Source: Thraustochytrium sp. TN22
Lineage: Eukaryota; Sar; Bigyra; Thraustochytrida; Thraustochytriidae
Length of the DNA stretch: 64,000 nucleotides
Reading direction: 5' to 3'
NCBI GenBank assembly: GCA_013306675.1
Contig: JABLUY010000102.1
Coordinates: 55,252 to 119,251 of the forward strand
The notes under the pieces were generated by a model, which was not told the origin of the DNA, did no database searches, and was given only the letters and a program-made list of their open reading frames with translations. The translations under genes and the position numbers were made by a program. Shown one piece after another: positions 1 to 64,000 of the stretch (position 1 is its first letter; every line of letters begins with the position of its first letter).

Positions 1-137
1 GAATCCTTTCCGGCTCCCTTCCAAAGCGACGTTGCAGACGTCACGTCCACACGTGAATGAGACGAGACAGGCAGGCAGGCAGGCAAGCAGACATAGTTAC
101 AGGCAAAGACATGCGAGCAAGCACGTCAGGTACACAA

Positions 138-1253
138 TCAGGGCACAGCGTAGTACTCGAGGACGGAAATGCGGTTCTTGTCGTGCTCGTGGCTGTTGGC
201 GCGGTTATAGCCGCCAAGCAGCGTGCGGCGGCCGCTGTGGAAGGCGAGGCCATCGGCCTCGGTGCCGCCGAGGAGCGGCTGGTGGCGCAGCACAGTGCCG
301 GTTTGCAAGCTGGCCGTGCTGAGCGTGGTTTCGTCGTCGTCGGCGAAAAAGTAGATGAGGTCTAGCATCGGGTCGACCGCGGCACTCTGCACTTGGACGA
401 GGCCCCTGGCGGCGTGCAAGTCGGGCGCGTTGAAGAGCAGCTGCAAGGTGCCACCCTGCTTGTCAAGCGAGAGCAGGTCGACCCAGTGCACGCTGGTGAC
501 GTTCCAAAAGGTGCCAAAGTACAGACGGCGCCGAAGGGAGTCGTATGTGAGCCAGTCCCAGCCGTAGCCCTTGTGGCGCGCCGCGGTGCGCGCAGACCGC
601 GGCTCCAGCGAGTCAGCGTCCACGGCAAAGATGGCCCCCACGGCGCCGTCCGTCTCCGTGCGGCAGGCGAGCCAAAGCTCGGCGCCATGTTCCTCCGAGT
701 AGGCCCACTCGCCGCCACCGATGTGGGCCACAGCGACGCCGTCGACCTTGCCAAATTCGGAGCCCAGGTCGTACTGGCGCTTCTTGAGGACGCCCAGGAC
801 GGACCCCGTGTCCGCGTCCACCTCGTACACCACGGCGCCCTGAGTGAAGAGGGCGTACAGCCGGGTGAAGCTGTCGTCCAGCGAGAGACCCTCCAGGCCA
901 CCCAGGTCGGCCTCGTGCTCGTAGAGGGCCAGGGCCGCGTTCTGCGGCGTCTGCAGCAGATCCCGGCCGGGCGCCCAACGCGGCCGTAGTGTGGCGTCAA
1001 GCGTGCCCCAGCACACGTTGTCATCGGCCATGACGGAGACGCCGAACTTGATGAGCACCCATAGCACGAAGCTGAGGCCGGCAATTCCGAACGGGATCAC
1101 GAGGATAGCCTGCTTCCCGTGGCACTGCCAGCGGCTGCCCCACGAGAAGCACCACCATCGGCTCGCGCGCACCTCGCCAAAGTTCTGCAGCGACGCGCGG
1201 CGGCCGCCAGCTGTTTCCACCTGCATCGCCTGGAAGTCCTCTGCCTCCAGCAT
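138..1253 (-). CDS. Type II membrane protein with propeller-like ectodomain, tandem copy 1
   Basis: A 371-aa product, read from the first in-frame ATG; the frame stays open upstream to 1739 but only with a TTG, so I did not extend it. A short N-terminal tail (about residues 1-48, ending CHGKQ) precedes one hydrophobic segment (about 49-74). The remaining ~295 residues form repeated short beta-strand-like units with motifs such as VAHIGGGEWAYSEE and GWDWLTYD, resembling a six- or seven-bladed propeller of the kind that reads out a single bound surface. It is clearly paralogous to the next gene: the CHGKQ-TM block, the following CWG motif, the VAHIGG block and the final ISVLEYxxVP all match. 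The basic N-terminal side suggests cytosolic N-terminus and extracellular or lumenal C-terminus. I do not recognise a named family; function unknown. Confidence 0.72.
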   Translation of the reverse strand: MLEAEDFQAMQVETAGGRRASLQNFGEVRASRWWCFSWGSRWQCHGKQAILVIPFGIAGLSFVLWVLIKFGVSVMADDNVCWGTLDATLRPRWAPGRDLLQTPQNAALALYEHEADLGGLEGLSLDDSFTRLYALFTQGAVVYEVDADTGSVLGVLKKRQYDLGSEFGKVDGVAVAHIGGGEWAYSEEHGAELWLACRTETDGAVGAIFAVDADSLEPRSARTAARHKGYGWDWLTYDSLRRRLYFGTFWNVTSVHWVDLLSLDKQGGTLQLLFNAPDLHAARGLVQVQSAAVDPMLDLIYFFADDDETTLSTASLQTGTVLRHQPLLGGTEADGLAFHSGRRTLLGGYNRANSHEHDKNRISVLEYYAVP

Positions 1254-2180
1254 CGGCGCGCTCGCAGATCGCGAGATCTTGCCTGCCGGCGCCTGCCGCG
1301 AGCGCGCCTCGCGCCGAGCCTCGTTGCGTGCGCGAGCCTTGAGCGAGCGTCGACCGTGAGCGTCGCCGGCGCCGGCCGCCCTCGATGCCGGCCGGCCGCT
1401 CGCTCGCCGCCGCCGGGCCAGCCGGCCGCCAGAGCCGCCAGCCGGGGCTCGGGCGCTCGCTCGGGGAGGGGCGCCCGCCCGCCCTCCGCCGCCGCCCTCC
1501 GCTGCCGCCGCCGCCGCCGGCCCGCCGCCGCGCCGCGCGCCGCGCCAGGTCTGCCTGCCTGCTCGCCTCGTGCAGCCGCGGTTCTCCTTCTTGCTCCTGT
1601 AGTACGAGCGCGACGCCGCCGGCGACTCGGAGGAGGCGGGCTCGGCCAGCCTCTTGGCCTCGGCCTTGGCCTTGGCCTCGGCCCCGGCCTTGGCCTTGGC
1701 CTCGACCTGTTGAAATCCTCGACCTGCTACGCTCGACAAAGGACCTCGATGAGGAGTTGGAGGAGACCTCGAACCGTTGACCTCCCGAGCTCATCCTTGA
1801 CCCGACGACCTGCCTCTTGGCGTCGGCGCCCCGCTGGCAACCGGCCATGCAGCCTTTTGCCATCGTGACACAGGCTCCTCTTTTTGTTGCAGCACATGGG
1901 CACCTTTGTGCTCCGAGACCTCTGTCTCACGCCTGTGTGCCTTGGACGCGCTTTCGCAATGGAGATCAAGTCGTCATGTCATCATTGATCAGTCAATCTA
2001 GTCTTTACATGCACTGCACGAGAGGCAGCGCCATCAGTGAGTCGCGGCATACCATGCTGTGCCCGCATATCCGCGGTGGCCTCCTTGGCATCTGCACGTC
2101 AGCTGCGGCCTTTGCACTTGTGCACCCCTGCTGCGGTCATCGCAACTTCTGCGTGTCTGCATGGCCTCGGATCGTTCAAG
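1254..2180. other. Spacer between tandem paralogues
   Basis: About 930 bp separating the two same-strand paralogues. The half next to the downstream gene (1254-1740) is extremely GC-rich and stays open in the gene's frame without an ATG. The half next to the other paralogue is closer to 50% G+C. It presumably holds the promoter of the first copy and the 3' end of the second; no motif stands out. Confidence 0.5.
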
Positions 2181-3377
2181 TCACGGGACACGAGCGTACT
2201 CGAGGATGGAGATGAAGCGATTGGAGCGTGTGCCGGCTGGGTCTTGGTGCAGACGGTCCCGGTTGTAGCCTGCAATAAGAGTTCGTCGCTCGCGGTGGAA
2301 GGCGATGCCGTCGGACTCGTAGCCGCCATGCAGTGGCTCGTGGCGCAGCGCCGTGCCGGTGGCGAGATCGATGGTGGACAGCGTATTGAGCTGGTCGTCC
2401 GTGTAGAGCAAGAGCTGGTTAAGCTCCGGGTCGATGGTGGCGCTCTGCACGTACTGAATGCCGTTTGCCTTGCGGGAGTCGGTCGCGTTGAACTTGATGG
2501 GGATCTGGCCGGACAGGCGCTCGGGCGAGGCCACGGCGAACCAGTAAATGGTGGAGACGTTGAAGAAGGTACCGTAGTAGAGGTGCTCGGTCTCCGGGTG
2601 GAAAGCGACCCAGTCCCAGCCATCGCCAGCCTGCACGGCAACGCGACGGTCGGGCTTGGGCAGCAGTGTGTCGACGTCGACCGCGAAGAGGCCGCCCTCG
2701 GCGCCCACCTCCTCGGCGTGCGTGGCGCACCAAATCTCCTCGCCGTACTCCTCGGTGAAGGCCCAGTCGACGCCGCCAATGTGGGCCACGGGCAAGGACA
2801 CGAGCTTGCCGAAATCATGCGAGAGGTTGTAGGCCAGCTGGCGCTCCACGCTGACGATCTGCGCAAGCTCTGGGTCCAAGCCAAAGACGCGCGCGCCGGA
2901 CGTGTGAAAGGTGTACATGCGCGTGTTGTCCGCGTTGAGCGTGATGCCCTGGATGCCAGAGAAAGCCGCGGGCACCTCCCAGAGCTCCAGCGAGCGGTTC
3001 TCGCCCCGGAGCAGGTCGCGCGCCGGCGCCCAGTGCGGCCTGAACTCGCTCGGTAGCGCGCCCCAGCACAGCCGCTCGTCCATGCGCACCACCGAGATGC
3101 CGAACTCGATGAGCACCCACAGCAGGAAGCTCAGCCCGGCCAGCCCGAACGGCAGCATCAGCAGCATCTGCTTCCCGTGGCACCTTGGCAGGTTATCGTA
3201 CACGCACATGCAGCACCAGCACAGGCTCGACCGCTCGCGGAAGTACGGCTCCTCCTGCGTCTCCTGCGTCTCCTCGATCGCCGGCTCGCTCTCCATCTCC
3301 TCGCCGCCGCCGTCATCCTCGGACCGCGACCGCTCGTCCCTCTCTGCGCCCGCGTCTGCCTCGGGGAACCTGATCAT
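2181..3377 (-). CDS. Type II membrane protein with propeller-like ectodomain, tandem copy 2
   Basis: A 398-aa product starting at an ATG that begins an acidic N-terminal tail (MIRFPEADAG..., many Glu). A cysteine cluster (CWCCMC, about residues 53-58) lies just before the CHGKQ motif and a hydrophobic segment at about 71-96. Cysteines in that position are often palmitoylated (inference). The ~300-residue C-terminal part shows the same repeated beta-strand units as the downstream copy and several potential N-glycosylation sites (NRS, NLS, NVS, NAT), in keeping with an outside location. The two copies diverge most in the cytosolic tails, so the ectodomain may be the conserved functional part while the tails were re-tooled. 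Family not recognised. Confidence 0.75.
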   Translation of the reverse strand: MIRFPEADAGAERDERSRSEDDGGGEEMESEPAIEETQETQEEPYFRERSSLCWCCMCVYDNLPRCHGKQMLLMLPFGLAGLSFLLWVLIEFGISVVRMDERLCWGALPSEFRPHWAPARDLLRGENRSLELWEVPAAFSGIQGITLNADNTRMYTFHTSGARVFGLDPELAQIVSVERQLAYNLSHDFGKLVSLPVAHIGGVDWAFTEEYGEEIWCATHAEEVGAEGGLFAVDVDTLLPKPDRRVAVQAGDGWDWVAFHPETEHLYYGTFFNVSTIYWFAVASPERLSGQIPIKFNATDSRKANGIQYVQSATIDPELNQLLLYTDDQLNTLSTIDLATGTALRHEPLHGGYESDGIAFHRERRTLIAGYNRDRLHQDPAGTRSNRFISILEYARVP

Positions 3378-3711
3378 CCCGCGCGCGCCTCGGCAGCCGT
3401 CGACGCCGCGGCCTCCCGCCGCCCGCCTGCCCGCGCCCGCGCTGCGCAGCGGCTGCGCGAGGTGGAGCAGGAGGCCCAGGTCGCCGTCCTCGTCGCCGAT
3501 GGCGCTCGCCGCCGCGCCGTGCCGCGCCGCGCCGCGCCGCGCCGCGCCGCGCCGCGCCGGGCCGGTCAGGCGCAGCAGGCCGCGCCGCTGCGCCGCTGCC
3601 GCCCGCCGCCGCCCCGCTGCCGCCGCCGCTCTCGCCGCGCCGGCGTCGGGGGCTTGAGCGTTTGGGGAGCGCGACAACGCCAAGGTCGCCGCGTACGAGC
3701 TCGAGCAAGGC

Positions 3712-3745
<34 letters not shown>

Positions 3746-5205
3746 AACGCGTGGTGGGCGGCGGCCTCTTCGCTGTCACAACATGGTGGCACAGGCCGAC
3801 TTTGCCTGCGGTGGACGCGCCGTGCGGAGGTTCTGCAGCGCGAAAACGCGACGCGCGACCTGACGAGACGAGACAAGATCGACGTTGTCGCAGTCTCACA
3901 GCCAGACGCAGTCAGACTGTAGTAAAAGGGTCGTCATGCCGAGGTTGAGCGGGTGAGGCTTGTTAGCAAAATGATCGCGAGGCTGTCAGAAGCCGCGCTT
4001 ATGCTGCGCTTATGCCGCGCTCGTGCTGCACTCATGCCGCACTCTAGCTAGCTAGCTCTAAGCTTAGCGCTTGTATGAGAGATTCAGAGGCTTCGGCCTT
4101 CAGCGCGTGCTGCCCATTCCCATGATCAGCGAGGATACCCCCTGGTACGTCCTTCACTGCAGGCGTATCACCCGTCGACTGACTTGAGCGCCACAGCCTC
4201 CAAGCGCCCCAAGAAGCGGAGGTCCAACCGCAACCAGTCTGTAGTCTGTAGGTAGTTCGCCACGCATTCTTGTTTCGGTTCCCCCGCTTCACGCGCAGCT
4301 TGGTCTCCCCTTGCGGTGCTCTCCTGGAGTAACCCCGCGGCCATGGCATACCCTCGACAGCCGGCCCATGCTCTCGCCAGGCGGAGCAGCCAGTCTACGG
4401 CCGCCCAGGAGGTGGTCCGCGTCCTGAGCCGCGTCCTGAGCCGCCTCGCGGCGCCGCCCGAGCCGCGCGCCGCCGTGCTACGCGCCGCGCCGCGACTCGA
4501 ACTGGGACCGGAGGGCCCCGTTCACACGGCCTGGCCACGCGCGCGGGCACTCCGCCGGGCACTCGGCCTCCCGCTGCTCGGAGCGCGTGGCGGCTGCGCG
4601 CGAGAATGCGCGCCTCTCCATCCACCGCAACTTGCAAGGCCCCGGCCGCAGCGCCGCCACGGCTCGCGGCCTCGCGCGGGCGCCGGCGCGAAGACGCCGG
4701 TCGCAAGGACGGATGGTCGGCCTCGCGGCCGGATGCCGCCGCCGATATCCTGATGGTCATGTACGTCAAGCCAAGTCGTGCATGCCGTGCCACCCGAGCT
4801 CGGCCTCAGCGTCAGGCCGTGGGCTTCAGGCGCGTCGGCGAGAGCGGCGAGAGCGGCGCCCCGCGCGGCCCCGAGCCCGGCGGCCGCCCGCACTGCGGCT
4901 GCTGCGCGGGCCGCGGCCGGCGCGGCCAGTAGGTATGCTAGCCCGGCGCCCTGATGACTAACTTAAAACTGACTGATGAGCTGATGAGAGAAGAGAAGGG
5001 AAAGCGAATGAATGTCGGGCAGACGCAGCCTGGGCCGCTTTCCCGACGCGGCAAAGCCGGATCGCGCGCGGGCAGACGGGCGCGGCGAGGGGGCGGCAAG
5101 ACGTCGTTCGCGATCGCGCTGACCAAGGCGGTGTTCCGCGCGCGAGCTCTGGGGAGGGAGGCCGGCAGGCGCGCCAGCAGCAGCACCAGCAGCAGCAGCG
5201 GCAGC
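3378..5205. other. Intergenic region, no supported gene
   Basis: Lies between the divergent membrane-protein and glycosyltransferase genes. It contains GC-rich low-complexity DNA (a GCCGC run near 3530-3560), a CCAG microsatellite, and a palindromic CTAG-type run at 4044-4057. Open frames at 4044-4350 and 4316-4960 give arginine/alanine/proline-rich strings with no recognisable domain, so they are not called. Confidence 0.5.
3713..3744. repeat. (CCAG)8 microsatellite
   Basis: Eight perfect copies of CCAG in the upstream region of the second membrane-protein gene. Confidence 0.9.
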
Positions 5206-6642
5206 ATGGGCCCGCAGGGGAGCAAAGCGTCCGCGGAGGGCGCCGAGGGCGCGCGGTTCTTCGCGGCGCCCGAGGGCAAGCCGTTCCTCGTGTACCAGTG
5301 CGGCACGAACAACTGGCAGCGCGAGGGCGAGTTCAGCCCCGGCAGCGGCATCCTGCACGAGGCACACCACAACGCGTGCCAGGAGATGGAGGGCGTCAAG
5401 TGCTACAGCATCTACCCGAGCCAGCACCAGAGCCCACACGAGGACCCGTACGTGGAGGTCTTCAAGCTGGAGCACCCGATCCCGATCTGCGAGTCCGTCT
5501 CGCCCGTGTCCTCGTACCGCTGGCACAGCATGAGCGACGAGGACTTCGAGGCGTACCTGCAGCGCCTCGAGGACACCGTGTACGCGCAGATGGAGGCGGC
5601 CGAGGAGCGCGAGGGCACCAACTTCAGCCTGTGCATCGCGCACCACACCTTCACCAACCCGCTCGTCATGCGTCGTGTGCTGCAGCGCCGCAAGGAGGCC
5701 GGCAAGCCGCCCGCCGCGCTCGCCTGCTTCGTGCACGGCACGGCGCTCAAGATGTACGTGCACGAGCGCGACCAGAAGAAGCCCGACGAGTTCCCGCTCC
5801 GCTTCCTGCCCATGATGCAAGAAGCCGGTGTCTTTGAGCCCGAGGACGACTGCGGCGTGCAGCTCTGCTTCGCCATCAGCAACCAGCAGATCGAGGCCTT
5901 CCGCGAGATCTTCGGCAGCTTTCCCGCGGACCGCGTCGTCATCTCGCCCAACGGCATCAACCAGCTCGTCTTCCACGAGCAGGCCGACTGCACCATCTCC
6001 AACACGCTCTCCCAGTACCCGTCCTGGTTCTACGAGGGCAGCGACCGCGAGTCCGCCGCCATCCCGGCCGACGACTACGACCACGTCGTCGTCATGGTCA
6101 GCAAGTTCGCCGACTGGAAGCGCGTCCCGGCGCTGCTCTACGCCGCCAAGGACTACGAGTCCTACTTCAAGGGCAAGGTGGCTACCGTCATTGTAGGCAC
6201 CGGCCCGCACGAGGCCCAGGTCGAGCTGCAGGACCTCGCCTTCAAGGAGCTCGAGCTTCAGCACACCTACTTCCTCGGCCCGCAGCCGCAGCCCGAGCTC
6301 GCCAAGCTCTACACCATCGCCTCCGTCGGTGTCTTTCCCTCCTACAAGGAGCCCTTTGGCATGGTGCTCATCGAGTGCATGGCCTGCGGCACGCCCGTCA
6401 TTGGCGCCAACTCGGGCGGCCCGCGCGACTTCGTCGACGAGACCGTCGGCACCCTTGTCGAGGAGACCGACGACCTCCAGGAGCTCGGCGGCCGCGTCTG
6501 CGATGCCGTCAAGGCTGCCGTGGACGAGGACTGGAAGTCCCAGCGCAAGGCCGCTTGCACCAAGCTCGTCGACGAGCGCTTCTCCGTCGCCAAGCAGGTC
6601 ACCGAGCTCCTTCACGGCACGCGCGACCGCCTGCACATTTAG
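5206..6642 (+). CDS. GT4-type (group 1) glycosyltransferase
   Basis: A 478-aa retaining glycosyltransferase of the GT-B fold. The C-terminal nucleotide-sugar half is clear: a GTGPHEAQVELQ strand-turn motif, then SYKEPFGMVLIECMACGTPVIG, which carries the family's E-x7-E pair (E382 and E390), followed by SGGPRDFVDE. The N-terminal half starts with a beta strand (FLVYQCGTNN) and includes an unusual IAHHTFTNP segment. I chose the ATG at the start of MGPQGSKAS. An in-frame ATG at 4954 would add an 84-residue basic, Ser-rich leader, which could be a targeting peptide. The acceptor is not identifiable; sugar-lipid or storage-glycan synthesis are possibilities only. Confidence 0.82.
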   Translation: MGPQGSKASAEGAEGARFFAAPEGKPFLVYQCGTNNWQREGEFSPGSGILHEAHHNACQEMEGVKCYSIYPSQHQSPHEDPYVEVFKLEHPIPICESVSPVSSYRWHSMSDEDFEAYLQRLEDTVYAQMEAAEEREGTNFSLCIAHHTFTNPLVMRRVLQRRKEAGKPPAALACFVHGTALKMYVHERDQKKPDEFPLRFLPMMQEAGVFEPEDDCGVQLCFAISNQQIEAFREIFGSFPADRVVISPNGINQLVFHEQADCTISNTLSQYPSWFYEGSDRESAAIPADDYDHVVVMVSKFADWKRVPALLYAAKDYESYFKGKVATVIVGTGPHEAQVELQDLAFKELELQHTYFLGPQPQPELAKLYTIASVGVFPSYKEPFGMVLIECMACGTPVIGANSGGPRDFVDETVGTLVEETDDLQELGGRVCDAVKAAVDEDWKSQRKAACTKLVDERFSVAKQVTELLHGTRDRLHI

Positions 6643-7155
6643 GCTCGTCGCTCAGCTGCGCGCCATCGCGTGAATATATTCCTTCGAGCGAGCGGCCGTG
6701 CTGGTCCGCCGTCGAAGCCCTATCCCAAGCAAGCAGCGCCACCGAGGCGGCAGCTTGGCAAGCATCAAACCAACGTCTCCGTTTCTACCGCTTCTTTCCT
6801 TTGGCCCAGGAGCCTTGCAAAAGCCCCAGCTCGCCGTCGATGGGGTCTCGCGCAGTCGCTGCGCGTGGACGGCGCCTTGCTTGCTTGCTTGCTTGCTAGT
6901 GCACTGCGCTGCCAGTGCGTGCGGCTACGGCTGGGGCCACCTTGGCTTCGGCTTGCGCTTTGCGGCTTGCGCTTTGGGCAGTGGACATCGATCGCACCTC
7001 GGGTCTTCTCTCTCCCTGCCAGTCTTGCAGCTAGCTAGCTCCCTGTCGTCTGGCTTGCCTCTTGGTTTGCCCAAGCCTCCGAGGTCTGGCTGGAGTGCAG
7101 ATCGGCATTTGAGCTCTGGAGGTCGAGGTCGAGCTGCGAGGCTGCGCGCGGCAGG
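6643..7155. other. Intergenic region with TTGC and CTAG-type repeats
   Basis: The 3' flank of the glycosyltransferase and 5' flank of the SURF1 gene. It holds five TTGC copies at 6877-6896 and a GCAGCTAGCTAGCT run ending near 7040. No coding frame with a domain was seen. Confidence 0.5.
7029..7040. promoter_or_regulatory. AGCT/CTAG palindromic run upstream of SURF1
   Basis: A short AGCTAGCTAGCT run about 115 bp before the SURF1 ATG. The same motif recurs close upstream of other genes in this window (47849 and 54074), so it may be a promoter element. This is inferred from position only. Confidence 0.25.
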
Positions 7156-7890
7156 ATGGCGCGGCGCGTGGACTGGGCCGGCGTGGGCGTGTTTGGGAGC
7201 CTGGCGGCCGCGACCTTCGGGCTGGGGAGCTGGCAGGTGCAGCGGTACCACTGGAAGGTGGACCTGGTGGAGCAGCGGCGGCGCATGCTGGCCCGCGAGG
7301 CGGTGCCGCTGGCGGCGGCGACGCTGAAGCCGTACGAGCGCGTGCGACTCGAGGGAAGCTACGAGTACGAGCAGTCGATGCTCGTGGGCCCGCGCAGCGC
7401 GCCGTCGCACGGCATGCAGGGCGCAGGCGCGATGCAGCCCAGCGGCTGGTACGTGGTGACGCCCTTCCGCGACACGGCCTCCGGCAAGCGCGTGCTCGTC
7501 AACCGCGGCTGGCTGCCGCGCGACCGCAAGGAGGACGCGCTGCGCCCGCCAGCCGGCGCCGCGCCCGCGGCGCCAACCTCGCTCGAGGGCGTGCTGGCCA
7601 AGGGCGAGGACGGCGGCACATTCACGCCGGAGAAACTCTCGCAGGACTCGGTCGAGTACTTTCGCATGGACGTGGACGCCATGCGCGCGCAGCGCGGCCT
7701 GGACGCTGACGCGCCGCTCGTTGAGCGCCTGCAGACGCGCCCAGAGGACGCCACCGCGCTGCCGCGGCCCAAGACGGCCGAGGACATGATGGTCTTCCAG
7801 GTGCACCCCATGACGCACGTTGGCTATGCGGCCACGTGGTATGGGCTCTGCGCCGCGGGTCTCTTCCTCATTAAGCGCAGATTTCTCTGA
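7156..7890 (+). CDS. SURF1: SURF1-family cytochrome c oxidase assembly factor
   Basis: A 244-aa protein of the SURF1/Shy1 family, which acts in the mitochondrial inner membrane during assembly of cytochrome c oxidase, probably around haem a insertion into COX1. The family plan is complete: an N-terminal TM segment (about residues 8-25) followed by GSWQVQRYHWKVDLVEQR, the RVRLEGSYEYEQSMLVGPR block, the signature GWYVVTPF...GKRVLVNRGWLPRD, and a C-terminal TM helix (about 219-240) in the context HVGYAATWYGL. Length is close to the family norm, although a long N-terminal mitochondrial presequence is not evident. It faces the WDR7-like gene tail-to-tail at about 250 bp. Confidence 0.93.
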   Translation: MARRVDWAGVGVFGSLAAATFGLGSWQVQRYHWKVDLVEQRRRMLAREAVPLAAATLKPYERVRLEGSYEYEQSMLVGPRSAPSHGMQGAGAMQPSGWYVVTPFRDTASGKRVLVNRGWLPRDRKEDALRPPAGAAPAAPTSLEGVLAKGEDGGTFTPEKLSQDSVEYFRMDVDAMRAQRGLDADAPLVERLQTRPEDATALPRPKTAEDMMVFQVHPMTHVGYAATWYGLCAAGLFLIKRRFL

Positions 7891-7984
7891 TTTGCATAGG
7901 TAGTGTGTGTGCCCTCTCATTTTTCTCTTTCTCCCTTCTTCTCGTGCTGCCTCTCGCGTGCAGGCATACATGCAATCTGCAAGG

Positions 7985-8012
7985 ACGTACGTACGCACGC
8001 ACGCACGCACGC
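7985..8012. repeat. ACGT/ACGC tetranucleotide repeat
   Basis: A short run of ACGT then ACGC tetramers in the 3' gap between the convergent SURF1 and WDR7-like genes, followed by CTTT- and CGTT-type simple sequence. Confidence 0.8.
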
Positions 8013-8142
8013 TTCGTTCGTTCTTTCTTTCTCTCCTACAAAGTACATAAATGTGCCAGCGAGCGGCGCACGATTTGAGAAAAAGGCCCGCGTGCGAACG
8101 AAGTCACCGCAGCAAGGGCGCCAGGTCCACGTGCGTACATAG

Positions 8143-11100
8143 TCACCGCAGCAAGGGCGCCAGGTCCACGCGCGTCTTGCCGTCCTCGCGGATCAGCCGC
8201 GTCCAGTCCATCGAGCAGTTATGGATGACATCGGACGCCGTGGCGGCGGCTGCGGCGGCCGCGGCACTCGGCGCGTTGCGGCCAGCACCGGTCTGCTGCG
8301 ACGAGGTCGATGACATGGACCGCGCCTGCGTGCGAAGCACCGGCAGCTTGTGCACCTTTTGGCAGGACCCCTGGATGCCGAGAAGGCCCGAGAGGAAGCC
8401 CGTGCCACCGCCCGTGTTCCACACACGAATAGCGGACTCCTGCGCGGCGTACGAGATCATGGAGTCGCCCGAATCAGGATTCAGCACAACCGCGGACACC
8501 GCGCCGACGTGGCCCTCGAAGATGCGCCACTTGGTCGCGGTGCGCAGGTCGTAGATGAGGATGATGGAGTCCACCGTGCCAACCGCGAAGCGCTGAGACT
8601 GCTGGTGGAAGGACACCATCGGAAAGCGCTTCACAAGCTGGTGCAGCACCATGGTACTGAACTTGAGACAGGCCTTGCGGATCTCGCTCTCGGACGGGTC
8701 CAGCGTCTTGATGACGATCTCCACCACCGCCGGCAGGTGCCGCAGGAGCGCCACCGGGTTACGCTTGATGAACTTACTCAGCGCCGTGAGCGCCTGGCGG
8801 TGCCGGCCCTGGCGCAGGGCGTCGCGCCCTACCGTCTCAATGAAGAGCAGCGGCTGCGCGCTCGCGATCTCAAAGAGGGCACGTTGGCACCCGGTCGCAG
8901 ACGATGGCGAAATGGTGGTTGAGCCACGCGCACCGGACGCGCCTGCGTCCGCCGCAGCCGCGCCCAGCAGGGACGACGAAGACGAACCATGTTGCGAAGC
9001 CTGTTGTTGTTGCTGCTGCTGCTGCTGCTGCTGTTGACTAAAGGGCCCAGCGAGGTCCTGCACCATGATGAGGTCGCTAATGAGCCCGGGCAGGTCCTCA
9101 ATGTACGGGCACCAGACGTAAAAACCTCGCGCCAAAAGCTCCGCCGCGATGACCGTGTCTTCGTTGTTGCGCTCCATGATGAAGCGGCGCAGCGCCTGCG
9201 CCACAAGGCGCGCCGTTGTGGGCGCCAGGTTCTCCGGGTGCGTCACGCCCATCATGCCCAGCACCACGACAGCGTGGCGGTCCGCGCCATTCGACAAGTG
9301 CAGGCGCGCCGCCCATTGTGCCGTGCGCGAAACGCGCAGCGGCTCTGGCATGCGCTCCACCGTCACTTGCAGCAGCAGGCGTGCAGCCACGCGCACGTGC
9401 TCGCTGGAGCCGTGGCTCAAAATGTACCGGCTCACCATGTCCAGACAGGGAAAGGTGTAGCGGCGGGCCTTGGTGAGCATGTCTGGGAACACGATGCCGT
9501 AGTGCGAGACCAGGCTCGACATGACCGCCTGCTGGTGCTCCTCGAGCGCATCCGAGGCCAGCAGGCTGATGAAGAGCGAGATGAGCCCCAGCGACTGCCG
9601 CGCCGTGAACTGGTCCGAGCACATCCAGCGCCGCGAGGTGTCGGCCAGCACCACGTACATGTTGGCGCTCGGAAGCGCGTGCACCAGGTAGCGGAAGCGT
9701 GAGTGCGAGGGCGGCTGAATGCCCAGCACCGCCGCTACTTGCGCGTCCAGGTCCGTGTCCAGCCCCCACTGCATGAAGAAGCACAGCAAGGACCGCAGCG
9801 CCGCCGAGTACGACTCGATCTCGTGCATGTGCAGCGTCCACACCTTCAGCCCGGGCACAGGCTCCAAAAAGCTGATGCCAGCGCCGCACTCCAGCGCCGC
9901 CTCGCCCTCAAACGGCGCCAGCTCGTGCGAGGACGCCAGCCCGGGAAAGGGCGTCATGGAAGAGGACACCGTGCCCCAGGACGAGGACGAGCTCGACCGC
10001 GGCCGCATCGTGGTCACCACCGGCTGTGTCCGGCGCCGCTCCTCCTGCACAGACGGCGGCGCCGGCGGGTAGACGCCAAAGACATACGGCGATGTGTATA
10101 GCGTGCTGCTCTTGAGCACGCGCTCGCTAATGAGGTCGAAGCTCCAGTCGTTGCCCAGCTCCACCTGGAACGGAGAGGCCCACCTCAGGGCCGCTGCGTC
10201 CACGTGTGCGGGACCCAGATACACGCGATACACCTGCTCGTACGCGTCGTTCAGAACCACTAGCGCGCGGTCGAAGAAGTCGTCCACGATGCACAGCTTC
10301 CCGTCCGAGAACGGCGAGATTGACATGGCGTCCACGCTCTGCAGGTTCACGCGAAACTCCATTACAAAGGTGGTCACCAGGGTGCGCAGGTCCAGCTCGA
10401 AAAGGCTGATCAGCGACGAGTTGTTGGAAGCCACCAACACGTGGTAGAGGTCACCGTGCCGCGCCGACACCGTCGCCGTCGTCGCCACGCTGCTGCGGCG
10501 GCTGCTCCCCAGCAGCGCCGCGCCGTCGGCGTCCTCCTCGCTCGACTCCGGCCCGCCCGTCTTGGGCGACGACGCCTGCTGCCAACCGCGGTCCCACGAC
10601 GGGTCGGGCGCCGGCTTGCACGTGATGACTAGCTGCCGGTGCGCGGCCGCCGGCAGAGGCGGCCCCAGGCACGCGTCATTGCTCTCGTACGGCAGCTCGT
10701 GCGCTCGGTACGCGCGCAGCTTCAGTGGACGCGCGCGCTTACCGGCCCGTTCGCGCCGCGACCGCCGCTGCGGCTTGGCATCGGTCACCGTGCGTGCAGC
10801 CGCGCGCTTCGTCTCAGGCAGCGTTGGAAGCGCGGGCGTCGAGGTCTTGGCCTCGCCCGCCTCCTCGCCGGCCTCCGCAGCGGCGGGGCTCTTTTCTGTG
10901 CTCGGGCCGCCTTCGGTGGTCACGTCGGCGATGGTCTCGCGCGCGTCTGCCTCGCTGCCAACCAGTTGGGTCGAGTCCTGTTCCTGCTCCAAGCAGAGAA
11001 AGATCTCGGAGGCGCCCAGCTGCACGACGTGGCCTATTCTAGACGGGTTAGCGCCGAGTCCCAGCACGGCGACGCTGGCCCGGCCGCCCGGGCTCATGTC

Positions 11101-11721
11101 CCACTCCTGGCCCGGTCCCGGGCTCATCTCGTCCGGCAAGCGCGCGTGCGACGGCAGGTAGACCGCCGGGCTGTCGATGGTCTCGCTGCCAGGGGGCAGG
11201 AAGGCCATGGCGTCAAAGTCAAAGGTGCGCGTCTCGCCCGTCTCCGTCTCGCACAGCAGGTGGCAGGCGCGCGAGGGCGTCGGGTCGGTGCAGTCGATCG
11301 ACTGGAAGCAGGTGCCGCCCACCTCGTACAGCAGGCTGCGCGACTCCATGTCGATGACCGATATGGTGCTGGCCGTGCGGCTCATGACGATGCACAGCAG
11401 CTGCTTGTCCGGCACGAAGGCGCTGCTCTTGAGGCGCCCGGCGCGCCGGCCGTAGCGTCGCTTGAAGAGGCTCTGGCCCTTCTCCGCCTCCCACCAGCAG
11501 ACCGTGCCCGTCACGTCCACGCTCACCAGCACGAGGTCCTCGCCCAGCAGCACGATCCACACGCCGCACACGCAGGCGCCGCCGTGGCCCAGCAGCGCGT
11601 ACTGCAGCGAGTCGCCCTGGTACACGTTCACCAGCCCGTGCTCGAAGCCCACGGCGCGCAGCTCCCCGTTGCGCGCCACGGCCGACACGCGCGACCGCCT
11701 GGCCTCGGCCTCTGTGGACAT
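8143..11721 (-). CDS. WDR7 / rabconnectin-3 beta-like WD40 protein
   Basis: A 1192-aa product from the ATG beginning MSTEAEARRS. N-terminal WD40-like strands (GFEHGLVNVYQGDSL, then TGTVCWWEAEKG) lead into a long, poorly conserved linker. The C-terminal third is the best match to WDR7: an alpha-helical repeat region containing AAELLARGFYVWCPYIEDLP, then terminal WD repeats (RFAVGTVDSIILIYDLRTATKWRIFEGH split around HVGAVSAVVLNPDSG) and an ending (MDWTRLI...) like the family's. Rabconnectin-3 beta works with DMXL proteins to regulate V-ATPase assembly on endosomes. A CAG-encoded Gln run lies near 9005-9043. The reading frame remains open upstream to 12471, but that stretch is low-complexity and Arg/Pro-rich. 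The N-terminal propeller looks short, so an upstream exon may be missing. Confidence 0.72.
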   Translation of the reverse strand: MSTEAEARRSRVSAVARNGELRAVGFEHGLVNVYQGDSLQYALLGHGGACVCGVWIVLLGEDLVLVSVDVTGTVCWWEAEKGQSLFKRRYGRRAGRLKSSAFVPDKQLLCIVMSRTASTISVIDMESRSLLYEVGGTCFQSIDCTDPTPSRACHLLCETETGETRTFDFDAMAFLPPGSETIDSPAVYLPSHARLPDEMSPGPGQEWDMSPGGRASVAVLGLGANPSRIGHVVQLGASEIFLCLEQEQDSTQLVGSEADARETIADVTTEGGPSTEKSPAAAEAGEEAGEAKTSTPALPTLPETKRAAARTVTDAKPQRRSRRERAGKRARPLKLRAYRAHELPYESNDACLGPPLPAAAHRQLVITCKPAPDPSWDRGWQQASSPKTGGPESSEEDADGAALLGSSRRSSVATTATVSARHGDLYHVLVASNNSSLISLFELDLRTLVTTFVMEFRVNLQSVDAMSISPFSDGKLCIVDDFFDRALVVLNDAYEQVYRVYLGPAHVDAAALRWASPFQVELGNDWSFDLISERVLKSSTLYTSPYVFGVYPPAPPSVQEERRRTQPVVTTMRPRSSSSSSWGTVSSSMTPFPGLASSHELAPFEGEAALECGAGISFLEPVPGLKVWTLHMHEIESYSAALRSLLCFFMQWGLDTDLDAQVAAVLGIQPPSHSRFRYLVHALPSANMYVVLADTSRRWMCSDQFTARQSLGLISLFISLLASDALEEHQQAVMSSLVSHYGIVFPDMLTKARRYTFPCLDMVSRYILSHGSSEHVRVAARLLLQVTVERMPEPLRVSRTAQWAARLHLSNGADRHAVVVLGMMGVTHPENLAPTTARLVAQALRRFIMERNNEDTVIAAELLARGFYVWCPYIEDLPGLISDLIMVQDLAGPFSQQQQQQQQQQQQASQHGSSSSSLLGAAAADAGASGARGSTTISPSSATGCQRALFEIASAQPLLFIETVGRDALRQGRHRQALTALSKFIKRNPVALLRHLPAVVEIVIKTLDPSESEIRKACLKFSTMVLHQLVKRFPMVSFHQQSQRFAVGTVDSIILIYDLRTATKWRIFEGHVGAVSAVVLNPDSGDSMISYAAQESAIRVWNTGGGTGFLSGLLGIQGSCQKVHKLPVLRTQARSMSSTSSQQTGAGRNAPSAAAAAAAATASDVIHNCSMDWTRLIREDGKTRVDLAPLLR

Positions 11722-13006
11722 GCACACGCCCAGCCACAGGCTCTCCTCGCCGGCCCGCTGGCTCGACCGCACCCACCCGGCGCCGCCGCTCGCCGCGTTG
11801 CCCGCCGCGCCGCCCGCGCCGCCCGCGCCGCCGAGCGCGCGGCGGCGGCGGCCCGGACGGGCGCGGCGAGGGCGAGAGGAGCGCCGCTTTTGGCGGCGGC
11901 GGCTCGGAGGGAGGCCGGGCGCGCGCGCGACCGCAGGGGGCTCCGCGAGCAGTGCTGCGTGCCGCCGAGGGGGCTGCCGCGGGAGGCTGGGAGCCGCGGG
12001 AGTCGCGGAAGTGGCGGGCCGGCTTGGTAGAGGCGCTGCCGTGCAGGCAGGCCACGGCAGTGGCTGTTGTGCACGCGCCGCGCCGTGGTCAGGCCCGTCA
12101 GGGCGAGGGTCAAGGCTTGCCGCTGAGCGCCGCCAGCGCGACTCCGGGCGAGGCGGGGCGAGGCGGGGCGAGGCGGGGCGAGGCGAGGATCGGTCCTGCG
12201 CGGCGGAGCTGTGTCTGCGCTGCGCGGCGGCCGACCGGCCGGATGGCGACCGGCAGGCCGACCGACCGACCGAGCCAAACCGACCCGCTTGACGCTCAAT
12301 GGCAGCTACTCTAGCCAGTTGGCCGCCAGGGCCGCGCGAAGGAGCACCCCGCGGGGCCCGCGCGCCAGGCCGCTCGTCATCGGCGTCGCAGGCAGCGTAC
12401 CTCGGGTTGAAGGCGAGTTCAGAGCTGCCACTGCCGAGGAGGTGGCGGGCAGCCTGCTGCCAGGGCGGCAAGTTGGTCAGACGATGAGAGAATCACCGAG
12501 TCAAGACTTGTGGTGGCGACTGTGCTTCTCACCTTCATCGCAAGATTCACAACTTGACGATCGTGGCGTCGGAGACTTCGGAGAAATGGAGGGGTGGTGC
12601 GCGCACAGTTGCGTACTCGCGGGAATCCGAACTTTGCTTTCACCAAAACGTTCTCATCAAGCACGCAGCGCCACGCAGCGGCCGCAGCGGCCTTCGAATT
12701 GGCCGTTTGGCAGCCCACTGGGCGCCGCAAGCATGTCCCGGCGGAGGACCGTGAGAGCTTGGAGCTCCATGGAGGTCATATCGGGTCGCCCGTGTTCTCC
12801 TCCCTGTCGTCTGTGAGAGTCGTCGATGGTCCGCCGCCGCACGCGTCTCGACTGGCGCTGTTGACCCACGGAGGGTGGCACGCATCGCCTGGCCTGGCCT
12901 GGCCTGGCCTGACTATCGAGCGCGCTTGCGTGCCAGCCGATGCACTGGCAGTGCGCGTGGGCGGCCTGTGGTTGCGCCATACCAATTCCCTCTCGCGGCC
13001 CGGACG
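11722..13006. other. Divergent intergenic region
   Basis: Lies between the WDR7-like gene (leftward) and the 13-kb gene (rightward). It contains GC-rich low-complexity sequence, a 10-bp tandem repeat, a CCTGG-type run near 12891-12912, and a more ordinary stretch at 12480-12720. An upstream WDR7 exon could be here, but I could not define splice sites. Confidence 0.45.
12148..12190. repeat. 10-bp tandem repeat GCGAGGCGGG
   Basis: About four copies of a GCGAGGCGGG unit in the region upstream of the WDR7-like gene. Confidence 0.85.
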
Positions 13007-14011
13007 ATGGACTTCATCGTGAGCAGCGATGCGCTGCTCGCAGCAAGCAAGGCGCAGCTGTTCTCGAGCGTGGGCCCGTCCGCAAACTTGACGCTCGCAT
13101 TGGGCTCGAAGGCGCAGCCCAGCGGAAAGCAGCTGGGATCAACCGCGACCGCGCCGCTCGCGGAAGGCCCGTCTTTCGCGCTGGCGGCGGGCGCTACGCC
13201 GCACTCAGCGAGCGCGGCATTTCCTTCCAGCAGGCTCCAGTCCTCTCGGGCGAAGGCGTTGACAGCGTCAGCAGCAGCGCCGCGGGCAAGAGAGGGCTTC
13301 GCCAGGAAGCTTCGGAGTAAGTTGCAAGACTCTAGTAATCTGGGCAGCGAAGAGGCGCGGCCCTCGACCGACAACGGCGCAAGCTCACCGGTTTCAAGCA
13401 CGAGTGCCGAGGCTGCTCCGGTCCCGTCAAAGCTGCTGTCGCAGCTGGTCGACAAGCGCGAACCGCCTCGAAGCTCGCGCCAAGCACGCGAGAAGAAGGT
13501 CTTCGGCAAGGTGGAAGCCAAGCGCGTCGCGTTCCAGGACGCCGAGTTCCACTTTCGCGGCAAGCTCGTCAAGGCTCAGGGCACGCGGTCGAGCGAAGAA
13601 GAAGACTTCGTGGGAGCACGCGTGCGTAGGACCCGCTCCGAGGGCGGTCCGGGTGCACAGGATGGCGAGAGCGCCGTCCAGGCTGCAGGCTCCTTGGAGG
13701 ATGACGCCAGCGAATTCGAAGCGCTCGAGCTGCCAATGGGCTTGAAGGCACGGATGAGGCAGCGCCGGGAAACGCTTCGTGCTCATCAAGAGGACTCGGA
13801 GGCCAAGCTCCAGCCTCGGCGGGAAGACAGCCAGCCGCTCGCAAGTGCGAGTCCAAAGCGGGACGCCAAGGCGGCCCGGACGCTCAAGACCGAGCTCGAG
13901 GCGGAGTCCATGGGAACGAGCGAGAGGGGCCGCACGGTGCGCACCAAGGATGGCCGGCTCGTGTTCCTCGAAAAGGAAGACGGAACCGTGGTGGAGTGCG
14001 CCACCCAGTAA
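13007..14011 (+). CDS. Unknown protein, low-complexity with short conserved-looking C-terminus
   Basis: A 334-aa product starting MDFIVSSDAL. Most of it is Ala/Ser/Arg/Glu-rich and probably disordered. Two charged segments may be ordered: a basic one around REKKVFGKVEAKRVAFQDAE and the C-terminal GRTVRTKDGRLVFLEKEDGT, which reads like a short beta hairpin. Codon use matches the neighbouring genes and the frame is intact, so I take it as real. It ends 147 bp from the convergent RhoGAP gene. I recognise no family and assign no function. Confidence 0.6.
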   Translation: MDFIVSSDALLAASKAQLFSSVGPSANLTLALGSKAQPSGKQLGSTATAPLAEGPSFALAAGATPHSASAAFPSSRLQSSRAKALTASAAAPRAREGFARKLRSKLQDSSNLGSEEARPSTDNGASSPVSSTSAEAAPVPSKLLSQLVDKREPPRSSRQAREKKVFGKVEAKRVAFQDAEFHFRGKLVKAQGTRSSEEEDFVGARVRRTRSEGGPGAQDGESAVQAAGSLEDDASEFEALELPMGLKARMRQRRETLRAHQEDSEAKLQPRREDSQPLASASPKRDAKAARTLKTELEAESMGTSERGRTVRTKDGRLVFLEKEDGTVVECATQ

Positions 14012-14158
14012 AGATGTGCGGGAGACGCGACAGGAGCAGGCGATACATACTTCTACTTAGGATTTGAACGTCAGCAGGTCGCTTGGATCAAAGGACGTGC
14101 CCTGCATCCTCTCCACGGGCTGGCTCGCTACAGTACGCTCTGCACCGTAATTGAAACT

Positions 14159-15717
14159 TCACAGCTCGCTCTCCTCATCCGTGCTGGTAAGCGGTGGCTC
14201 CGCAGAGGTGGCTCTGCGGAAGATGCGCTTGCCGAGCGCCGCGGCGTCCACCTCGCTGGTGTCAGGCACCGATTGCTGCCGGGGCACAGGCACCGGGACC
14301 GAGGTGGGCGGGTCAGGCTGCAGAAGACTCTGCGTCTCATTGGGCGTGCTTGTGGGCGGGTCCGAGGAGCGCAGGCGCACGGACGGGGCGCGGCTCGGCT
14401 TGATGGCCGCCAGGTTCGGGTCCGACGAGAAGACATGGTTCGAGGTTGCCGTGTACGCGCTGGCGCCCTGGGCCTGCTGCTTTGGCTTGGCCGCCGGAGC
14501 CTTGGGCGGGGCCGCCGCGCCGGCACCGGCGCTGGCGCTGGCGCCGGCGCCGGCACCGGAGCCCTCGCGCGTGGCGACACGGGTGAGCGCGGCTTGCGCC
14601 ATGGCAGCCGAGGGTTTCCGGTCGAGAGAATTGCTCGAGGAGGCCTGGCTCTTGGCCGAGTGGGCGGAGGCTTCCTTGTCTTTGACCTTGTCGTAGTCCT
14701 TGTCCTTGACCTTGTCCTGGTCCTTGTCTTTGTCCTTAAACCAGCTCTTGGGTTTGAAAATGCGTTTGAGCGCGTCGCGCTTGCGGCGGCGCGGGCTCGG
14801 AATGCGGCCGCCCTCTCCGCTGTCGCCGCTGTGCGCGCCAGTTGCGCGGTCATACTCCTTGAGCGCCTCAATGGCGGTGTCTAGCTCGGGCATACAGGCC
14901 TTGACAAAGCCCCAGACGCGGTGGCCGAAGGAAATCATGACCTCGAGCCGCGTCTGCGGCGGCGGGCGCGCGTTCATTTCGGCCTCGCGGCGCTCGTCGT
15001 TGAGCTGCTTGATGGAGCGGTGCTCCTGGATGAGCTCCATCGGGTCCCGCGCGCCGCAGAGCGAGGGCAAAAACGGCACGAAGAGATCGTAGCTCTGCAT
15101 CTGAAACACGCGCGCACGGGACACCGAACACAGGAGCGCGAGGAGCTGGGCCGCCAAGCTAATGGCCGTGCTCAGCGTCTCGGTAGAGCTGTCCTTGTGA
15201 TACCAGACGATTATGTGCATGAGGTCCTGCGCCAGGTTGCTGCCCACCTCGGCGCGCTCGGCCTCGCCATCTGTATCGCCCAGGCCGTGTCGCCGCAGGT
15301 CTTCGGTGCAGAAGCGGAACGGCAGCAGCGGCCGGGGCAGGTCGCGCAAGTACCCCTTGAGTAGCGAGCTGACGGCGTTGGCGCATTCGGCCAGGCCCTG
15401 CCAAGTCCGAGCGAGCGCGTCATTGCGTCATGTCAGTCTTTCCTTCTGCCCCACCAAGACTCGAGCGAGGCTCCGCCACGCACCTTGTCCTCGCGGTTCT
15501 CCTCGATGAACAGGTTAATCTTTTGGTACGGCAGGCCCTCGGGGTAGCGCATAATGGCCTTGAGCCGCTCGAGCGTACTGTCCGACGCGCGCACGCGGAA
15601 GAGCCCCGGCTCCAGCTCGTCTACGCCGAGCGCGCCCTCCACGTAGCGCCCTAGCCAGCGCGTGCAGGCCAGCGCGTCCACCAGCGCCGGCAGGCTGCCG
15701 TCCAACGAGGCCGCCAT
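14159..15717 (-). CDS. RhoGAP-domain protein, two exons
   Basis: Exon 1 is 15717-15484 and exon 2 is 15397-14159; the 86-bp intron has GTGCGT...CAG ends and both junctions are in phase 0, giving 490 aa. Joined, the first ~190 residues read as a RhoGAP domain. The arginine finger is R41 in PGLFRVR, and the second block SLLKGYLRDLPRPLLPF supplies K92, R96 and P99. The third block, which normally carries a conserved Asn, is weak (FVPFLPSLCG). The C-terminal ~250 residues are basic then Ser/Pro/Ala-rich, with a KDKDKDQDKVKDKD stretch, probably disordered. RhoGAPs switch off Rho-family GTPases. The gene is head-to-head with a RhoGEF, 215 bp between ATGs. Confidence 0.8.
15398..15483 (-). other. 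Spliceosomal intron in RhoGAP gene
   Basis: An 86-bp GT-AG intron. Its removal joins NLFIEENREDK to GLAECANAVSS, restoring the continuous RhoGAP domain; the unspliced frame runs to a stop inside the intron. Confidence 0.85.
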
Positions 15718-15932
15718 GGCGCCGCACGGCCAGCGCGCCGCCGCGCTGCCGCCGCCAACGCCGCGGGCCGCCGCCAGAAGTTACCCCGCGCGCGCGTTGA
15801 AGCTTGCGTGCGTTGCAGGTTTGGGGTCGTGCAGGCCGCAGCGCAGTGCGGCGGCGCAGGAAGCAAGCGCAGCAAGTTCAAACCAAACGAACTTCATGGT
15901 CGGGCCGCGCGCGCGCGCGCGCCCGGCTGCGC
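15718..15932. promoter_or_regulatory. Bidirectional promoter, RhoGAP/RhoGEF
   Basis: A 215-bp gap between the ATG of the leftward RhoGAP gene and the ATG of the rightward RhoGEF gene. It must contain both 5' leaders and start sites. It is GC-rich, ends in a GC-alternating run (15906-15921) just before the RhoGEF ATG, and shows no obvious TATA box. Confidence 0.6.
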
Positions 15933-17972
15933 ATGGATGAGCGCGCGGGCGCGGAGGTCGGCGGTGGCGGCGGCGCCGCCGCCAAGGCCGCCGCCGCCGC
16001 CAAGGCCGCGCGGCGCGGGTCCGTGTCCGCGGCCATCTGTGCGCGGGAGCGGCGGCGCGCCGCGCTCGTGCAGGAGCTCGCGGACTCGGAGATGCGCTAC
16101 GCCGCGCTGCTGCGCACGTTCACGCGGGCGCGCGCCGTAGCCACCGGCGGCACGCTCGCGGTGGGCGGCAGGCCCGCCTGGAGACCCTCGGCCAGGATGC
16201 GCTGCCTCTTCGCGGCGCTCGACAACCTGGGCGTCCTGGCGTGCGCAACGGTCCGGGCGCTGCAGCGCGCGAAGCGCGAGTACGGCAGCGACCGCGTGGG
16301 CGCGGTGCTGCTGCGCCTCGCAGACGCCATGCACGTGTACGAGGAGTACGCCGGTGCGCACGCCCTGCTGGCGGAAGAGATCGCGATCTTCGTGCGGCCC
16401 GACGGGCCGACCTCAGCCGCCTGGCGGCGCGCGCTGGCGGCGCAGGCCGCGCTGCGCGCGCGCGCGCCGCTGGCGGACGAGGTCGGCGCCGCCGCGGCCG
16501 CTGACGTCAAGCTGCCCACCGCGCTGGCCAGCTACCTGATTCTGCCCATTCAGCGCGTGCCGCGATATGAGCTGCTGCTCGAGGAGATGCGCCGCGAGGC
16601 GGACGCGGCCAACGAGCTCGAGCAGTCCTCGGCGGACCACGGCGCCAGCCGCACGTCCTACGCCTGGTGGGCCGAGGAGCAGCGCCTGGTTGTGTCGGCG
16701 CGCGACCGCTTCCGCGCCGTGGCTGTCCGCATGGAGGCCGCCGTCCGCGGCGCCTGCCAGCGGCCCTTTTTGCTCGCGGCGCCCCCGCTCCCGGCCCCAT
16801 CCACGTCTCTAATGTCGTCGTCGTCGTCGTCGTCGCCAGCGTCTTCCGAGCCACTCGAGGCGGCGTGGGCTGGCGAAGCAGAGCCGCAGGAGGCAGCAGC
16901 GGCGCGCGCCCTGGTGCGCGAGCTTGTTGACCTCGAGGCCGCCAACCTGCGTGCCCTCATTCTCGCCGAGGAGACCTGGGCCCTGGCGTACGTGAAGCAA
17001 GCGGATCTTGCCATCTCCGAGCCCACGGCAGAGGCTGACCCGGACAGGCGCCTGGAACTCGCGCAGGCTGTCCTGCAGGCTCGTCAGCTCAGCGGCCACT
17101 TCATTCGCGTCCTCGGCCGCTGCGCGGAGTCTGCCACACCCTTTTGGGACAGCCTGTGCTGGCTCGCGAGCCTGATGCCTTTGTATCAGGGATATGCCGT
17201 CGCTTTTTTGCACGCGTGGCGGCTCGTCGCGCCGTCCGGCACGCCGGTCGAGGAGGCTGTGCCGTCTTGGCTCCAAGGTCACGCCGCCCTCCCGGGTCCT
17301 GGATCGCGCCGACCGCGCAGCGTGCTGCCGCTGCGTGGGGAGGACTTGGCGCTACTGCGCGCCCCGCTGCGCCGCCTCGTGCGCTTCGAGGCGGACCTGG
17401 CGCGCATTCTGCTGCACCCGGGTCCATTCCGTGCGCGTCGGCCGGACTTCGCCGAGGCGTGGAGCCTTGCGCAGAGTGCCGTGCCGGCGGTCTGGCGCAG
17501 CGCAGACTGCGACTTTATGGCGCAATTCCTTGGCCTGCTTGGGCCGGCTTTGGATCTCTCACGGGACCAGCTCGTGCGCGTGGGCACCCTGCACGTGCGT
17601 AAGCGTCCCCACCTCGTCGTGCTCCTGGCGGACCGCGTCTTGGTGCGACCGCTGCCGCTTCTGGCATCCGCCAAGATGGCCAGCGACGCTGCCTTGGAGC
17701 CCTGGGCGCCCGAGGACGCCGGCGCAAAGGTGCTGCTCGTACGCCTCTGTGACGTTGGCCGCCTGGTGGCTGAGGCGGAGCCCGGCACGCTCGCGCTCGA
17801 GCCGGGCCTGCTCGTGGCAACCATGGCGGGCCGTGAAGAGCCGCCTTGCTGGACGGCTCCTGTGCCAGCCGACGGCCAGCGTCGTGCCGCGATATTTGAT
17901 GCCTGGGTGCGCTCGCTCTCAATCTTGCTCAAGGAGAAGGAGGAGGCGCGTGCTGAATTGGGTTGCAAGTGA
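15933..17972 (+). CDS. RhoGEF with DH, diverged second DH-like region and PH-like domain
   Basis: A 679-aa product starting MDERAGAEVG; the frame is open upstream but without a better start. After an Ala/Gly-rich leader, residues ~40-270 form a Dbl-homology domain: the first helix starts RAALVQELADSEMRYAALL and the diagnostic third block is LASYLILPIQRVPRYELLLEE (about 198-218). A Ser-rich linker (~290-305) follows. Then comes a second helical region, beginning ALVRELVDLEAANLRALILAEE, with YQGYAVAFLHAW, laid out like a degenerate DH domain but lacking the QRxxRY motif. The region GTLHVRKRPHLVVLLADRVL (from ~550) fits the start of a PH domain. DH-PH proteins load GTP onto Rho-family GTPases. 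The neighbour, sharing its promoter, is a RhoGAP. Confidence 0.8.
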   Translation: MDERAGAEVGGGGGAAAKAAAAAKAARRGSVSAAICARERRRAALVQELADSEMRYAALLRTFTRARAVATGGTLAVGGRPAWRPSARMRCLFAALDNLGVLACATVRALQRAKREYGSDRVGAVLLRLADAMHVYEEYAGAHALLAEEIAIFVRPDGPTSAAWRRALAAQAALRARAPLADEVGAAAAADVKLPTALASYLILPIQRVPRYELLLEEMRREADAANELEQSSADHGASRTSYAWWAEEQRLVVSARDRFRAVAVRMEAAVRGACQRPFLLAAPPLPAPSTSLMSSSSSSSPASSEPLEAAWAGEAEPQEAAAARALVRELVDLEAANLRALILAEETWALAYVKQADLAISEPTAEADPDRRLELAQAVLQARQLSGHFIRVLGRCAESATPFWDSLCWLASLMPLYQGYAVAFLHAWRLVAPSGTPVEEAVPSWLQGHAALPGPGSRRPRSVLPLRGEDLALLRAPLRRLVRFEADLARILLHPGPFRARRPDFAEAWSLAQSAVPAVWRSADCDFMAQFLGLLGPALDLSRDQLVRVGTLHVRKRPHLVVLLADRVLVRPLPLLASAKMASDAALEPWAPEDAGAKVLLVRLCDVGRLVAEAEPGTLALEPGLLVATMAGREEPPCWTAPVPADGQRRAAIFDAWVRSLSILLKEKEEARAELGCK

Positions 17973-18728
17973 ATGAACAAACTTAGCTCGGCGTCTTGAG
18001 AACTTTTCCAAAGGAGAGGCAAGACGGCTCGTCTAAAAGCAGGCCGGCAAACCACCCAGCTAGCACCGCGACCAAGAGGTTGGTAAGAGCTCAAGATCGC
18101 CAAGCCATCCACGCCAAGCCATCCATCGAGCTTCGCGACCAAGAGCTAGCTCCCCGGCAAGAGATCTGGGACTCAACCATCAAAAGCAGGAAATGAGGGG
18201 CCTGTGACGCATCCGCTCATCAAGAACTAGTACCGCGACCGAGATGGCCAGCCAGCCACCAAGGTGACTGTGACACAATATTTAAAAAGTCTTTGGCGAT
18301 CTCGTAGAGGTGACAGAGACATCACACACAGAAGCGAGGGAGTTTGCGCGCACGTGCGGACCAAGAACACCGAGGCACCCACCAGCAACGCAGCTGCTCA
18401 TACAACACAGGAGATGCCGTGCGCGGTGGGTTGCTTTTGTCACGAACTCGCGAGTGTCCTGGACGGATGCTCCATTTCGTTGCGCGTTCGCTTGCACGCG
18501 CAAGGACCCAGCTCCGGTTCGCCCGGAAACAACGCACGTGCTCGTCCGACAAAGGAGAGGCCCGTACGCTGTGCTTGAGGCCCGTACGCTGTGCTCGAGG
18601 CCCGTATGCTGAGCTCGAGGCCCATATGTTGTGCTCGAGGCCCGTACGCTGTGCTCGAGGCCCGTACGCTGAGCCCGCTCTCGTCACGCATCCAGTTCAC
18701 TCGCTCACGCGCGCGCGCGTTCTGGCGA
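17973..18728. other. Convergent intergenic region
   Basis: The 3' gap between the RhoGEF and the Cys-rich membrane protein, unusually long for this window. It is less GC-rich than its surroundings and has a 20-bp tandem repeat at its right side; no gene was found. Confidence 0.5.
18557..18676. repeat. 20-bp tandem repeat, six copies
   Basis: Six head-to-tail copies of GAGGCCCGTACGCTGTGCTC with a few substitutions. The period is not a multiple of three, which argues against protein coding, and there are no spacers, which excludes a CRISPR array. Confidence 0.95.
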
Positions 18729-19457
18729 TCAAAAGTCTGGCGGGACGTCCGGGAGAAGGGTGCCGACCGGCTGCACAGGGTCCGGAAAGTCCTCGACTTC
18801 GGAGTCGTTGTCGAGAGCTGGGTTGTAGCTGGCGGCCTCAATGTACGGGTCGTCGATATGGTACTGCACAACGGAGCCGTGACTGTTCTTGGTTTGTGGC
18901 GCGAGGGCTTCGCGGCGGCGCCGGCGGATAAGGAGGAAGATGCCAAGCACGAGGAGAATGGCGCCGCTGATGCTGGCGGCGATGGCAATGGGCATGCTGT
19001 TCGGGTTGGTCTCGGGCGCCGGCGTGGGCGCGCGAGCCGGCCCGGTGACCGTGGTCGGCGCCGCCGTGGGCGCCTTCGTCGGAAAGGCAGTGGTCCCGTT
19101 CTTGGCGACGCAGTGGATGTCCAAGAAGAGGTCCGCGAGAGTCGGCGCGTTGTCAACCGTCTGGCAGTACTCCGTCGGCACGCACAGCATGGTACCGTCC
19201 CCGTCCTCCTTGCAGTCGTCGTCCTCGGGCGGCGAGCGCATCACACGACAGCGACCGTACCGGTAGCTGCACCAGCGGAGCGGCTGGCAGCCGCTCGGCC
19301 CGCCCTCCTCGTCGCACGTGGTCCTGGTGCAGGTGCAGTCATCGTTCGACTCAGGGATCGGGTCGCAGCGCGCGCCGGTGGACGGCCAGTCTGCCCAGTA
19401 GCAGTTCGCCGTCGCCTCGCACGCCGACGCCTCGGTCACCTCGGCACACGATGACAT
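18729..19457 (-). CDS. Cys-rich single-pass membrane protein
   Basis: A 242-aa product. Residues 1-116 contain 14 cysteines and read as a disulphide-rich ectodomain with acidic patches. A Thr/Pro/Ala stalk (about 120-153, including PTKAPTAAPTT) looks like an O-glycosylated mucin-type spacer. One TM helix (about 155-177) is followed by a basic RRRRRE stop-transfer and a ~60-residue tail with DDPYIEAASYNPAL, whose tyrosines could be sorting or phosphorylation sites. Topology would be N-out. No signal peptide is encoded at this ATG, and the open frame upstream is not hydrophobic. I therefore suspect an upstream signal-peptide exon that I could not define. Family not recognised. Confidence 0.68.
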   Translation of the reverse strand: MSSCAEVTEASACEATANCYWADWPSTGARCDPIPESNDDCTCTRTTCDEEGGPSGCQPLRWCSYRYGRCRVMRSPPEDDDCKEDGDGTMLCVPTEYCQTVDNAPTLADLFLDIHCVAKNGTTAFPTKAPTAAPTTVTGPARAPTPAPETNPNSMPIAIAASISGAILLVLGIFLLIRRRRREALAPQTKNSHGSVVQYHIDDPYIEAASYNPALDNDSEVEDFPDPVQPVGTLLPDVPPDF

Positions 19458-21845
19458 GGCCGCCGCAAGCCCGCCGCCCTCCCTCCAGCCAGCCAGCCAG
19501 CACCGGCAAGCCCGCCTCCGAGCCTCGCCGCGCGCCTCGGGCTCGGGGTCTGCCGCCGCCCACGCACGCTCGCCCGCTCGCTCGCGCGCGCGAGCGCAGA
19601 GTCGCAGACCACAGGCTTAGGGCTCGTGCTGCATCGCGCAAGAGCGCCATGCGCGGCGCCGCCGGTCCGGGTCCAGCCCGCGGCGTCCGCGCTGGGACGC
19701 CACTGCGCTGGCCGCTGGGACGCGCGTCCCGTGCCATCATGGTGATGTCCGGCGACGGGCGACCCACGGAGTCACGGGGCCACGCGCCACTGCCATCGCC
19801 GTGGTGGTAGACTCCAACGGAATGGCTGCGAATCATTCAGCAGCGAATGGCTGGCAGGCAGGCAATCACACGGTTCGCGATGGCGAGCCACTGGGGCCAG
19901 GCGAGGGGCGGGAGCCGCCTAAGCCGCGAGACGGAGTGACGCAGTGGCGGGTTGTGGGAGCGGACGCCGTGCGACGAGCAGGTAACTGGGCGCCTCGTAA
20001 CGTTAGTCTTGTCTGCCGGGGCAGTGCCGGCGGAGGCCGCCACAGCCACTGCCCTTGGTGAGGAGTCTGAGGACAGAGCCGATCGAGTCCACCGAGTGCC
20101 CGGCGACGGCTGCCAGTGGCCAGCGCTCCAGGCGAGCGGAGATGATGACCGCACTGACCCTGATGATGGCTAAAAGGGCTCCGTACGAAACTCGGTGGCT
20201 GCCACGGCAGCCACTGGACTTGCCAGTGGCCATGGTGCCCACCACCGAAGGCGGATCGCCGAAGCTTGTGCAACGTGCCCGGCCATCTCCGCGAACAAGC
20301 CGCGCTGCCACGTCTGGCTGGACCAAGTACTGCTGGCCGGTGGGCCACCGGCCACCGCTGGCTGGCCTTTCATGCTCTCCACCAGCCAGCCACCAATGAA
20401 GCTCGCCGCCGTTAACCCTCACTCCAGCGGCGTCCAGCCTCCGCAAACCACGAGCAAGAGCCCCGCCCCGCCACACACTCGTGGTCGCCAGGCCAGGTCG
20501 GGCTTCCTGCGCGCCTCGCGGGGAGGACGGTCTCACGCCGCTGACCTCAGCCGTGACGCACGCCGTCTTGCCAAACCACGCCGAGCACTGCGTTCGTCAC
20601 GCTCTTCGCCGAGCCATCATGCGGTGCCAGCCAGGAGGACGCCCTGCGAGGCCGCGCCGCGCCGCGGCATCTCACGCTGCCGCGTCACGCGCCCGGTCCC
20701 CCTCGTTCATGTCGGACTCGCGCAGCTCGCCGCGCAGTGATGATGAGCGCACTGCCGCGCCCGGCCGCCCAGCTCGCCGGCCGCGGCCCCTCACTGAGCC
20801 CCTCCGGGTCGGCGCCTCATCCCATCCCATCCGCCCGCCTCGCCCGCCTCGCCGCCTCGCTCGTCCCGCCTCGCGTCGCCTCGCCTCGCCTCGCCCCGCG
20901 CCCACTCTCGCGCGGGCCGCGCCCGCCGGCGCCGGCGCCCGCGCCCGCCCGCCCGCACGCGCCCAGGCCCGTGCGCGCCGCCATGCCCGCCATCCCGCGC
21001 TGCTTGCTACTACTCTAGCTAGCTAGCAGCTGCAGCAGGAGCGCGCATCGGCGCGTCGGCGGCGCGGCGGCAGAGCGCGAACGCGGGCGGCGGGCGGCGC
21101 GCGGGCGGCGGGCGGGCGGGCGGGCGGCGGGCCGGCGGGCCGGCTGGCTGGCTGGCTGGCTGTCCGCGCGGGGCTGGGCTGGCGGCGGCGGGCGCGTGCG
21201 GGACCGGGCGCGAGACGCCCGCGAGCTCCCCGAGCGAGCGCGGCGCGAGCCCCAGCCAGCCCGGAACAGCGAGGCGGGCGGGCGGGCATCCGGCCGGCGA
21301 GACGCGACGCGACGCGACGCGGAGCGGCGCGGCGCGGCGCGGGAAGCGTGGTCGCGAGCGGCCACGGGCAGAGACGCGGCGCAGACGCGGCGGAGCGCGC
21401 GGGCGCGCACACGCGCGCGGCGCATTTTGAAATTCGAAAAGGGCGGTGAGGCGAAGGCAAGGCAAGGCAAGCGGGCAAAGCAAGGCGCAAGGCAAAGCAA
21501 GGCGAGGCAAGCAGAGCGGCAGCGGGCGCGCGCGGTGCAGAGGCGCGGCGCGGCGCGGCGCGGCGCGGCGCGGCGCGGGCGCGGCGGCGGGCCGGCCGCT
21601 CGGCGGCGCGCCCGGCGGCGGAGCGAGGCAACGCGGAGGCACTGCGCGTCATCCGCAGGCGCGCGTCTCGCAGCGAGAAGCAGGCGCAGTGAGTGCCGGG
21701 CGCACTGACCAACGCCGGCGAGGCCTGGGAACGAGGCGAGGCGAGCGCGAGGCGAGGCGAGGCGAGGCAGGGCGCGGGAGGGCGAGGCGGCCGGCTGGCG
21801 CTCGGCGCGGCTCGCAGGGCGCGCGGGCAGAGCGGGGCGCCCGCC
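19458..21845. other. Long divergent intergenic region
   Basis: 2.4 kb without a supported gene. 19,860-20,400 is rich in CCACTGG/CCAGTGG words in both orientations. 20,700-21,700 is extreme GC low-complexity (CTCGC, GGCGC and CGGGC runs) in which every frame stays open, so the Arg/Ala/Pro-rich ORFs there are not evidence of genes. A CTAG-type palindromic run sits at 21015-21027. Confidence 0.5.
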
Positions 21846-24221
21846 ATGCCCATCGTAGGCGCCAGGCCGAGGGCGCCGCAGGCGGCGGGCGGCCGCGGGT
21901 CGAGCCGTTGGCGGGCGGCGCTGCCAGGCCCGGGCCGCAGCGGCAAGGCGCTCAAGGAGGAGCCGCAGGAGCCCGCGGAGCGCCGCAAGCGGCCGCGGCA
22001 GCCGCGGCAGGAGCAGGGCGGGGAGGTGCCGCGGCTGCCGCGGCAAGAGGCCGCGGACGCCAACGCGGCGCGCGGCCCCGCCACGACGGCTCCCAGTAGT
22101 GCCAGCGCGTCCGCGCGCGGGGCCGCCGCGGTGGATGACGCGGACTTGGAGGTGGCGTCCCCGGGTGAGGAAAGGGGAAATTACGAAGTTGAGATGGAGG
22201 AGGAGGAGGAAGAGGAAGAGGAGGAGGAGTCCAAGTCGCAGCACAGCAGCGGCAAGGAGCGCCTGCTGCACCGGCGCAAGGTGTCGTCCGCCGTAGTCGT
22301 GGAGGATGCCGACTGCCTGCTCATGCAAGGGCAAGACGACCGCGAGCATCACGCGGTCGGGAGCTCGCCCAAGCCGGCTCTCGCGCGCTCACGAACCGCG
22401 CCGGAGGAGGACGTGGCCGACTTTGACCTCGACACGGACGACGACGCCTTCACCAGCGACAGCGAGGACGAGGACGAGGACGGGGCGGGCGAGGAGACGG
22501 CGGACGACGTGCGCTCGGCGGCGACTGCCCCGGAGCTAGGCACGCGGCAGAGCCCCCTGGCCGAGGACAGCAGCCTCGCTGATCCCGCCGCAACCGTGGC
22601 GGGGCCGGAGCGCTTGCTTGGAGCCCCGCCGTGCGCCACCGTGACCACCGCGGCTTCCGCCAACGAGAAGGAGAACGAGGAGCCGCTCGCGGGGAGCGGG
22701 CGGCCCTCGATAGGCACGCGTGAGGTCCGTAGTGCGTCGTGCCGCGCCCCGACGTGCGACGACGAGTATACCGGTCGTGTCCAGGACGAGGACGACGCGC
22801 GCGTGCCGGCCGGCTGCGGCGGGATCGGCTCCTGCTGGGCGGCCATCTTTTGGTCCTTCCGCAACAAGCGGCAGGAGCGCCGCCGCGCGTGCAAGCGCCG
22901 ACCGCAGAGCCACTACGGCGTTGAAGTCATGGAGCAGCAGGACGAGCCGCTCTCGAAGACGTCGACCGCCGCCACCGCTGCTAGCGCCACCGATGCCTCC
23001 GTGGCCGCCTCGGGCGGCGCAGCAGAAGACGTGCGCAGCGAGCGTGCCCCGTCCGTGGACGTGGTCGCGCTGGCGGCCGCCGAGTCGCGCCGCGCCGCGC
23101 GCTCGCGAGCGCTGCGCGCGCTCCGCTCACGCATCTGGGCCGAGTTCATGGACTGCTTGGAGCGCCGCGACGTGGAGGGCGTGCGCCGTATCGTGGAGCG
23201 GCCCGAGGTGCAGGACGCGCTGCCGGTCTGGCGCAATCGTGCGGGCGAGGGCATCGCGCACGTGCTCTGCCGAACCGGGAGCGCCGAGGTGCTGGACGCC
23301 GTGCTGGCCGGCCTCGAGGACGAGGTCCGCGCCCTAGTCGTCGAGGAGGTTCCCGAGCAGGGCCGCGGCATGCTGCCGCTGCACGTGGCGAGTGCTGGCG
23401 GCGAGGAGGCCTGCGTGCGCGTGCTGCTGCACCACGGCGCCACGGCCTGCGGCCAGCGCGACGCCTACGGGCTCACCGCCTTGCACCGCGCTGCGGGCAA
23501 CGGCTTCGCCGGCGTCTGCGCACTGCTGCTTGACGCGGGCGCCGACCCGCTACTCCGTGACAACGCCGGTTTTGCGGCCTTTCACCGCGCCTGCTTCCAC
23601 GGCCACGTCGACGCGCTGCGCGCGCTGCTCGCGCACGAGCGCCGGGAGCACGATGACTTCGCCCGCCTCGTGGAGGCCGATGCGCTGCTGCTCAGCGGCG
23701 GCCGTTCCGCGCTGCACCACGTGGCCATCAACGCCAGCTCGGGCTCCACCAGCGACGAGCTCGTTGGCCTCCTTGTCCGCACGGTCGGCATCGACGTGGA
23801 CATCCGCTGCAGGGAGGGCCTCACGCCGCTGCACGAGGCCTCGCTCTCCGGCAACGTGTACGCGGTCGACGCGCTGCTGCGCCACGGCGCCGACATTAAC
23901 GCCGCGGCGCAGTCCTCCGGCAGCACGCCGCTTCACCTCGCCGTGGAGAATTTTCAAGTTGGCGTCTGCGCCGCGCTGCTACAGCACCCGGCCATCAACC
24001 TGAAGGCGCTCGACCGCGCAGGCCTCACGCCTGAGCGCCTCGCCGTGCAGGAGTCGCGCTACGAGGTCCTGGAGATGTTCAGCAACCCGGACATTCGCCG
24101 CGCGCGCGCCAAGAACATCGCGCTTCACGGCGAGCAGGCCGCCTACGCGCGGCCCGTGGCGCCCGGGACCGCTACGGGTGCCGCCGCCTCCTCCTCGCGC
24201 CTGCGCGTGGCCAAGTGGTGA
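21846..24221 (+). CDS. Ankyrin-repeat protein with long acidic N-terminal region
   Basis: A 791-aa product. Residues ~1-330 are low-complexity, with a Glu run near residues 118-128 (EMEEEEEEEEEEES) and further acidic patches. Around 322-350 lies a short Cys/aromatic patch, GSCWAAIFWSFRNKRQERRRACKRR, that could be a lipid-modified membrane anchor (inference). The C-terminal ~350 residues hold about seven ankyrin repeats with good consensus units (LPLHVASAGGEEACVRVLL, YGLTALHRAAGNGFAGVCALL, EGLTPLHEASLSGNVYAVDALL). Ankyrin repeats mediate protein binding; no enzymatic domain is present. The start is the first ATG after the GC-rich leader; ATGs further in are possible. Confidence 0.78.
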   Translation: MPIVGARPRAPQAAGGRGSSRWRAALPGPGRSGKALKEEPQEPAERRKRPRQPRQEQGGEVPRLPRQEAADANAARGPATTAPSSASASARGAAAVDDADLEVASPGEERGNYEVEMEEEEEEEEEEESKSQHSSGKERLLHRRKVSSAVVVEDADCLLMQGQDDREHHAVGSSPKPALARSRTAPEEDVADFDLDTDDDAFTSDSEDEDEDGAGEETADDVRSAATAPELGTRQSPLAEDSSLADPAATVAGPERLLGAPPCATVTTAASANEKENEEPLAGSGRPSIGTREVRSASCRAPTCDDEYTGRVQDEDDARVPAGCGGIGSCWAAIFWSFRNKRQERRRACKRRPQSHYGVEVMEQQDEPLSKTSTAATAASATDASVAASGGAAEDVRSERAPSVDVVALAAAESRRAARSRALRALRSRIWAEFMDCLERRDVEGVRRIVERPEVQDALPVWRNRAGEGIAHVLCRTGSAEVLDAVLAGLEDEVRALVVEEVPEQGRGMLPLHVASAGGEEACVRVLLHHGATACGQRDAYGLTALHRAAGNGFAGVCALLLDAGADPLLRDNAGFAAFHRACFHGHVDALRALLAHERREHDDFARLVEADALLLSGGRSALHHVAINASSGSTSDELVGLLVRTVGIDVDIRCREGLTPLHEASLSGNVYAVDALLRHGADINAAAQSSGSTPLHLAVENFQVGVCAALLQHPAINLKALDRAGLTPERLAVQESRYEVLEMFSNPDIRRARAKNIALHGEQAAYARPVAPGTATGAAASSSRLRVAKW

Positions 24222-24485
24222 AGTGAAGCACGCACAACAACAGAGAAAGCCAACCCTCCTTCTGATAGTTTAGACCCAACCTCTCGGCGCGCAGTTGCGC
24301 CCCGCGCGCCATGCGTCTGTGTGATGAATTTTGTATAGCTATGCAAAGGCGTGCTCGGAAGCCTTGGCGGGCGCAAAGCCGCGCGCTACCTGCTGTGTAC
24401 TTTTACAAGATGACTTCGGCCATTTTCCTCCAACGAGGACTTGGAAAACCCAAAACCTTCGTGCCTGCCAGCCAACCCGCCAGCA

Positions 24486-25079
24486 TCACTGCGCAGCGCC
24501 GCCCAGACGCGAGCGCAGGTGCTCCTGCACCGCCGCGACGGGGTCCTGCGCCATGGAAGGGTGCTTGATGACCTGCTTAAAGAGCGAGACCTCCGCAAGG
24601 TGCAGCTGCTTGCGGGCCTTGTTGCGCAGCTTCTTGCGCGCGCGCGCCGGCTGCTGCTGGCCCGCCTCGGCCCCAGCAGCGCCCCCCTTGCCACCGCCGT
24701 CCGCCGTCCGCAGCGCCGCGATCTCCGACAGCGACTGCGTCAGCGCGTCCGACAGCGACTGCACATTGCCCAGCGCCTCGCCGTGCTTGCGCACCGCCTT
24801 GATGGTGTCCAGCTCCCGCTTGGACTCGCGCAGCTTCTCCAGGAACTTCTCGCGCTTGTCCTCGCGCCGCTTGCGCGCCTTCTGCACGCCGACCGACGTG
24901 CCGACGGCCGCGTCCGGTGCCCCTGGCCGCTCCGCGTCCTCCTCCTGGCGCCGCTTCGCCGCCTCCACCAGCAGCAGCTCCTTGCGCGCCTTGGCCGTCG
25001 GCGCGCCGCGCGCCGCGCCCAGGACCGGGTCCGCCCGCGCCGCGCGCCGCACGCTCTCGCGCCGCCGCGCCTTGGGCAT
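24486..25079 (-). CDS. SLX9: SLX9-like ribosome biogenesis factor
   Basis: A 197-aa product starting MPKARRRESV. The order of features fits the SLX9 (FAM207A) family: a basic N-terminus, a charged helix (KARKRREDKREKFLEKLRES), a short SLSDALTQSLSEI motif, and a C-terminal helix pair (KLRNKARKQLHLAEVSLF, then VIKHPSMAQDPVAAVQEHL). SLX9 associates with early 40S precursors in the nucleolus and helps nuclear export of pre-40S. The length matches the family, and choosing this ATG removes a 106-residue low-complexity extension present in the open frame. The gene is convergent with the ankyrin gene (264 bp gap). Confidence 0.7.
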   Translation of the reverse strand: MPKARRRESVRRAARADPVLGAARGAPTAKARKELLLVEAAKRRQEEDAERPGAPDAAVGTSVGVQKARKRREDKREKFLEKLRESKRELDTIKAVRKHGEALGNVQSLSDALTQSLSEIAALRTADGGGKGGAAGAEAGQQQPARARKKLRNKARKQLHLAEVSLFKQVIKHPSMAQDPVAAVQEHLRSRLGGAAQ

Positions 25080-25536
25080 CCTGCCGGCCGCTCGGCCTTG
25101 CGCCGCCCGGCGCGACGCAGCCGCCGTCGATCGGGCTCTGCCGCGCCGCCGCCGCCGCCGCGCGCCGCCGCGCCGCCCGGCTCGGAGTCCGAGTCGCGCT
25201 CGTCCTCCACCACCACCGCCGCGGGAACGCCCAGGCGGAACGCCGCTCGCCGTTCGCTCAGGCGCGCAAGCAGGGGAGGCGAGCTGGGAGGCGAGCTTGC
25301 ACGGGGCGAGGAAAGCGATCAAGGCGAACAAAGCAATCAAAGCATCGTGATCTTGGCTGTCAGAGGAGTGACGAATGCGCAAGGGGGGCTCGGGCAAAGC
25401 CTGGGCGACTTGATGCTGACGAGGGGGAATGGAAAGAACCTGAACAATGCGGGGGGATGGGTCGTCGGCGACTTGGCGGCCAGCTTGAAGGGCAGACAGC
25501 AGGAGGCCGGCGAGCGATGAGACGGTTTCTGCGTTG
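25080..25536. other. Short gene-free spacer
   Basis: Upstream region of the SLX9-like gene and 3' end of the glutamine-rich gene. The left half is GC-rich low complexity; nothing specific was seen. Confidence 0.4.
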
Positions 25537-26406
25537 TTATTGCTGTTGCGGCGGCTTGGGTTGCTGCTGCTTTGGCTGCTGCTTCTTTGGCTGCTGCTGC
25601 TGCTGCTTTGGCTGCTGCTGCTGCTGCTTTGGCTGCTGCGTCTCCTTTTGTTGCTGCCTTTGGGGCTGCTTTGGCTTCTGCCGCTGCTTTTGCTGTTGCT
25701 TTTGCTTTTGCTTCTGCTTCTGCTTCTGCTGCTTTTGCTGTTGATGCTTCTCAGTGGCCTCGGAACGCTTTACAGACGCCGTGTCGAGGAGCTGCGCTAG
25801 CTGCTGTTGACGACGTGCAAGGGCCTCAGGGGAAAATTCACTCCACCTGCGCATGACCATGCAGGTGGCGAAGTAGGAGCGCATGGATCGGTAATGCTCC
25901 GTATTCTCCTCGAGCTGCAGGTTGTTCCAGCGTGTCCGAACATCCTCGAAGTCGGCGAATTTGCGGATGCTGTTGCGGAGCCCCTCCAAGTATCGCTGTC
26001 CCACGGCGTGCTTGCGCTGTGCAAGGTGCGTGACCAGCTGCTCGGGGCTATGTTGTTCCTTGCACTTGATGCAATGGAGACGCTGCGGTGCGCGCGTCGT
26101 CTGCTGGTAGCTGTCCCAGAACATGCGCAGAAAATTGCGGGTCAGCAGACGTTCATCACGTTGTGCCACAAGGAAGTCAAGGACGCGCTCAGACGGCGTG
26201 AGCTTGTGCGAGGGCGTCGCGGAGAGGTAGTCACGGACCTGCTCGCAAAGCTCCGTGAGAAAGGCGGGATCGTACTTGGTGAGGCGCGGCGTCGTGCGCT
26301 GCGCACCGCCCTCACCTTCGTCCGGCGCCTGGGGCGCAGGGGCCACGGCGGCCGCGCCGCGCCGCAGCCCGGCGCCTGTGTCTCCTTGCTCGATTTGCGG
26401 CGCCAT
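25537..26406 (-). CDS. Zinc-finger protein with Gln/Lys/Pro repeat tail
   Basis: A 289-aa product. Residues ~45-100 form a helical region (DPAFLTELCEQVRDYLSA and following). A CxxC-type finger follows: C112 and C115 in LHCIKCKEQHS, with downstream histidines in VTHLAQRKH positioned as ligands. A second helical segment (~135-205) precedes a C-terminal tail of about 75 residues built almost only of Gln, Lys and Pro. In the tail, KQ and PKQQQQQ units are iterated and encoded by imperfect CAG/CAA/AAG codons. A nucleic-acid or chromatin role would fit but is inference. Length variation between strains is likely in the tail. Family not recognised. Confidence 0.7.
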   Translation of the reverse strand: MAPQIEQGDTGAGLRRGAAAVAPAPQAPDEGEGGAQRTTPRLTKYDPAFLTELCEQVRDYLSATPSHKLTPSERVLDFLVAQRDERLLTRNFLRMFWDSYQQTTRAPQRLHCIKCKEQHSPEQLVTHLAQRKHAVGQRYLEGLRNSIRKFADFEDVRTRWNNLQLEENTEHYRSMRSYFATCMVMRRWSEFSPEALARRQQQLAQLLDTASVKRSEATEKHQQQKQQKQKQKQKQKQQQKQRQKPKQPQRQQQKETQQPKQQQQQPKQQQQQPKKQQPKQQQPKPPQQQ

Positions 26407-26452
26407 GCTTGCTTCGAGGTCTGCCGCATCGTCCTTGCATGGTCACGACGCT

Positions 26453-26519
26453 GGGATTCCCGTGGATGGAGTCTGGAGGGATTCCGGTTGAGGGAGTCTG
26501 GAGGGATTCCCGTGGAGGG
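26453..26519. repeat. 25-bp tandem repeat upstream of zinc-finger gene
   Basis: Two full copies and one partial copy of a 25-bp unit (GGGATTCCCGTGGATGGAGT plus CTGGA), starting about 47 bp before the ATG at 26406. The placement suggests a promoter or 5' UTR repeat. Confidence 0.85.
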
Positions 26520-26624
26520 TACCACCCATCCAGGTTGGGAAAAAGTGGCATTCTGTGGGGAAGTGGCATTCGGGAACCATCCGACACTCTGTGGAGTCCA
26601 AGCCTGTCAGGAAAGGATGCGAGC

Positions 26625-26677
26625 TCCAAAAAAGGCAGCCAGCGCATCACTCCAAAAAAAGGCAGCCAGCGCATCAC
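26625..26677. repeat. 26/27-bp direct duplication
   Basis: Two adjacent copies of a unit made of TCC, an A-run and GGCAGCCAGCGCATCAC. The second copy has one extra A, which looks like recent slippage or duplication. Confidence 0.9.
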
Positions 26678-26807
26678 TCGTCAAGGTGCCATTATTCAAA
26701 GTACCCTCACAGCTAGCAGGGCGGCCGAAACCTTGCACGCAGTAAACTCTAGTCCACCGGCCAGTGCTGCTGCCCTTGCGAGAATCGCGCTTCGCCAAGC
26801 TCAGCAG

Positions 26808-27429
26808 CTATGAGTCATCAGACGTCGAGGATGCGTCAATGGCGGCCATAGCGACGGCCTTGAGAAGGCCGGGCCGTAGACGCGCAATGGATGCGGCACG
26901 GCCAGGCTGGAGGATGGGGCGACCGTATGCGTCAAGATAGACGTGCGGTAAGCAGAGGCAGTAGAGGCGGCCAGGCGCAAGCTCCTTGGGGCGGTGCGTG
27001 AAGAGCACGTTTCCAACACCGCGAAAGTGGACGTGTGCGTGCAGGAGGACGCGGTGCGAGGCCGTGGCCGGGACGCGGACATGGATGCGCTGCAGCTGCA
27101 ACTGTGAGCTCGAGTCCTCGGGCAGGTTGTCGGGCGCGAGGAAGAGGTCCACGTCTTGACGCGGCCATTGGAGGATGCCGTCCGTGTCGCCCGCCATGGA
27201 CTGCGAGCCGGGCGAGAACAGGTTGCCCAGAGCGTAGAAACGGCGGCTGCCTGTGGCCAGGCACTCGTACTCGAGACCGACGTGGACGCCCGTCGCGTCC
27301 CAGGGCTCTAGACGGTCGTGCGGCGCCGCGAACCCTGGCAGCCCGATGCCGCGCGCCGGGTCGAAATCTTTGGAGGCGCCCACGTCGTGCAGCATCCAGG
27401 AGCCGCCGAGCCGCGATGCGCGAGAGGGT

Positions 27430-27468
<39 letters not shown>

Positions 27469-28985
27469 TGCAATTGCGGATCACCTTCTGGGTGCGAGGC
27501 ACTCGCGCCAGCGATGGCAAGATCATACGAATGGTCTGCCAGGTCCACGCAGCACTGCTGTGTCGGGTAGGTATGGTTGAGTAGGCCTGGGAGAAAAGGG
27601 TCCGGACAGCGCACGACGGTGCGGCCGCAGGAGCAGGCCATGACGACCGTGGCGTCGCTGGAACAGGCGCGCGGGTCGAAGCTTCCTGGGCGCCCCGAGG
27701 CCCCGCGCGTGAGGTTTTCGCGCAAGAGACGCACGCACGGGCGACGCGTAAGCGAGACCGCGTCGCACAGGCGGCGATCGGGCCCTTTCTCCGGGATGGT
27801 GCTCGTGGCGCGGCGCGTCGAGGAAAGCACGACCTGGCCGCGCCAGATGCGCTTGCACTGGTCTGCGAGGCGCTTCTCGGCGCGTCGTGCCACCGCGCCG
27901 CGCGCACCCGTGAAACGCCGAAGCTCCTGCACGGCCAGGTCCAGGTGCGTCTCGTGCAGCGTCGACCCGTAGCGGGGCGGCAGCCCACGCACGTAGGTCT
28001 CCAGCGCGAACGGCATGCCCTTGTCCGCGAGCGCCCTGCACAGCGCGTCCTCCGATCGGGTGGCCGACTCCAGACGCGTCAGCGGGAGACTATCGGCCTT
28101 GGGCGCGTCTTTGACGGATGGAGAGGTGGTCGCGTCCTTGGGCGGCTCGAGGAGCGCCACCATGCCGCTGCTGGCGGTGAGCTTGAGCGTGGCCGCCACG
28201 ACCGCAGCGCCCTTGAGCCAGTCAGTCAGTCGAAAGGCGTCCACGTGCACCTGCTTGGTCAGCAGGCGGTGCGCGCACGCGCGCAGCCCGTGCAGCGGCG
28301 CGGCGCAGTCGTTCTTGAGAGCGCGGCAAAAGGACGTGCTCCCACGTGTCGGGTTGCCCACCAAGCCGCATGCCTTCAGCGTCCCCATGATGACGGTCTG
28401 CGTGCGCGCGAGCTGGTCTACCTGTGCTGCGAAGCCAAAGACCAGGTACGGCGTGCTGCGACCCGGCCAGCCGCGCGTCTGCTCGGCGCGCTCCTTGCTG
28501 TCGCCCTTGCCCTTGGCGTGCGGCGGAGGCGTGCTCGCGCTGCCGGCCCCAGCGGCCGTGAAGCGCGGCCGGGCGGCCTTGAGCGCGGTCAACAGGCCGT
28601 AGGTTTCTAGCGTCAGCGCGGCCGGCCGTGGGTGCATCCAGAGCACCACGTGCGCGCAGGAGAACACGAAGAGCAGCCTGCGTAACGCCTCGAGGTCGTG
28701 CTTGCAGCTGGCCGCGAAGGCGCCCACCTGCGCTGCGGCCTCGTCGCCCGCTCCCGCCCCTACTGGCGGCGCCTCGGCACGATCTTCAGTCTGCGACGGC
28801 ACCTGCTCGAGCGCGAGCACCAGGTAGAGCACGTCGTCACAGACCTCGCGCTGCACGTCCTCCTCGTCCGCGCGCGTCTCGAGCTCGCGCGCGAAGACAC
28901 CACGGCCCCCGGCCGCCTCGTTGGCCGCCTCGGCCGCGGCCGCCCACGTCGGCGCCACCACGCCCACGACGCGGGAGAAGCGCAT
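26808..28985 (-). CDS. SMG8: SMG8-like nonsense-mediated decay factor
   Basis: A 725-aa product starting MRFSRVVGVVAPTW. SMG8, with SMG9, binds and restrains the SMG1 kinase in nonsense-mediated mRNA decay. Supporting blocks are the early LRRLLFVFSCAHVVLWMHP (equivalent to the SMG8 helix followed by a HVV strand), the STPYLVFGFAAQVDQ region, and the cysteine-bearing VVMACSCGRTVVRCPDPF motif in the C-terminal half, where family members have a similar SCGR. A CAG-encoded Gln run lies near 27427-27475. The larger open frame upstream of this ATG is Arg/Pro low complexity and overlaps the divergent COG4 gene, so I rejected it. Confidence 0.78.
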
Positions 28986-29029
28986 GGCCGGCGTGCGCGC
29001 GAGCGCGCGAGTGCGCGAGCGCGCGAGCG

Positions 29030-29061
<32 letters not shown>

Positions 29062-29183
29062 GCGCGGAGGCGACGCAAGGCGAGGCAGAGGTTGAAGGTT
29101 TGGGTCGTGGCCTTGCATGCAAAACGCAAACTTGGGCGCGGCGCGGCGCGGCGCGGGGCGGCGGGCAGCTGGGCGGCGGCCGA

Positions 29184-29215
<32 letters not shown>
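28986..29215. promoter_or_regulatory. Bidirectional promoter, SMG8/COG4
   Basis: A 230-bp gap between two divergent ATGs, mainly GCC/GCG trinucleotide runs, with one less GC-rich stretch around 29085-29130. Both transcription start sites must lie here. Confidence 0.55.
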
Positions 29216-31591
29216 ATGGAGGAGGAGGCCTTCGCCGAGGCCATGGCCAGCTTCCACGAGCAGCTGGTGAGCGCGCGGCTGGAGGACGCCTTCGGCAGCG
29301 TGCTCCAGCTGGCCAACGTCGAGGCGCGGCTCGCGGATAGCGCGGACAGCGCGGCGGCGGCCAGGGCGTTCGCGGAGGTGCTGGGCGACTGCGAGCGCAA
29401 GCTGGGCCAGGCCATCGTGGCGGAGATGCAGCAGCTGGTGCGCAGCCGCAGCCAGGCGGCCGAGGCGCAGAAGCGCGCACGGGAGGAGGCGCGCGAGGCG
29501 CGCGCGAGGGCGGCGCGCGAGCGGCAGCAGCGGCGCAAGTCGGAGGGCACGCGCACGGCGGACGAGCGCCGCGCAGAGCTCATGGAGCAGAGCCGCCGCC
29601 ACAAACTCAAGGAGCAGCGCAAGGCCGAGGCCTCGCAGGCGCAGCGCGAGGCCGCCCTGCAGAAGCAGATGCAGCGCGAGGAGGAGGATCTGCCGCGCCT
29701 GCACCGCGCCGCGGAGCTCTGCCGCCTGGCCGAGTCGCTACGCGTCGTGGTGAACCGCGAGGGAGCCCCTGGCCGACCGACGCAGGGCGCGGCCGGGTCG
29801 GCACAGGCGCAGCAGCAGCAGCAGCAGCAGGAGGAGCCTGCGGACGCCGCGCTGGGCCTGTACTCCAAGCTGGTCTGTGCCGGGCTGGACGAGCGGTACG
29901 AGCTCATCCTGGACGAGCTCAAGACGCATCGCGCACTGGCTAGCCGCGCCACGACGCTCGCCACGCAAGTCGACACCTCCGAGGACGACGCCTACCTGCG
30001 TGCGCTGTCTTACATTTTCATGTACGCCGACAGTCTGATCGAGAAGCTGCTGCAGGGCGAGTACGCCGTGGCGTCGGCCGAGACGCAGAGCGAGCTGGCC
30101 ACGACCCGCATCGTGCAGGAGGTGGAGGCGAAGACCAACGCCACGGTCGTCTTCGTACTCAACGCCCTGTCCAAGGACCGCCGCCTGGACTACTGGGTAC
30201 GCGCCGACCGCGACGCGCTCACGGACGCACAGATCACCGACCTAGACAACTTGCTTCACGACCTCATGGAGGCGCAGCAGTACTGCGGCCGCTTCACGCA
30301 AGCCCTGTCGGCGCTCGGCGTCCTGGACCCAGCGCGCATCGCCGCAGGCGGGATTGCCGAGAAGCAAGTGGACCTGGCGTCCGCCTACATCACGCTGGAG
30401 GAGGTCTGGCTCTCGCACTGCCTCGCCAAGGCGCGCGCCATCGCGGACATCACAGGCGAGGGCCACGAGCGCGTCAATTCGCTGGTGAAGGACACCTTTT
30501 ACATCGTCAGCAAGGCCTTCGCGCGCGCCGTGCATACCGAAAACAGCCAGTCTTGCTCCGCGGTGGCCAACCACGTTTACCGTCTGTTGGAGGACGAGTA
30601 CTCCAAGGCCATCAAGGGCATCCTCAGCGGGGCCGAGGCGCACGCCGGCGCCGCAGCGTCCAACCGCGACCTCGGTGCAGACCACGGGCACCAGCAGACC
30701 GAGTCGCCCGAAGATCTCTTCGCCGCGGCGCTCGAGGGCGACATTCAGGGCACCTCCGGCCTGGACGCGCCGCTACTCATCGCCATCAACACCGTGGAGC
30801 TCTCCAGCATCTTCATGCACGACCTAGTTGTGGAGATCGAGTCGCAGATCGATGCGCGCTTCCCGGACAAGCGCGTGCTCGTGGAGATGGCGCTGCAGGG
30901 CCTGCAGGCCACGGCCGACGACCACAAGGCTCTGCGCACGCAGGCGCTCACGGAGGTCGTCCAAGCTTGCTTCCGCAAGCCGCTGCACACGGCGGCGGAC
31001 ACGCTCGTGGCCGGCATGTCATACGACCTCAACAACGTCACCTTCGCCAAGTACGAGCGCGAAGACCCCTTTGTGACCAAGTTTTTGCGGGAACACCTCG
31101 AGCACACGCGCTACTTTCGTACCTGCGTCGCGCACCTCTCCAAGTCCAACTTCGCCACGCTGCTTGGGCTCATCTCGGAGCAGGTGGCGCACGCCTGGGA
31201 GGCCGCACTCCTGAACCACCAGGTCTTTAACGCGCTCGGTGCGCTGCGTCTTGACGAGGAACTCCGCGCGATGATGTCCATGCTCGCCAGCCTCTATCTG
31301 TCTCCAGAGGAACGCGAGCAGGCGGAGCTCCGCCCGGAGCTCTTCGAGCACCTCGCCGACGACCAGGACGCGCTCCATCAGGACATCCGGGCGCACTTTG
31401 CGCGTCTCTCGCAAATCTCCTTTCTGCTCGGCCTCGAGCTCACCTCCCACGTGCAGCTCCTTCCTTGCCCCTTTGCGCCGGTCCTGCCCGAGTCCGTCGT
31501 GCGGCTCGTGCTGCGTAAGCGCGTGCCGCCCGAGCCGGGCGTTGACGTCGACGCCCTGGATATCTCCCAACATGTCGCGAGCGAGTCTTGA
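29216..31591 (+). CDS. COG4: COG4-like subunit of the conserved oligomeric Golgi complex
   Basis: A 791-aa product starting MEEEAFAEAM. COG4 is a lobe A subunit of the COG tether, acting in retrograde traffic within the Golgi. The N-terminal ~200 residues are coiled-coil with an Arg/Glu-rich stretch and a short Gln run (about residue 197-203). The middle holds SLVKDTFYIVSKAFARAV followed by a CSAVANHVYRLLEDEY segment typical of COG4. The C-terminal part has YEREDPFVTKFLREHLEH, then FNALGALRLDEELRAMMSML, equivalent to the family's gGLqlDkElR motif. Length is close to the animal and fungal proteins. It is head-to-head with SMG8 and convergent with the J-protein gene. Confidence 0.85.
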   Translation: MEEEAFAEAMASFHEQLVSARLEDAFGSVLQLANVEARLADSADSAAAARAFAEVLGDCERKLGQAIVAEMQQLVRSRSQAAEAQKRAREEAREARARAARERQQRRKSEGTRTADERRAELMEQSRRHKLKEQRKAEASQAQREAALQKQMQREEEDLPRLHRAAELCRLAESLRVVVNREGAPGRPTQGAAGSAQAQQQQQQQEEPADAALGLYSKLVCAGLDERYELILDELKTHRALASRATTLATQVDTSEDDAYLRALSYIFMYADSLIEKLLQGEYAVASAETQSELATTRIVQEVEAKTNATVVFVLNALSKDRRLDYWVRADRDALTDAQITDLDNLLHDLMEAQQYCGRFTQALSALGVLDPARIAAGGIAEKQVDLASAYITLEEVWLSHCLAKARAIADITGEGHERVNSLVKDTFYIVSKAFARAVHTENSQSCSAVANHVYRLLEDEYSKAIKGILSGAEAHAGAAASNRDLGADHGHQQTESPEDLFAAALEGDIQGTSGLDAPLLIAINTVELSSIFMHDLVVEIESQIDARFPDKRVLVEMALQGLQATADDHKALRTQALTEVVQACFRKPLHTAADTLVAGMSYDLNNVTFAKYEREDPFVTKFLREHLEHTRYFRTCVAHLSKSNFATLLGLISEQVAHAWEAALLNHQVFNALGALRLDEELRAMMSMLASLYLSPEEREQAELRPELFEHLADDQDALHQDIRAHFARLSQISFLLGLELTSHVQLLPCPFAPVLPESVVRLVLRKRVPPEPGVDVDALDISQHVASES

Positions 31592-31889
31592 TCGCAGCGA
31601 GTCTCGATCGTAGGGGCGGGCGCCGTGGCACATGATCGTCTCGATCACCGAGCGCCAGCAGCGAATTCTCAGCACACTGTGCGTCGCGAGCACAACGTTT
31701 CCTTTGGTGATACTTAGCTGTGTATTCTACAAGCGGGACGATGCCAAGTCTCATCGCGGTAGCCTTGGTGGCTTGTGACGATGCGCTCGGCAAACCAGGA
31801 GAGAAGTTAGAGGGGTGGGGAGAAGTCACGTGTTGACGCCGACTGTCGGCACACGTCGCGAGCGAGCGTACCGCTCGGTCACGTCTCTC

Positions 31890-32903
31890 TTATCGCGGAA
31901 GCCCCGGGAAGCCTTGTGGAGCCTCTGCGAACATGACCTGGCCCGTCACCACGCGCTCGGAGAACCGCGAGAGCGCGGCGCTGTCTCCGAGCATGACGAG
32001 GGCGCCGGCGCGGGAGACTTTGAGGCGCGATGGTCTGAGCGCAAAAACCTCCACGGTGGAGTCATCGCTGCCCGCGGGCGATGGCGCAAAAGAGGCCGCA
32101 AAGGACTGCCACCGTTGGAAGGCTTCTTCGCCCACTGCGTCTCGCTCTAGCGCCCGCACGCAGACTCGGTCGCGCCGAAAAAGTGCGTTGAGAGAGGCCA
32201 CCCATTGTCCCGCACGCGTGGGCGCCTCATCCGTGCCGAGGTCTGCGGTGGTGAGTAAGACGAGGAGCAGCGGCTCAGGAGGCGTGCGCAGGTCCTGCAG
32301 ACGCAGGGACCAGCGCGATCGCGGCCGGGCGTCGCCCTCCTCGGGCCTCGCACGGCGGCCCTCAGGCGCCGCCGAGAACCACAGGTAGAACGCTAGGACC
32401 ACACAGAGCAGCGTCGGCACGAGCTCGATCAAGCCTTGCAGCGTGAGCCCGGCCGAGTGCCGCTGCCGCTGCTGCTGCTGCTGCTGCTGGTAGTAGTAGT
32501 ACTGCTGCTGGCGGCGCTGCTGCTGGTGCTGGTGCTGCTGCTGATGGAACGTCTGGGCCCGCTGCGCGCCGTGGAAGTGCCACCCCTGCCCTCTGGCGGA
32601 GGAGGCCTCCCGCTCCGCCTGGCGGCGCTTGGCCGGGTCCGTGAGCACCTCGTGCGCCTCGCTGACCTGCAGGAACCTCTCGTGCGCCTCAGGCGCCTTG
32701 TTGCGGTCCGGGTGGAACTCGCGCGCGAGCTTCTTGTACGCGGCGCGCACCTCGTCCGAGCTGGCGCCCTGGCGCAGCCCCAGCGCGCGGTAGTGCGCCG
32801 CCAGCTGCGCCATGCCCGGCGCCGCGCACAGCGCCAGCGCCAGCGCCGCCAGCGCCAGCGCCAGCGCCGCCCGCGGGCCGCAGCGCCGCCGCCGCCGCGC
32901 CAT
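31890..32903 (-). CDS. ER-type membrane J-domain (Hsp40) protein
   Basis: A 337-aa product. After a basic start, a hydrophobic segment of Ala/Leu (about residues 11-31) acts as signal peptide or anchor. The J domain follows (about 36-100) with the HPD motif at H64-D66 in REFHPDRNKAPEAHERFLQV. J domains stimulate the ATPase of Hsp70; an HPD behind a signal sequence points to the ER lumen and BiP. A His/Gln/Tyr-rich linker (~117-148, including YYYY between Gln runs) precedes a second TM segment (about 157-177). The ~160-residue C-terminal region has a beta/alpha pattern reminiscent of a thioredoxin fold but lacks a CxxC, so this is only suggestive. Confidence 0.82.
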   Translation of the reverse strand: MARRRRRCGPRAALALALAALALALCAAPGMAQLAAHYRALGLRQGASSDEVRAAYKKLAREFHPDRNKAPEAHERFLQVSEAHEVLTDPAKRRQAEREASSARGQGWHFHGAQRAQTFHQQQHQHQQQRRQQQYYYYQQQQQQQRQRHSAGLTLQGLIELVPTLLCVVLAFYLWFSAAPEGRRARPEEGDARPRSRWSLRLQDLRTPPEPLLLVLLTTADLGTDEAPTRAGQWVASLNALFRRDRVCVRALERDAVGEEAFQRWQSFAASFAPSPAGSDDSTVEVFALRPSRLKVSRAGALVMLGDSAALSRFSERVVTGQVMFAEAPQGFPGLPR

Positions 32904-33295
32904 CGCGGCGCGCGCGCGGCCGCCCTCGCGCGCGCCGGGGATGGTCGTCTGCCGCGCAGAAAGCGCCGCCGCAGCGGCCGTGAGCCCTCGCCGCGGCGCG
33001 CGCAACGCGCCGCCGAGGCCCCGAGCGCCGCGCCGCCGCGCCGCGCAGACCACCGACGCCGCCGCCGGAGCGCGGGCGCGTGGCGCGGGTGGCGCGGCGC
33101 GGCGCGGCGCGGCGCGACGGCAGCAGGCGGCGGGCGGCGCCCCTGCGGCCCCGCACGCCAGGCCCTCCTGCTCCTGCCCGGCGCGGCGGCGAGCGGGGCG
33201 GCGAGCGGGGCGGCGAGCGGGGCGGCGAGGAGGGCGAGCTGTACGAGCGCGAGGAGCGCGCGGCGGAGCGCGGCGCGACGCGCGGAAGAGAGGGC
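32904..33295. promoter_or_regulatory. Divergent promoter, J-protein/prolyl hydroxylase fusion
   Basis: A 392-bp GC-rich gap between divergent ATGs, with GGCGC and GCGAGCGGGGCG tandem runs near 33095-33115 and 33187-33228. It is a candidate shared promoter. Confidence 0.5.
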
Positions 33296-35545
33296 ATGGG
33301 GCGCACGGAGGCAGGCGCCGAGGCGTTCGCGGCGCAGCTAGCCGCGACGCTGACCAAGGAGGTGCGGCGCGAGGCGCCCGAGGGCGTGAGCGCCGAGGAG
33401 GTGGAGGGCGTCCCGGGCGCCCGCGTGGTGCGCGGCGCGCTGCACGAGGAGGAGTGCGCGGCGCTGGAGACGCTCGTGCGCGCCGTGCACGGGCGCGTGA
33501 GGGGCGAGCACGTCAAGAACGGCCACCTGGGCCGCAGGGAGTCGCAGCACCACGTGGCGCTCGAGGTGGGCGCCGAGGCCGTGGCGGCGCTGGGCCGGCG
33601 GCTGCGGCCGTGGCTGGAGCCCGAGGCCGGCCCGCGCAACGCGCGGCCGCTGGAGGAAGAGGGCGGGGAGCTGTCGAGTTTCCTGCGCACGTACTGCTAC
33701 GAGGAGGGGGACGCGAGCACGCCGCACTTTGACAAGCCGTACAGCGAGTACAGCGAGCAGCCGGACGGGAGCCAGCGCCTGGAGCGCTTCACGGCGTTCT
33801 CGGTGGTCATGTACCTGAATGAGGGCTTTGAGGGCGGCGAGACGACCTTTTTCTGCCCGGACCCGGCCATCAAGCCTTCGCGCCGCGGCAACACGCCGCT
33901 CATCGCAGACCCGAGCGTGCTGCGCGTGGCCGGGCGCAACGTGCCGCGCAAGGGCGATGTGCTGGTCTTTCCGCACGGCAGCATGCCTGGGAGCTTTCCG
34001 AACCCGCTGCATGAGGGCTCGCAGCTGGTGCGCGGGTCCAAGTGCATCATCCGCACGGACGTGCTGTACTGCGGGTCGCGCAGCAAGAAGCGAGCTCGCT
34101 CGAAGTCGCCCGCCACGGCGCCGCCGCCCACGCGCTCCATCACCCAGGTCGTGCAGGGCCTGCTGGAGGCGCGACTGGCGGAGCTCTGCCCGGGCGAGGC
34201 GGCGCTGGGCGCGCGGCGGGACGTGGCGCGGCTGCTCGGGGACGCGAGCAAGCCGGAGATGGAGTCGAAGCTGCCGTCGGACGTGTACTGGAGCCTGTTC
34301 CGCAAGCAGCGCGCGGCGCGGGCCATGACACCGGCTGACCCGGTGACGCTGGTCTCGGATCTGGGGGTGGAGCGCGCGCTGACGCGCGACGGGATCGCGC
34401 GCGCGCTGGTGGAGGAGCTGCCGAGTGGGCACCCACTGGCGTTCGTGCGGCCGAGCGAGGACGGGTCGGGGCGGCTGTTGTTCTCCTCCAAGGTGTACGT
34501 GGCGGAGCAGAGCCGGCACGGTCAGGTCATGTGCGCGAGCTGCGGCGCCTTTGTGCGCGCCGCGACAGGCGGCCTCGAGTGGCACCTCAAGACGGTGCAC
34601 GGCGTGGACACGCACCAGGAGGCCTTTGCCTCGGTGCAGCGCCAGTCGGACGCGCTCATTGTGCTCCGCGAGCAAGAGGGCCTGTTGGCGCAGCTCAAGG
34701 GCGGCGCCGTCAAGCTGGCAGCGCGGCTCGACCCGAAGGACGTGGCGGACGCCATTCGGGACCGCGGCGCGCTGGAGGCGGCCGTGCAAGCGGGTCGCAT
34801 CCGCAGCCTGGGCGCGGAGCTGGACGCGTGCCGTAGCGGGGACCTGGGCGCGCTGCGAGCCGCAGTGGCGGCGGGCTGGGACGCGGCGCTCGCGGTGGAC
34901 CGCAATGGCGCGAACGGGCTGCACTGGGCCGCCGGTTTTGGCAACCTGGAGGTGTGCAAGTTCCTCGTCCGCGAGTGCGGGCTGGACCCGGTGCGCAGCG
35001 TGCAGCAGGCGCGGCGCGGCTACAGCGCGCGATCCGCCCTGCATTGGGCCGCGCGGAACGGTCACGAGAATGTGGCGCGCTGGCTCGTGGAGGACCAGGG
35101 CTGCCCGGCCGACGCGGCCACGGGCGACGGCACGACGCCCGTCTGCCTCGCTGCGTGGCAAGGCCACGTCGCCATGTGCAAGTATCTTGTGGAGAGCGCC
35201 GGCGCCGACCCGCGCACCTCCAACTCGTTCGGGTGCAACCTGGCAATGTGGACCGCGCAGAGCCCGCAGCACGAGAGCGCGTTGGAGCTGTGCGAATGGC
35301 TGGCTGGCCTGGGCGTCGACTTCTCGCGCATCAATCACAACGGTCAGGGCTGTCTGCACAAGGCGGCGCAGCGCGGCAACCGCGCGGTCTGCGAGTGGTT
35401 GTTGCGCGAGGCGAACTTGGGTCCGGAGCACTTTGCGCCCAACGAGCACGAGCAGTCGCGGCCCTCGGAGCTGGCGCGGTATGCGGGCCACGACACGCTT
35501 GCGACCTTTCTCGAGGCGCAGGAGCAGGCGCGGTGTCAATCGTGA
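33296..35545 (+). CDS. 2OG-Fe(II) prolyl-hydroxylase-like / C2H2 finger / ankyrin fusion
   Basis: A 749-aa three-part protein. Residues ~30-260 are a prolyl-4-hydroxylase-type dioxygenase with all the expected metal and co-substrate ligands: H144 and D146 in TPHFDKPYSEY, H239 in NPLHEGSQLVRGSKC, and K249 for 2-oxoglutarate. Residues 413-435 contain a C2H2 finger (C413, C416, H430, H435 in CASCGAFVRAATGGLEWHLK and following). About residues 515-740 are ankyrin repeats, including ANGLHWAAGFGNLEVCKFLV and SALHWAARNGHENVARWL. The enzyme would hydroxylate a protein substrate, perhaps recruited by the ankyrin part. There is no signal peptide, so it acts in the cytosol or nucleus rather than on secreted collagen-like proteins. 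The substrate is unknown. Confidence 0.85.
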   Translation: MGRTEAGAEAFAAQLAATLTKEVRREAPEGVSAEEVEGVPGARVVRGALHEEECAALETLVRAVHGRVRGEHVKNGHLGRRESQHHVALEVGAEAVAALGRRLRPWLEPEAGPRNARPLEEEGGELSSFLRTYCYEEGDASTPHFDKPYSEYSEQPDGSQRLERFTAFSVVMYLNEGFEGGETTFFCPDPAIKPSRRGNTPLIADPSVLRVAGRNVPRKGDVLVFPHGSMPGSFPNPLHEGSQLVRGSKCIIRTDVLYCGSRSKKRARSKSPATAPPPTRSITQVVQGLLEARLAELCPGEAALGARRDVARLLGDASKPEMESKLPSDVYWSLFRKQRAARAMTPADPVTLVSDLGVERALTRDGIARALVEELPSGHPLAFVRPSEDGSGRLLFSSKVYVAEQSRHGQVMCASCGAFVRAATGGLEWHLKTVHGVDTHQEAFASVQRQSDALIVLREQEGLLAQLKGGAVKLAARLDPKDVADAIRDRGALEAAVQAGRIRSLGAELDACRSGDLGALRAAVAAGWDAALAVDRNGANGLHWAAGFGNLEVCKFLVRECGLDPVRSVQQARRGYSARSALHWAARNGHENVARWLVEDQGCPADAATGDGTTPVCLAAWQGHVAMCKYLVESAGADPRTSNSFGCNLAMWTAQSPQHESALELCEWLAGLGVDFSRINHNGQGCLHKAAQRGNRAVCEWLLREANLGPEHFAPNEHEQSRPSELARYAGHDTLATFLEAQEQARCQS

Positions 35546-35712
35546 GGAGAGAAGGATATCATCAGTCCCCAGGCCCGCAGTGCGCATCAGTTTGGCGCAT
35601 CATGACATGGGGTTCGTGCGTTGTGCAGACCACGGCTTGCGCTCGCAAGGAAAGATGGAAAGAAAAATGTGGCAAATACTCTGTACACTTTGATCATTTG
35701 AGGCGTCGTTCG

Positions 35713-36927
35713 TCACGCCACCGTGGTGACTGGATACATGGTGACCATGGCCTGGGAAAAGGCATGGAAGCGCTGCTTGTACAGCTTGGCGCCTTCGTCG
35801 GTGGGACGGTCGGCGAGATGGAGCTTAAAGGCCTGGAGCACGTGGAACTCGGTCTCAGGACTGCGGATGAGGCTAACGTGCACGGTGGCGAGCTTGGAGA
35901 GCAGCAGGCCGAGGCACTCGAAGACGTCGCGCTCGGCGCGGCGGTGCGCGTCGGTGAGCGCGTGCAGGTGCGCGATCTTGCGCTGCGTCGCGGGGCGCAG
36001 GTCGGCGGCGCTGATCTCGCCGCGGCGCTCCGCCTCAATGATGTCCTTGTACTTGCGGAGCTTGCGCGAGGCGCGGGCGAGCGCCAGGCGGCGGTGCGTG
36101 AGGACGGCGCGGTCGCGCTCGAGCGAGTCGATGACATGCTGCGCGCGCGTGAAGAGGTGGATATTCGCGCAGGCCTTGACGAACTTGCGCAGCGTCTCGA
36201 TGGCGATCGCGAGGTCGTAGTCGCGGCCGTGGCGGTCGCAGTAGGCATCGAGCTGGCGCAGCGTCTCGGTGCCGCGCTCCACGAAGCTCTTAAGCATGCG
36301 GTCCTGGTTGCGCACGCGCTTGCGGAGCTCCGGTAGGTGCTCGAAGCGCTCCGCGAGGTGCTGCGGTTCGGGCTCGCGCTTGAACATGACGCGCTGGCGG
36401 AGGAGCGCCCAGCGCTCGCCGCTCTTGGGTGGGTCCAGGTCCACGGTGCGGAGCTGGTCGCCCTGCGTGAAGAACGCCTCCAGGTCCTGCTGAAAGGTGT
36501 GCTGCAGCCATTGGATCGACTTGCCGATCCCCTCGTTCGGGTCGATGCCGCCCCTGCGCGAGCGCGGCTGCCGCCGCGGCGGTGCACGCGGCTTGCGTCC
36601 ATGAGCATGGGAATGCGCATGCGCATGCGCATAATCGTGGCCCTGGCTGCTGCTGCTGCTGCTGCTGCTGCTGTAGCGATGCTGGCGGTGCCGATGCCGG
36701 TACAGCGGCGGCGAAGCCGTCGACTTACGCTCCAGCAGCGGCGCGCGCTCGGACCCGCTTGACGAGTACGCGGAGAGCGTCCCTGTGCTGCCGGACCCGG
36801 TGCTGGATCTCGTGGACCGTGACGCCGTCTCGGAAGGCTTGAGGTAGTCGCTCACCCAGTCGGCGGCCGCCGACCTGACGTGCGGCACCAGCGCCTCCGC
36901 CGCGATGCCCAGCACCGTGGAGGCCAT
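35713..36927 (-). CDS. Helical protein, possibly BAR-like
   Basis: A 404-aa product starting MASTVLGIAAE. Residues ~30-130 are Ser-, His- and Arg-rich low complexity (a Ser run, then AHAHAHSHAHG). From about 140 to the end the sequence is almost all alpha-helical with heptad-like charge patterns (ALLRQRVMFKREPEPQHLAE; RVRNQDRMLKSFVERGTETL; RHGRDYDLAIAIETLRKFVK). The helix lengths and basic surface resemble a BAR dimer such as those in sorting nexins, which bend membranes. No PX or SH3 partner domain is present. The BAR assignment is inference from helical pattern only. It lies tail-to-tail with the hydroxylase fusion (167 bp). Confidence 0.55.
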   Translation of the reverse strand: MASTVLGIAAEALVPHVRSAAADWVSDYLKPSETASRSTRSSTGSGSTGTLSAYSSSGSERAPLLERKSTASPPLYRHRHRQHRYSSSSSSSSSQGHDYAHAHAHSHAHGRKPRAPPRRQPRSRRGGIDPNEGIGKSIQWLQHTFQQDLEAFFTQGDQLRTVDLDPPKSGERWALLRQRVMFKREPEPQHLAERFEHLPELRKRVRNQDRMLKSFVERGTETLRQLDAYCDRHGRDYDLAIAIETLRKFVKACANIHLFTRAQHVIDSLERDRAVLTHRRLALARASRKLRKYKDIIEAERRGEISAADLRPATQRKIAHLHALTDAHRRAERDVFECLGLLLSKLATVHVSLIRSPETEFHVLQAFKLHLADRPTDEGAKLYKQRFHAFSQAMVTMYPVTTVA

Positions 36928-38003
36928 AATCGCGCGAGCCTTGCCCTTGCAGCGTTCCAGTCGACGGCGCGACGCCGTCGATCTGACTCTGCCGTCTGGC
37001 CGGAATCGCCGGCGCGGCCGTCCAGCAGAGCTTGCAGCTGCCTGCCAGCACCTACACAGACGAGGGCCAGGGACGACCTGCCCGAGCTGGCTGGAAGGAG
37101 CCCGCGATCACGCCGTTCGGCCCCGCGACCGGCCCCGCCTCAGCTCAGTGACGAGCAGGCTGGCGCAGTGGCCGCGGTCGACCGCGGTGTTGCTGCCGCG
37201 GTGCTGACTGAGAGCGAGCTGAGCGCCGCGCTGACCGCGCGACCGCTGGCCGTGGGAGCCGCAGCCGGCGGGCGCGCAGCCAAGGCCGGCGGGCGGCCGG
37301 GGTCGGGCGCGGCGGCAGGGGCCGCGAGCCGGGCTGAGCGGCCGCCTCGGGCGCGCCGTGACGCTGTGCTGCCCGCGGCGCAGCGCGAGGGATGGGGAGG
37401 CCGACGCGGAGAAGTTCGGAGAAGCGAGAAGCGCGAGCTCCGCGAGGAGCTCGAGGCGCGCGAAGCGCGAAGCGGCGCAGGTGATGCCAGGCGCGGCGAA
37501 CCGTGTTTGCTCGGCGCGGCGCGGTGCGGCGCGGAGCGGCGCGAGGGCGGGGGGGGGATAGCACCTCCTCGCCTGGGCTGACGTGAGATGCGCTGAGATG
37601 CGGAGAACCAGGAACTCTCGCTCCGATGAAGCAAAGCCGGGCTAGCCAGCGGCTGTGTCTTGCGGGGGAACCTCGGGTTCTCTCGCCTTTCCCTTCGACT
37701 TGGCTTCCCCGGCTTCCCGCCGAGGCCGGTCCTGGAAAGGCGCACATTGAGGCGGAGGGTGCTCAGCTTGTGCAAATCTTCAGCGCCTTGTACGCCAACC
37801 AACCAGCACCGCGGGAAAACTCGGACCATGTCGGTTAGACGTTGCAGCTGCTGGCCGTGGCCACGTCGCGGTACCGTGACAGCAAATCGACGCAAATCTC
37901 GCGCTCTCCTCTTCTCGCTTGCGGGGGACCGGGGGTTCGGGTGGTGCAGTGTCCTGCGTCTCTCCAGACTGGCCGAGCCGACGACGACAACGCAGCGGCT
38001 TCT
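36928..38003. other. Intergenic region, no supported gene
   Basis: 1.1 kb between two leftward genes. Left part ordinary, 37,200-37,560 GC/AG-rich ending in a G run, right part ordinary complexity. Open frames give no domain. Confidence 0.45.
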
Positions 38004-39332
38004 TCAGCACTTGAAAAGTTCGCGCAGATGGTCCTGAAAAGCAGCCGAGAGAAAAAGAGGAGCCGCGCTTGCGAATACTTCATGCAGGCGAGGAGGAGCG
38101 ACTCCTCGTTCGCTGGGAGAACCGAGCGCGACGTGTTCACCTCCTCGCTCGCTGGGAGAACCGAGCGCGCCGTGTTCGCCGTTCGCCTCGCGTTCGCCCG
38201 CCGCGTCTTGCAGGACGCGAAGAACGGGGTCCAAGACAACGGCAAGCACGTCTCGCACGGTGCGGTAGCAGACGGACTCGCGAAGCGCCGTCGCGTCCGG
38301 CATGGTAGCGTGGCCGCCGAGCGCCGGGCCGTGGTTAATCTCGAGCAGCTGCAGCGCGAGTTGATCGTCATCACGCACGAGAAAGTCGAAGCCAAAGACC
38401 TCGAAGGCGTCCGGGGTAGGGAAGAAGTCTTGCTTGGGCGCCGCCTCGGAGAGCGCCACGAAGACGGCTCGCACCGCGCGATCTACGTTGGCGCGTAGAC
38501 GGGCCTCCGCTCGGCTGGGTGCTCCGCGCGCGGCGTCCACAGCAAGCTCCAGGTCTGCGAGCGTGGGCTGCGCCGCGTCGGCCGCGTAGGCTTCATGGCG
38601 GCTCTGCACGATGTGGTTGGTCACATGTACGAAGGCGTCGGCCCAGTCGCCACGCCGGTACGGCTCGCAAGCCACGTGCAGCAAGATGTCATCATGCACG
38701 AAGACGCGCAGGCGGCCGAGCGCCAGGACGTTGACGCGCATGTGGAACTTGCGGCCGCGATACAGCAGCGGGTTCTCGACGAGCGCCTGCAGCAGCCAGG
38801 GGCGCACTTGCGCGGCGTCGGCCTCGTCGCGCGGCAGCGCGGTGATCACAGCATCCAGGTCCAGGTCGCCGTCGCTGCCGTCCAGAAAGTGAACCTGCGT
38901 GGCGTTGTTGGCGTCGCTGGCCTTGAGCACCCAGACGCGACCCGGATCCCGCGCGAGGATGGCGGCCACCTGATCGCGGCACTTGACCTGGAAAAACTCG
39001 CAGAGCTGGTCGCGAGCGGCGCGGTGGTCCTCCGTGTCGCCGGCTGCTTCGTAGCAGCGCAGTGTGAGCATGAGGCGCACCTTGTCAGAAACCGCCGCAT
39101 GGGCCACGTAGCTGGCCACGATCATGCGGCCCTGCAGCGCATGCTGCCAGCGGATACGCGAGTACGGCGCCCACTGCAGCACGCAGTCCTCCGCCTGTGG
39201 CAGCCGCGGCTGCATGCCCCACTCCTTGCGCAGCACTTGCAGCATGGCCACCCTCACATTCTCCACCGGATACGCGCAGAAGAAGCCGAGCCTGTCCATG
39301 AGCAGGCCGCCGTTGTCCTCCGCCTCCGCCAT
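38004..39332 (-). CDS. Tubulin-tyrosine-ligase (TTL) family protein
   Basis: A 442-aa ATP-grasp ligase of the TTL/TTLL family, which adds tyrosine, glutamate or glycine to tubulin and other proteins. Conserved pieces in order are RVWVLKASDANNATQVHFLD (ATP-binding strand region), WLLQALVENPLLYRGRKFHM, then VFVHDDILLHVACEPY, and the Mg-binding end FEVFGFDFLVRDDDQLALQLLEINHGP with D, E and N ligands. The tail (~380-420) contains two close copies of EHxALGSPSERG, visible as a DNA tandem repeat near 38,100-38,175. Which amino acid is added cannot be read here. The presence of TTL enzymes is compatible with a flagellate stage, but that is weak evidence. Confidence 0.8.
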   Translation of the reverse strand: MAEAEDNGGLLMDRLGFFCAYPVENVRVAMLQVLRKEWGMQPRLPQAEDCVLQWAPYSRIRWQHALQGRMIVASYVAHAAVSDKVRLMLTLRCYEAAGDTEDHRAARDQLCEFFQVKCRDQVAAILARDPGRVWVLKASDANNATQVHFLDGSDGDLDLDAVITALPRDEADAAQVRPWLLQALVENPLLYRGRKFHMRVNVLALGRLRVFVHDDILLHVACEPYRRGDWADAFVHVTNHIVQSRHEAYAADAAQPTLADLELAVDAARGAPSRAEARLRANVDRAVRAVFVALSEAAPKQDFFPTPDAFEVFGFDFLVRDDDQLALQLLEINHGPALGGHATMPDATALRESVCYRTVRDVLAVVLDPVLRVLQDAAGEREANGEHGALGSPSERGGEHVALGSPSERGVAPPRLHEVFASAAPLFLSAAFQDHLRELFKC

Positions 39333-40430
39333 GCCCGTGCGAGCGAGCGAGCGAACGAACGCAGGAACCCTCGCGCCCGCCCAGTCCGTCGGCGGCTCGC
39401 GCGCCGCCGCCGCTGCTCTGTCCCGTGCGGTGTGCCGCTCTGCGAGCGCGCGGCTGCAGTGGCGCCGCTTGCAGGCAGGCAGGCAGCTCAGGCAGGCAGC
39501 TTGCTCCTCGTGGCGTGTCCCTCACTCCCTGTCCGCACCATCACGCGCGGCACACCGCCACGGTGCGCGCGCGCCTCGCCGTGCTCGAATCAGGCAGCCG
39601 GCGCGGCAACGGCTGCCGGCGGCGGCCGCCCCCTCCTCTCCTCTCCTCCCGCGCCGCGCCGCGCCGCGCTGCGCCGCCCCCGCGCGCGGCCGCCGCGGTC
39701 GGCCGAGCGCGGCCGCGCGTCCCAGGTCTGCTGCTCTCCAAGTTGAATCGCTTTCGAAACGAATTTGAAGGCGGCGACAACGACTCAAGCGGCACCTCGT
39801 CTTCGTAAAGGTGAATTTCGAAATTCGAAAAGGCCAAGCCCGCCTGGCCGCCCGCCTTCCCGCCCGCGCGCGCGGCAATGGCGCGACGACGGCGCGGCGC
39901 GGCGGCCCGCGGCGCACGAGCCCTCGCGGCGCGGCGCTCCCGCGCGGGGAAGCGAAGGCCGGCGCGGCGGCCGCGAGCGAGGGCTGCACGCGCCCGCGCA
40001 CACCTGCTGAGAGGCGGTGGCCATACGATCGATGGTTGATGATGCAGGATGCCAGTCCCGCTCGGCCTCGCCGCGGCTTCGACGGTCTCCAGGTCTCAAA
40101 GCCTGAGAGCGCGAGCGCCCTCGTCGTCGGCGGCGGCGGCGGCGGCGACGGCGACGGCGACGGCAACGCTGCCCCCCCCCCCTCCATTCTCCCCGCTCTC
40201 GCGGCGGCCGCAGACCCGGACCTGCGAGGCGAGGCGAGGCGAGGCCCGAGAGGGGCGAGCGAGGGCGGCGCGCGCCCAGGCGAGTCGTGGCGCCGCAACG
40301 CGGAGCAGGAGCAGGAGCATTCGCAGCCAGGCGGGCGGCCTGGGCGGCCTGGGCGGCGTGGGCGGCGTGGGCGGCAGTTCGAGATCGACCGATCGATTGA
40401 TCGGTTGGTGGGTTGACGGGCGCAAGGAAA
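39333..40430. other. Divergent intergenic region
   Basis: 1.1 kb between TTL (left) and the LIM gene (right). It contains GC low complexity, a C run at 40174-40182, GGC/GAC triplet runs, and a 39730-39830 stretch of lower GC. Large open frames exist on both strands but are Arg/Ala/Pro-rich. A region at 40390-40402 (CGATCGATTGATCG-like) is partly palindromic. Confidence 0.45.
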
Positions 40431-42548
40431 ATGAGCGCGCAGGAGGGCAAGATGTGGGCGCGGCTGGCGAACGCGGCGAGCGCGGCGCGGAGCAGCCTGC
40501 CGCGGAGCGGCACCATGTTTCGGGGCAAAGAGGCGCCCGTGCTCAAGAGCAAGGTGCGCAGCATCGCGGTGCCGGCAGCGCTGGAGGAGGAACTGCGCGC
40601 GGAGGGCATGGACGCGAGCTTTTTCGTGGCGGCGTGGGACTTGCAGACGAGGGCCGTGGACATGCTCGTGGGCGTGGAGGAGCTGCTGCCCGTCGGGTTT
40701 GACGTGTACGTGGTGGGGTTGCAGAACTGCGTGAACCTCAAGGAGGTGGCGCGCATGTGCCAGAACTTCTTGTCGGGCAGCGACCACTACGAGGAGTTCT
40801 CGCACCTGATGCAGGGTACTGCGAACGGCGCCATGGCCATGATGGTCTTCGCGCGGCGCGAGCTCGTGACAGAGGGCGCCTTCGCCATGAACCAGGTCGA
40901 CTCGGCCAGCGACCGCCGCATGTCCACGGCGCGGCTGCTCAAGAAGCGCTCGCTCATCTCGCTCGAGTCGGCGCGGCACTCGCAGGCGTCCATGCCACGG
41001 CCGTCCGAGATGAACGGCGGCGCGCTGGCGCTGCGCTTTTCCTTTTACGAGACCGAAGTCCTCTTTGTGCACATCAAGGAGTCCTGCGTTGGCGAGCTCA
41101 ACGAGCTGCTGGAGCGCGTGCGTCCTGAGGATGCCGCACACGTCTTCCTCTTTGGCGACTTCGGCGAGGACGTTCTGGAGAACGCTGGCGAGCTCGCGCA
41201 GCGCCTTTTTCTCGAGGACTTTGACGCCGTCCCAGACCGCTTTCGCGACTCGCGCCGCATGGTGCTCACACGCTCGCAGAACGACTTTCTGCGCCACCGC
41301 CTGCGCCCCGACAAGCACGGCCACTACAGCATCTCCGGCACCGCGCTGGGCAAGGCGCGCGCGATCCCGCTGCCGCCGGCGCTCTTTTCCACCTACCGCG
41401 TGCAGGGCGCCTCCTCCTCGCCCACCTCGCGCGAGAGCCTTTCGGACGAGGACGTCGCGGACGCGACGCGCGTCGTCGTCGGCGGCAAGGGCGGCAAGGG
41501 CGGCGGCGGCCTCGGGCCCAGCGGCTCCTTCTTCGTCGTGCCGCCGCCGCCGCCGGACGCTGCGCATGACGCGACGCACCCGGCCAACCAGCCGCGCAAG
41601 GGGCTGAGCGTGCTGCTGCCGCGCGCTGAGATTCAGCCCGGCCTGGCCGACGTGCCGCCGCCGCCTCCGCCGCCGGAGCACCGCTACGACGACGATGACG
41701 ACGGCGACGAGCCGCCGCCGCCGCCCCCGGACCTGGACGAGGGGGGCGCTCATGACGCGCCGCCGCCGCCGCCGCCGCCCGAGCCCGCCGCCGGGCCCTC
41801 TCGCGTGCGCACGCGCGATTCCCGCGCGGCCGCTGGCGATGACTCCATCCTGCGCAAGGCCGTCAAGTCGCTGCGCTTCGTCGTCGAGGCCGCCAACGGC
41901 CGTAGCAGGCCGGAAATCCTCGGCACCTGCTCCGTCTGCGGCGACCCCATCGTTGAGTCCACCGACTACTTCCGTTCCATGAAGCGCGACTACCACCGCG
42001 GCTGCGTGCGTTGCGACGACTGTGACCAGCCGCTCACCACGCAGTTCTACGTCATTGAGGGCAAGATGCTCTGCCAGGCCTCCTACGAGCGCCTCTACCT
42101 CACGCAGCGCTGCGCGGTCTGCGGCGAGGTCGCTGACCCGCAGGAGACCCTGCTCAAGGTTGAGGGCCACGTCTTTCACCAGAACTGCTTCTCCTGTGGC
42201 GCCTGCGCCCAGCCGCTCTCCTTCCTCTCCGAGGACGGCACGACCTTTGAGACCGCCGACTGCGTGCTCGACGCCGAGAAGGGCCCGCTCTGCGCGCTCC
42301 ACGCTGCGAAGCACAAGTGCACCGGCTGCGGCGACCCCATTCTCAACGGCGAGCTGATCGAGGCCCCGCAGGGCGACGGCTCCTCGCTCCCCTTCCACCA
42401 GACCTGCTTCCGCTGCGCCTCCTGCGACGTTCCCATCGTCGACCTCGGGGGCGAGTACGTCATCGACCGGGGCACGGTTCTGTGCAAGCCGGACTACGAC
42501 GAGCTCGTCGCCAAGGCCAAGACCGACCTTTCGGCGGACGGCCGCTGA
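40431..42548 (+). CDS. Pseudo-inositol-5-phosphatase fused to proline-rich region and three LIM domains
   Basis: A 705-aa product starting MSAQEGKMWARL. Residues ~60-310 follow the order of an inositol-polyphosphate 5-phosphatase (IPPc) domain: FFVAAWDLQT, DVYVVGLQN, MMVFARREL, GGALALRFSFYETEVLFV, and HVFLFGDFGEDVLE. In every catalytic block the expected residues are changed: the WNxN Asn is D70, the QE Glu is N99, the NSHLAA block reads VHIKES, and GDxNYR reads GDFGED. It is therefore predicted to be catalytically dead. Residues ~350-470 hold proline runs like an FH1 or profilin/SH3-binding region. Residues ~500-700 are three LIM domains (starting CSVCGD, CAVCGE, CTGCGD), two zincs each. A phosphoinositide-linked cytoskeletal scaffold is my inference. 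Confidence 0.8.
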   Translation: MSAQEGKMWARLANAASAARSSLPRSGTMFRGKEAPVLKSKVRSIAVPAALEEELRAEGMDASFFVAAWDLQTRAVDMLVGVEELLPVGFDVYVVGLQNCVNLKEVARMCQNFLSGSDHYEEFSHLMQGTANGAMAMMVFARRELVTEGAFAMNQVDSASDRRMSTARLLKKRSLISLESARHSQASMPRPSEMNGGALALRFSFYETEVLFVHIKESCVGELNELLERVRPEDAAHVFLFGDFGEDVLENAGELAQRLFLEDFDAVPDRFRDSRRMVLTRSQNDFLRHRLRPDKHGHYSISGTALGKARAIPLPPALFSTYRVQGASSSPTSRESLSDEDVADATRVVVGGKGGKGGGGLGPSGSFFVVPPPPPDAAHDATHPANQPRKGLSVLLPRAEIQPGLADVPPPPPPPEHRYDDDDDGDEPPPPPPDLDEGGAHDAPPPPPPPEPAAGPSRVRTRDSRAAAGDDSILRKAVKSLRFVVEAANGRSRPEILGTCSVCGDPIVESTDYFRSMKRDYHRGCVRCDDCDQPLTTQFYVIEGKMLCQASYERLYLTQRCAVCGEVADPQETLLKVEGHVFHQNCFSCGACAQPLSFLSEDGTTFETADCVLDAEKGPLCALHAAKHKCTGCGDPILNGELIEAPQGDGSSLPFHQTCFRCASCDVPIVDLGGEYVIDRGTVLCKPDYDELVAKAKTDLSADGR

Positions 42549-42715
42549 GAAAGAGCCTGAGGTACACAGAGCCTGAGGTACACTCGGTGCGCATACCTGC
42601 TGCGACATCTTTTATTTGTTTAGAAACCCCAGCCGGAGGCGTGCCGGGGCCCCTGATTGATCCCCAATTTGAACACACGAACGATTGCACCCTCCTCTTT
42701 CTTCTCTGCTCCACA

Positions 42716-43330
42716 TCACCACAGGGCTTTCCGCTGCTGCCGAACGTAGTTCTCCGCCACCAGGTGCCATAGGCACACGAAGGCGAGCATGAGGCTTGGT
42801 CGCTCACACCCGGGCTGCAGCTCAACTGTCTTTTGGCCCTTGCCCGCCCTCATGACCCCGACGCCCGCATCGCCCAGCCGCAGCTCGTAAACGCCCGTCT
42901 CTCCCTTGACTGGCCGCACGCTCGCCTCGCCCGCGTCGCCGTACCCCCGCGCCAGCGTGCGCATGTGCATGGACGTGGCTCCGCCCGCGACCACCGGCAC
43001 CACCTCCAGCACCTGCGTGCCGTTCAGCAGGTGCATGGTCACCCCGGACGACTCCTCGCCCCCGCCGCACCACGCGCCCGACTCGTACACGCGGACCACC
43101 TTGTCCTGGTCCCCGTTCAGCAGGTAGCTGCCGCCGCACAGGTACCTGGACACTGCCATCACCACCTCGCCCTTGGCATCCTCCATGCGCACGCCCTGTA
43201 GCGCCTTGCGCACCACGAACGAGGTGCCCGCCACGACTCCCGGGAAGAGGCCCTCCAGCGCCGGCGCCGCCTCGGCCAAGGGCCCGGGCTCCGTTGCGGC
43301 CGCCACCGGCATGCCCGCCGCCTGCGCCAT
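42716..43330 (-). CDS. Small unknown protein, member 1 of a two-copy family
   Basis: A 204-aa, beta-rich product (VYELRLGDAGVGVMRAG and similar strands) with little charge clustering. It is homologous to the protein at 51444: both have an LxPGVxxGxxxxL start to the core (GLFPGVVAGTSFVVRKAL here, LLPGVTGGSLYELPRTF there), a shared DAKGEVVMAVSR / HADGEVVMALKH strand, and a common C-terminal helix (VELQPGCERPSLMLAFVCLW / VELYKDISRPATVLACAWLF). The strand pattern and buried C-terminal helix resemble the tubby-like/LURP-one or scramblase fold, a domain that binds membranes, but I could not confirm this. No signal peptide. Confidence 0.7.
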   Translation of the reverse strand: MAQAAGMPVAAATEPGPLAEAAPALEGLFPGVVAGTSFVVRKALQGVRMEDAKGEVVMAVSRYLCGGSYLLNGDQDKVVRVYESGAWCGGGEESSGVTMHLLNGTQVLEVVPVVAGGATSMHMRTLARGYGDAGEASVRPVKGETGVYELRLGDAGVGVMRAGKGQKTVELQPGCERPSLMLAFVCLWHLVAENYVRQQRKALW

Positions 43331-43769
43331 GATCGCTGGTCAGGCCTGGGCCGAGCGGGTTTGCTAAGCTCAGCGCAGCCTGCGCGGTGCTTTTGTGCGG
43401 TGCACAAGCACTTGTGCACGTGCAGCACCGCGTGCACGCGATCCATGATGCAAGCACGGCTTTGGCACCCCACGCATGCCTTGCCAAGGCACGAGTCTTG
43501 CCTTGCCTCGGGCGCTTGGTTCGGCCGGGCGCACCGTTGCCCGCGGCGCTGGTGCCCGCAGCGCGGGCCTCAAGCTGCTGGCCCGCGGAGGCTCTGCTTG
43601 CGTTGTCACACACACCGCCAAGCGCAGATGGCAGCGCGGGAGCGGTGGCTCGGAAAACCGCGCCACACGCGTCCGTCAATCAATGCAGAGCGCCTAACTT
43701 ACTGTTTAGAGCTTAGGTACCAAAGAGTCAGGAGACTATGCCGTTCATTGCTCCGCGCACCTCCGCGCG
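43331..43769. other. Intergenic region with inverted repeats
   Basis: 440 bp between two leftward genes. It holds a 20-bp inverted repeat at 43400 and a second small hairpin GCCTTG-C-CAAGGC near 43480-43492; no gene. Confidence 0.5.
43400..43419. promoter_or_regulatory. 9-bp inverted repeat with 2-bp centre
   Basis: GTGCACAAG, then CA, then CTTGTGCAC, a perfect dyad lying 70-89 bp upstream of the leftward ATG at 43330. Dyads of this size often bind dimeric transcription factors. Role inferred from position. Confidence 0.4.
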
Positions 43770-46469
43770 CTACCCTTGGACCGCCGAGGCAGAGGAGGAG
43801 GACAAAGGGAGAGGTGCAGCTGACGAGGAGGAGGAGGATGAGGGGGTGGCGGCAGATGATGCAATCTTCTCAATGTCGCGTTTCAGGTCTTGCACGGTGC
43901 GAGCGAAGAGCGTGGCGGCCTCGACCTCACCCTTGGCCCAGGCGTCCTTGCGCTTCTGCTCGCACACGCTCAATTGTTCGATGAGGTCAATGCGGCGCTT
44001 GAGGTTGTGCACCATGAGGTCGTGCTCGGCCTGGCGCATGGCAAGCTCCGACTTGAGCTTGTCGACGTCCTCTTTGCGCCTGCGCTCGGCCTCGTACAGC
44101 GCGGCCAGCCGCTCCTCAAACACTGCCTTGCGCTGTTCGCGCGCCTCGCGGCTGCGCTCAATCTCGAGCCGAGCCTCTTCGAGACGTGCCTGCTTGCGAT
44201 TGAACGTCGCTGTGTTTGTGTTCTCCTCCGCCTCTTCAGCCGCCAGCGTGCGGCGACGGCGCTTCTGCACGGGCCGTTCTGTCTCGGCGATGGGCTGCAA
44301 GACCGACTTGGATTTCCGGAAAATCCGCCGCGCGCGCTCGTCACGCATGTGCACGCTCAGCACATACCTGAGCGTGTCGACATGGAAAGGGGTGTTGGAG
44401 ACACAGGCGCGAGCAACGGCGTGCACCGGGTTGTCATTGACAACCTGGGCGGTCTCGTTGGGCTCGCGGTCGCCAGTGTTTGCGCTGGGCTCCATGGTGA
44501 TGTCCGTGATGGCGGCCAGGAGCGCCGCATCAACACGGACCCTGGCCTTGGCAGCCAGACTCTTGCAGCGCAAAACATCGTCCCTAAGGTCCGTGAAAAT
44601 CGCAGCGACCTCCTCCCCACCGAACACCTCGTGCAAGCCGCTTGGCGCGCGCGTCGGCGTGATGGGCGAGTCGGTGCGCCAGCGTGTCGGCGGGGCCCAG
44701 CTTGGCTCGCGCACGACGTCCAGGACGCGTTGCCAGTAGTCCAACGAAAGATAGGCGCCGCGCTCGACTGCGTGCACCATCAGGTCGTACAGGTATGCAA
44801 AGCGCCAGTCGTTGTCATCCACGTGGATGAATGCCTCGAGCACACGCACCAGGAGACAGCCGTACTCCGCTGCCCGCTTGTCAATGCCAAAGTCCACATC
44901 GGGTTGGCCTTGCGCTGAGGCGCTGCGCGAGGTCGGCCGATTGATCGCCCATGGTGTCGGCGTCGTGGGTGGCTGCAGCTGTCCCGGCGCCGTCGCCGGC
45001 GACGGCGCCGGGGACGGCGACTGCGTCACCGGCGCTTGCATTGGTGGCCTCGACGCAAGCGCCAGAGATGCGAGAGCTGGTACTGATCTCGATGCTGGTG
45101 ATGGTGAAGGCGAGGGCAAGGATGATGATGATGACGACGACGACGACGACGACAACGACGTGGAGGAGGAGGAGGAGGAGGAGGAGGAGGAGGTAGTGGT
45201 GGTGGTGGTGTTGGTGGTGGATGAAGCGGGAACCGACGCAAGGACCGCGAGCCCCACAGGACCCGAGGAGCCCAGGGCATGCGGCGAGGCGGCACGCGGT
45301 GAGGCAGCGCCAGACGATGCGAAGCGCTGCGGCGTGTTAGCTGCTGGAACCGACGGGGCCTTCGGGGCCACGGGCGAGGGAGACTCGGTCGCCGCCGACG
45401 CCTCCAGCGGCGCGGGCCGCGAAGCAAGGGAGGAGGACCTCTCAGGCGCGGCCGCTGCAGAGGGCAGCGCCGCGGGCTTCGATGGGTGCGCCTGCGTCGC
45501 CTCTCCGCCCGCGCGCACCTCGGCGAGGTCTTCGCTGAAGGAGCGAGCCTTGTCCAGCACAGCAGCAGCCCATCTGATGCCGGTGGCAACATGTGCGTCG
45601 AAGGCACGAAAGCTCCAGTCATTGATGACTTCGATCCGGCCGTCGCGCAACTCCACAAAAGGTAGCATGTAGAGCTCCAGGCCGATGGCGACGTAATCGT
45701 AAATGGTCACAGGCGCCTGGCCGAGCTCCCAGGGATCGGGGTTGCCCTGCTCCGGCCGCAGGTTGGTGCTGACGATGGGCTTCTGCTGTGGGCGGATGGG
45801 CTCGGCGAAGCTCTTGCCGTACAGAACGCAAAACAGGCGCAGCAGCAGGGAGCCGCTGGGCAGCGGCTTGGACACGACCTTCTCGATGAGCGCCTTGACC
45901 GAGATCATGGCAGCCGGCGGCTCGTTGCCCGGGAAGGCATTCTTGAAGAGCCGCAGCGCCCAGAGGCCCAGCTCAGTCTGCACCTTGGGCAGGCGCACAA
46001 AGCCGTAGAACTCGTCCAAGACCACCTTGAGCTCCTTCTTGGGCCGCGGCAGCACGCTCGTCGCCCAGGCCTGGTCCAGGCCCGCCTTGGAGATGCCCAT
46101 GTTGCGCCAGCTGCGTTCGATACCGCTGCGCAAGATGTCCAGCCACAGCTCCGAGGCCCGCAGCGCGTCGTGATTCCCGCTCTCGCCCGTCGCCTCGGCG
46201 TCCGAGTCGCCCGCGTCGCTCGGGGAGTACGGGGAGTGGACGGCCGCCAGCTGCTCACCGGCCTCCGCGAGCGCGTCCAGCGCGCAGCCCTCCGCCTCGC
46301 TCATGCGCAAGGGCGCCTCGGGTCGCGGCGCGGCCGCGGCGGGCTGCGCCTTGATCGACCTTGCGTCCAGCCCTCCCTCGCGCGCGCCGCGCGCCGGCCC
46401 CTCGCGTCGCGTGCCGCCGTGGCCGTCGTCTCCTTCGCCCTCGTCCGGCCCATGCGCCATCACGACCAT
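43770..46469 (-). CDS. Unknown protein with Ser/Thr runs and C-terminal coiled coil
   Basis: An 899-aa product from the ATG beginning MVVMAHGPDE; a later ATG (MSEAEGCALD) is an alternative. Residues ~100-310 look folded and helical, with EFYGFVRLPKVQTELGLWAL and IYDYVAIGLELYMLPFVELR. The middle is a long disordered linker with Thr and Ser runs from ACC/TCC triplets (~residues 415-450). A second ordered part follows at ~525-720. The C-terminal ~120 residues are a strong coiled coil (ARLEEARLEIERSREAREQR, then YEAERRRKEDVDKLKSELAM) with a basic KRRRRR patch nearby, possibly a nuclear localisation signal. I do not recognise the family and assign no function. Confidence 0.65.
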   Translation of the reverse strand: MVVMAHGPDEGEGDDGHGGTRREGPARGAREGGLDARSIKAQPAAAAPRPEAPLRMSEAEGCALDALAEAGEQLAAVHSPYSPSDAGDSDAEATGESGNHDALRASELWLDILRSGIERSWRNMGISKAGLDQAWATSVLPRPKKELKVVLDEFYGFVRLPKVQTELGLWALRLFKNAFPGNEPPAAMISVKALIEKVVSKPLPSGSLLLRLFCVLYGKSFAEPIRPQQKPIVSTNLRPEQGNPDPWELGQAPVTIYDYVAIGLELYMLPFVELRDGRIEVINDWSFRAFDAHVATGIRWAAAVLDKARSFSEDLAEVRAGGEATQAHPSKPAALPSAAAAPERSSSLASRPAPLEASAATESPSPVAPKAPSVPAANTPQRFASSGAASPRAASPHALGSSGPVGLAVLASVPASSTTNTTTTTTSSSSSSSSSSTSLSSSSSSSSSSSLPSPSPSPASRSVPALASLALASRPPMQAPVTQSPSPAPSPATAPGQLQPPTTPTPWAINRPTSRSASAQGQPDVDFGIDKRAAEYGCLLVRVLEAFIHVDDNDWRFAYLYDLMVHAVERGAYLSLDYWQRVLDVVREPSWAPPTRWRTDSPITPTRAPSGLHEVFGGEEVAAIFTDLRDDVLRCKSLAAKARVRVDAALLAAITDITMEPSANTGDREPNETAQVVNDNPVHAVARACVSNTPFHVDTLRYVLSVHMRDERARRIFRKSKSVLQPIAETERPVQKRRRRTLAAEEAEENTNTATFNRKQARLEEARLEIERSREAREQRKAVFEERLAALYEAERRRKEDVDKLKSELAMRQAEHDLMVHNLKRRIDLIEQLSVCEQKRKDAWAKGEVEAATLFARTVQDLKRDIEKIASSAATPSSSSSSSAAPLPLSSSSASAVQG
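44983..45012. repeat. 30-bp perfect palindrome inside a coding region
   Basis: Reads CCCGGCGCCGTCGCC followed by its exact reverse complement with no spacer, within the low-complexity linker of the unknown gene. Confidence 0.9.
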
Positions 46470-46944
46470 GCCACTCCGCCGCGCGTCGCGCCTGCCGCGC
46501 GCCGCGCCGCCGCCGCCCGCGTCGCCGCCCGCGCGCCGCCGCCGCCGCCCGCGCGCAGATCAGATCGTGATTTGAGGCGGCGATTGACGTGCACGCGACT
46601 CATGACTCTCGCTTCATCATCCACGAGTGAGATTACGATGACACGCGCCGACGAGTTCTTTGCGCCCGATGAGCCGCGCCTCATCAGTCGCGCGAGCTTG
46701 CTCATGCGCGCTTTCGCGCAGGCGCCGGTTCGTCGCTAGCCGGAGAGAGCGAGATGGGGGGGGCGGCCCGCGATGCTCACTGTAGATGTGCCGCGTGCGC
46801 TTCGCTGCCACGCAAGCTCTCGACGAGGCCAGAACTTCAAGGGGCCGAAGAATCTGCCGGAGGCGACACACTGTCAAGACCCGGAGAGAAAAGCTACACT
46901 AAGTAAGATGCTACCACCCGGTTCACTTCGTTAGGCTACCTGCT
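46470..46944. other. Intergenic region
   Basis: Between two leftward genes: a GC-rich left part, then a more ordinary 46560-46944. No gene supported. Confidence 0.4.
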
Positions 46945-47822
46945 TCACTTCTTAATGCTACCCGTGACCTGAAAGTAGACGCGGTCCCCGTCGGACCAAG
47001 TCGTGAGGAGGTCCGGCAGAAAGTTCATGTTGCGGTCCGCGTAGGTCGGCTTATAAACAAAGAAGGCGGAGGGGTCGCGCAGGATGTCGAGCGGCATCAT
47101 GAGCTCGTAAAAGATGAGCTCGCCGGCATAGGCTCCCTCAATAAAGACGGGCTCCACCCAATCGGCCTCGTCCGGCAGCAGGGCCTCATCGATGTAGTAG
47201 TGCGTGCCCATGTTAAAGACGCCGCCCGAGGTGTCCGCATGGAAAGACGGATCCAGGTTGCCGGCATCGGGCGGCTGCAGGTATGCGTCGTCGCCGCATA
47301 GAATGCCCTCAAACGGGGTGCCGACGGCCGTCACGTCGCACGTCATGCCGAGCTTGCGCGGGTCCTTGATGTAGAAGTGAACGTCCACGTGCGGGATCGT
47401 CCACTGCAGCGAGCGAGCCAGCAAGCAAAGGCGTGAGTCCTCCGCCTTCAGCGCCCCACCAACCCCCCCCCCCTCCAAGCGCGACCCTCGTGTGCCTAAA
47501 ATGCACTTACCTTGCCCACCGGCCCGTGGCCGCAGGTCTGGTAGCCCACTTCGAAGGTCTCGAGGCCGGTCATGGTCCGCGCACGGCCATTGAGCTTGTG
47601 CCAGGCCTCGTTCGCCTCGATGTCGATATTGGTAATGTCGCATGGCGGCAGGTCGCTCGCGTCCGGCAGCGCAAAGGACGCCACGTACTGGTAGCGGCCG
47701 CCCGGGAGCCTCTTGGTGTAGAACTTCATCGAGCGCTCCAGCTTGTCAATGTACGAGGCCTCCGTCGAGCCGGTCGCCGCCGCCAGCACGGCCAGTGCCA
47801 TCATGATCTTGGTCGCCACCAT
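46945..47822 (-). CDS. Secreted DUF5602/TTHB210-like protein, two exons
   Basis: Exon 1 is 47822-47511 and exon 2 is 47403-46945, separated by a 107-bp intron with GTAAGT...GCAG ends and phase 0, giving 256 aa. Removal joins TCGHGPVGK to WTIPHVDVHFYIKDP. A hydrophobic start (KIMMALAVLAAATGSTEAS) is a likely signal peptide with cleavage near residue 20-23. The HVDVHFY motif, the later GTHYYID, and the FIEGAYAGELIFYELMMPLD strand are what I recall of the DUF5602 (TTHB210-like) family, whose members are secreted or periplasmic and of unclear function. Three cysteine-containing segments could form disulphides. The family call is moderate; the gene model is strong. Confidence 0.8.
47404..47510 (-). 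other. Spliceosomal intron in DUF5602-like gene
   Basis: A 107-bp intron with a consensus GTAAGT donor and CTGCAG acceptor. It contains a 13-base G run (C on the plus strand). The exon phases match and the joined protein is continuous. Confidence 0.9.
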
Positions 47823-47848
47823 CGTCTTCTTGCTTCCTAACGTGGCCG

Positions 47849-47863
47849 GCTAGCTAGCTAGCT
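47849..47863. promoter_or_regulatory. GCTAGCTAGCTAGC run at promoter of DUF5602-like gene
   Basis: Located 27-41 bp upstream of the leftward ATG at 47822, which is core-promoter or 5' UTR distance. The same motif is found 48-61 bp before the ATG at 54135 and about 115 bp before SURF1. Confidence 0.35.
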
Positions 47864-49228
47864 GGAGAGCTCAGGCCGCTCAGGCTGTTTCTGATTTGCT
47901 CACCAGTCCTGGCCAGCGTTGGCTTCCGCAGCTCGAGGCTGGCTTGCCGGGTACGCGCAGTTGCTCCTCTCCTCTACTGCCCGCCTCCTCATGAGCTGGG
48001 TCCCCGCAATTGCTCGAGCCGCCCTTCGCTTTCCGGACTGACAACGCGAGTTGCAGAGCTTGGAAACTTGACTGTGAGAGAGGATTGTGAGATACGGTGG
48101 CCCCCTTCCATTCCCGGACAGCCCGTGCGAGTCCGTAAGTAGACCAACTCCGACAACTCGGGTGGCAGCCTGCCATAGCGCGTCAAGAGCTGTGCTTGTC
48201 CCGCACTGGGTGCTGCAGTGCGAGCGAGCGCTACTTGCGTCGAACTTAACATGAGCAGGCAGAACAGTGACGGCGTGACGTCGCACCAGCCTGGGACATT
48301 CGTCCAGGACATGAGCTTTGGCCGAGCCCCGGAATCGCTCAGGATCAGGAAAGCGAGCGTGCCTGCGGGCCAGCGAGCGGCGGGCACGCGACTCGACGCG
48401 AGCGAGCGTGCTAACTTAAGATCGCGCGACGCGCGCGATCGCGCGCGATGACGGCGCGGTCGAGTCCAGCCACCAACGGGGGCACGCCTTGCACTGGAAG
48501 GTAGCCAGCGCAGCGCAGCTGACGCGGTTGGCACAGCGCCGGGTACCCCCTGAGGTGAGGCTGCCAGTGAGTTGGGTTGAACCTGGCCGGTTGATCAACT
48601 GGTTGCTCAATTTCGCTGGCCTCGCGCGTTGGCGGCTGGCCTTGCAGAGGTCCCGGCGGGCTGCAGCTCCCTCCTCCTCCTCCTGCACGAGGCGACGCAG
48701 CTTGCCTCCCATGGCCCCTGCCTTGGCTCCAGGCGCACGCGGCTCCCGAGGTGGTACCAGGGATACCGCGTGGTACCCGGTACCGCCACCAAGGCACCGC
48801 CAAGGTACCACTGCCAGGTACAACTCAAGACTTGGAGTACCTCGGGTACGCAGACTCGCAGACGGGGTGCCACGGCCCGGCGGGGGCCAGGAAACTCGGA
48901 GGCCGTAAACAAGTCCAAAAGGGATGGGCCATGGCCAAGGGGGGGCCAAGGTTCTGCAGCGCTCTCGTGCACCGTAGTCTACGGGTCATTGAACAGCTTG
49001 ATGTTGACGCGGGCCCTGGAGAAAGGTAACTTGAACGACAACAAGGCGAACCTTGAGGCTGCTTTGCGCGAGCCGGAGCCCACGAGAGACGAGGTGATGA
49101 CCTGAAGAGGCTGCCCTTGCAAGGACTGGAGGGAAGACTGCGGCATGGGGGTACAGAGGCTGCAGAGCCTGAAAAGCACCATGGGAGAGCGCAGCTTCAT
49201 GCTCAAATGTCGTACGTGCAGCGACCGA

Positions 49229-49315
49229 GAGCCTGAGCCGGTCCGGACTCGCCTGCCGCAGCGTACTCTTCGCGGAAGCGTGCCCGGACGAGACGAATTT
49301 GTCAGTTTTCACGAG
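49229..49315 (+). pseudogene. Fragment related to the two-TM family gene at 50087
   Basis: DNA from GAGCCTGAGCCG through GCGTGCCCGGACGAGAC matches the segment beginning at 50126 (GAGCCTGAGCCG ... GCGTGCCCAGACGAGAC) with substitutions and small indels, then diverges. No full reading frame remains, so it looks like a remnant of the N-terminal part of the family. Confidence 0.5.
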
Positions 49316-50086
49316 GGGTGCTTGGCTCTTTCCCTTTGTCGGGGAGCAGCACACAGGATAAGGATCCTGGTTTCGTAATCATCACATCCATCGTCATTGG
49401 GTGTTTGTGTTTCTTGCCTGATAGGGCCTATCGCGCCGCAATCGCCGGGAGTTGAAGCCTCCAAGCTTTCTGTTGCCGTGTCCCAGGAAAGAGAAAGTAA
49501 ACAAGAGCAAGTAACGCGCGCGCGCGCTGGCACACACACGTGGTGTTTAATCGCCGACGCATGCAGTGCTGTGCGTGCGTGCTCCTCATCATGGTGCAGC
49601 CTGTCGGGGCCATCGACGCGCGGCGCATGCCAGGCTGCTTGCGCCTTTCAGGTCAGGTCGGCGACTTGTCCTGCATCTGAGCTACGCGAGCAGCGGCAGC
49701 AACGCGAACAGTGACAGCTGCGCGAATCAAGTGTTTCCCGAATAGCGACTACGCGACCTGAACCGCAAGCAACGACGTCGCGCTCACCTTGCGCAGGGAT
49801 ACAGTGACCACGTCCCGTGTCCTGCCGGAGAACCGCGGCGGAGCCAGACGGAGCCAGCGCGAGCAAGCACTGCGATACCTATCAAGCCGGAGCGAACGAT
49901 GGAGTCATGCTGCGGTTCGCACTGATCGCGAGCAGGCGCGAGCAGACAGTACAGTCACGTCGACCTGGCCGCTCAAGCCACTGGTGGCGAGCATGCGCCG
50001 CCGGCGTCTCAGTGCGCGCTGCAGTGGCGCTCGATGCGCCAAAACTGAAATCAGTTGCCAGCGTGAGCCTGAGGTGAACCGCAAGA

Positions 50087-50750
50087 ATGGTTGGCCCGCC
50101 GTATTGGCAGACTTGTAGAGGCCAAGAGCCTGAGCCGAAATCGGAAGCCGCTGCCTACTTCGCGGAGGCGTGCCCAGACGAGACAGGCTTGGTGATCTTC
50201 TCCAGCTCGATAGGCCTGGCCCCAAACCTGTGGTTTGCCCATAACTGCGTGTTCTGTGTTGCTCCTGCCACGAGTTTGTTCATCTGGGCAGGCGCGGCAA
50301 GCGGGGATACTTCGTTGCTCATTGTAGGGATCCTCCTGGCGGTGGTCCTGTGCACGACCTTCAGTTCAATGAGCTGTCACGCCCTTCTCATCCCACCAAG
50401 TCCAACGATTATGCGGGTGGCCATTGGCCACACAAACGTGCTCCTGGCGACCAGGCAGGCAGACGGCAGCTTCGCGCTGACGCGCATCCCAATCCAAACG
50501 ATCCAGAGCGTCTACAGCATGAGCAGGTCAGTGGTACTGGGATCCAAGCAGTCACGAGGGGAACCTGCGCGAGATCCACATCGCGCTGTACTCTGTCGGC
50601 GACCACGATACTGACGGCGCAGGGGAACCTAGGTACCCTTGGGGGACCTACCTTTTGGGGAGCAACCAGCGCGCCATCTTCGTATCCACCCTGCGTGCCT
50701 CCATGCGAGGACAATCTACGTTGCATGAGGTGCCTCGTCCAGGGCGATAG
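50087..50750 (+). pseudogene. Two-TM small membrane protein, frame-shifted copy
   Basis: Starts at an ATG (MVGPPYWQTC) and is homologous to the 54135 protein: the motif AAAYFAEACPDETG corresponds to AALYFAEAAPEDQ, a hydrophobic hairpin follows (about residues 58-103), and FALTRIPIQTIQS matches FVLTRIPFNTIQS. After about residue 146 the frame degrades and stops at 50614. The +1 frame from about 50537 to a TAG at 50748 still reads like protein (HEGNLREIHIALYSVGDHDT; YLLGSNQRAIFVSTLRASM). I read this as one indel near 50528-50537. An unrecognised intron is possible, but no GT-AG pair I tried restored the frame. Confidence 0.55.
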
Positions 50751-51443
50751 CCAGCGCGATGGCAATCCTGAGGGTGACGATCTCGATGACGAGCGCATTC
50801 ACGAAGCCCGCCTGTCCTTGGTTGTTGTGTGAATTCCAAAGAGATAGCAAGGCCCTCCGGAAGGTTCGGCAAGACTCAGTGTCCTTGCTCTCTTGTTTCT
50901 TGCTTCTCGGGCACGCGCATCGCCTCCCAAAGATCGTCCATGCTCCTTCCGCCTTCCGCGCGCACTGGCAGATATCTTCGTCGCGAGTAATGGCGCTTGA
51001 CTCAGTAAGACGATCATCTCTTGCAGCGAGCGGGCATGTCCTGTGCCGAAACGAGGCGATGCTCCAGCACAACCGAGCCACGGCCCGCTCGCTCCTCTGA
51101 GAGGCGCGGGTCACGCAGTCTCTGCCACCCGCGCGAGGTCCTCTCCCTCCACCGGACGACCCGTCACTGTGCAGAGAGGCTTGCGGAGCTGGCCCCGCGA
51201 TGGGTCGCGACGACGCCGACGCTGGCCGCTGCACGCGCGCTGCCGGTGCACGTGCTGCGAGCCTGAGCAGGCCAGCGCTACCCTTCGTCCGAGTCCTGTT
51301 CGTCCAAACCCGCGGAGGCCTCTGGCACTGGCAAAGCATCCGCGCCGGCAGCGCGAGACCAAGGCTCGCGCGGCGCGGGCGCGCGGCGGTCCGTCAACGC
51401 GCGGCGCGGTGCTCGGCTGCAGCCTGCGCGGGCGTGTGCCGCG

Positions 51444-52070
51444 ATGCTCAGCAGCGTGAAGATGGAGACGCTGCTCCCGGGTGTCACGGGCGGCAGCTTG
51501 TACGAGCTGCCCAGGACGTTCTCGAGCGGCGCGCTGGTCGCCCAAGGCCAGGAGGTAGAGGTGGCGAGCTTCAGGACGACGAGTCGGTGCTGTGCCGGCA
51601 CGTACGTGGAGATGGCCGACCGGAACGGAGACACGGCAGCCATCTTGCCCTTGAAAGGCACGCCGCGAGCAAAGAGGGTCTTGGAGCCTCGCGGCACGCA
51701 GGAGTACGCTTGGATGCTGGACCACGCGGATGGCGAGGTCGTGATGGCGCTCAAGCATCGCCTCTACGCGAGCTGGGACGACCCCGCGGTCTGGGCTGTC
51801 GCCAGCACGGCCGACGGCGACCTTGTGTTGCGCATCGTGGAGCGCGAGGTTGCGCAAGACCAGGCGAGTGGCAGAGGGAGGCTCCTTCCCACAGTTGTGG
51901 CCATTTTTGACAGTGACGTCGAGGTGGCGCAAGTTACTTTTTGGCGCAAGGGCTTTTGGGTTCCCGTCGACACCACGGTGGTGGAGTTGTACAAGGACAT
52001 CTCGCGACCGGCGACCGTGCTCGCGTGCGCCTGGCTCTTTAACGTTGCCAGAGTAGATCCCAGTGTTTGA
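51444..52070 (+). CDS. Small unknown protein, member 2 of a two-copy family
   Basis: A 208-aa product starting MLSSVKMETLLPGVTGGSLY, paralogous to the protein at 42716-43330. It shares the PGVxxG start, the DGEVVMALKHRL strand, and the C-terminal helix VELYKDISRPATVLACAWLF. It lies in the gene-poor 48-57 kb accessory region on the opposite strand, about 8 kb from its relative, so the pair is dispersed rather than tandem. Beta-rich, no signal peptide, no catalytic motif seen. A tubby-like/LURP-one type membrane-binding fold is a guess from strand pattern. Confidence 0.65.
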   Translation: MLSSVKMETLLPGVTGGSLYELPRTFSSGALVAQGQEVEVASFRTTSRCCAGTYVEMADRNGDTAAILPLKGTPRAKRVLEPRGTQEYAWMLDHADGEVVMALKHRLYASWDDPAVWAVASTADGDLVLRIVEREVAQDQASGRGRLLPTVVAIFDSDVEVAQVTFWRKGFWVPVDTTVVELYKDISRPATVLACAWLFNVARVDPSV

Positions 52071-54134
52071 CAAGTAAGACATTTCAAGAATTTTCAGCTG
52101 TGCGACGCGTGCGCGCCGGGCGGCCCGTGGCGCAGCCAACGTCCCCACGTTTGGAGAGGCTCGGCAACGTCCGTGCTGGCTTTGCGATGCGCCAATCGCG
52201 CTGGCATCGTCCTGGCGATGGCTCTGTGGACACGTTGGGTCCGATTACACACCGTTCTCCCGTCCTCTGCCAGAGAGCTCGCCCACCATGGAACCGATGT
52301 TGAACTGGTGGATGAGGAGAAGATGCTCCTGAGTCGCAGGTGGTCTATCAAGTCTCTTGTATCTTTTCAAACTCACCTCTCGCGTTGTCGTGTTCGCTTG
52401 TGGCGGTCCTAGCTTTCTGTAAACTAATTTCAGGCCTGCACAACTGCAGCAGCGCAAGCACGCTTGTACATGCATTACCAAGTCGCCGCTCGGCACACGG
52501 GCACATACCGAAGCGTCTTTGAATCGGCAAGCATTGCCGAAACGGTGGGGAGGTAGGGGAGGGGCAAGCAGCTCCTGTGGCTGACTGGGACACGCGCGAC
52601 GACGGGGTCGTCGCAATTTCCCTGGGCGGAAGAATTGCGGGCGAAGGGGTACTGCTACTAGTGGAGGGCTGGTTTTTGGGCCAGGCGGAAGGTGACGACC
52701 TGCTGGGGCGCACCTCCACCGAGTGCGCCAAGCACCGACACCGGCGGTAGACGCGAGCGTAGCTGGACTCGGAGCGTCATGCAATGCATGAGTACAGCCC
52801 TCCAGCCTTTCCTTGGCGACGCCCCCACCGCGCCTGCTCCAGTGTCATGCTTGGAGCTTTGGCTAGGGCGCAGTCTATCTGCGCGTTGGTCAACGTACTC
52901 AACGCAGCTCTGATCCGCGGTGCAATGCGTCGCGCTGGGTCGCGACGCGCTCCTGATCACGGACAGCAGGCGCAAACAGCCTGGCCCGCGGCGCGTGCCC
53001 GTCTCCAGCGAAGTTCACTGCCCGGGTCTCGCCGCCTTGACTGACAGTGAGAAGCATCTGTGACCCGGCAGCTGCCGCTTTTGCACATCATGCACGGCCA
53101 TGCACGACTTCCAGCGGAGTTCCAGGTGCAACTCCGCCAGCGCGGCGCGGCAGAGAGGATCCCGGGCGGGCCAAGGTCGACGTTCATCCGTCGCCAGCCC
53201 CGCCAGCGGCAGGCTCCGCGCGGCGCACGCCTGCCAAGCTCAGCTCCTTCCTTGCCGGGCTTGCCCTGGCCCGCGGCGCGCCAGTGGCCGCCGGCGCCGC
53301 ACGTACGGAGGGTGGTTTGGTACCCGTGGTACCCTTATACCTCCAACTCGCTCAGGCTGCACCTCGCGAGCGCCAGCTAAAAGAGTACCTCAGCTCTTCC
53401 TTGACGGCGACGCCAGCTCAGGCTGGCCGCCGCGGCCCGCGAGCCGCGGCGCGTGGCCGCGGCGCCGTGGCACTGCACGGACTGTGCACTGACAGGCTGC
53501 CTGTCAGTGTCTCCGAAGGCGCCCAGAAGGCTCAGGCTGTCGGCGGCCGGCCCGGCCCGCCCGGGGCGCGCGCCGCGCTGCGGCGCTGGTCAGTCACCGT
53601 ACGTCCTGTCGGGTCATGTCTCGTGGAAGCTTGCTCGCAGCGCAGACTCGCGCCGCACCCCGCCGCGCGTGCCGGGCCTACTGGCTGCCTAAGCTAGCTG
53701 GGCGCGTGCGGCCAGCCGGGCGCAGACTGGGGGCTGTCGCCGGGTCGCCGGGTGCTGGGAGGCGCGCGCCGCCGCCGCCGGCGGGCGGCCCGGGCCGCCG
53801 CCGCGGGCCGCTGGTCGTACGCGGCGCGGCCGAGTTGAGTCCGAGTCGGCGGCGAGTCCGGGACTCCGAGTCCGAGTCCGCTGGCGCTGCAGGCAGCACT
53901 GGCAGAGCCCGATCGCTGGCGACGCTGGAGCGGCGAGCGCCGCGCCGTGCCTCCTGCGACCGGCGACCGGCAGTCCTTGAATTGCATCGTTTGGAGCAGG
54001 GCGAGCCAGGGCGACTCGGAGCCAGGGCGAGCGGGCGAGGGAGCAGGCCGCGGACTGGCGCGGGCGCGCGAGCGAGCTAGCTAGCTCGAGCAAGGCGCCG
54101 GACGGCAGGACGGCCTCGGGCCTCGGCTGCCACG
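52071..54134. other. Gene-poor region
   Basis: 2.1 kb with no supported gene. A short frame around 52600-52700 (DDGVVAISLGGRIAGEGVLL) has protein-like composition and could be a remnant of the small paralogous family, but I am not confident. 53310-53340 has GGTACC words, and 53820-53880 is full of GAGTCC words. Confidence 0.45.
54074..54087. promoter_or_regulatory. GAGCTAGCTAGCTC palindrome upstream of two-TM gene
   Basis: A perfect 14-bp palindrome 48-61 bp before the ATG at 54135; another instance of the motif found at 47849, 7029, 4044, 21015 and 57665. Confidence 0.35.
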
Positions 54135-54884
54135 ATGGCCTCGGCTTCCGCGGTAAGGCCGGCTGCCACGGAGGAGGAAGGCCCGAGCGAGTGTGTGATG
54201 TACGACATCATGTGTACTGGGCAGACGCCGGAGCCAGAGATGACGGCAGCACTTTACTTTGCGGAGGCTGCGCCAGAGGATCAACAGCTCGCCATCTTCA
54301 CGAGCTATAAGGGCCTGAACGAGGCAGATTTTTGCTTTGGCAGCGGAACCGTTCTGTTCATCGTAGGTACGGTCGTTGCGTTCGTCCCCTTCATGGCGTT
54401 CGGGTTCTCGGATTGGTGGTTGTTTTTCGAAATTTGGGTGTCCGGCTTGGTCGTCGCTGTGGTCGGTCTGATATGCTGCATTCCTGGCATGCGAAAGATT
54501 TGGCGCGGGCCTCGCCGGACGATGCAGCGCGTCGCCATCAGCATGACGGCCGTCCTGGTCGCCGACCGCGTGGGCGAGGACTTCGTGCTCACGCGGATTC
54601 CCTTCAACACAATCCAGAGCTATTTCAAAGAAGATTCCGGCGACGATGTCATCCTGATTCAGCGCGAACCATCTGGCGGTTTGACCAAACACACGCTTCC
54701 CGTCGCGTACCCGAGATGGAGGCAAATGAACACGGACAGGCACAGCGGTCGTCATATCCCTGCTAACATCTTGATGCGTGCAAGCTTCATCGATACCCTT
54801 TCCATGCGCATGACGGATGCTGGGCTTGCCGTTCCGGACGTCGTTGCGGTCCCTATCGTGGACCTCAAAGCCGAGGTAAAGTGA
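54135..54884 (+). CDS. Two-TM small membrane protein (intact family member)
   Basis: A 249-aa product starting MASASAVRPA. Residues 35-60 hold the family motif (MTAALYFAEAAPEDQQLAIF), and two hydrophobic helices (about 70-91 and 96-118) form a hairpin with a short connecting loop, ending in basic RKIWRGPRR. The C-terminal ~120 residues are beta-rich and contain FVLTRIPFNTIQSYF, the most conserved piece in the family. That piece resembles the ixIPfxxIqsv strand of bacterial PH-like domains attached to membrane hairpins, so a two-TM/PH-like architecture is my best inference. No known eukaryotic family comes to mind. It is the only copy in the cluster with an intact full-length frame. Confidence 0.72.
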   Translation: MASASAVRPAATEEEGPSECVMYDIMCTGQTPEPEMTAALYFAEAAPEDQQLAIFTSYKGLNEADFCFGSGTVLFIVGTVVAFVPFMAFGFSDWWLFFEIWVSGLVVAVVGLICCIPGMRKIWRGPRRTMQRVAISMTAVLVADRVGEDFVLTRIPFNTIQSYFKEDSGDDVILIQREPSGGLTKHTLPVAYPRWRQMNTDRHSGRHIPANILMRASFIDTLSMRMTDAGLAVPDVVAVPIVDLKAEVK

Positions 54885-55034
54885 TGAAGTTTTCATTTCT
54901 TCTTCAAGTTGTCGCGGTCGATCTGACGTTCTTCTTCAATTTCCTCCCTGCCGCAAGTTCTGCATTCGTTTTGCCCCAGGCAGCACGCTCGAGGAACGGT
55001 ACAGCGTGGTCCATCTTGGCCGTGCGGCGCACGG

Positions 55035-55436
55035 GTGACATGCGGCGCAAGGATGGTTGAAGACCTGGATGTCTATAAAAACGACTTCATTCACAAACCT
55101 TTCGAGGCGCATCCAAGATGCGGATTTTGCCGCTCCGGAGGGCGTCAAGTAACTGGATGTTCTTTCTTCTTGTCGCCAAAGCGATCTTCTCTTTTTCGGT
55201 CCATCCATGTTAGCGAGACCGAGCTGTACTTGCGCGCGACGTGTTTCGTGGCGTGCAACGGAGAGGAGCAGGAGACCGACTTGGCTGCCGTGATCTGCTT
55301 CACCAAGGCGGCGGCGGATAAGCGCGTCTTCGCGATCTTCCTGAGCCATGAGGACTCGCAGCCGCCGGACGGACATGTGCACCTGCCGCGTCATTATTCG
55401 CGGGCTGCTTGGTGTGGTCGTGGAGCTTCGGCTTGA
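55035..55436 (+). pseudogene. Degenerate member of the two-TM family
   Basis: The frame contains QETDLAAVICFTKAAADKRV followed by FAIFLSHEDS, which lines up with PEMTAALYFAEAAPEDQQLAIFTSYK of the 54135 protein, including spacing, and with the 50087 copy. The hydrophobic hairpin is missing from this frame, which ends in an arginine/histidine string. Downstream pieces in other frames (e.g. TFTAVLVTFLLAGSSDAAGS around 55465-55525 and ALFFIQGTFRTANVIQKKPF around 55560-55620) also look protein-like. A multiply frame-shifted copy, or an intron-containing gene I cannot resolve, would both fit. Confidence 0.45.
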
Positions 55437-55642
55437 CCATAATTCGGGTGTGGCGACGCCGAAGTAACCTTCACTGCCGTTCTCGTCACCTTCCTCCTCG
55501 CGGGCAGCTCTGACGCCGCTGGCTCCGTTGATTGCCGGTTACGATGGCAAAAGCGTCGAGCTCTCTTTTTCATCCAAGGCACCTTCCGCACGGCAAATGT
55601 CATCCAGAAGAAGCCGTTCGACACGCAGCTGCTTGCCTCAAC

Positions 55643-55754
55643 CTACCACCACGGGCGATGTAGAAGCAGGGACGAGCATGCCACGGTTCCAAAAGACGCT
55701 TTCGTCGAGATCCTCACAGTCAAGGTTGGTCGTGGGTGGCATGGCACATTGCAT

Positions 55755-55805
<51 letters not shown>

Positions 55806-56011
55806 ACATCATGAAGGATGCGTTGCACGCACGCACAATGCTCACGTACCAGAGTCTCGATGTACGGTGGGTGCTGGCCGCTGAAGGATGCCAGCGCATG
55901 AGCCAGCGACGCTCTTGCAAGCCGCTCCGCACGCGACAACTTGTTGAAGGATCGGCCGACGGTACAAGGGTTTTGACCTTGAGCTCGAGTCCGCCCCGAC
56001 CGCCCATCCAT
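55643..56011 (-). CDS. Possible short polyGln protein (low confidence)
   Basis: An ATG-initiated 122-codon frame on the minus strand with the helical-looking SRAERLARASLAHALASFSG and YIETLVREHCACVQRILHDV, followed directly by a CAG-encoded run of 16 Gln and then an unstructured tail. On the plus strand the run reads CTG. Codon use is plausible for this genome and other genes here also carry CAG-encoded Gln runs on the coding strand. The frame is short, lies in a region of broken genes, and has no recognised domain. Confidence 0.28.
55757..55804. repeat. (CTG)16 trinucleotide microsatellite
   Basis: Sixteen perfect CTG copies (CAG on the minus strand), with no interruption. Confidence 0.95.
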
Positions 56012-56979
56012 CCATCCAGCCAGCTAGCCGGCCGGCCGGCCAGGCGTACTGGGCGCACAGGCACAATCGCCACTCTCAGCTTCCGCTACGAGCGTTGCAA
56101 GTGTTGTTCGCAAAGGCGTGCGCTTGCGTGCGTCCTCTTTCGTCGCTTTGTCCTCTGCTCTTCCGTCGCTGCAGCTGCGTCCTCGGCCCGCGGGCGCCAC
56201 CCTGCACCGTCAGTACCGCCTCGTTCCGAGTCGTGCGAGCTTCGCGACGCTAATCATACTCGAACTCTGGCTGCCGTGCAGTGGGGCTCCCTCGCCACCA
56301 GCCACTCCCTCACGTCAACGTGCATCACAACGGTGACACAACCAAGTTCACAACCTGGTCACGCAGCGCCACATCTCTCACAGGAACGATAAGTCACCTG
56401 CTGGCGCGCAGCGACCACGAGACCGCCAGCCTGAGAGAGTCAGGCCTGAGGGTGCTCGCGTGGAACCTGAAGCAAGGCTCGGCGGAAGTCTGCCAGACGT
56501 CTCGCTTGCGGCTGCCGAGAGCCCACGACGACGACGATGACGACGGCACTGCAGCTGGGAGGCTCGCCGTGGCGCCCTGGTCCCGGAATTGCAGGACCCT
56601 CGCTCATCCCCCCCATGCACTGCCAGTGGACTGGTCGGCCCAGCGCGCGCGCGCCCGCGATCATGGCTTCAAGCTGCGCCGGCGGCAAACCCCAAGCCGG
56701 CCGCGGCGGCCAGGCCAGGCCGGCGCGGGCCAGCCCAGCCCAGCCCAGCCAGCCCAGCGGACGAGCTCGCCGCGCGACCGCCGCCGCGCGGGGCCTCCGC
56801 GAGCGTGGCCGCGACGGCTCTGCAGGCGAGGGTGAGGAGGAGCGCGCACGTCACGGTGCTGGCGCGCCGCCTCACCCTCGGGCACAGGCGCGGGGCGGAG
56901 ACAACCGAGACAACCGAGACAACCTCCTCAGAGCCCGCCTGGCCGCGGCGCGGCGCGCCTCTGCTAGTCCTTGTCCGCC

Positions 56980-57342
56980 ATGGCGTGCAGCGAGAGGGTG
57001 CTCAGCTGGTGCGCCGGCGACGGGCAGCAGAGCGCGGACGAGCAGGCGTGCAACTGGTTCGGTATCGCCCTCGCGCCGGCGCTGGCCGGCTCGTGCCTGC
57101 TCGCGCTGCTCTTCTCGGACTCCAGCGTCAAGCCAGAGTACCTCATCCCGGCCATGGTGTCCTTCGGCCTGGCGCTCTGCTGCCTCCTGGCCGGCTGCGT
57201 GTCGATTATAAGGCCTCCGCGCTACGATGACGGCCTGGACGACGATATCCCCAAGCCACACCATCATGCCCCGGCTGAGGAGACGCGCATCGCGGTTCAC
57301 ATGCGCCAAGAGGCTTCCCGTCTGCAGGGAGTCTCTCATTAG
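56980..57342 (+). CDS. Short two-TM protein, possibly related to the 54-kb family
   Basis: A 120-aa product from an ATG in a CCGCC-ATGG context. Two hydrophobic helices (about residues 27-45 and 54-76) form a hairpin, then an acidic/His-rich tail (DDGLDDDIPKPHHHAPAEET) ends the protein after TRIAVHMRQ. The hairpin size and the Cys-rich second helix (LALCCLLAGC) resemble VVGLICCIPG in the 54135 protein, so it may be a truncated relative, but the first family motif is absent. No signal peptide cleavage site is evident and no function is assignable. Confidence 0.5.
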   Translation: MACSERVLSWCAGDGQQSADEQACNWFGIALAPALAGSCLLALLFSDSSVKPEYLIPAMVSFGLALCCLLAGCVSIIRPPRYDDGLDDDIPKPHHHAPAEETRIAVHMRQEASRLQGVSH

Positions 57343-57936
57343 AAGCTGCGGTGAAGGCAAGCGTCGATCGAACGAGCGCATCGCGTTGTACCAGTCACGT
57401 TCCACGTTTGTGAGAAGCTGCAAGTGCTGCGCTGGCGCTGGTCCAGCTTTGCGAGCTTCCTTTCGCATCTCGCCGTTGCTTTGTTGAACAGAGCTTCGGG
57501 TCAAGTCGAGGCCGGCAAGTTGATGCTGGTCTAGGCCTAGTCTCTATTGATCGCGCACGATCGCTTGTGCATGACGGTTTATCCCATGAACTTTTCCAAC
57601 TGATGTGAGGCAACACTACGTTAATCTCTCTGGCTCTGTCCTTGTCAAGCAAGAGCGAGCCCAAGCTAGCTAGCAAAGCTGGAGCTCTGGATCGCTCTTT
57701 TCTTGTCAGGCCTTGCGAGCTAGCCTGAGATCGTCCACGTCCGATCCCGCGGCTTCTTCGCACGCACCGTGACGTCTCCTTCGTCAAACCCGAACGTGTA
57801 TCATTGCCAAGCTGCAGTGCGCGCATCAGGCTTGGCTGTACTGCCCTGCGCCGAGCGCGACTCCACACCGAGCTCGAAGCCCGCGCGCCGGCTGCTGCTC
57901 GCCCACGCCGAGCAAGTCGCCGCCGCCGCCGCCGCC

Positions 57937-58668
57937 ATGGCCGGCATGACGCTGGAGCTGGACGTGGTGAGCGACTACGCGTGCCCGTGGTGCTTCCTCG
58001 GCAGCCTGCGGTTGGCGCAGGCGCTCATGCACGTGAAGCAGGCGGCGCCCCAGGTGAACGTGGAGGTGCGGTGGTGGCCGCGCGTGCTCATGGCGGAACT
58101 CGAGGGGCGGTCGCCGCCGCTGCAGAAGCGTGCCATGTACCTACGGAGATTCGAGGGCAACGAGGAGCGCGTGCGGGAGATGGAGAAGCAGTTCGAGGAG
58201 CTCTTTAAGCCGTACGCGGAGGGCGGCTATACGCTGGAGGGCGTCGCGACCGACACCTTCAAGGCGCACCGCCTGGCGCGCTGGGCCATGGAGGAGGCCG
58301 GCGCGCAGACGCAGTTCCTGCTCAGCCTCGAGCTCTTCCAGGCCTACCACATGTTCGGCTACAACCTGGACGACGACGAGGTGCTGGTGCGCGCGGCCAA
58401 GCGCGCGGGTCTGGACGCAAACGCGGCGCAGCGCCTGCTGGATAGCGACAAGTACGACGCCGAGGTGCGCGCGCTCGCCAAGGATCCTGCCTCCACGCGC
58501 GGCATGCAAATGTACTCGGGCGGCGTGCCACACACACGAGCCAGGGTCGGCGACCTGAGCCTGGAGATCCCGGGCGCCCAGGACATTGAGTACTTTGTCA
58601 ACATGTTCCAGCGCATGCTCACCAAGGCAGCAGAGGCGTCAGCAGAGGCGGCCCCGGCGAAATTGTAA
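57937..58668 (+). CDS. DsbA/FrnE-like thioredoxin-fold oxidoreductase
   Basis: A 243-aa protein starting MAGMTLELDV in a GCCGCCATGG context. The DsbA-family active site is C16-P-W-C19 in VSDYACPWCFLG, directly after the first beta strand, as in FrnE/2-hydroxychromene-2-carboxylate isomerase-like proteins. A helical insertion follows (FKAHRLARWAMEEAGAQTQF, then LFQAYHMFGYNLDDDEVLVR), and the late GVPHTRARVGDL strand carries the family's cis-Pro region. Such proteins oxidise or isomerise thiols, sometimes with glutathione. No signal peptide, so probably cytosolic; the open frame upstream begins with GTG and is not likely translated. Confidence 0.88.
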   Translation: MAGMTLELDVVSDYACPWCFLGSLRLAQALMHVKQAAPQVNVEVRWWPRVLMAELEGRSPPLQKRAMYLRRFEGNEERVREMEKQFEELFKPYAEGGYTLEGVATDTFKAHRLARWAMEEAGAQTQFLLSLELFQAYHMFGYNLDDDEVLVRAAKRAGLDANAAQRLLDSDKYDAEVRALAKDPASTRGMQMYSGGVPHTRARVGDLSLEIPGAQDIEYFVNMFQRMLTKAAEASAEAAPAKL

Positions 58669-58696
58669 AAAGAGAGCGCGCAACGCGGCCCGCGGA

Positions 58697-58720
58697 AACA
58701 CACACACACACACAGAAAGA

Positions 58721-58757
<37 letters not shown>

Positions 58758-58758
58758 C
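58697..58758. repeat. (CA)n(GA)n(GACA)n microsatellite
   Basis: A compound CA, GA and CAGA simple repeat in the 132-bp gap between the convergent DsbA-like and TFIIIC genes. Confidence 0.9.
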
Positions 58759-58800
58759 CAAGGGAACGAAGCGATGGGGTAAAACATAGCCTTTCAGATT

Positions 58801-61800
58801 TCAGAAAGTCAGATACGTCTCGGTGATACGGCGCGCCATGTCCATGTTGCCGATGCGCCGGTAGTGGAGCCGCAGGTTGATGGCAGCCTCGCGTTTGTCA
58901 CGCGCAGTGGCCGCCGAGAGCTCCAACACGCGTCGGTAAAAGGCCTCGACGAGGAAAGGGATGCCAAACGCCTGCGCGAGGCGGCCAAAGTTGTAGTACG
59001 TCTCCGCCTCCAGCGCGGCACGTGTCGCGTCGTCCGACGCTTGCAGGAGGCGCTTCGCCTGATAGTCATGCAAGTGGGCAAAAGCCTTGACCACGAGACT
59101 GATGCTGTCCGGCGACTTGCGCTTCTGCTGGTACACGCGCACGTAGCAGCTCGAAAGGCAGAGGGCCACGAGCGGGCTCTGCGGCGCAAGCCGCCGCGCG
59201 CGGTAGTACCGGCCCATGGCACGCACCGGATTGCGGTTCATCATCTCGTTATGCGCCATGATGAGCAGGAGACCAAAGTTGTGCCGCCCCGCGGCGCCCG
59301 TCGTGCCGCCTTGGACCGACGGCCGCGGCAGTTGGGACGGCACAAGCAGACGGTCCAGCCGCCGCGACAGCATGCGGCGCTCCTGCAGCTGGCCCTCGTC
59401 CTTGAGGCACGCCAGCGTCCCGTTCATGACCTCCCACAGCTCTGCCGCCGCGTCTTCCCAGCCGGCGTGCGAGACCGGGTCCTTGCTGTCGCGCGCGCGC
59501 CGCACCAGCTCCAGCAGCTCGCGCGACGCCGCGTCGAACTCGTGCAGCTCCAGACAGACCTGCACAAAGAGCGCCGCGCATGCCTCGCGCCGCGCGTCGC
59601 CCTGCACGCGGACGCGCTTCGTCTTGCCGCCGCCCACGAGCGCCTCGAGGATTTCCATCGCAGACCGCGACCTGCCGCGCGCACGCATCGCGAGGCACAC
59701 CTCACGCACGAGCCGCATCGACGCGTCCGAGTCGACCACATTGACCACCAGCGCCTTGGCGTCGTCCGTTTCCGCGCCCTCGCTCGCCACCTCGGCTTCA
59801 TTCCCTCGCTCGTCCCCATCCTCCTGAGCGTCCTCCTCGTTCTCCTCGTGCTGGAACCCGCAAGACGCCAGGTAGTCCGCAAATGCGCCTTGGCCGTCCA
59901 GGTCGCCCACCAGCTTGCGCAGGAGCGGCGCGCCAGCCTGGCAGACAGCCTCCATGTCACCACTCTCGTACAGCGCATGCACATGGTCTAGCCGCTCAAT
60001 CAGCTTGGCGTGCATGACGCTCGACACGAGGCTCTGAGCACGTGCGGACCCTCCTGCGCCGCCCTCAGCGCTGCCCACGTTGCCCAGACCAGTGGCCGGG
60101 CCCTTGGGCGTCAGAGTCGCAGTGCGAATCGGAACGGGCGCTGGCGGGGCCGCACTGGAGGGCGCCGAGGGCGCAGCCGCCGCGGCGCCACCCGCGGGGG
60201 TGTCCCTGGCGGCCGCCGCGACCGCCTGGAAGCGCTCGAGCGCCTTGGAGACCTCCGGGGATGCCTTGCGCGCCTGGAGCCGCCGCAGCCGCCGCACGCA
60301 GCGCACCACAGCCTCGGACGCGTGCGGAAAAGCCTTGGCCCGCGCCTCGTCCGTGAGCAGCTCCAGCAGGACCACCAGGTGCTCCACGGCCTGCTCGTGG
60401 GCCGTGGCCGCGGCGCGCGGTGGCTCCTGCCGGAAATCAATCATCTCCGAGCAGTACGCAGCCTGGGACTGCACTTCGGCGAGGAAGGCAGGTGTGGCGA
60501 ACGGGACTCGCGCGAGCCGATCGAACTGCTCACGCGCGATCACGTACTTGTGGTGCTGCATCCAAGACTCCGCCATCACATAGGCGATCTTCAAAAGCCG
60601 CCCATTTGGCACGGATCCGAGGTCCACCTGCTCCACGTGCTGCATCAGCTTGTACGCCTTGGAGAAGTTGCCCACCTGGATATACGCGATGATGAGCATG
60701 AGGATGAGGTCCAGGCTCACGCGCGGCGCCACCTCCTCCCAATGCATCCACTGGCCCTTGTCCAGGTGTGAGCTCAGGCCGTTTGACTTGGTGAACTCCA
60801 AAAAGCGCTCCAGGTATTGCAGCGCCCTGGTGTACTCGCGCTTCCCCAGCACGAGCAGCTCCACGAGCATGCTGAGAATGTCCACACCTGCGAGCAGCTC
60901 CTCGCGCTCCGCCTCCACCTCCGCGGCGATCTCCTCGTCCTCGTCTGCCTCGTGCTCTTCCTCGTCCTCCTCGGGATCGTCGTTGTCCTCCTCGTCGTCA
61001 TCGTCGTCCTCATCCTCCTCGTCGTCCTCCTCCTCGTCGTCCTCGTCGTCCTTGTCGTCCTCATCCTTTTCGCCCTTGGCCGCGTTCCTCTTTGCCTTTT
61101 GCTGCGCGAGCTTGCGCCGGCGCTTGCGCTGACGCTTGCGCTCCGCCTCGGCCTTCTTGCGCTTCTTCTTCTCCTCCTCCTCTGGGCGCCGCCGCATGAG
61201 CTCCATGCGCTTGCGCAGCGCCTCGCGCCGCCGCTTGCGCTCAGCCAGCTTGGTCTCGCGCGCCATGCGCTGCTGATTCGCCAGCATTTGCATGCGAGCG
61301 AGCATGTCGGCCGTTGGCGACAGCACCGCGTCCACATAGGTCTCCAGCACGCTCTGCATCTTGCCCAGCTCGCTGCGCATCATGTACGTGCGCGCAAGGC
61401 ACTTGGCGGCCTGCAAGTTCACCTCGCGCTGGTCCTGGCAGACGCGCAGCAGCCTGCGGTAGACGTCCGTGGCGCGCTTCATGTCCCCCAGGTGCTCGTA
61501 GATGACCCCGCGCCGCATCATGAGCTCCGGCGTTGCATTGCGTCGCACCACGCGCTCGATCGCCTGCTGCGCCGACCGCAGAAATCCCATGCGCTGCTCT
61601 GCCGTGTACTCCGAAGGCGGGCCCGTCCCGGCAGCGCCACCTTGCGCGTCGTTGTCGTCGTTTTCCGGCTCCTCCGGCCGTTCCAAGGCATCCAGCTCCT
61701 CGCCATCCTGCTCTTCTTCCTGCGCCTGCAGGAGCGCTGCTGCTGCCGCGTCGTCAATCACGTCCTCCGCCATGAGCTCGCCGCTGTACAGCATGCTCGA

Positions 61801-62779
61801 CATCTTGGTCAGGTGTGGCTGCTGACCAAGTGCAAGCCCAATGTCTGCGATGCGCGTGTAGTTGGCCACGTTGTGCCCGCGCTCCAGGTCGCAGGCGAAC
61901 TGCAGCGCCTGCAGCTCCTTCTCCTGGTCGCCGCGCGCGTACCAGACCGACGCTAGCAGGTGGTACGGCTCCGGCAGGGTCGGGTTCTCCTGCACGATCT
62001 GATTGCACAGGTCGATCGCGCCCTCGAAGTCCTTGTCCACGAATTGCTGCGTCGCCTGGCCAATCAGGTATCTGGCGCGCTTGGTCACGCGCGCGCCCGA
62101 CGTGGCCCGGGCGCGCCTGCGCTTCTTCTTACGCCCGCGCGTCGACGTGCCGAACACCAGCGCGGCATTGTCGTCCCCGAACAGCTCGCGCCCCGACGCG
62201 CCAAATAGGCTGCGCTGCGACTGGTCCCTCTGGCCCGGCTGCGCGTCGATCATCTCCAGCGGCTGGAGCGTGCGCTTCTTTTGCGCCCTGTCGTCTTCTT
62301 CTTCGCCTTCCTCCTCGTCCTCCTCCTCGTCGTCCTCTTCGTCGTCGTCCTCTTCGTCGTCTTCGTCGTCGTCCTCCTCCTCGTCCCCCTCCTTGTCACC
62401 CTCGTCCTCCAGCTCTGACAGCTCGCCGTCCTGCTGGTCGGTTGGTGCCGTGGGCGCGCCGCGGCTCGTTTGCGGGGCTTTTTCATCCTCCTCGTTCTCC
62501 TCCTCGTCGTCGTCGTCTTCGATGTCTTCCTCGTCTTCGTCCTCGTCTTCGGCGGCATCGTCGGACTCGTACAGGGTTGGCACAGCTCCGACGCGCTTGG
62601 TTTTCCGTTTGGCGTCGACTACAGCCCCCGGCTCTCCTTGGGCTTTGCCCTCTCCCTCCCCTATTTTGTCGTCGTCCTCCTCCTCCTCTTCCTCGTTGTC
62701 GTCGTCGTCTTGTTCGCCTTCCTCCTCGTCATCGTCGTCCTCTTCTTCCTCCTCCTCTCCGCCTTCTTCCTCTTCCTCT

Positions 62780-62811
<32 letters not shown>

Positions 62812-63471
62812 CTCCTCCTCCTCCCCATCATCATCATCCCTATCCTCCTCCTCGTCCTCGTCCTCGTCCTCATCTTCGTCCCCGTCCTCGCTCTCAGCCT
62901 CTGGCTTGCCAGTAGGCCCCTCAACCTGACGGCCCTCCTCCTCGTCTCCCTCCTCGTCTTCTTCCTCGTCCTCCTCGTCGTCGTAATCTTCGTCGTCGAG
63001 GATGGCCTCGCCGGTCTGCACCTCCTGCAGGTCGTCCTCGTCATCCTCGTCGTCGTCCTCGTCCACATCGTCGAGCTGCTTCACCCCAGCAACAGCCTTC
63101 GCTTTCGAGCCTCTTGGCGTTCCCGAGCCTCTTGGCGTTCCGGAACCTCTCGGCGTACCTCGCGGGGTTGAGGACACTGCCGGAGCTGGAGACGAAGACG
63201 CCGCCGCAGCCGCCGCCGCCGACGACGACGACGACGACGATAACGACGACGGCTGGGGCGTGGACAGGGTCCATGGCGACACACGCGGCCTCTTCGACGA
63301 GGGCGACGGCGACGCCTCGGCCGGCCGTTTGCCACGCGTGGTCGCCGCGGCCCCGCCGCGCCCGCGGCCCCGCCCGCGCCCGCGCCCGCGCCCGCCGCCC
63401 CGCGACCCGCGCCCGCCGCCGCCGCCGCCGCCGCGCGGCATGGTCGTTGTGTTGTTTTTGGTCGAGCTCAT
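58801..63471 (-). CDS. TFIIIC TPR subunit (GTF3C3/Tfc4-like)
   Basis: A 1556-aa product starting MSSTKNNTTTM; the codon before this ATG is a GTG and not used. TFIIIC recruits TFIIIB to RNA polymerase III promoters of tRNA genes; this subunit is the TPR-rich tau-131/TFIIIC102 equivalent. The N-terminus is Gly/Arg (GRGRGRGRGRGG). A very long, almost continuous Glu/Asp block (~residues 130-450) follows, then a basic KKKRRRARAT. The first TPRs appear in ATQQFVDKDFEGAIDLCNQI, and more follow (ATPELMMRRGVIYEHLGDMK). A second Lys/Glu/Asp block interrupts them around 61000-61260. The end matches the GTF3C3 C-terminus: MAHNEMMNRNPVRAMGRYYR; ETYYNFGRLAQAFGIPFLVE; LRLHYRRIGNMDMARRITET. The expanded acidic blocks make it much longer than human or yeast homologues. 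Confidence 0.85.
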
Positions 63472-64000
63472 CACTCTTCACCCTCTTCACCAAGGCCCGT
63501 GACCAGCGGCCGATGTGCTGCCATGGCAGCGGTCACGCTCAGATGCTGGCGTCCTTCGCAGGCAAGGCAGCAACCTGGATGCAGCGTAGCGGGCCATGCT
63601 CTCGTCCAATTCGAGATGCTGAGCGAGGACTTGTCTTTTTCGCGCGCACGTCAGCCGAGGCACCGTTCACGTCCACGTCAACCAAATGGCGATCATCTGC
63701 ACTGCAAAGCAGCCATCGACGATGCAAAGCAACTCTCACGCTCCGGGCGCATGGTGCCACGGCAGGTGAGAGATGGCTGCACGTGGCCACGACCGGGTTC
63801 GCCGCCATCTCTGACATGTGCTCCTTCTTGCAAAAGTAAGGAAGAACCCCCCAGGCTGCAAGCGAGCGTCCCATCATAACCCGCACAGCCCCTTGGGCCT
63901 GCGGACCGCTGCCTGCCCGGCTGCGCAGCGCGGGAGCGCAGCCCGCGCCGCCCGCGCCGCCCGCGCCGCGCGCGCGCTCTGGCGCCGCTCCCGCGCTGCG
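63472..64000. other. Upstream region of TFIIIC gene, window edge
   Basis: 530 bp. A frame on the minus strand (63539-63886) starts at GTG, not ATG, and has no domain, so it is not called. 63900-64000 is GC low complexity. Confidence 0.4.

Follow-up and report, generated by a model that had tools for sequence, protein, structure and literature searches.

The inositol 5-phosphatases of the OCRL/INPP5B type are built around an IPPc domain (PF22669), whereas tandem LIM domains are typical of cytoskeletal adaptors such as zyxin, paxillin and FHL, and to our knowledge none of these adaptors contains an IPPc domain. Myotubularins, which belong to a family and fold unrelated to the 5-phosphatases, include members without enzymatic activity. 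The review PMC8269279 describes pseudoenzymes for several phosphatase families, the myotubularins included, and presents MTMR5, 9 and 10-13 as phosphoinositide phosphatases without catalysis that act as regulators; in its main text the term 5-phosphatase is absent. The active site has been described for Synaptojanin1, in which N543 and E591 lie beside the Mg ion and the water is activated by D730, the general base, together with N732. Contacts to the 5-phosphate come from H689, N732, R734, Y784 and H859, and Y784 also secures the 4-phosphate, jointly with K798 and R800 (passage in PMC7781601). Word searches of open full text with few subscription papers found neither a dead 5-phosphatase domain nor an IPPc-LIM fusion among the matches listed, which is not proof of absence. 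In open full text there was also no match for LIM with strained actin, and nothing relevant for thraustochytrids together with LIM domains, as judged by title and start of abstract.

The gene analyzed here lies in a stretch of 64,000 nucleotides (the window) of the genome of Thraustochytrium sp. TN22, which was searched as a whole (37.9 Mb, 453 contigs). The gene, its neighbors and its N-terminal features are the following.

40431..42548, plus strand: whole gene, a single open frame of 705 aa (P0001)
40449..40565, plus strand: basic N-terminal leader, residues 7-45, net charge +8
40620..40727, plus strand: first IPPc segment, residues 64-99, FFVAAWD ... DVYVVGLQN
40911..41009, plus strand: basic Ser-rich insert before the NKGG-like segment, residues 161-193
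41013..41084, plus strand: second IPPc segment, residues 195-218, NGGALALRFSFYETEVLFVHIKES, catalytic His aligned to K216
41139..41171, plus strand: third IPPc segment, residues 237-247, HVFLFGDFGED, D243 kept, Asn replaced by G245 and Arg by D247
41172..41465, plus strand: place where the remaining IPPc domain would be expected
38004-39332, minus strand: tubulin-tyrosine-ligase-family frame, divergent neighbor of the gene (Pfam TTL, 103.6 bits)
42716-43330 and 43770-46469, minus strand: neighboring frames without a Pfam match at E 0.01

The frame starts with an ATG at 40431, and the in-frame stop upstream of it ends at 40400. When codon log-odds were trained on 5-phosphatase coding sequence of the same genome (five stretches, namely one whole frame and four domains), 14 of 15 pieces of 150 bases, the linker included, scored best in this frame among all six, and the lone exception was the last piece, which extends beyond the stop. 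The log-odds per codon were 0.43-0.84 over 40581-41330 (IPPc part) versus 0.48-0.75 over 41931-42530 (LIM part), and the coding signal is thus as strong in the pseudo-IPPc part as in the LIM part. The single gene that the initial annotation had placed here was confirmed as coding throughout.

The 5-phosphatases of the own genome served as the reference. PF22669 gave 11 matches in seven proteins, six of which look active, each having TWN, TFN or SWN together with QE, NKG, GDxNYR, DR and SDH. The seventh is also a pseudo-IPPc protein.

L017:924-3338 (contig C107), minus strand: second pseudo-IPPc protein, full length, 804 aa, PF22669 111.4 bits

In the C107 protein the motifs TWN, QE, HLAA, GDxNYR, DR and SDH read TFC, QS, ARFSG, GSLNYQ, AR and SSH, so that catalytic residues are replaced there too (Asn to Cys, Glu to Ser, His to Arg, Asp to Ser, Arg to Gln), while the Asn of GDxNYR, PTY and the His of SDH are retained. 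It differs from the window protein in being full length and matching Pfam, whereas the window domain is truncated and has no Pfam match, and it lacks a LIM match, with IQ and chromo-like matches below the cut-off upstream instead. C107 is the clearer pseudo-IPPc case. In this genome, C124:26703-41142 also holds a PfaA-type polyunsaturated fatty-acid synthase as a single frame of 3044 aa (TIGR02813, 2539.7 bits with the pieces summed), and near it lies a frame of 2083 aa on the opposite strand with a weaker match, a layout that probably points to a thraustochytrid.

General searches with the N-terminal region were negative. The Pfam IPPc model (PF22669) did not match the window protein, and the sole Pfam match of this region was a bacterial HORMA model far below the cut-off (E 0.13-0.14). 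With phmmer against PDB sequences one match was obtained, an aminotransferase with E 0.18. Residues 1-330 found in the own genome themselves and, at E 0.35, a real 5-phosphatase on contig C155, and nothing else. Searches of viral contigs with the protein and with an alignment of the six active domains, and of prokaryotic genome contigs with this alignment (collections that hold no eukaryotes), gave 3, 19 and 5 candidate stretches, none of which was confirmed as a relative.

A profile was built from the six active-looking own domains, with the window protein and C107 left out. It scored the window domain with 22.2 bits and the full protein with 19.6 bits; the reversed domain reached -2.4 bits and the best of 1000 shuffles 4.7 bits. 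Among 1428 frames of at least 60 codons from the window and the fetched loci, including 17 loci retrieved for further endonuclease/exonuclease/phosphatase superfamily members and excluding IPPc loci and duplicate gene copies, the window protein ranked first with its 19.6 bits, and the best of the other 1427 frames had 7.2 bits. In a single hhalign comparison with all seven own IPPc domains, C107 included, the probability was 96.4 and the E-value 1.3e-9, and the alignment was colinear over FFVAAW, DVYVVGLQ, NGGALALRF, VLFV and HVFLFGDF; with the six active domains alone it was limited to 42 columns at the beginning, with a probability of 94.6 and an E-value of 6.7e-8. The IPPc strand order that had been read from FFVxxW, DVYVVGLQ, GGALALRF and FLFGDF was borne out by these comparisons.

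The three segments were also scored one by one. The first reached 25.2 bits (residues 35-200 searched; best shuffle 8.2), the second, corresponding to NKGG/HLAA, 9.8 bits (residues 180-262; best shuffle 9.1), and the third, corresponding to GDxNYR, 6.8 bits (residues 200-345; best shuffle 5.6); in each case 0 of 1000 shuffles reached the observed score. The margins of the second and third segments over the best shuffle are small, and because each profile was searched only where it was expected, this test partly presupposes the order in which the three segments occur. The six-enzyme profile, hhalign and the frame ranking are free of this flaw, and the weight of the IPPc assignment thus lies on the first segment and the whole-domain comparisons. 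In pairwise comparisons the nearest relative was C165, an OCRL-type IPPc-ASH-RhoGAP protein (z 7.0), followed by C155 (z 6.1), and 0 of 300 shuffles reached either score. The score to C176 (z 3.2) was reached by 5 of 300 shuffles, and those to C101, C41, C34 and C107 were weak (z -0.3 to 2.0), C107 having z 2.0.

N195 pairs with the Asn of NKGG. Of the 36 columns that are invariant in the six active domains, the window protein is identical in 13, a count no higher than shuffled sequences can give (100 shuffles averaged 8.7 and reached up to 15). The evidence for IPPc is thus the profile score and not the invariant residues, and this result is consistent with a domain no longer under catalytic constraint. 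In a manual count with no matched control, 37 of the 43 hydrophobic-core columns aligned up to residue 248 stayed hydrophobic, which suggests that the core is kept. The corresponding shuffle comparison (44 of 69 columns observed, against an average of 31.3 and a maximum of 40 out of about 58 in shuffles) is of limited value, since the column sets differ and fewer refinement rounds went into aligning the shuffles. Together, the above-chance similarity to the own-genome profiles argues that the window protein belongs to the IPPc family by ancestry.

Structure models were less informative. AlphaFold2 without an alignment gave mean pLDDT values of 36.4 for residues 42-330 and 39.7 for residues 58-262, i.e., neither model is confident, and in both the order of strands and helices matched what we take to be the first part of the IPPc fold. 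A Foldseek search of 350,542 PDB chains with these models listed INPP5B and INPP5E first by E-value (E 0.018-0.025, TM 0.17-0.26), but unrelated proteins a few ranks lower had higher probability, among them a Prc chain (0.84) and an anti-sigma-factor complex (0.98). This listing may be regarded as weak support for an IPPc fold.

The active-site residues of Synaptojanin1 were mapped to the window protein by motif position, an assignment of our own. N543 corresponds to D70, E591 to N99, H689 to K216, D730 to D243, N732 to G245 and R734 to D247, while K798 and R800 land in alignment gaps. The Mg ligands Asn (TWN) and Glu (QE) are therefore replaced, and of GDxNYR the Asp is retained while Asn and Arg are lost. 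In the statistically unsupported tail, MAFFT placed Y322 on Y784, S338-D339 on the Ser-Asp of SDH and E340 on H859, and these pairs were given no weight. Of the ten active-site residues named in the passage of PMC7781601, only one has an identical partner in a statistically supported stretch, namely D243. The proposal that all four catalytic blocks are replaced was thus correct for Asn, Glu, His and the Asn and Arg of GDxNYR, but it went too far for the Asp.

In addition, the initial annotation had overlooked that the last third of the IPPc domain is absent. The segment from GDxNYR to PTY (DQL...PTY) scored 4.0 bits, a non-significant value that 12 of 1000 shuffles reached. The segment from PAWTDRIL to SDHKPV gave no score in residues 245-480 nor in the three forward frames of 40431-42548, although the same test gave 26.2 bits for C107. 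The stretch for K798, R800 and H859 is missing, and thus the 4-phosphate-binding Lys and Arg are absent together with the C-terminal third. A frameshift or a missed exon within the gene that would hide this third was rejected, as the three forward frames had no match and the codon signal is continuous. In a loose test for an exon beyond the gene, the six-enzyme profile gave no other frame of the window more than 6.2 bits. The IPPc domain is thus real but truncated, consisting of its first two thirds. An ordinary active 5-phosphatase was ruled out by the loss of the catalytic residues and, with the C-terminal blocks missing as well, 5-phosphatase activity is very unlikely and the loss of catalysis almost certain. 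The likeness to the OCRL/INPP5B type is confined to the order and the hydrophobic pattern of these two thirds, and the window protein differs in the lost C-terminal third, in the mostly replaced active-site residues and in having LIM domains instead of an ASH or RhoGAP match. Like the inactive myotubularins it would be a phosphoinositide phosphatase relative without catalysis, but those have kept whole domains and have known partners.

The C-terminal half of the protein is arranged as follows.

41541..41780, plus strand: Pro/Gly/Asp-rich linker with four runs of 5-7 prolines
41841..41900, plus strand: basic amphipathic stretch directly before LIM1, residues 471-490, with a putative role in membrane contact
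41928..42083, plus strand: LIM1, residues 500-551, Ser at the eighth zinc-ligand position
42111..42302, plus strand: LIM2, residues 561-624, long second loop
42318..42494, plus strand: LIM3, residues 630-688

The proline runs, which had been noted behind the IPPc part, were located at residues 371-375, 409-415, 428-433 and 444-450. Pfam LIM (PF00412) gave 99.9 bits for the protein in three stretches, with single scores of 50 (LIM1), 34.3 (LIM2) and 38.9 bits (LIM3) at a curated cut-off of 22.9. According to the zinc-ligand pattern of LIM domains, all eight ligands are present in LIM2 and LIM3, the eighth being His and Asp, respectively. The C-terminal end of LIM1 reads LCQASY, which puts Ser at this position. 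Of the three LIM domains annotated as complete, LIM1 thus lacks the canonical eighth ligand, and this also distinguishes the protein from zyxin, paxillin and FHL. The proline-rich region upstream of tandem LIM domains is arranged in the manner of zyxin. The top-ranked LIM matches in a PDB sequence search were the LIM pairs of LMO4, ISL and LHX.

A genome-wide search gave 14 LIM matches, of which three lie in the window protein, two on C49 and the remaining nine at one place each, and among the best-scoring candidates the window protein is the only one with three. At E 0.01 or better, the LIM part matched nothing but itself in the own genome. Other LIM frames, some of them cut at locus ends, have one LIM stretch per frame read.

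L003:73-2841 (C393): LIM joined to PH (two stretches)
L004:1-1788 (C88): LIM joined to SH3 (two stretches; SH3-SH3-LIM)
L044:461-1369 (C111): LIM joined to Costars
L043:3623-9001 (C71): LIM joined to GYF

Joining LIM to signaling or actin modules is therefore a habit of this genome.

The combination of a pseudo-IPPc domain, proline runs and LIM domains supports a scaffold-like layout. We propose that the gene product is a non-enzymatic adaptor. Its N-terminal domain goes back to an inositol 5-phosphatase of the OCRL/INPP5 type, from which the catalytic residues and the C-terminal third have been lost. The remaining strand core from FFVAAW to GDFGED would most likely serve as a protein-docking surface, the flexible linker with its four poly-proline runs may bind profilin- or SH3-like partners, and the three tandem LIM domains may interact with another partner, probably at the actin cortex. 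Profilin and the Costars-LIM protein are present in the own genome, and the poly-proline runs, the LIM domains and profilin point to a protein scaffold near actin, a link drawn from LIM and poly-proline in general. We give this adaptor, with a truncated dead 5-phosphatase domain as docking module, about even chances; a counterpoint is that a domain without its last third might not fold.

Alternatively, the LIM array and the linker could do the work and the pseudo-IPPc part would be a decaying leftover of a fusion. The loss of the last third, the weak overall match without Pfam support and an identity at invariant columns no better than that of shuffles would all fit such a remnant, but the frame has stayed open, its coding signal matches that of the LIM part and the hydrophobicity of the strand core is retained, and we regard a mere leftover as rather unlikely. 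An unrelated orphan domain that resembles IPPc by chance is barely credible. It would account for the lack of a significant Pfam or PDB sequence match, for the unconfident AlphaFold2 models and for second and third segments that barely exceed the best shuffle, but not for a profile score 17 bits above the best of 1000 shuffles, for three segments at their expected places, for one colinear hhalign match, or for the first rank of 5-phosphatases, though weak, among the 350,542 chains.

The other two alternatives concern the function of the dead domain. The initial annotation had suggested a phosphoinositide-reading scaffold, in which the domain binds a membrane inositol lipid. The ancestral substrate class speaks for this, and residues 7-45 are a possible membrane or targeting segment, while residues 471-490 have the highest 18-residue hydrophobic moment of the whole protein; the leader, the basic insert 161-193 and this amphipathic stretch could touch a membrane, so that contact in a way other than through the pocket is conceivable. 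The pocket residues are gone, the 4-phosphate-binding Lys and Arg are missing with the last third, and the net charge of residues 58-248 is -11, whereas the N-terminal part ranges from +1 to +11 among the six active domains and is neutral (0) in C107, although the stretches are not exactly equal and the six active domains run from -7 to +10 over both parts. Lipid reading through the old IPPc pocket thus appears unlikely, and of the original model the scaffold was retained while the reader as a whole is very doubtful. By analogy, the dead domain might instead bind and steer an active 5-phosphatase, e.g., the own OCRL homologue, which is its closest pairwise match. We know of no pairing of dead with active 5-phosphatase domains. 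Inactive myotubularins pair with active relatives, as stated in the main text of PMC8269279, and by this comparison a steering subunit is conceivable but distinctly improbable.

The adaptor is therefore kept as the preferred reading. In a genome where a second 5-phosphatase, C107, is dead by different changes, it may represent a pseudoenzyme family within the inositol 5-phosphatases, in which a truncated dead IPPc docking module is wired to tandem LIM domains, a proposal that we see as evenly balanced. If the domain folds and binds, the IPPc fold would have been reused as a binding module, and the protein would be a protist example of an adaptor made from a lipid-signaling enzyme.
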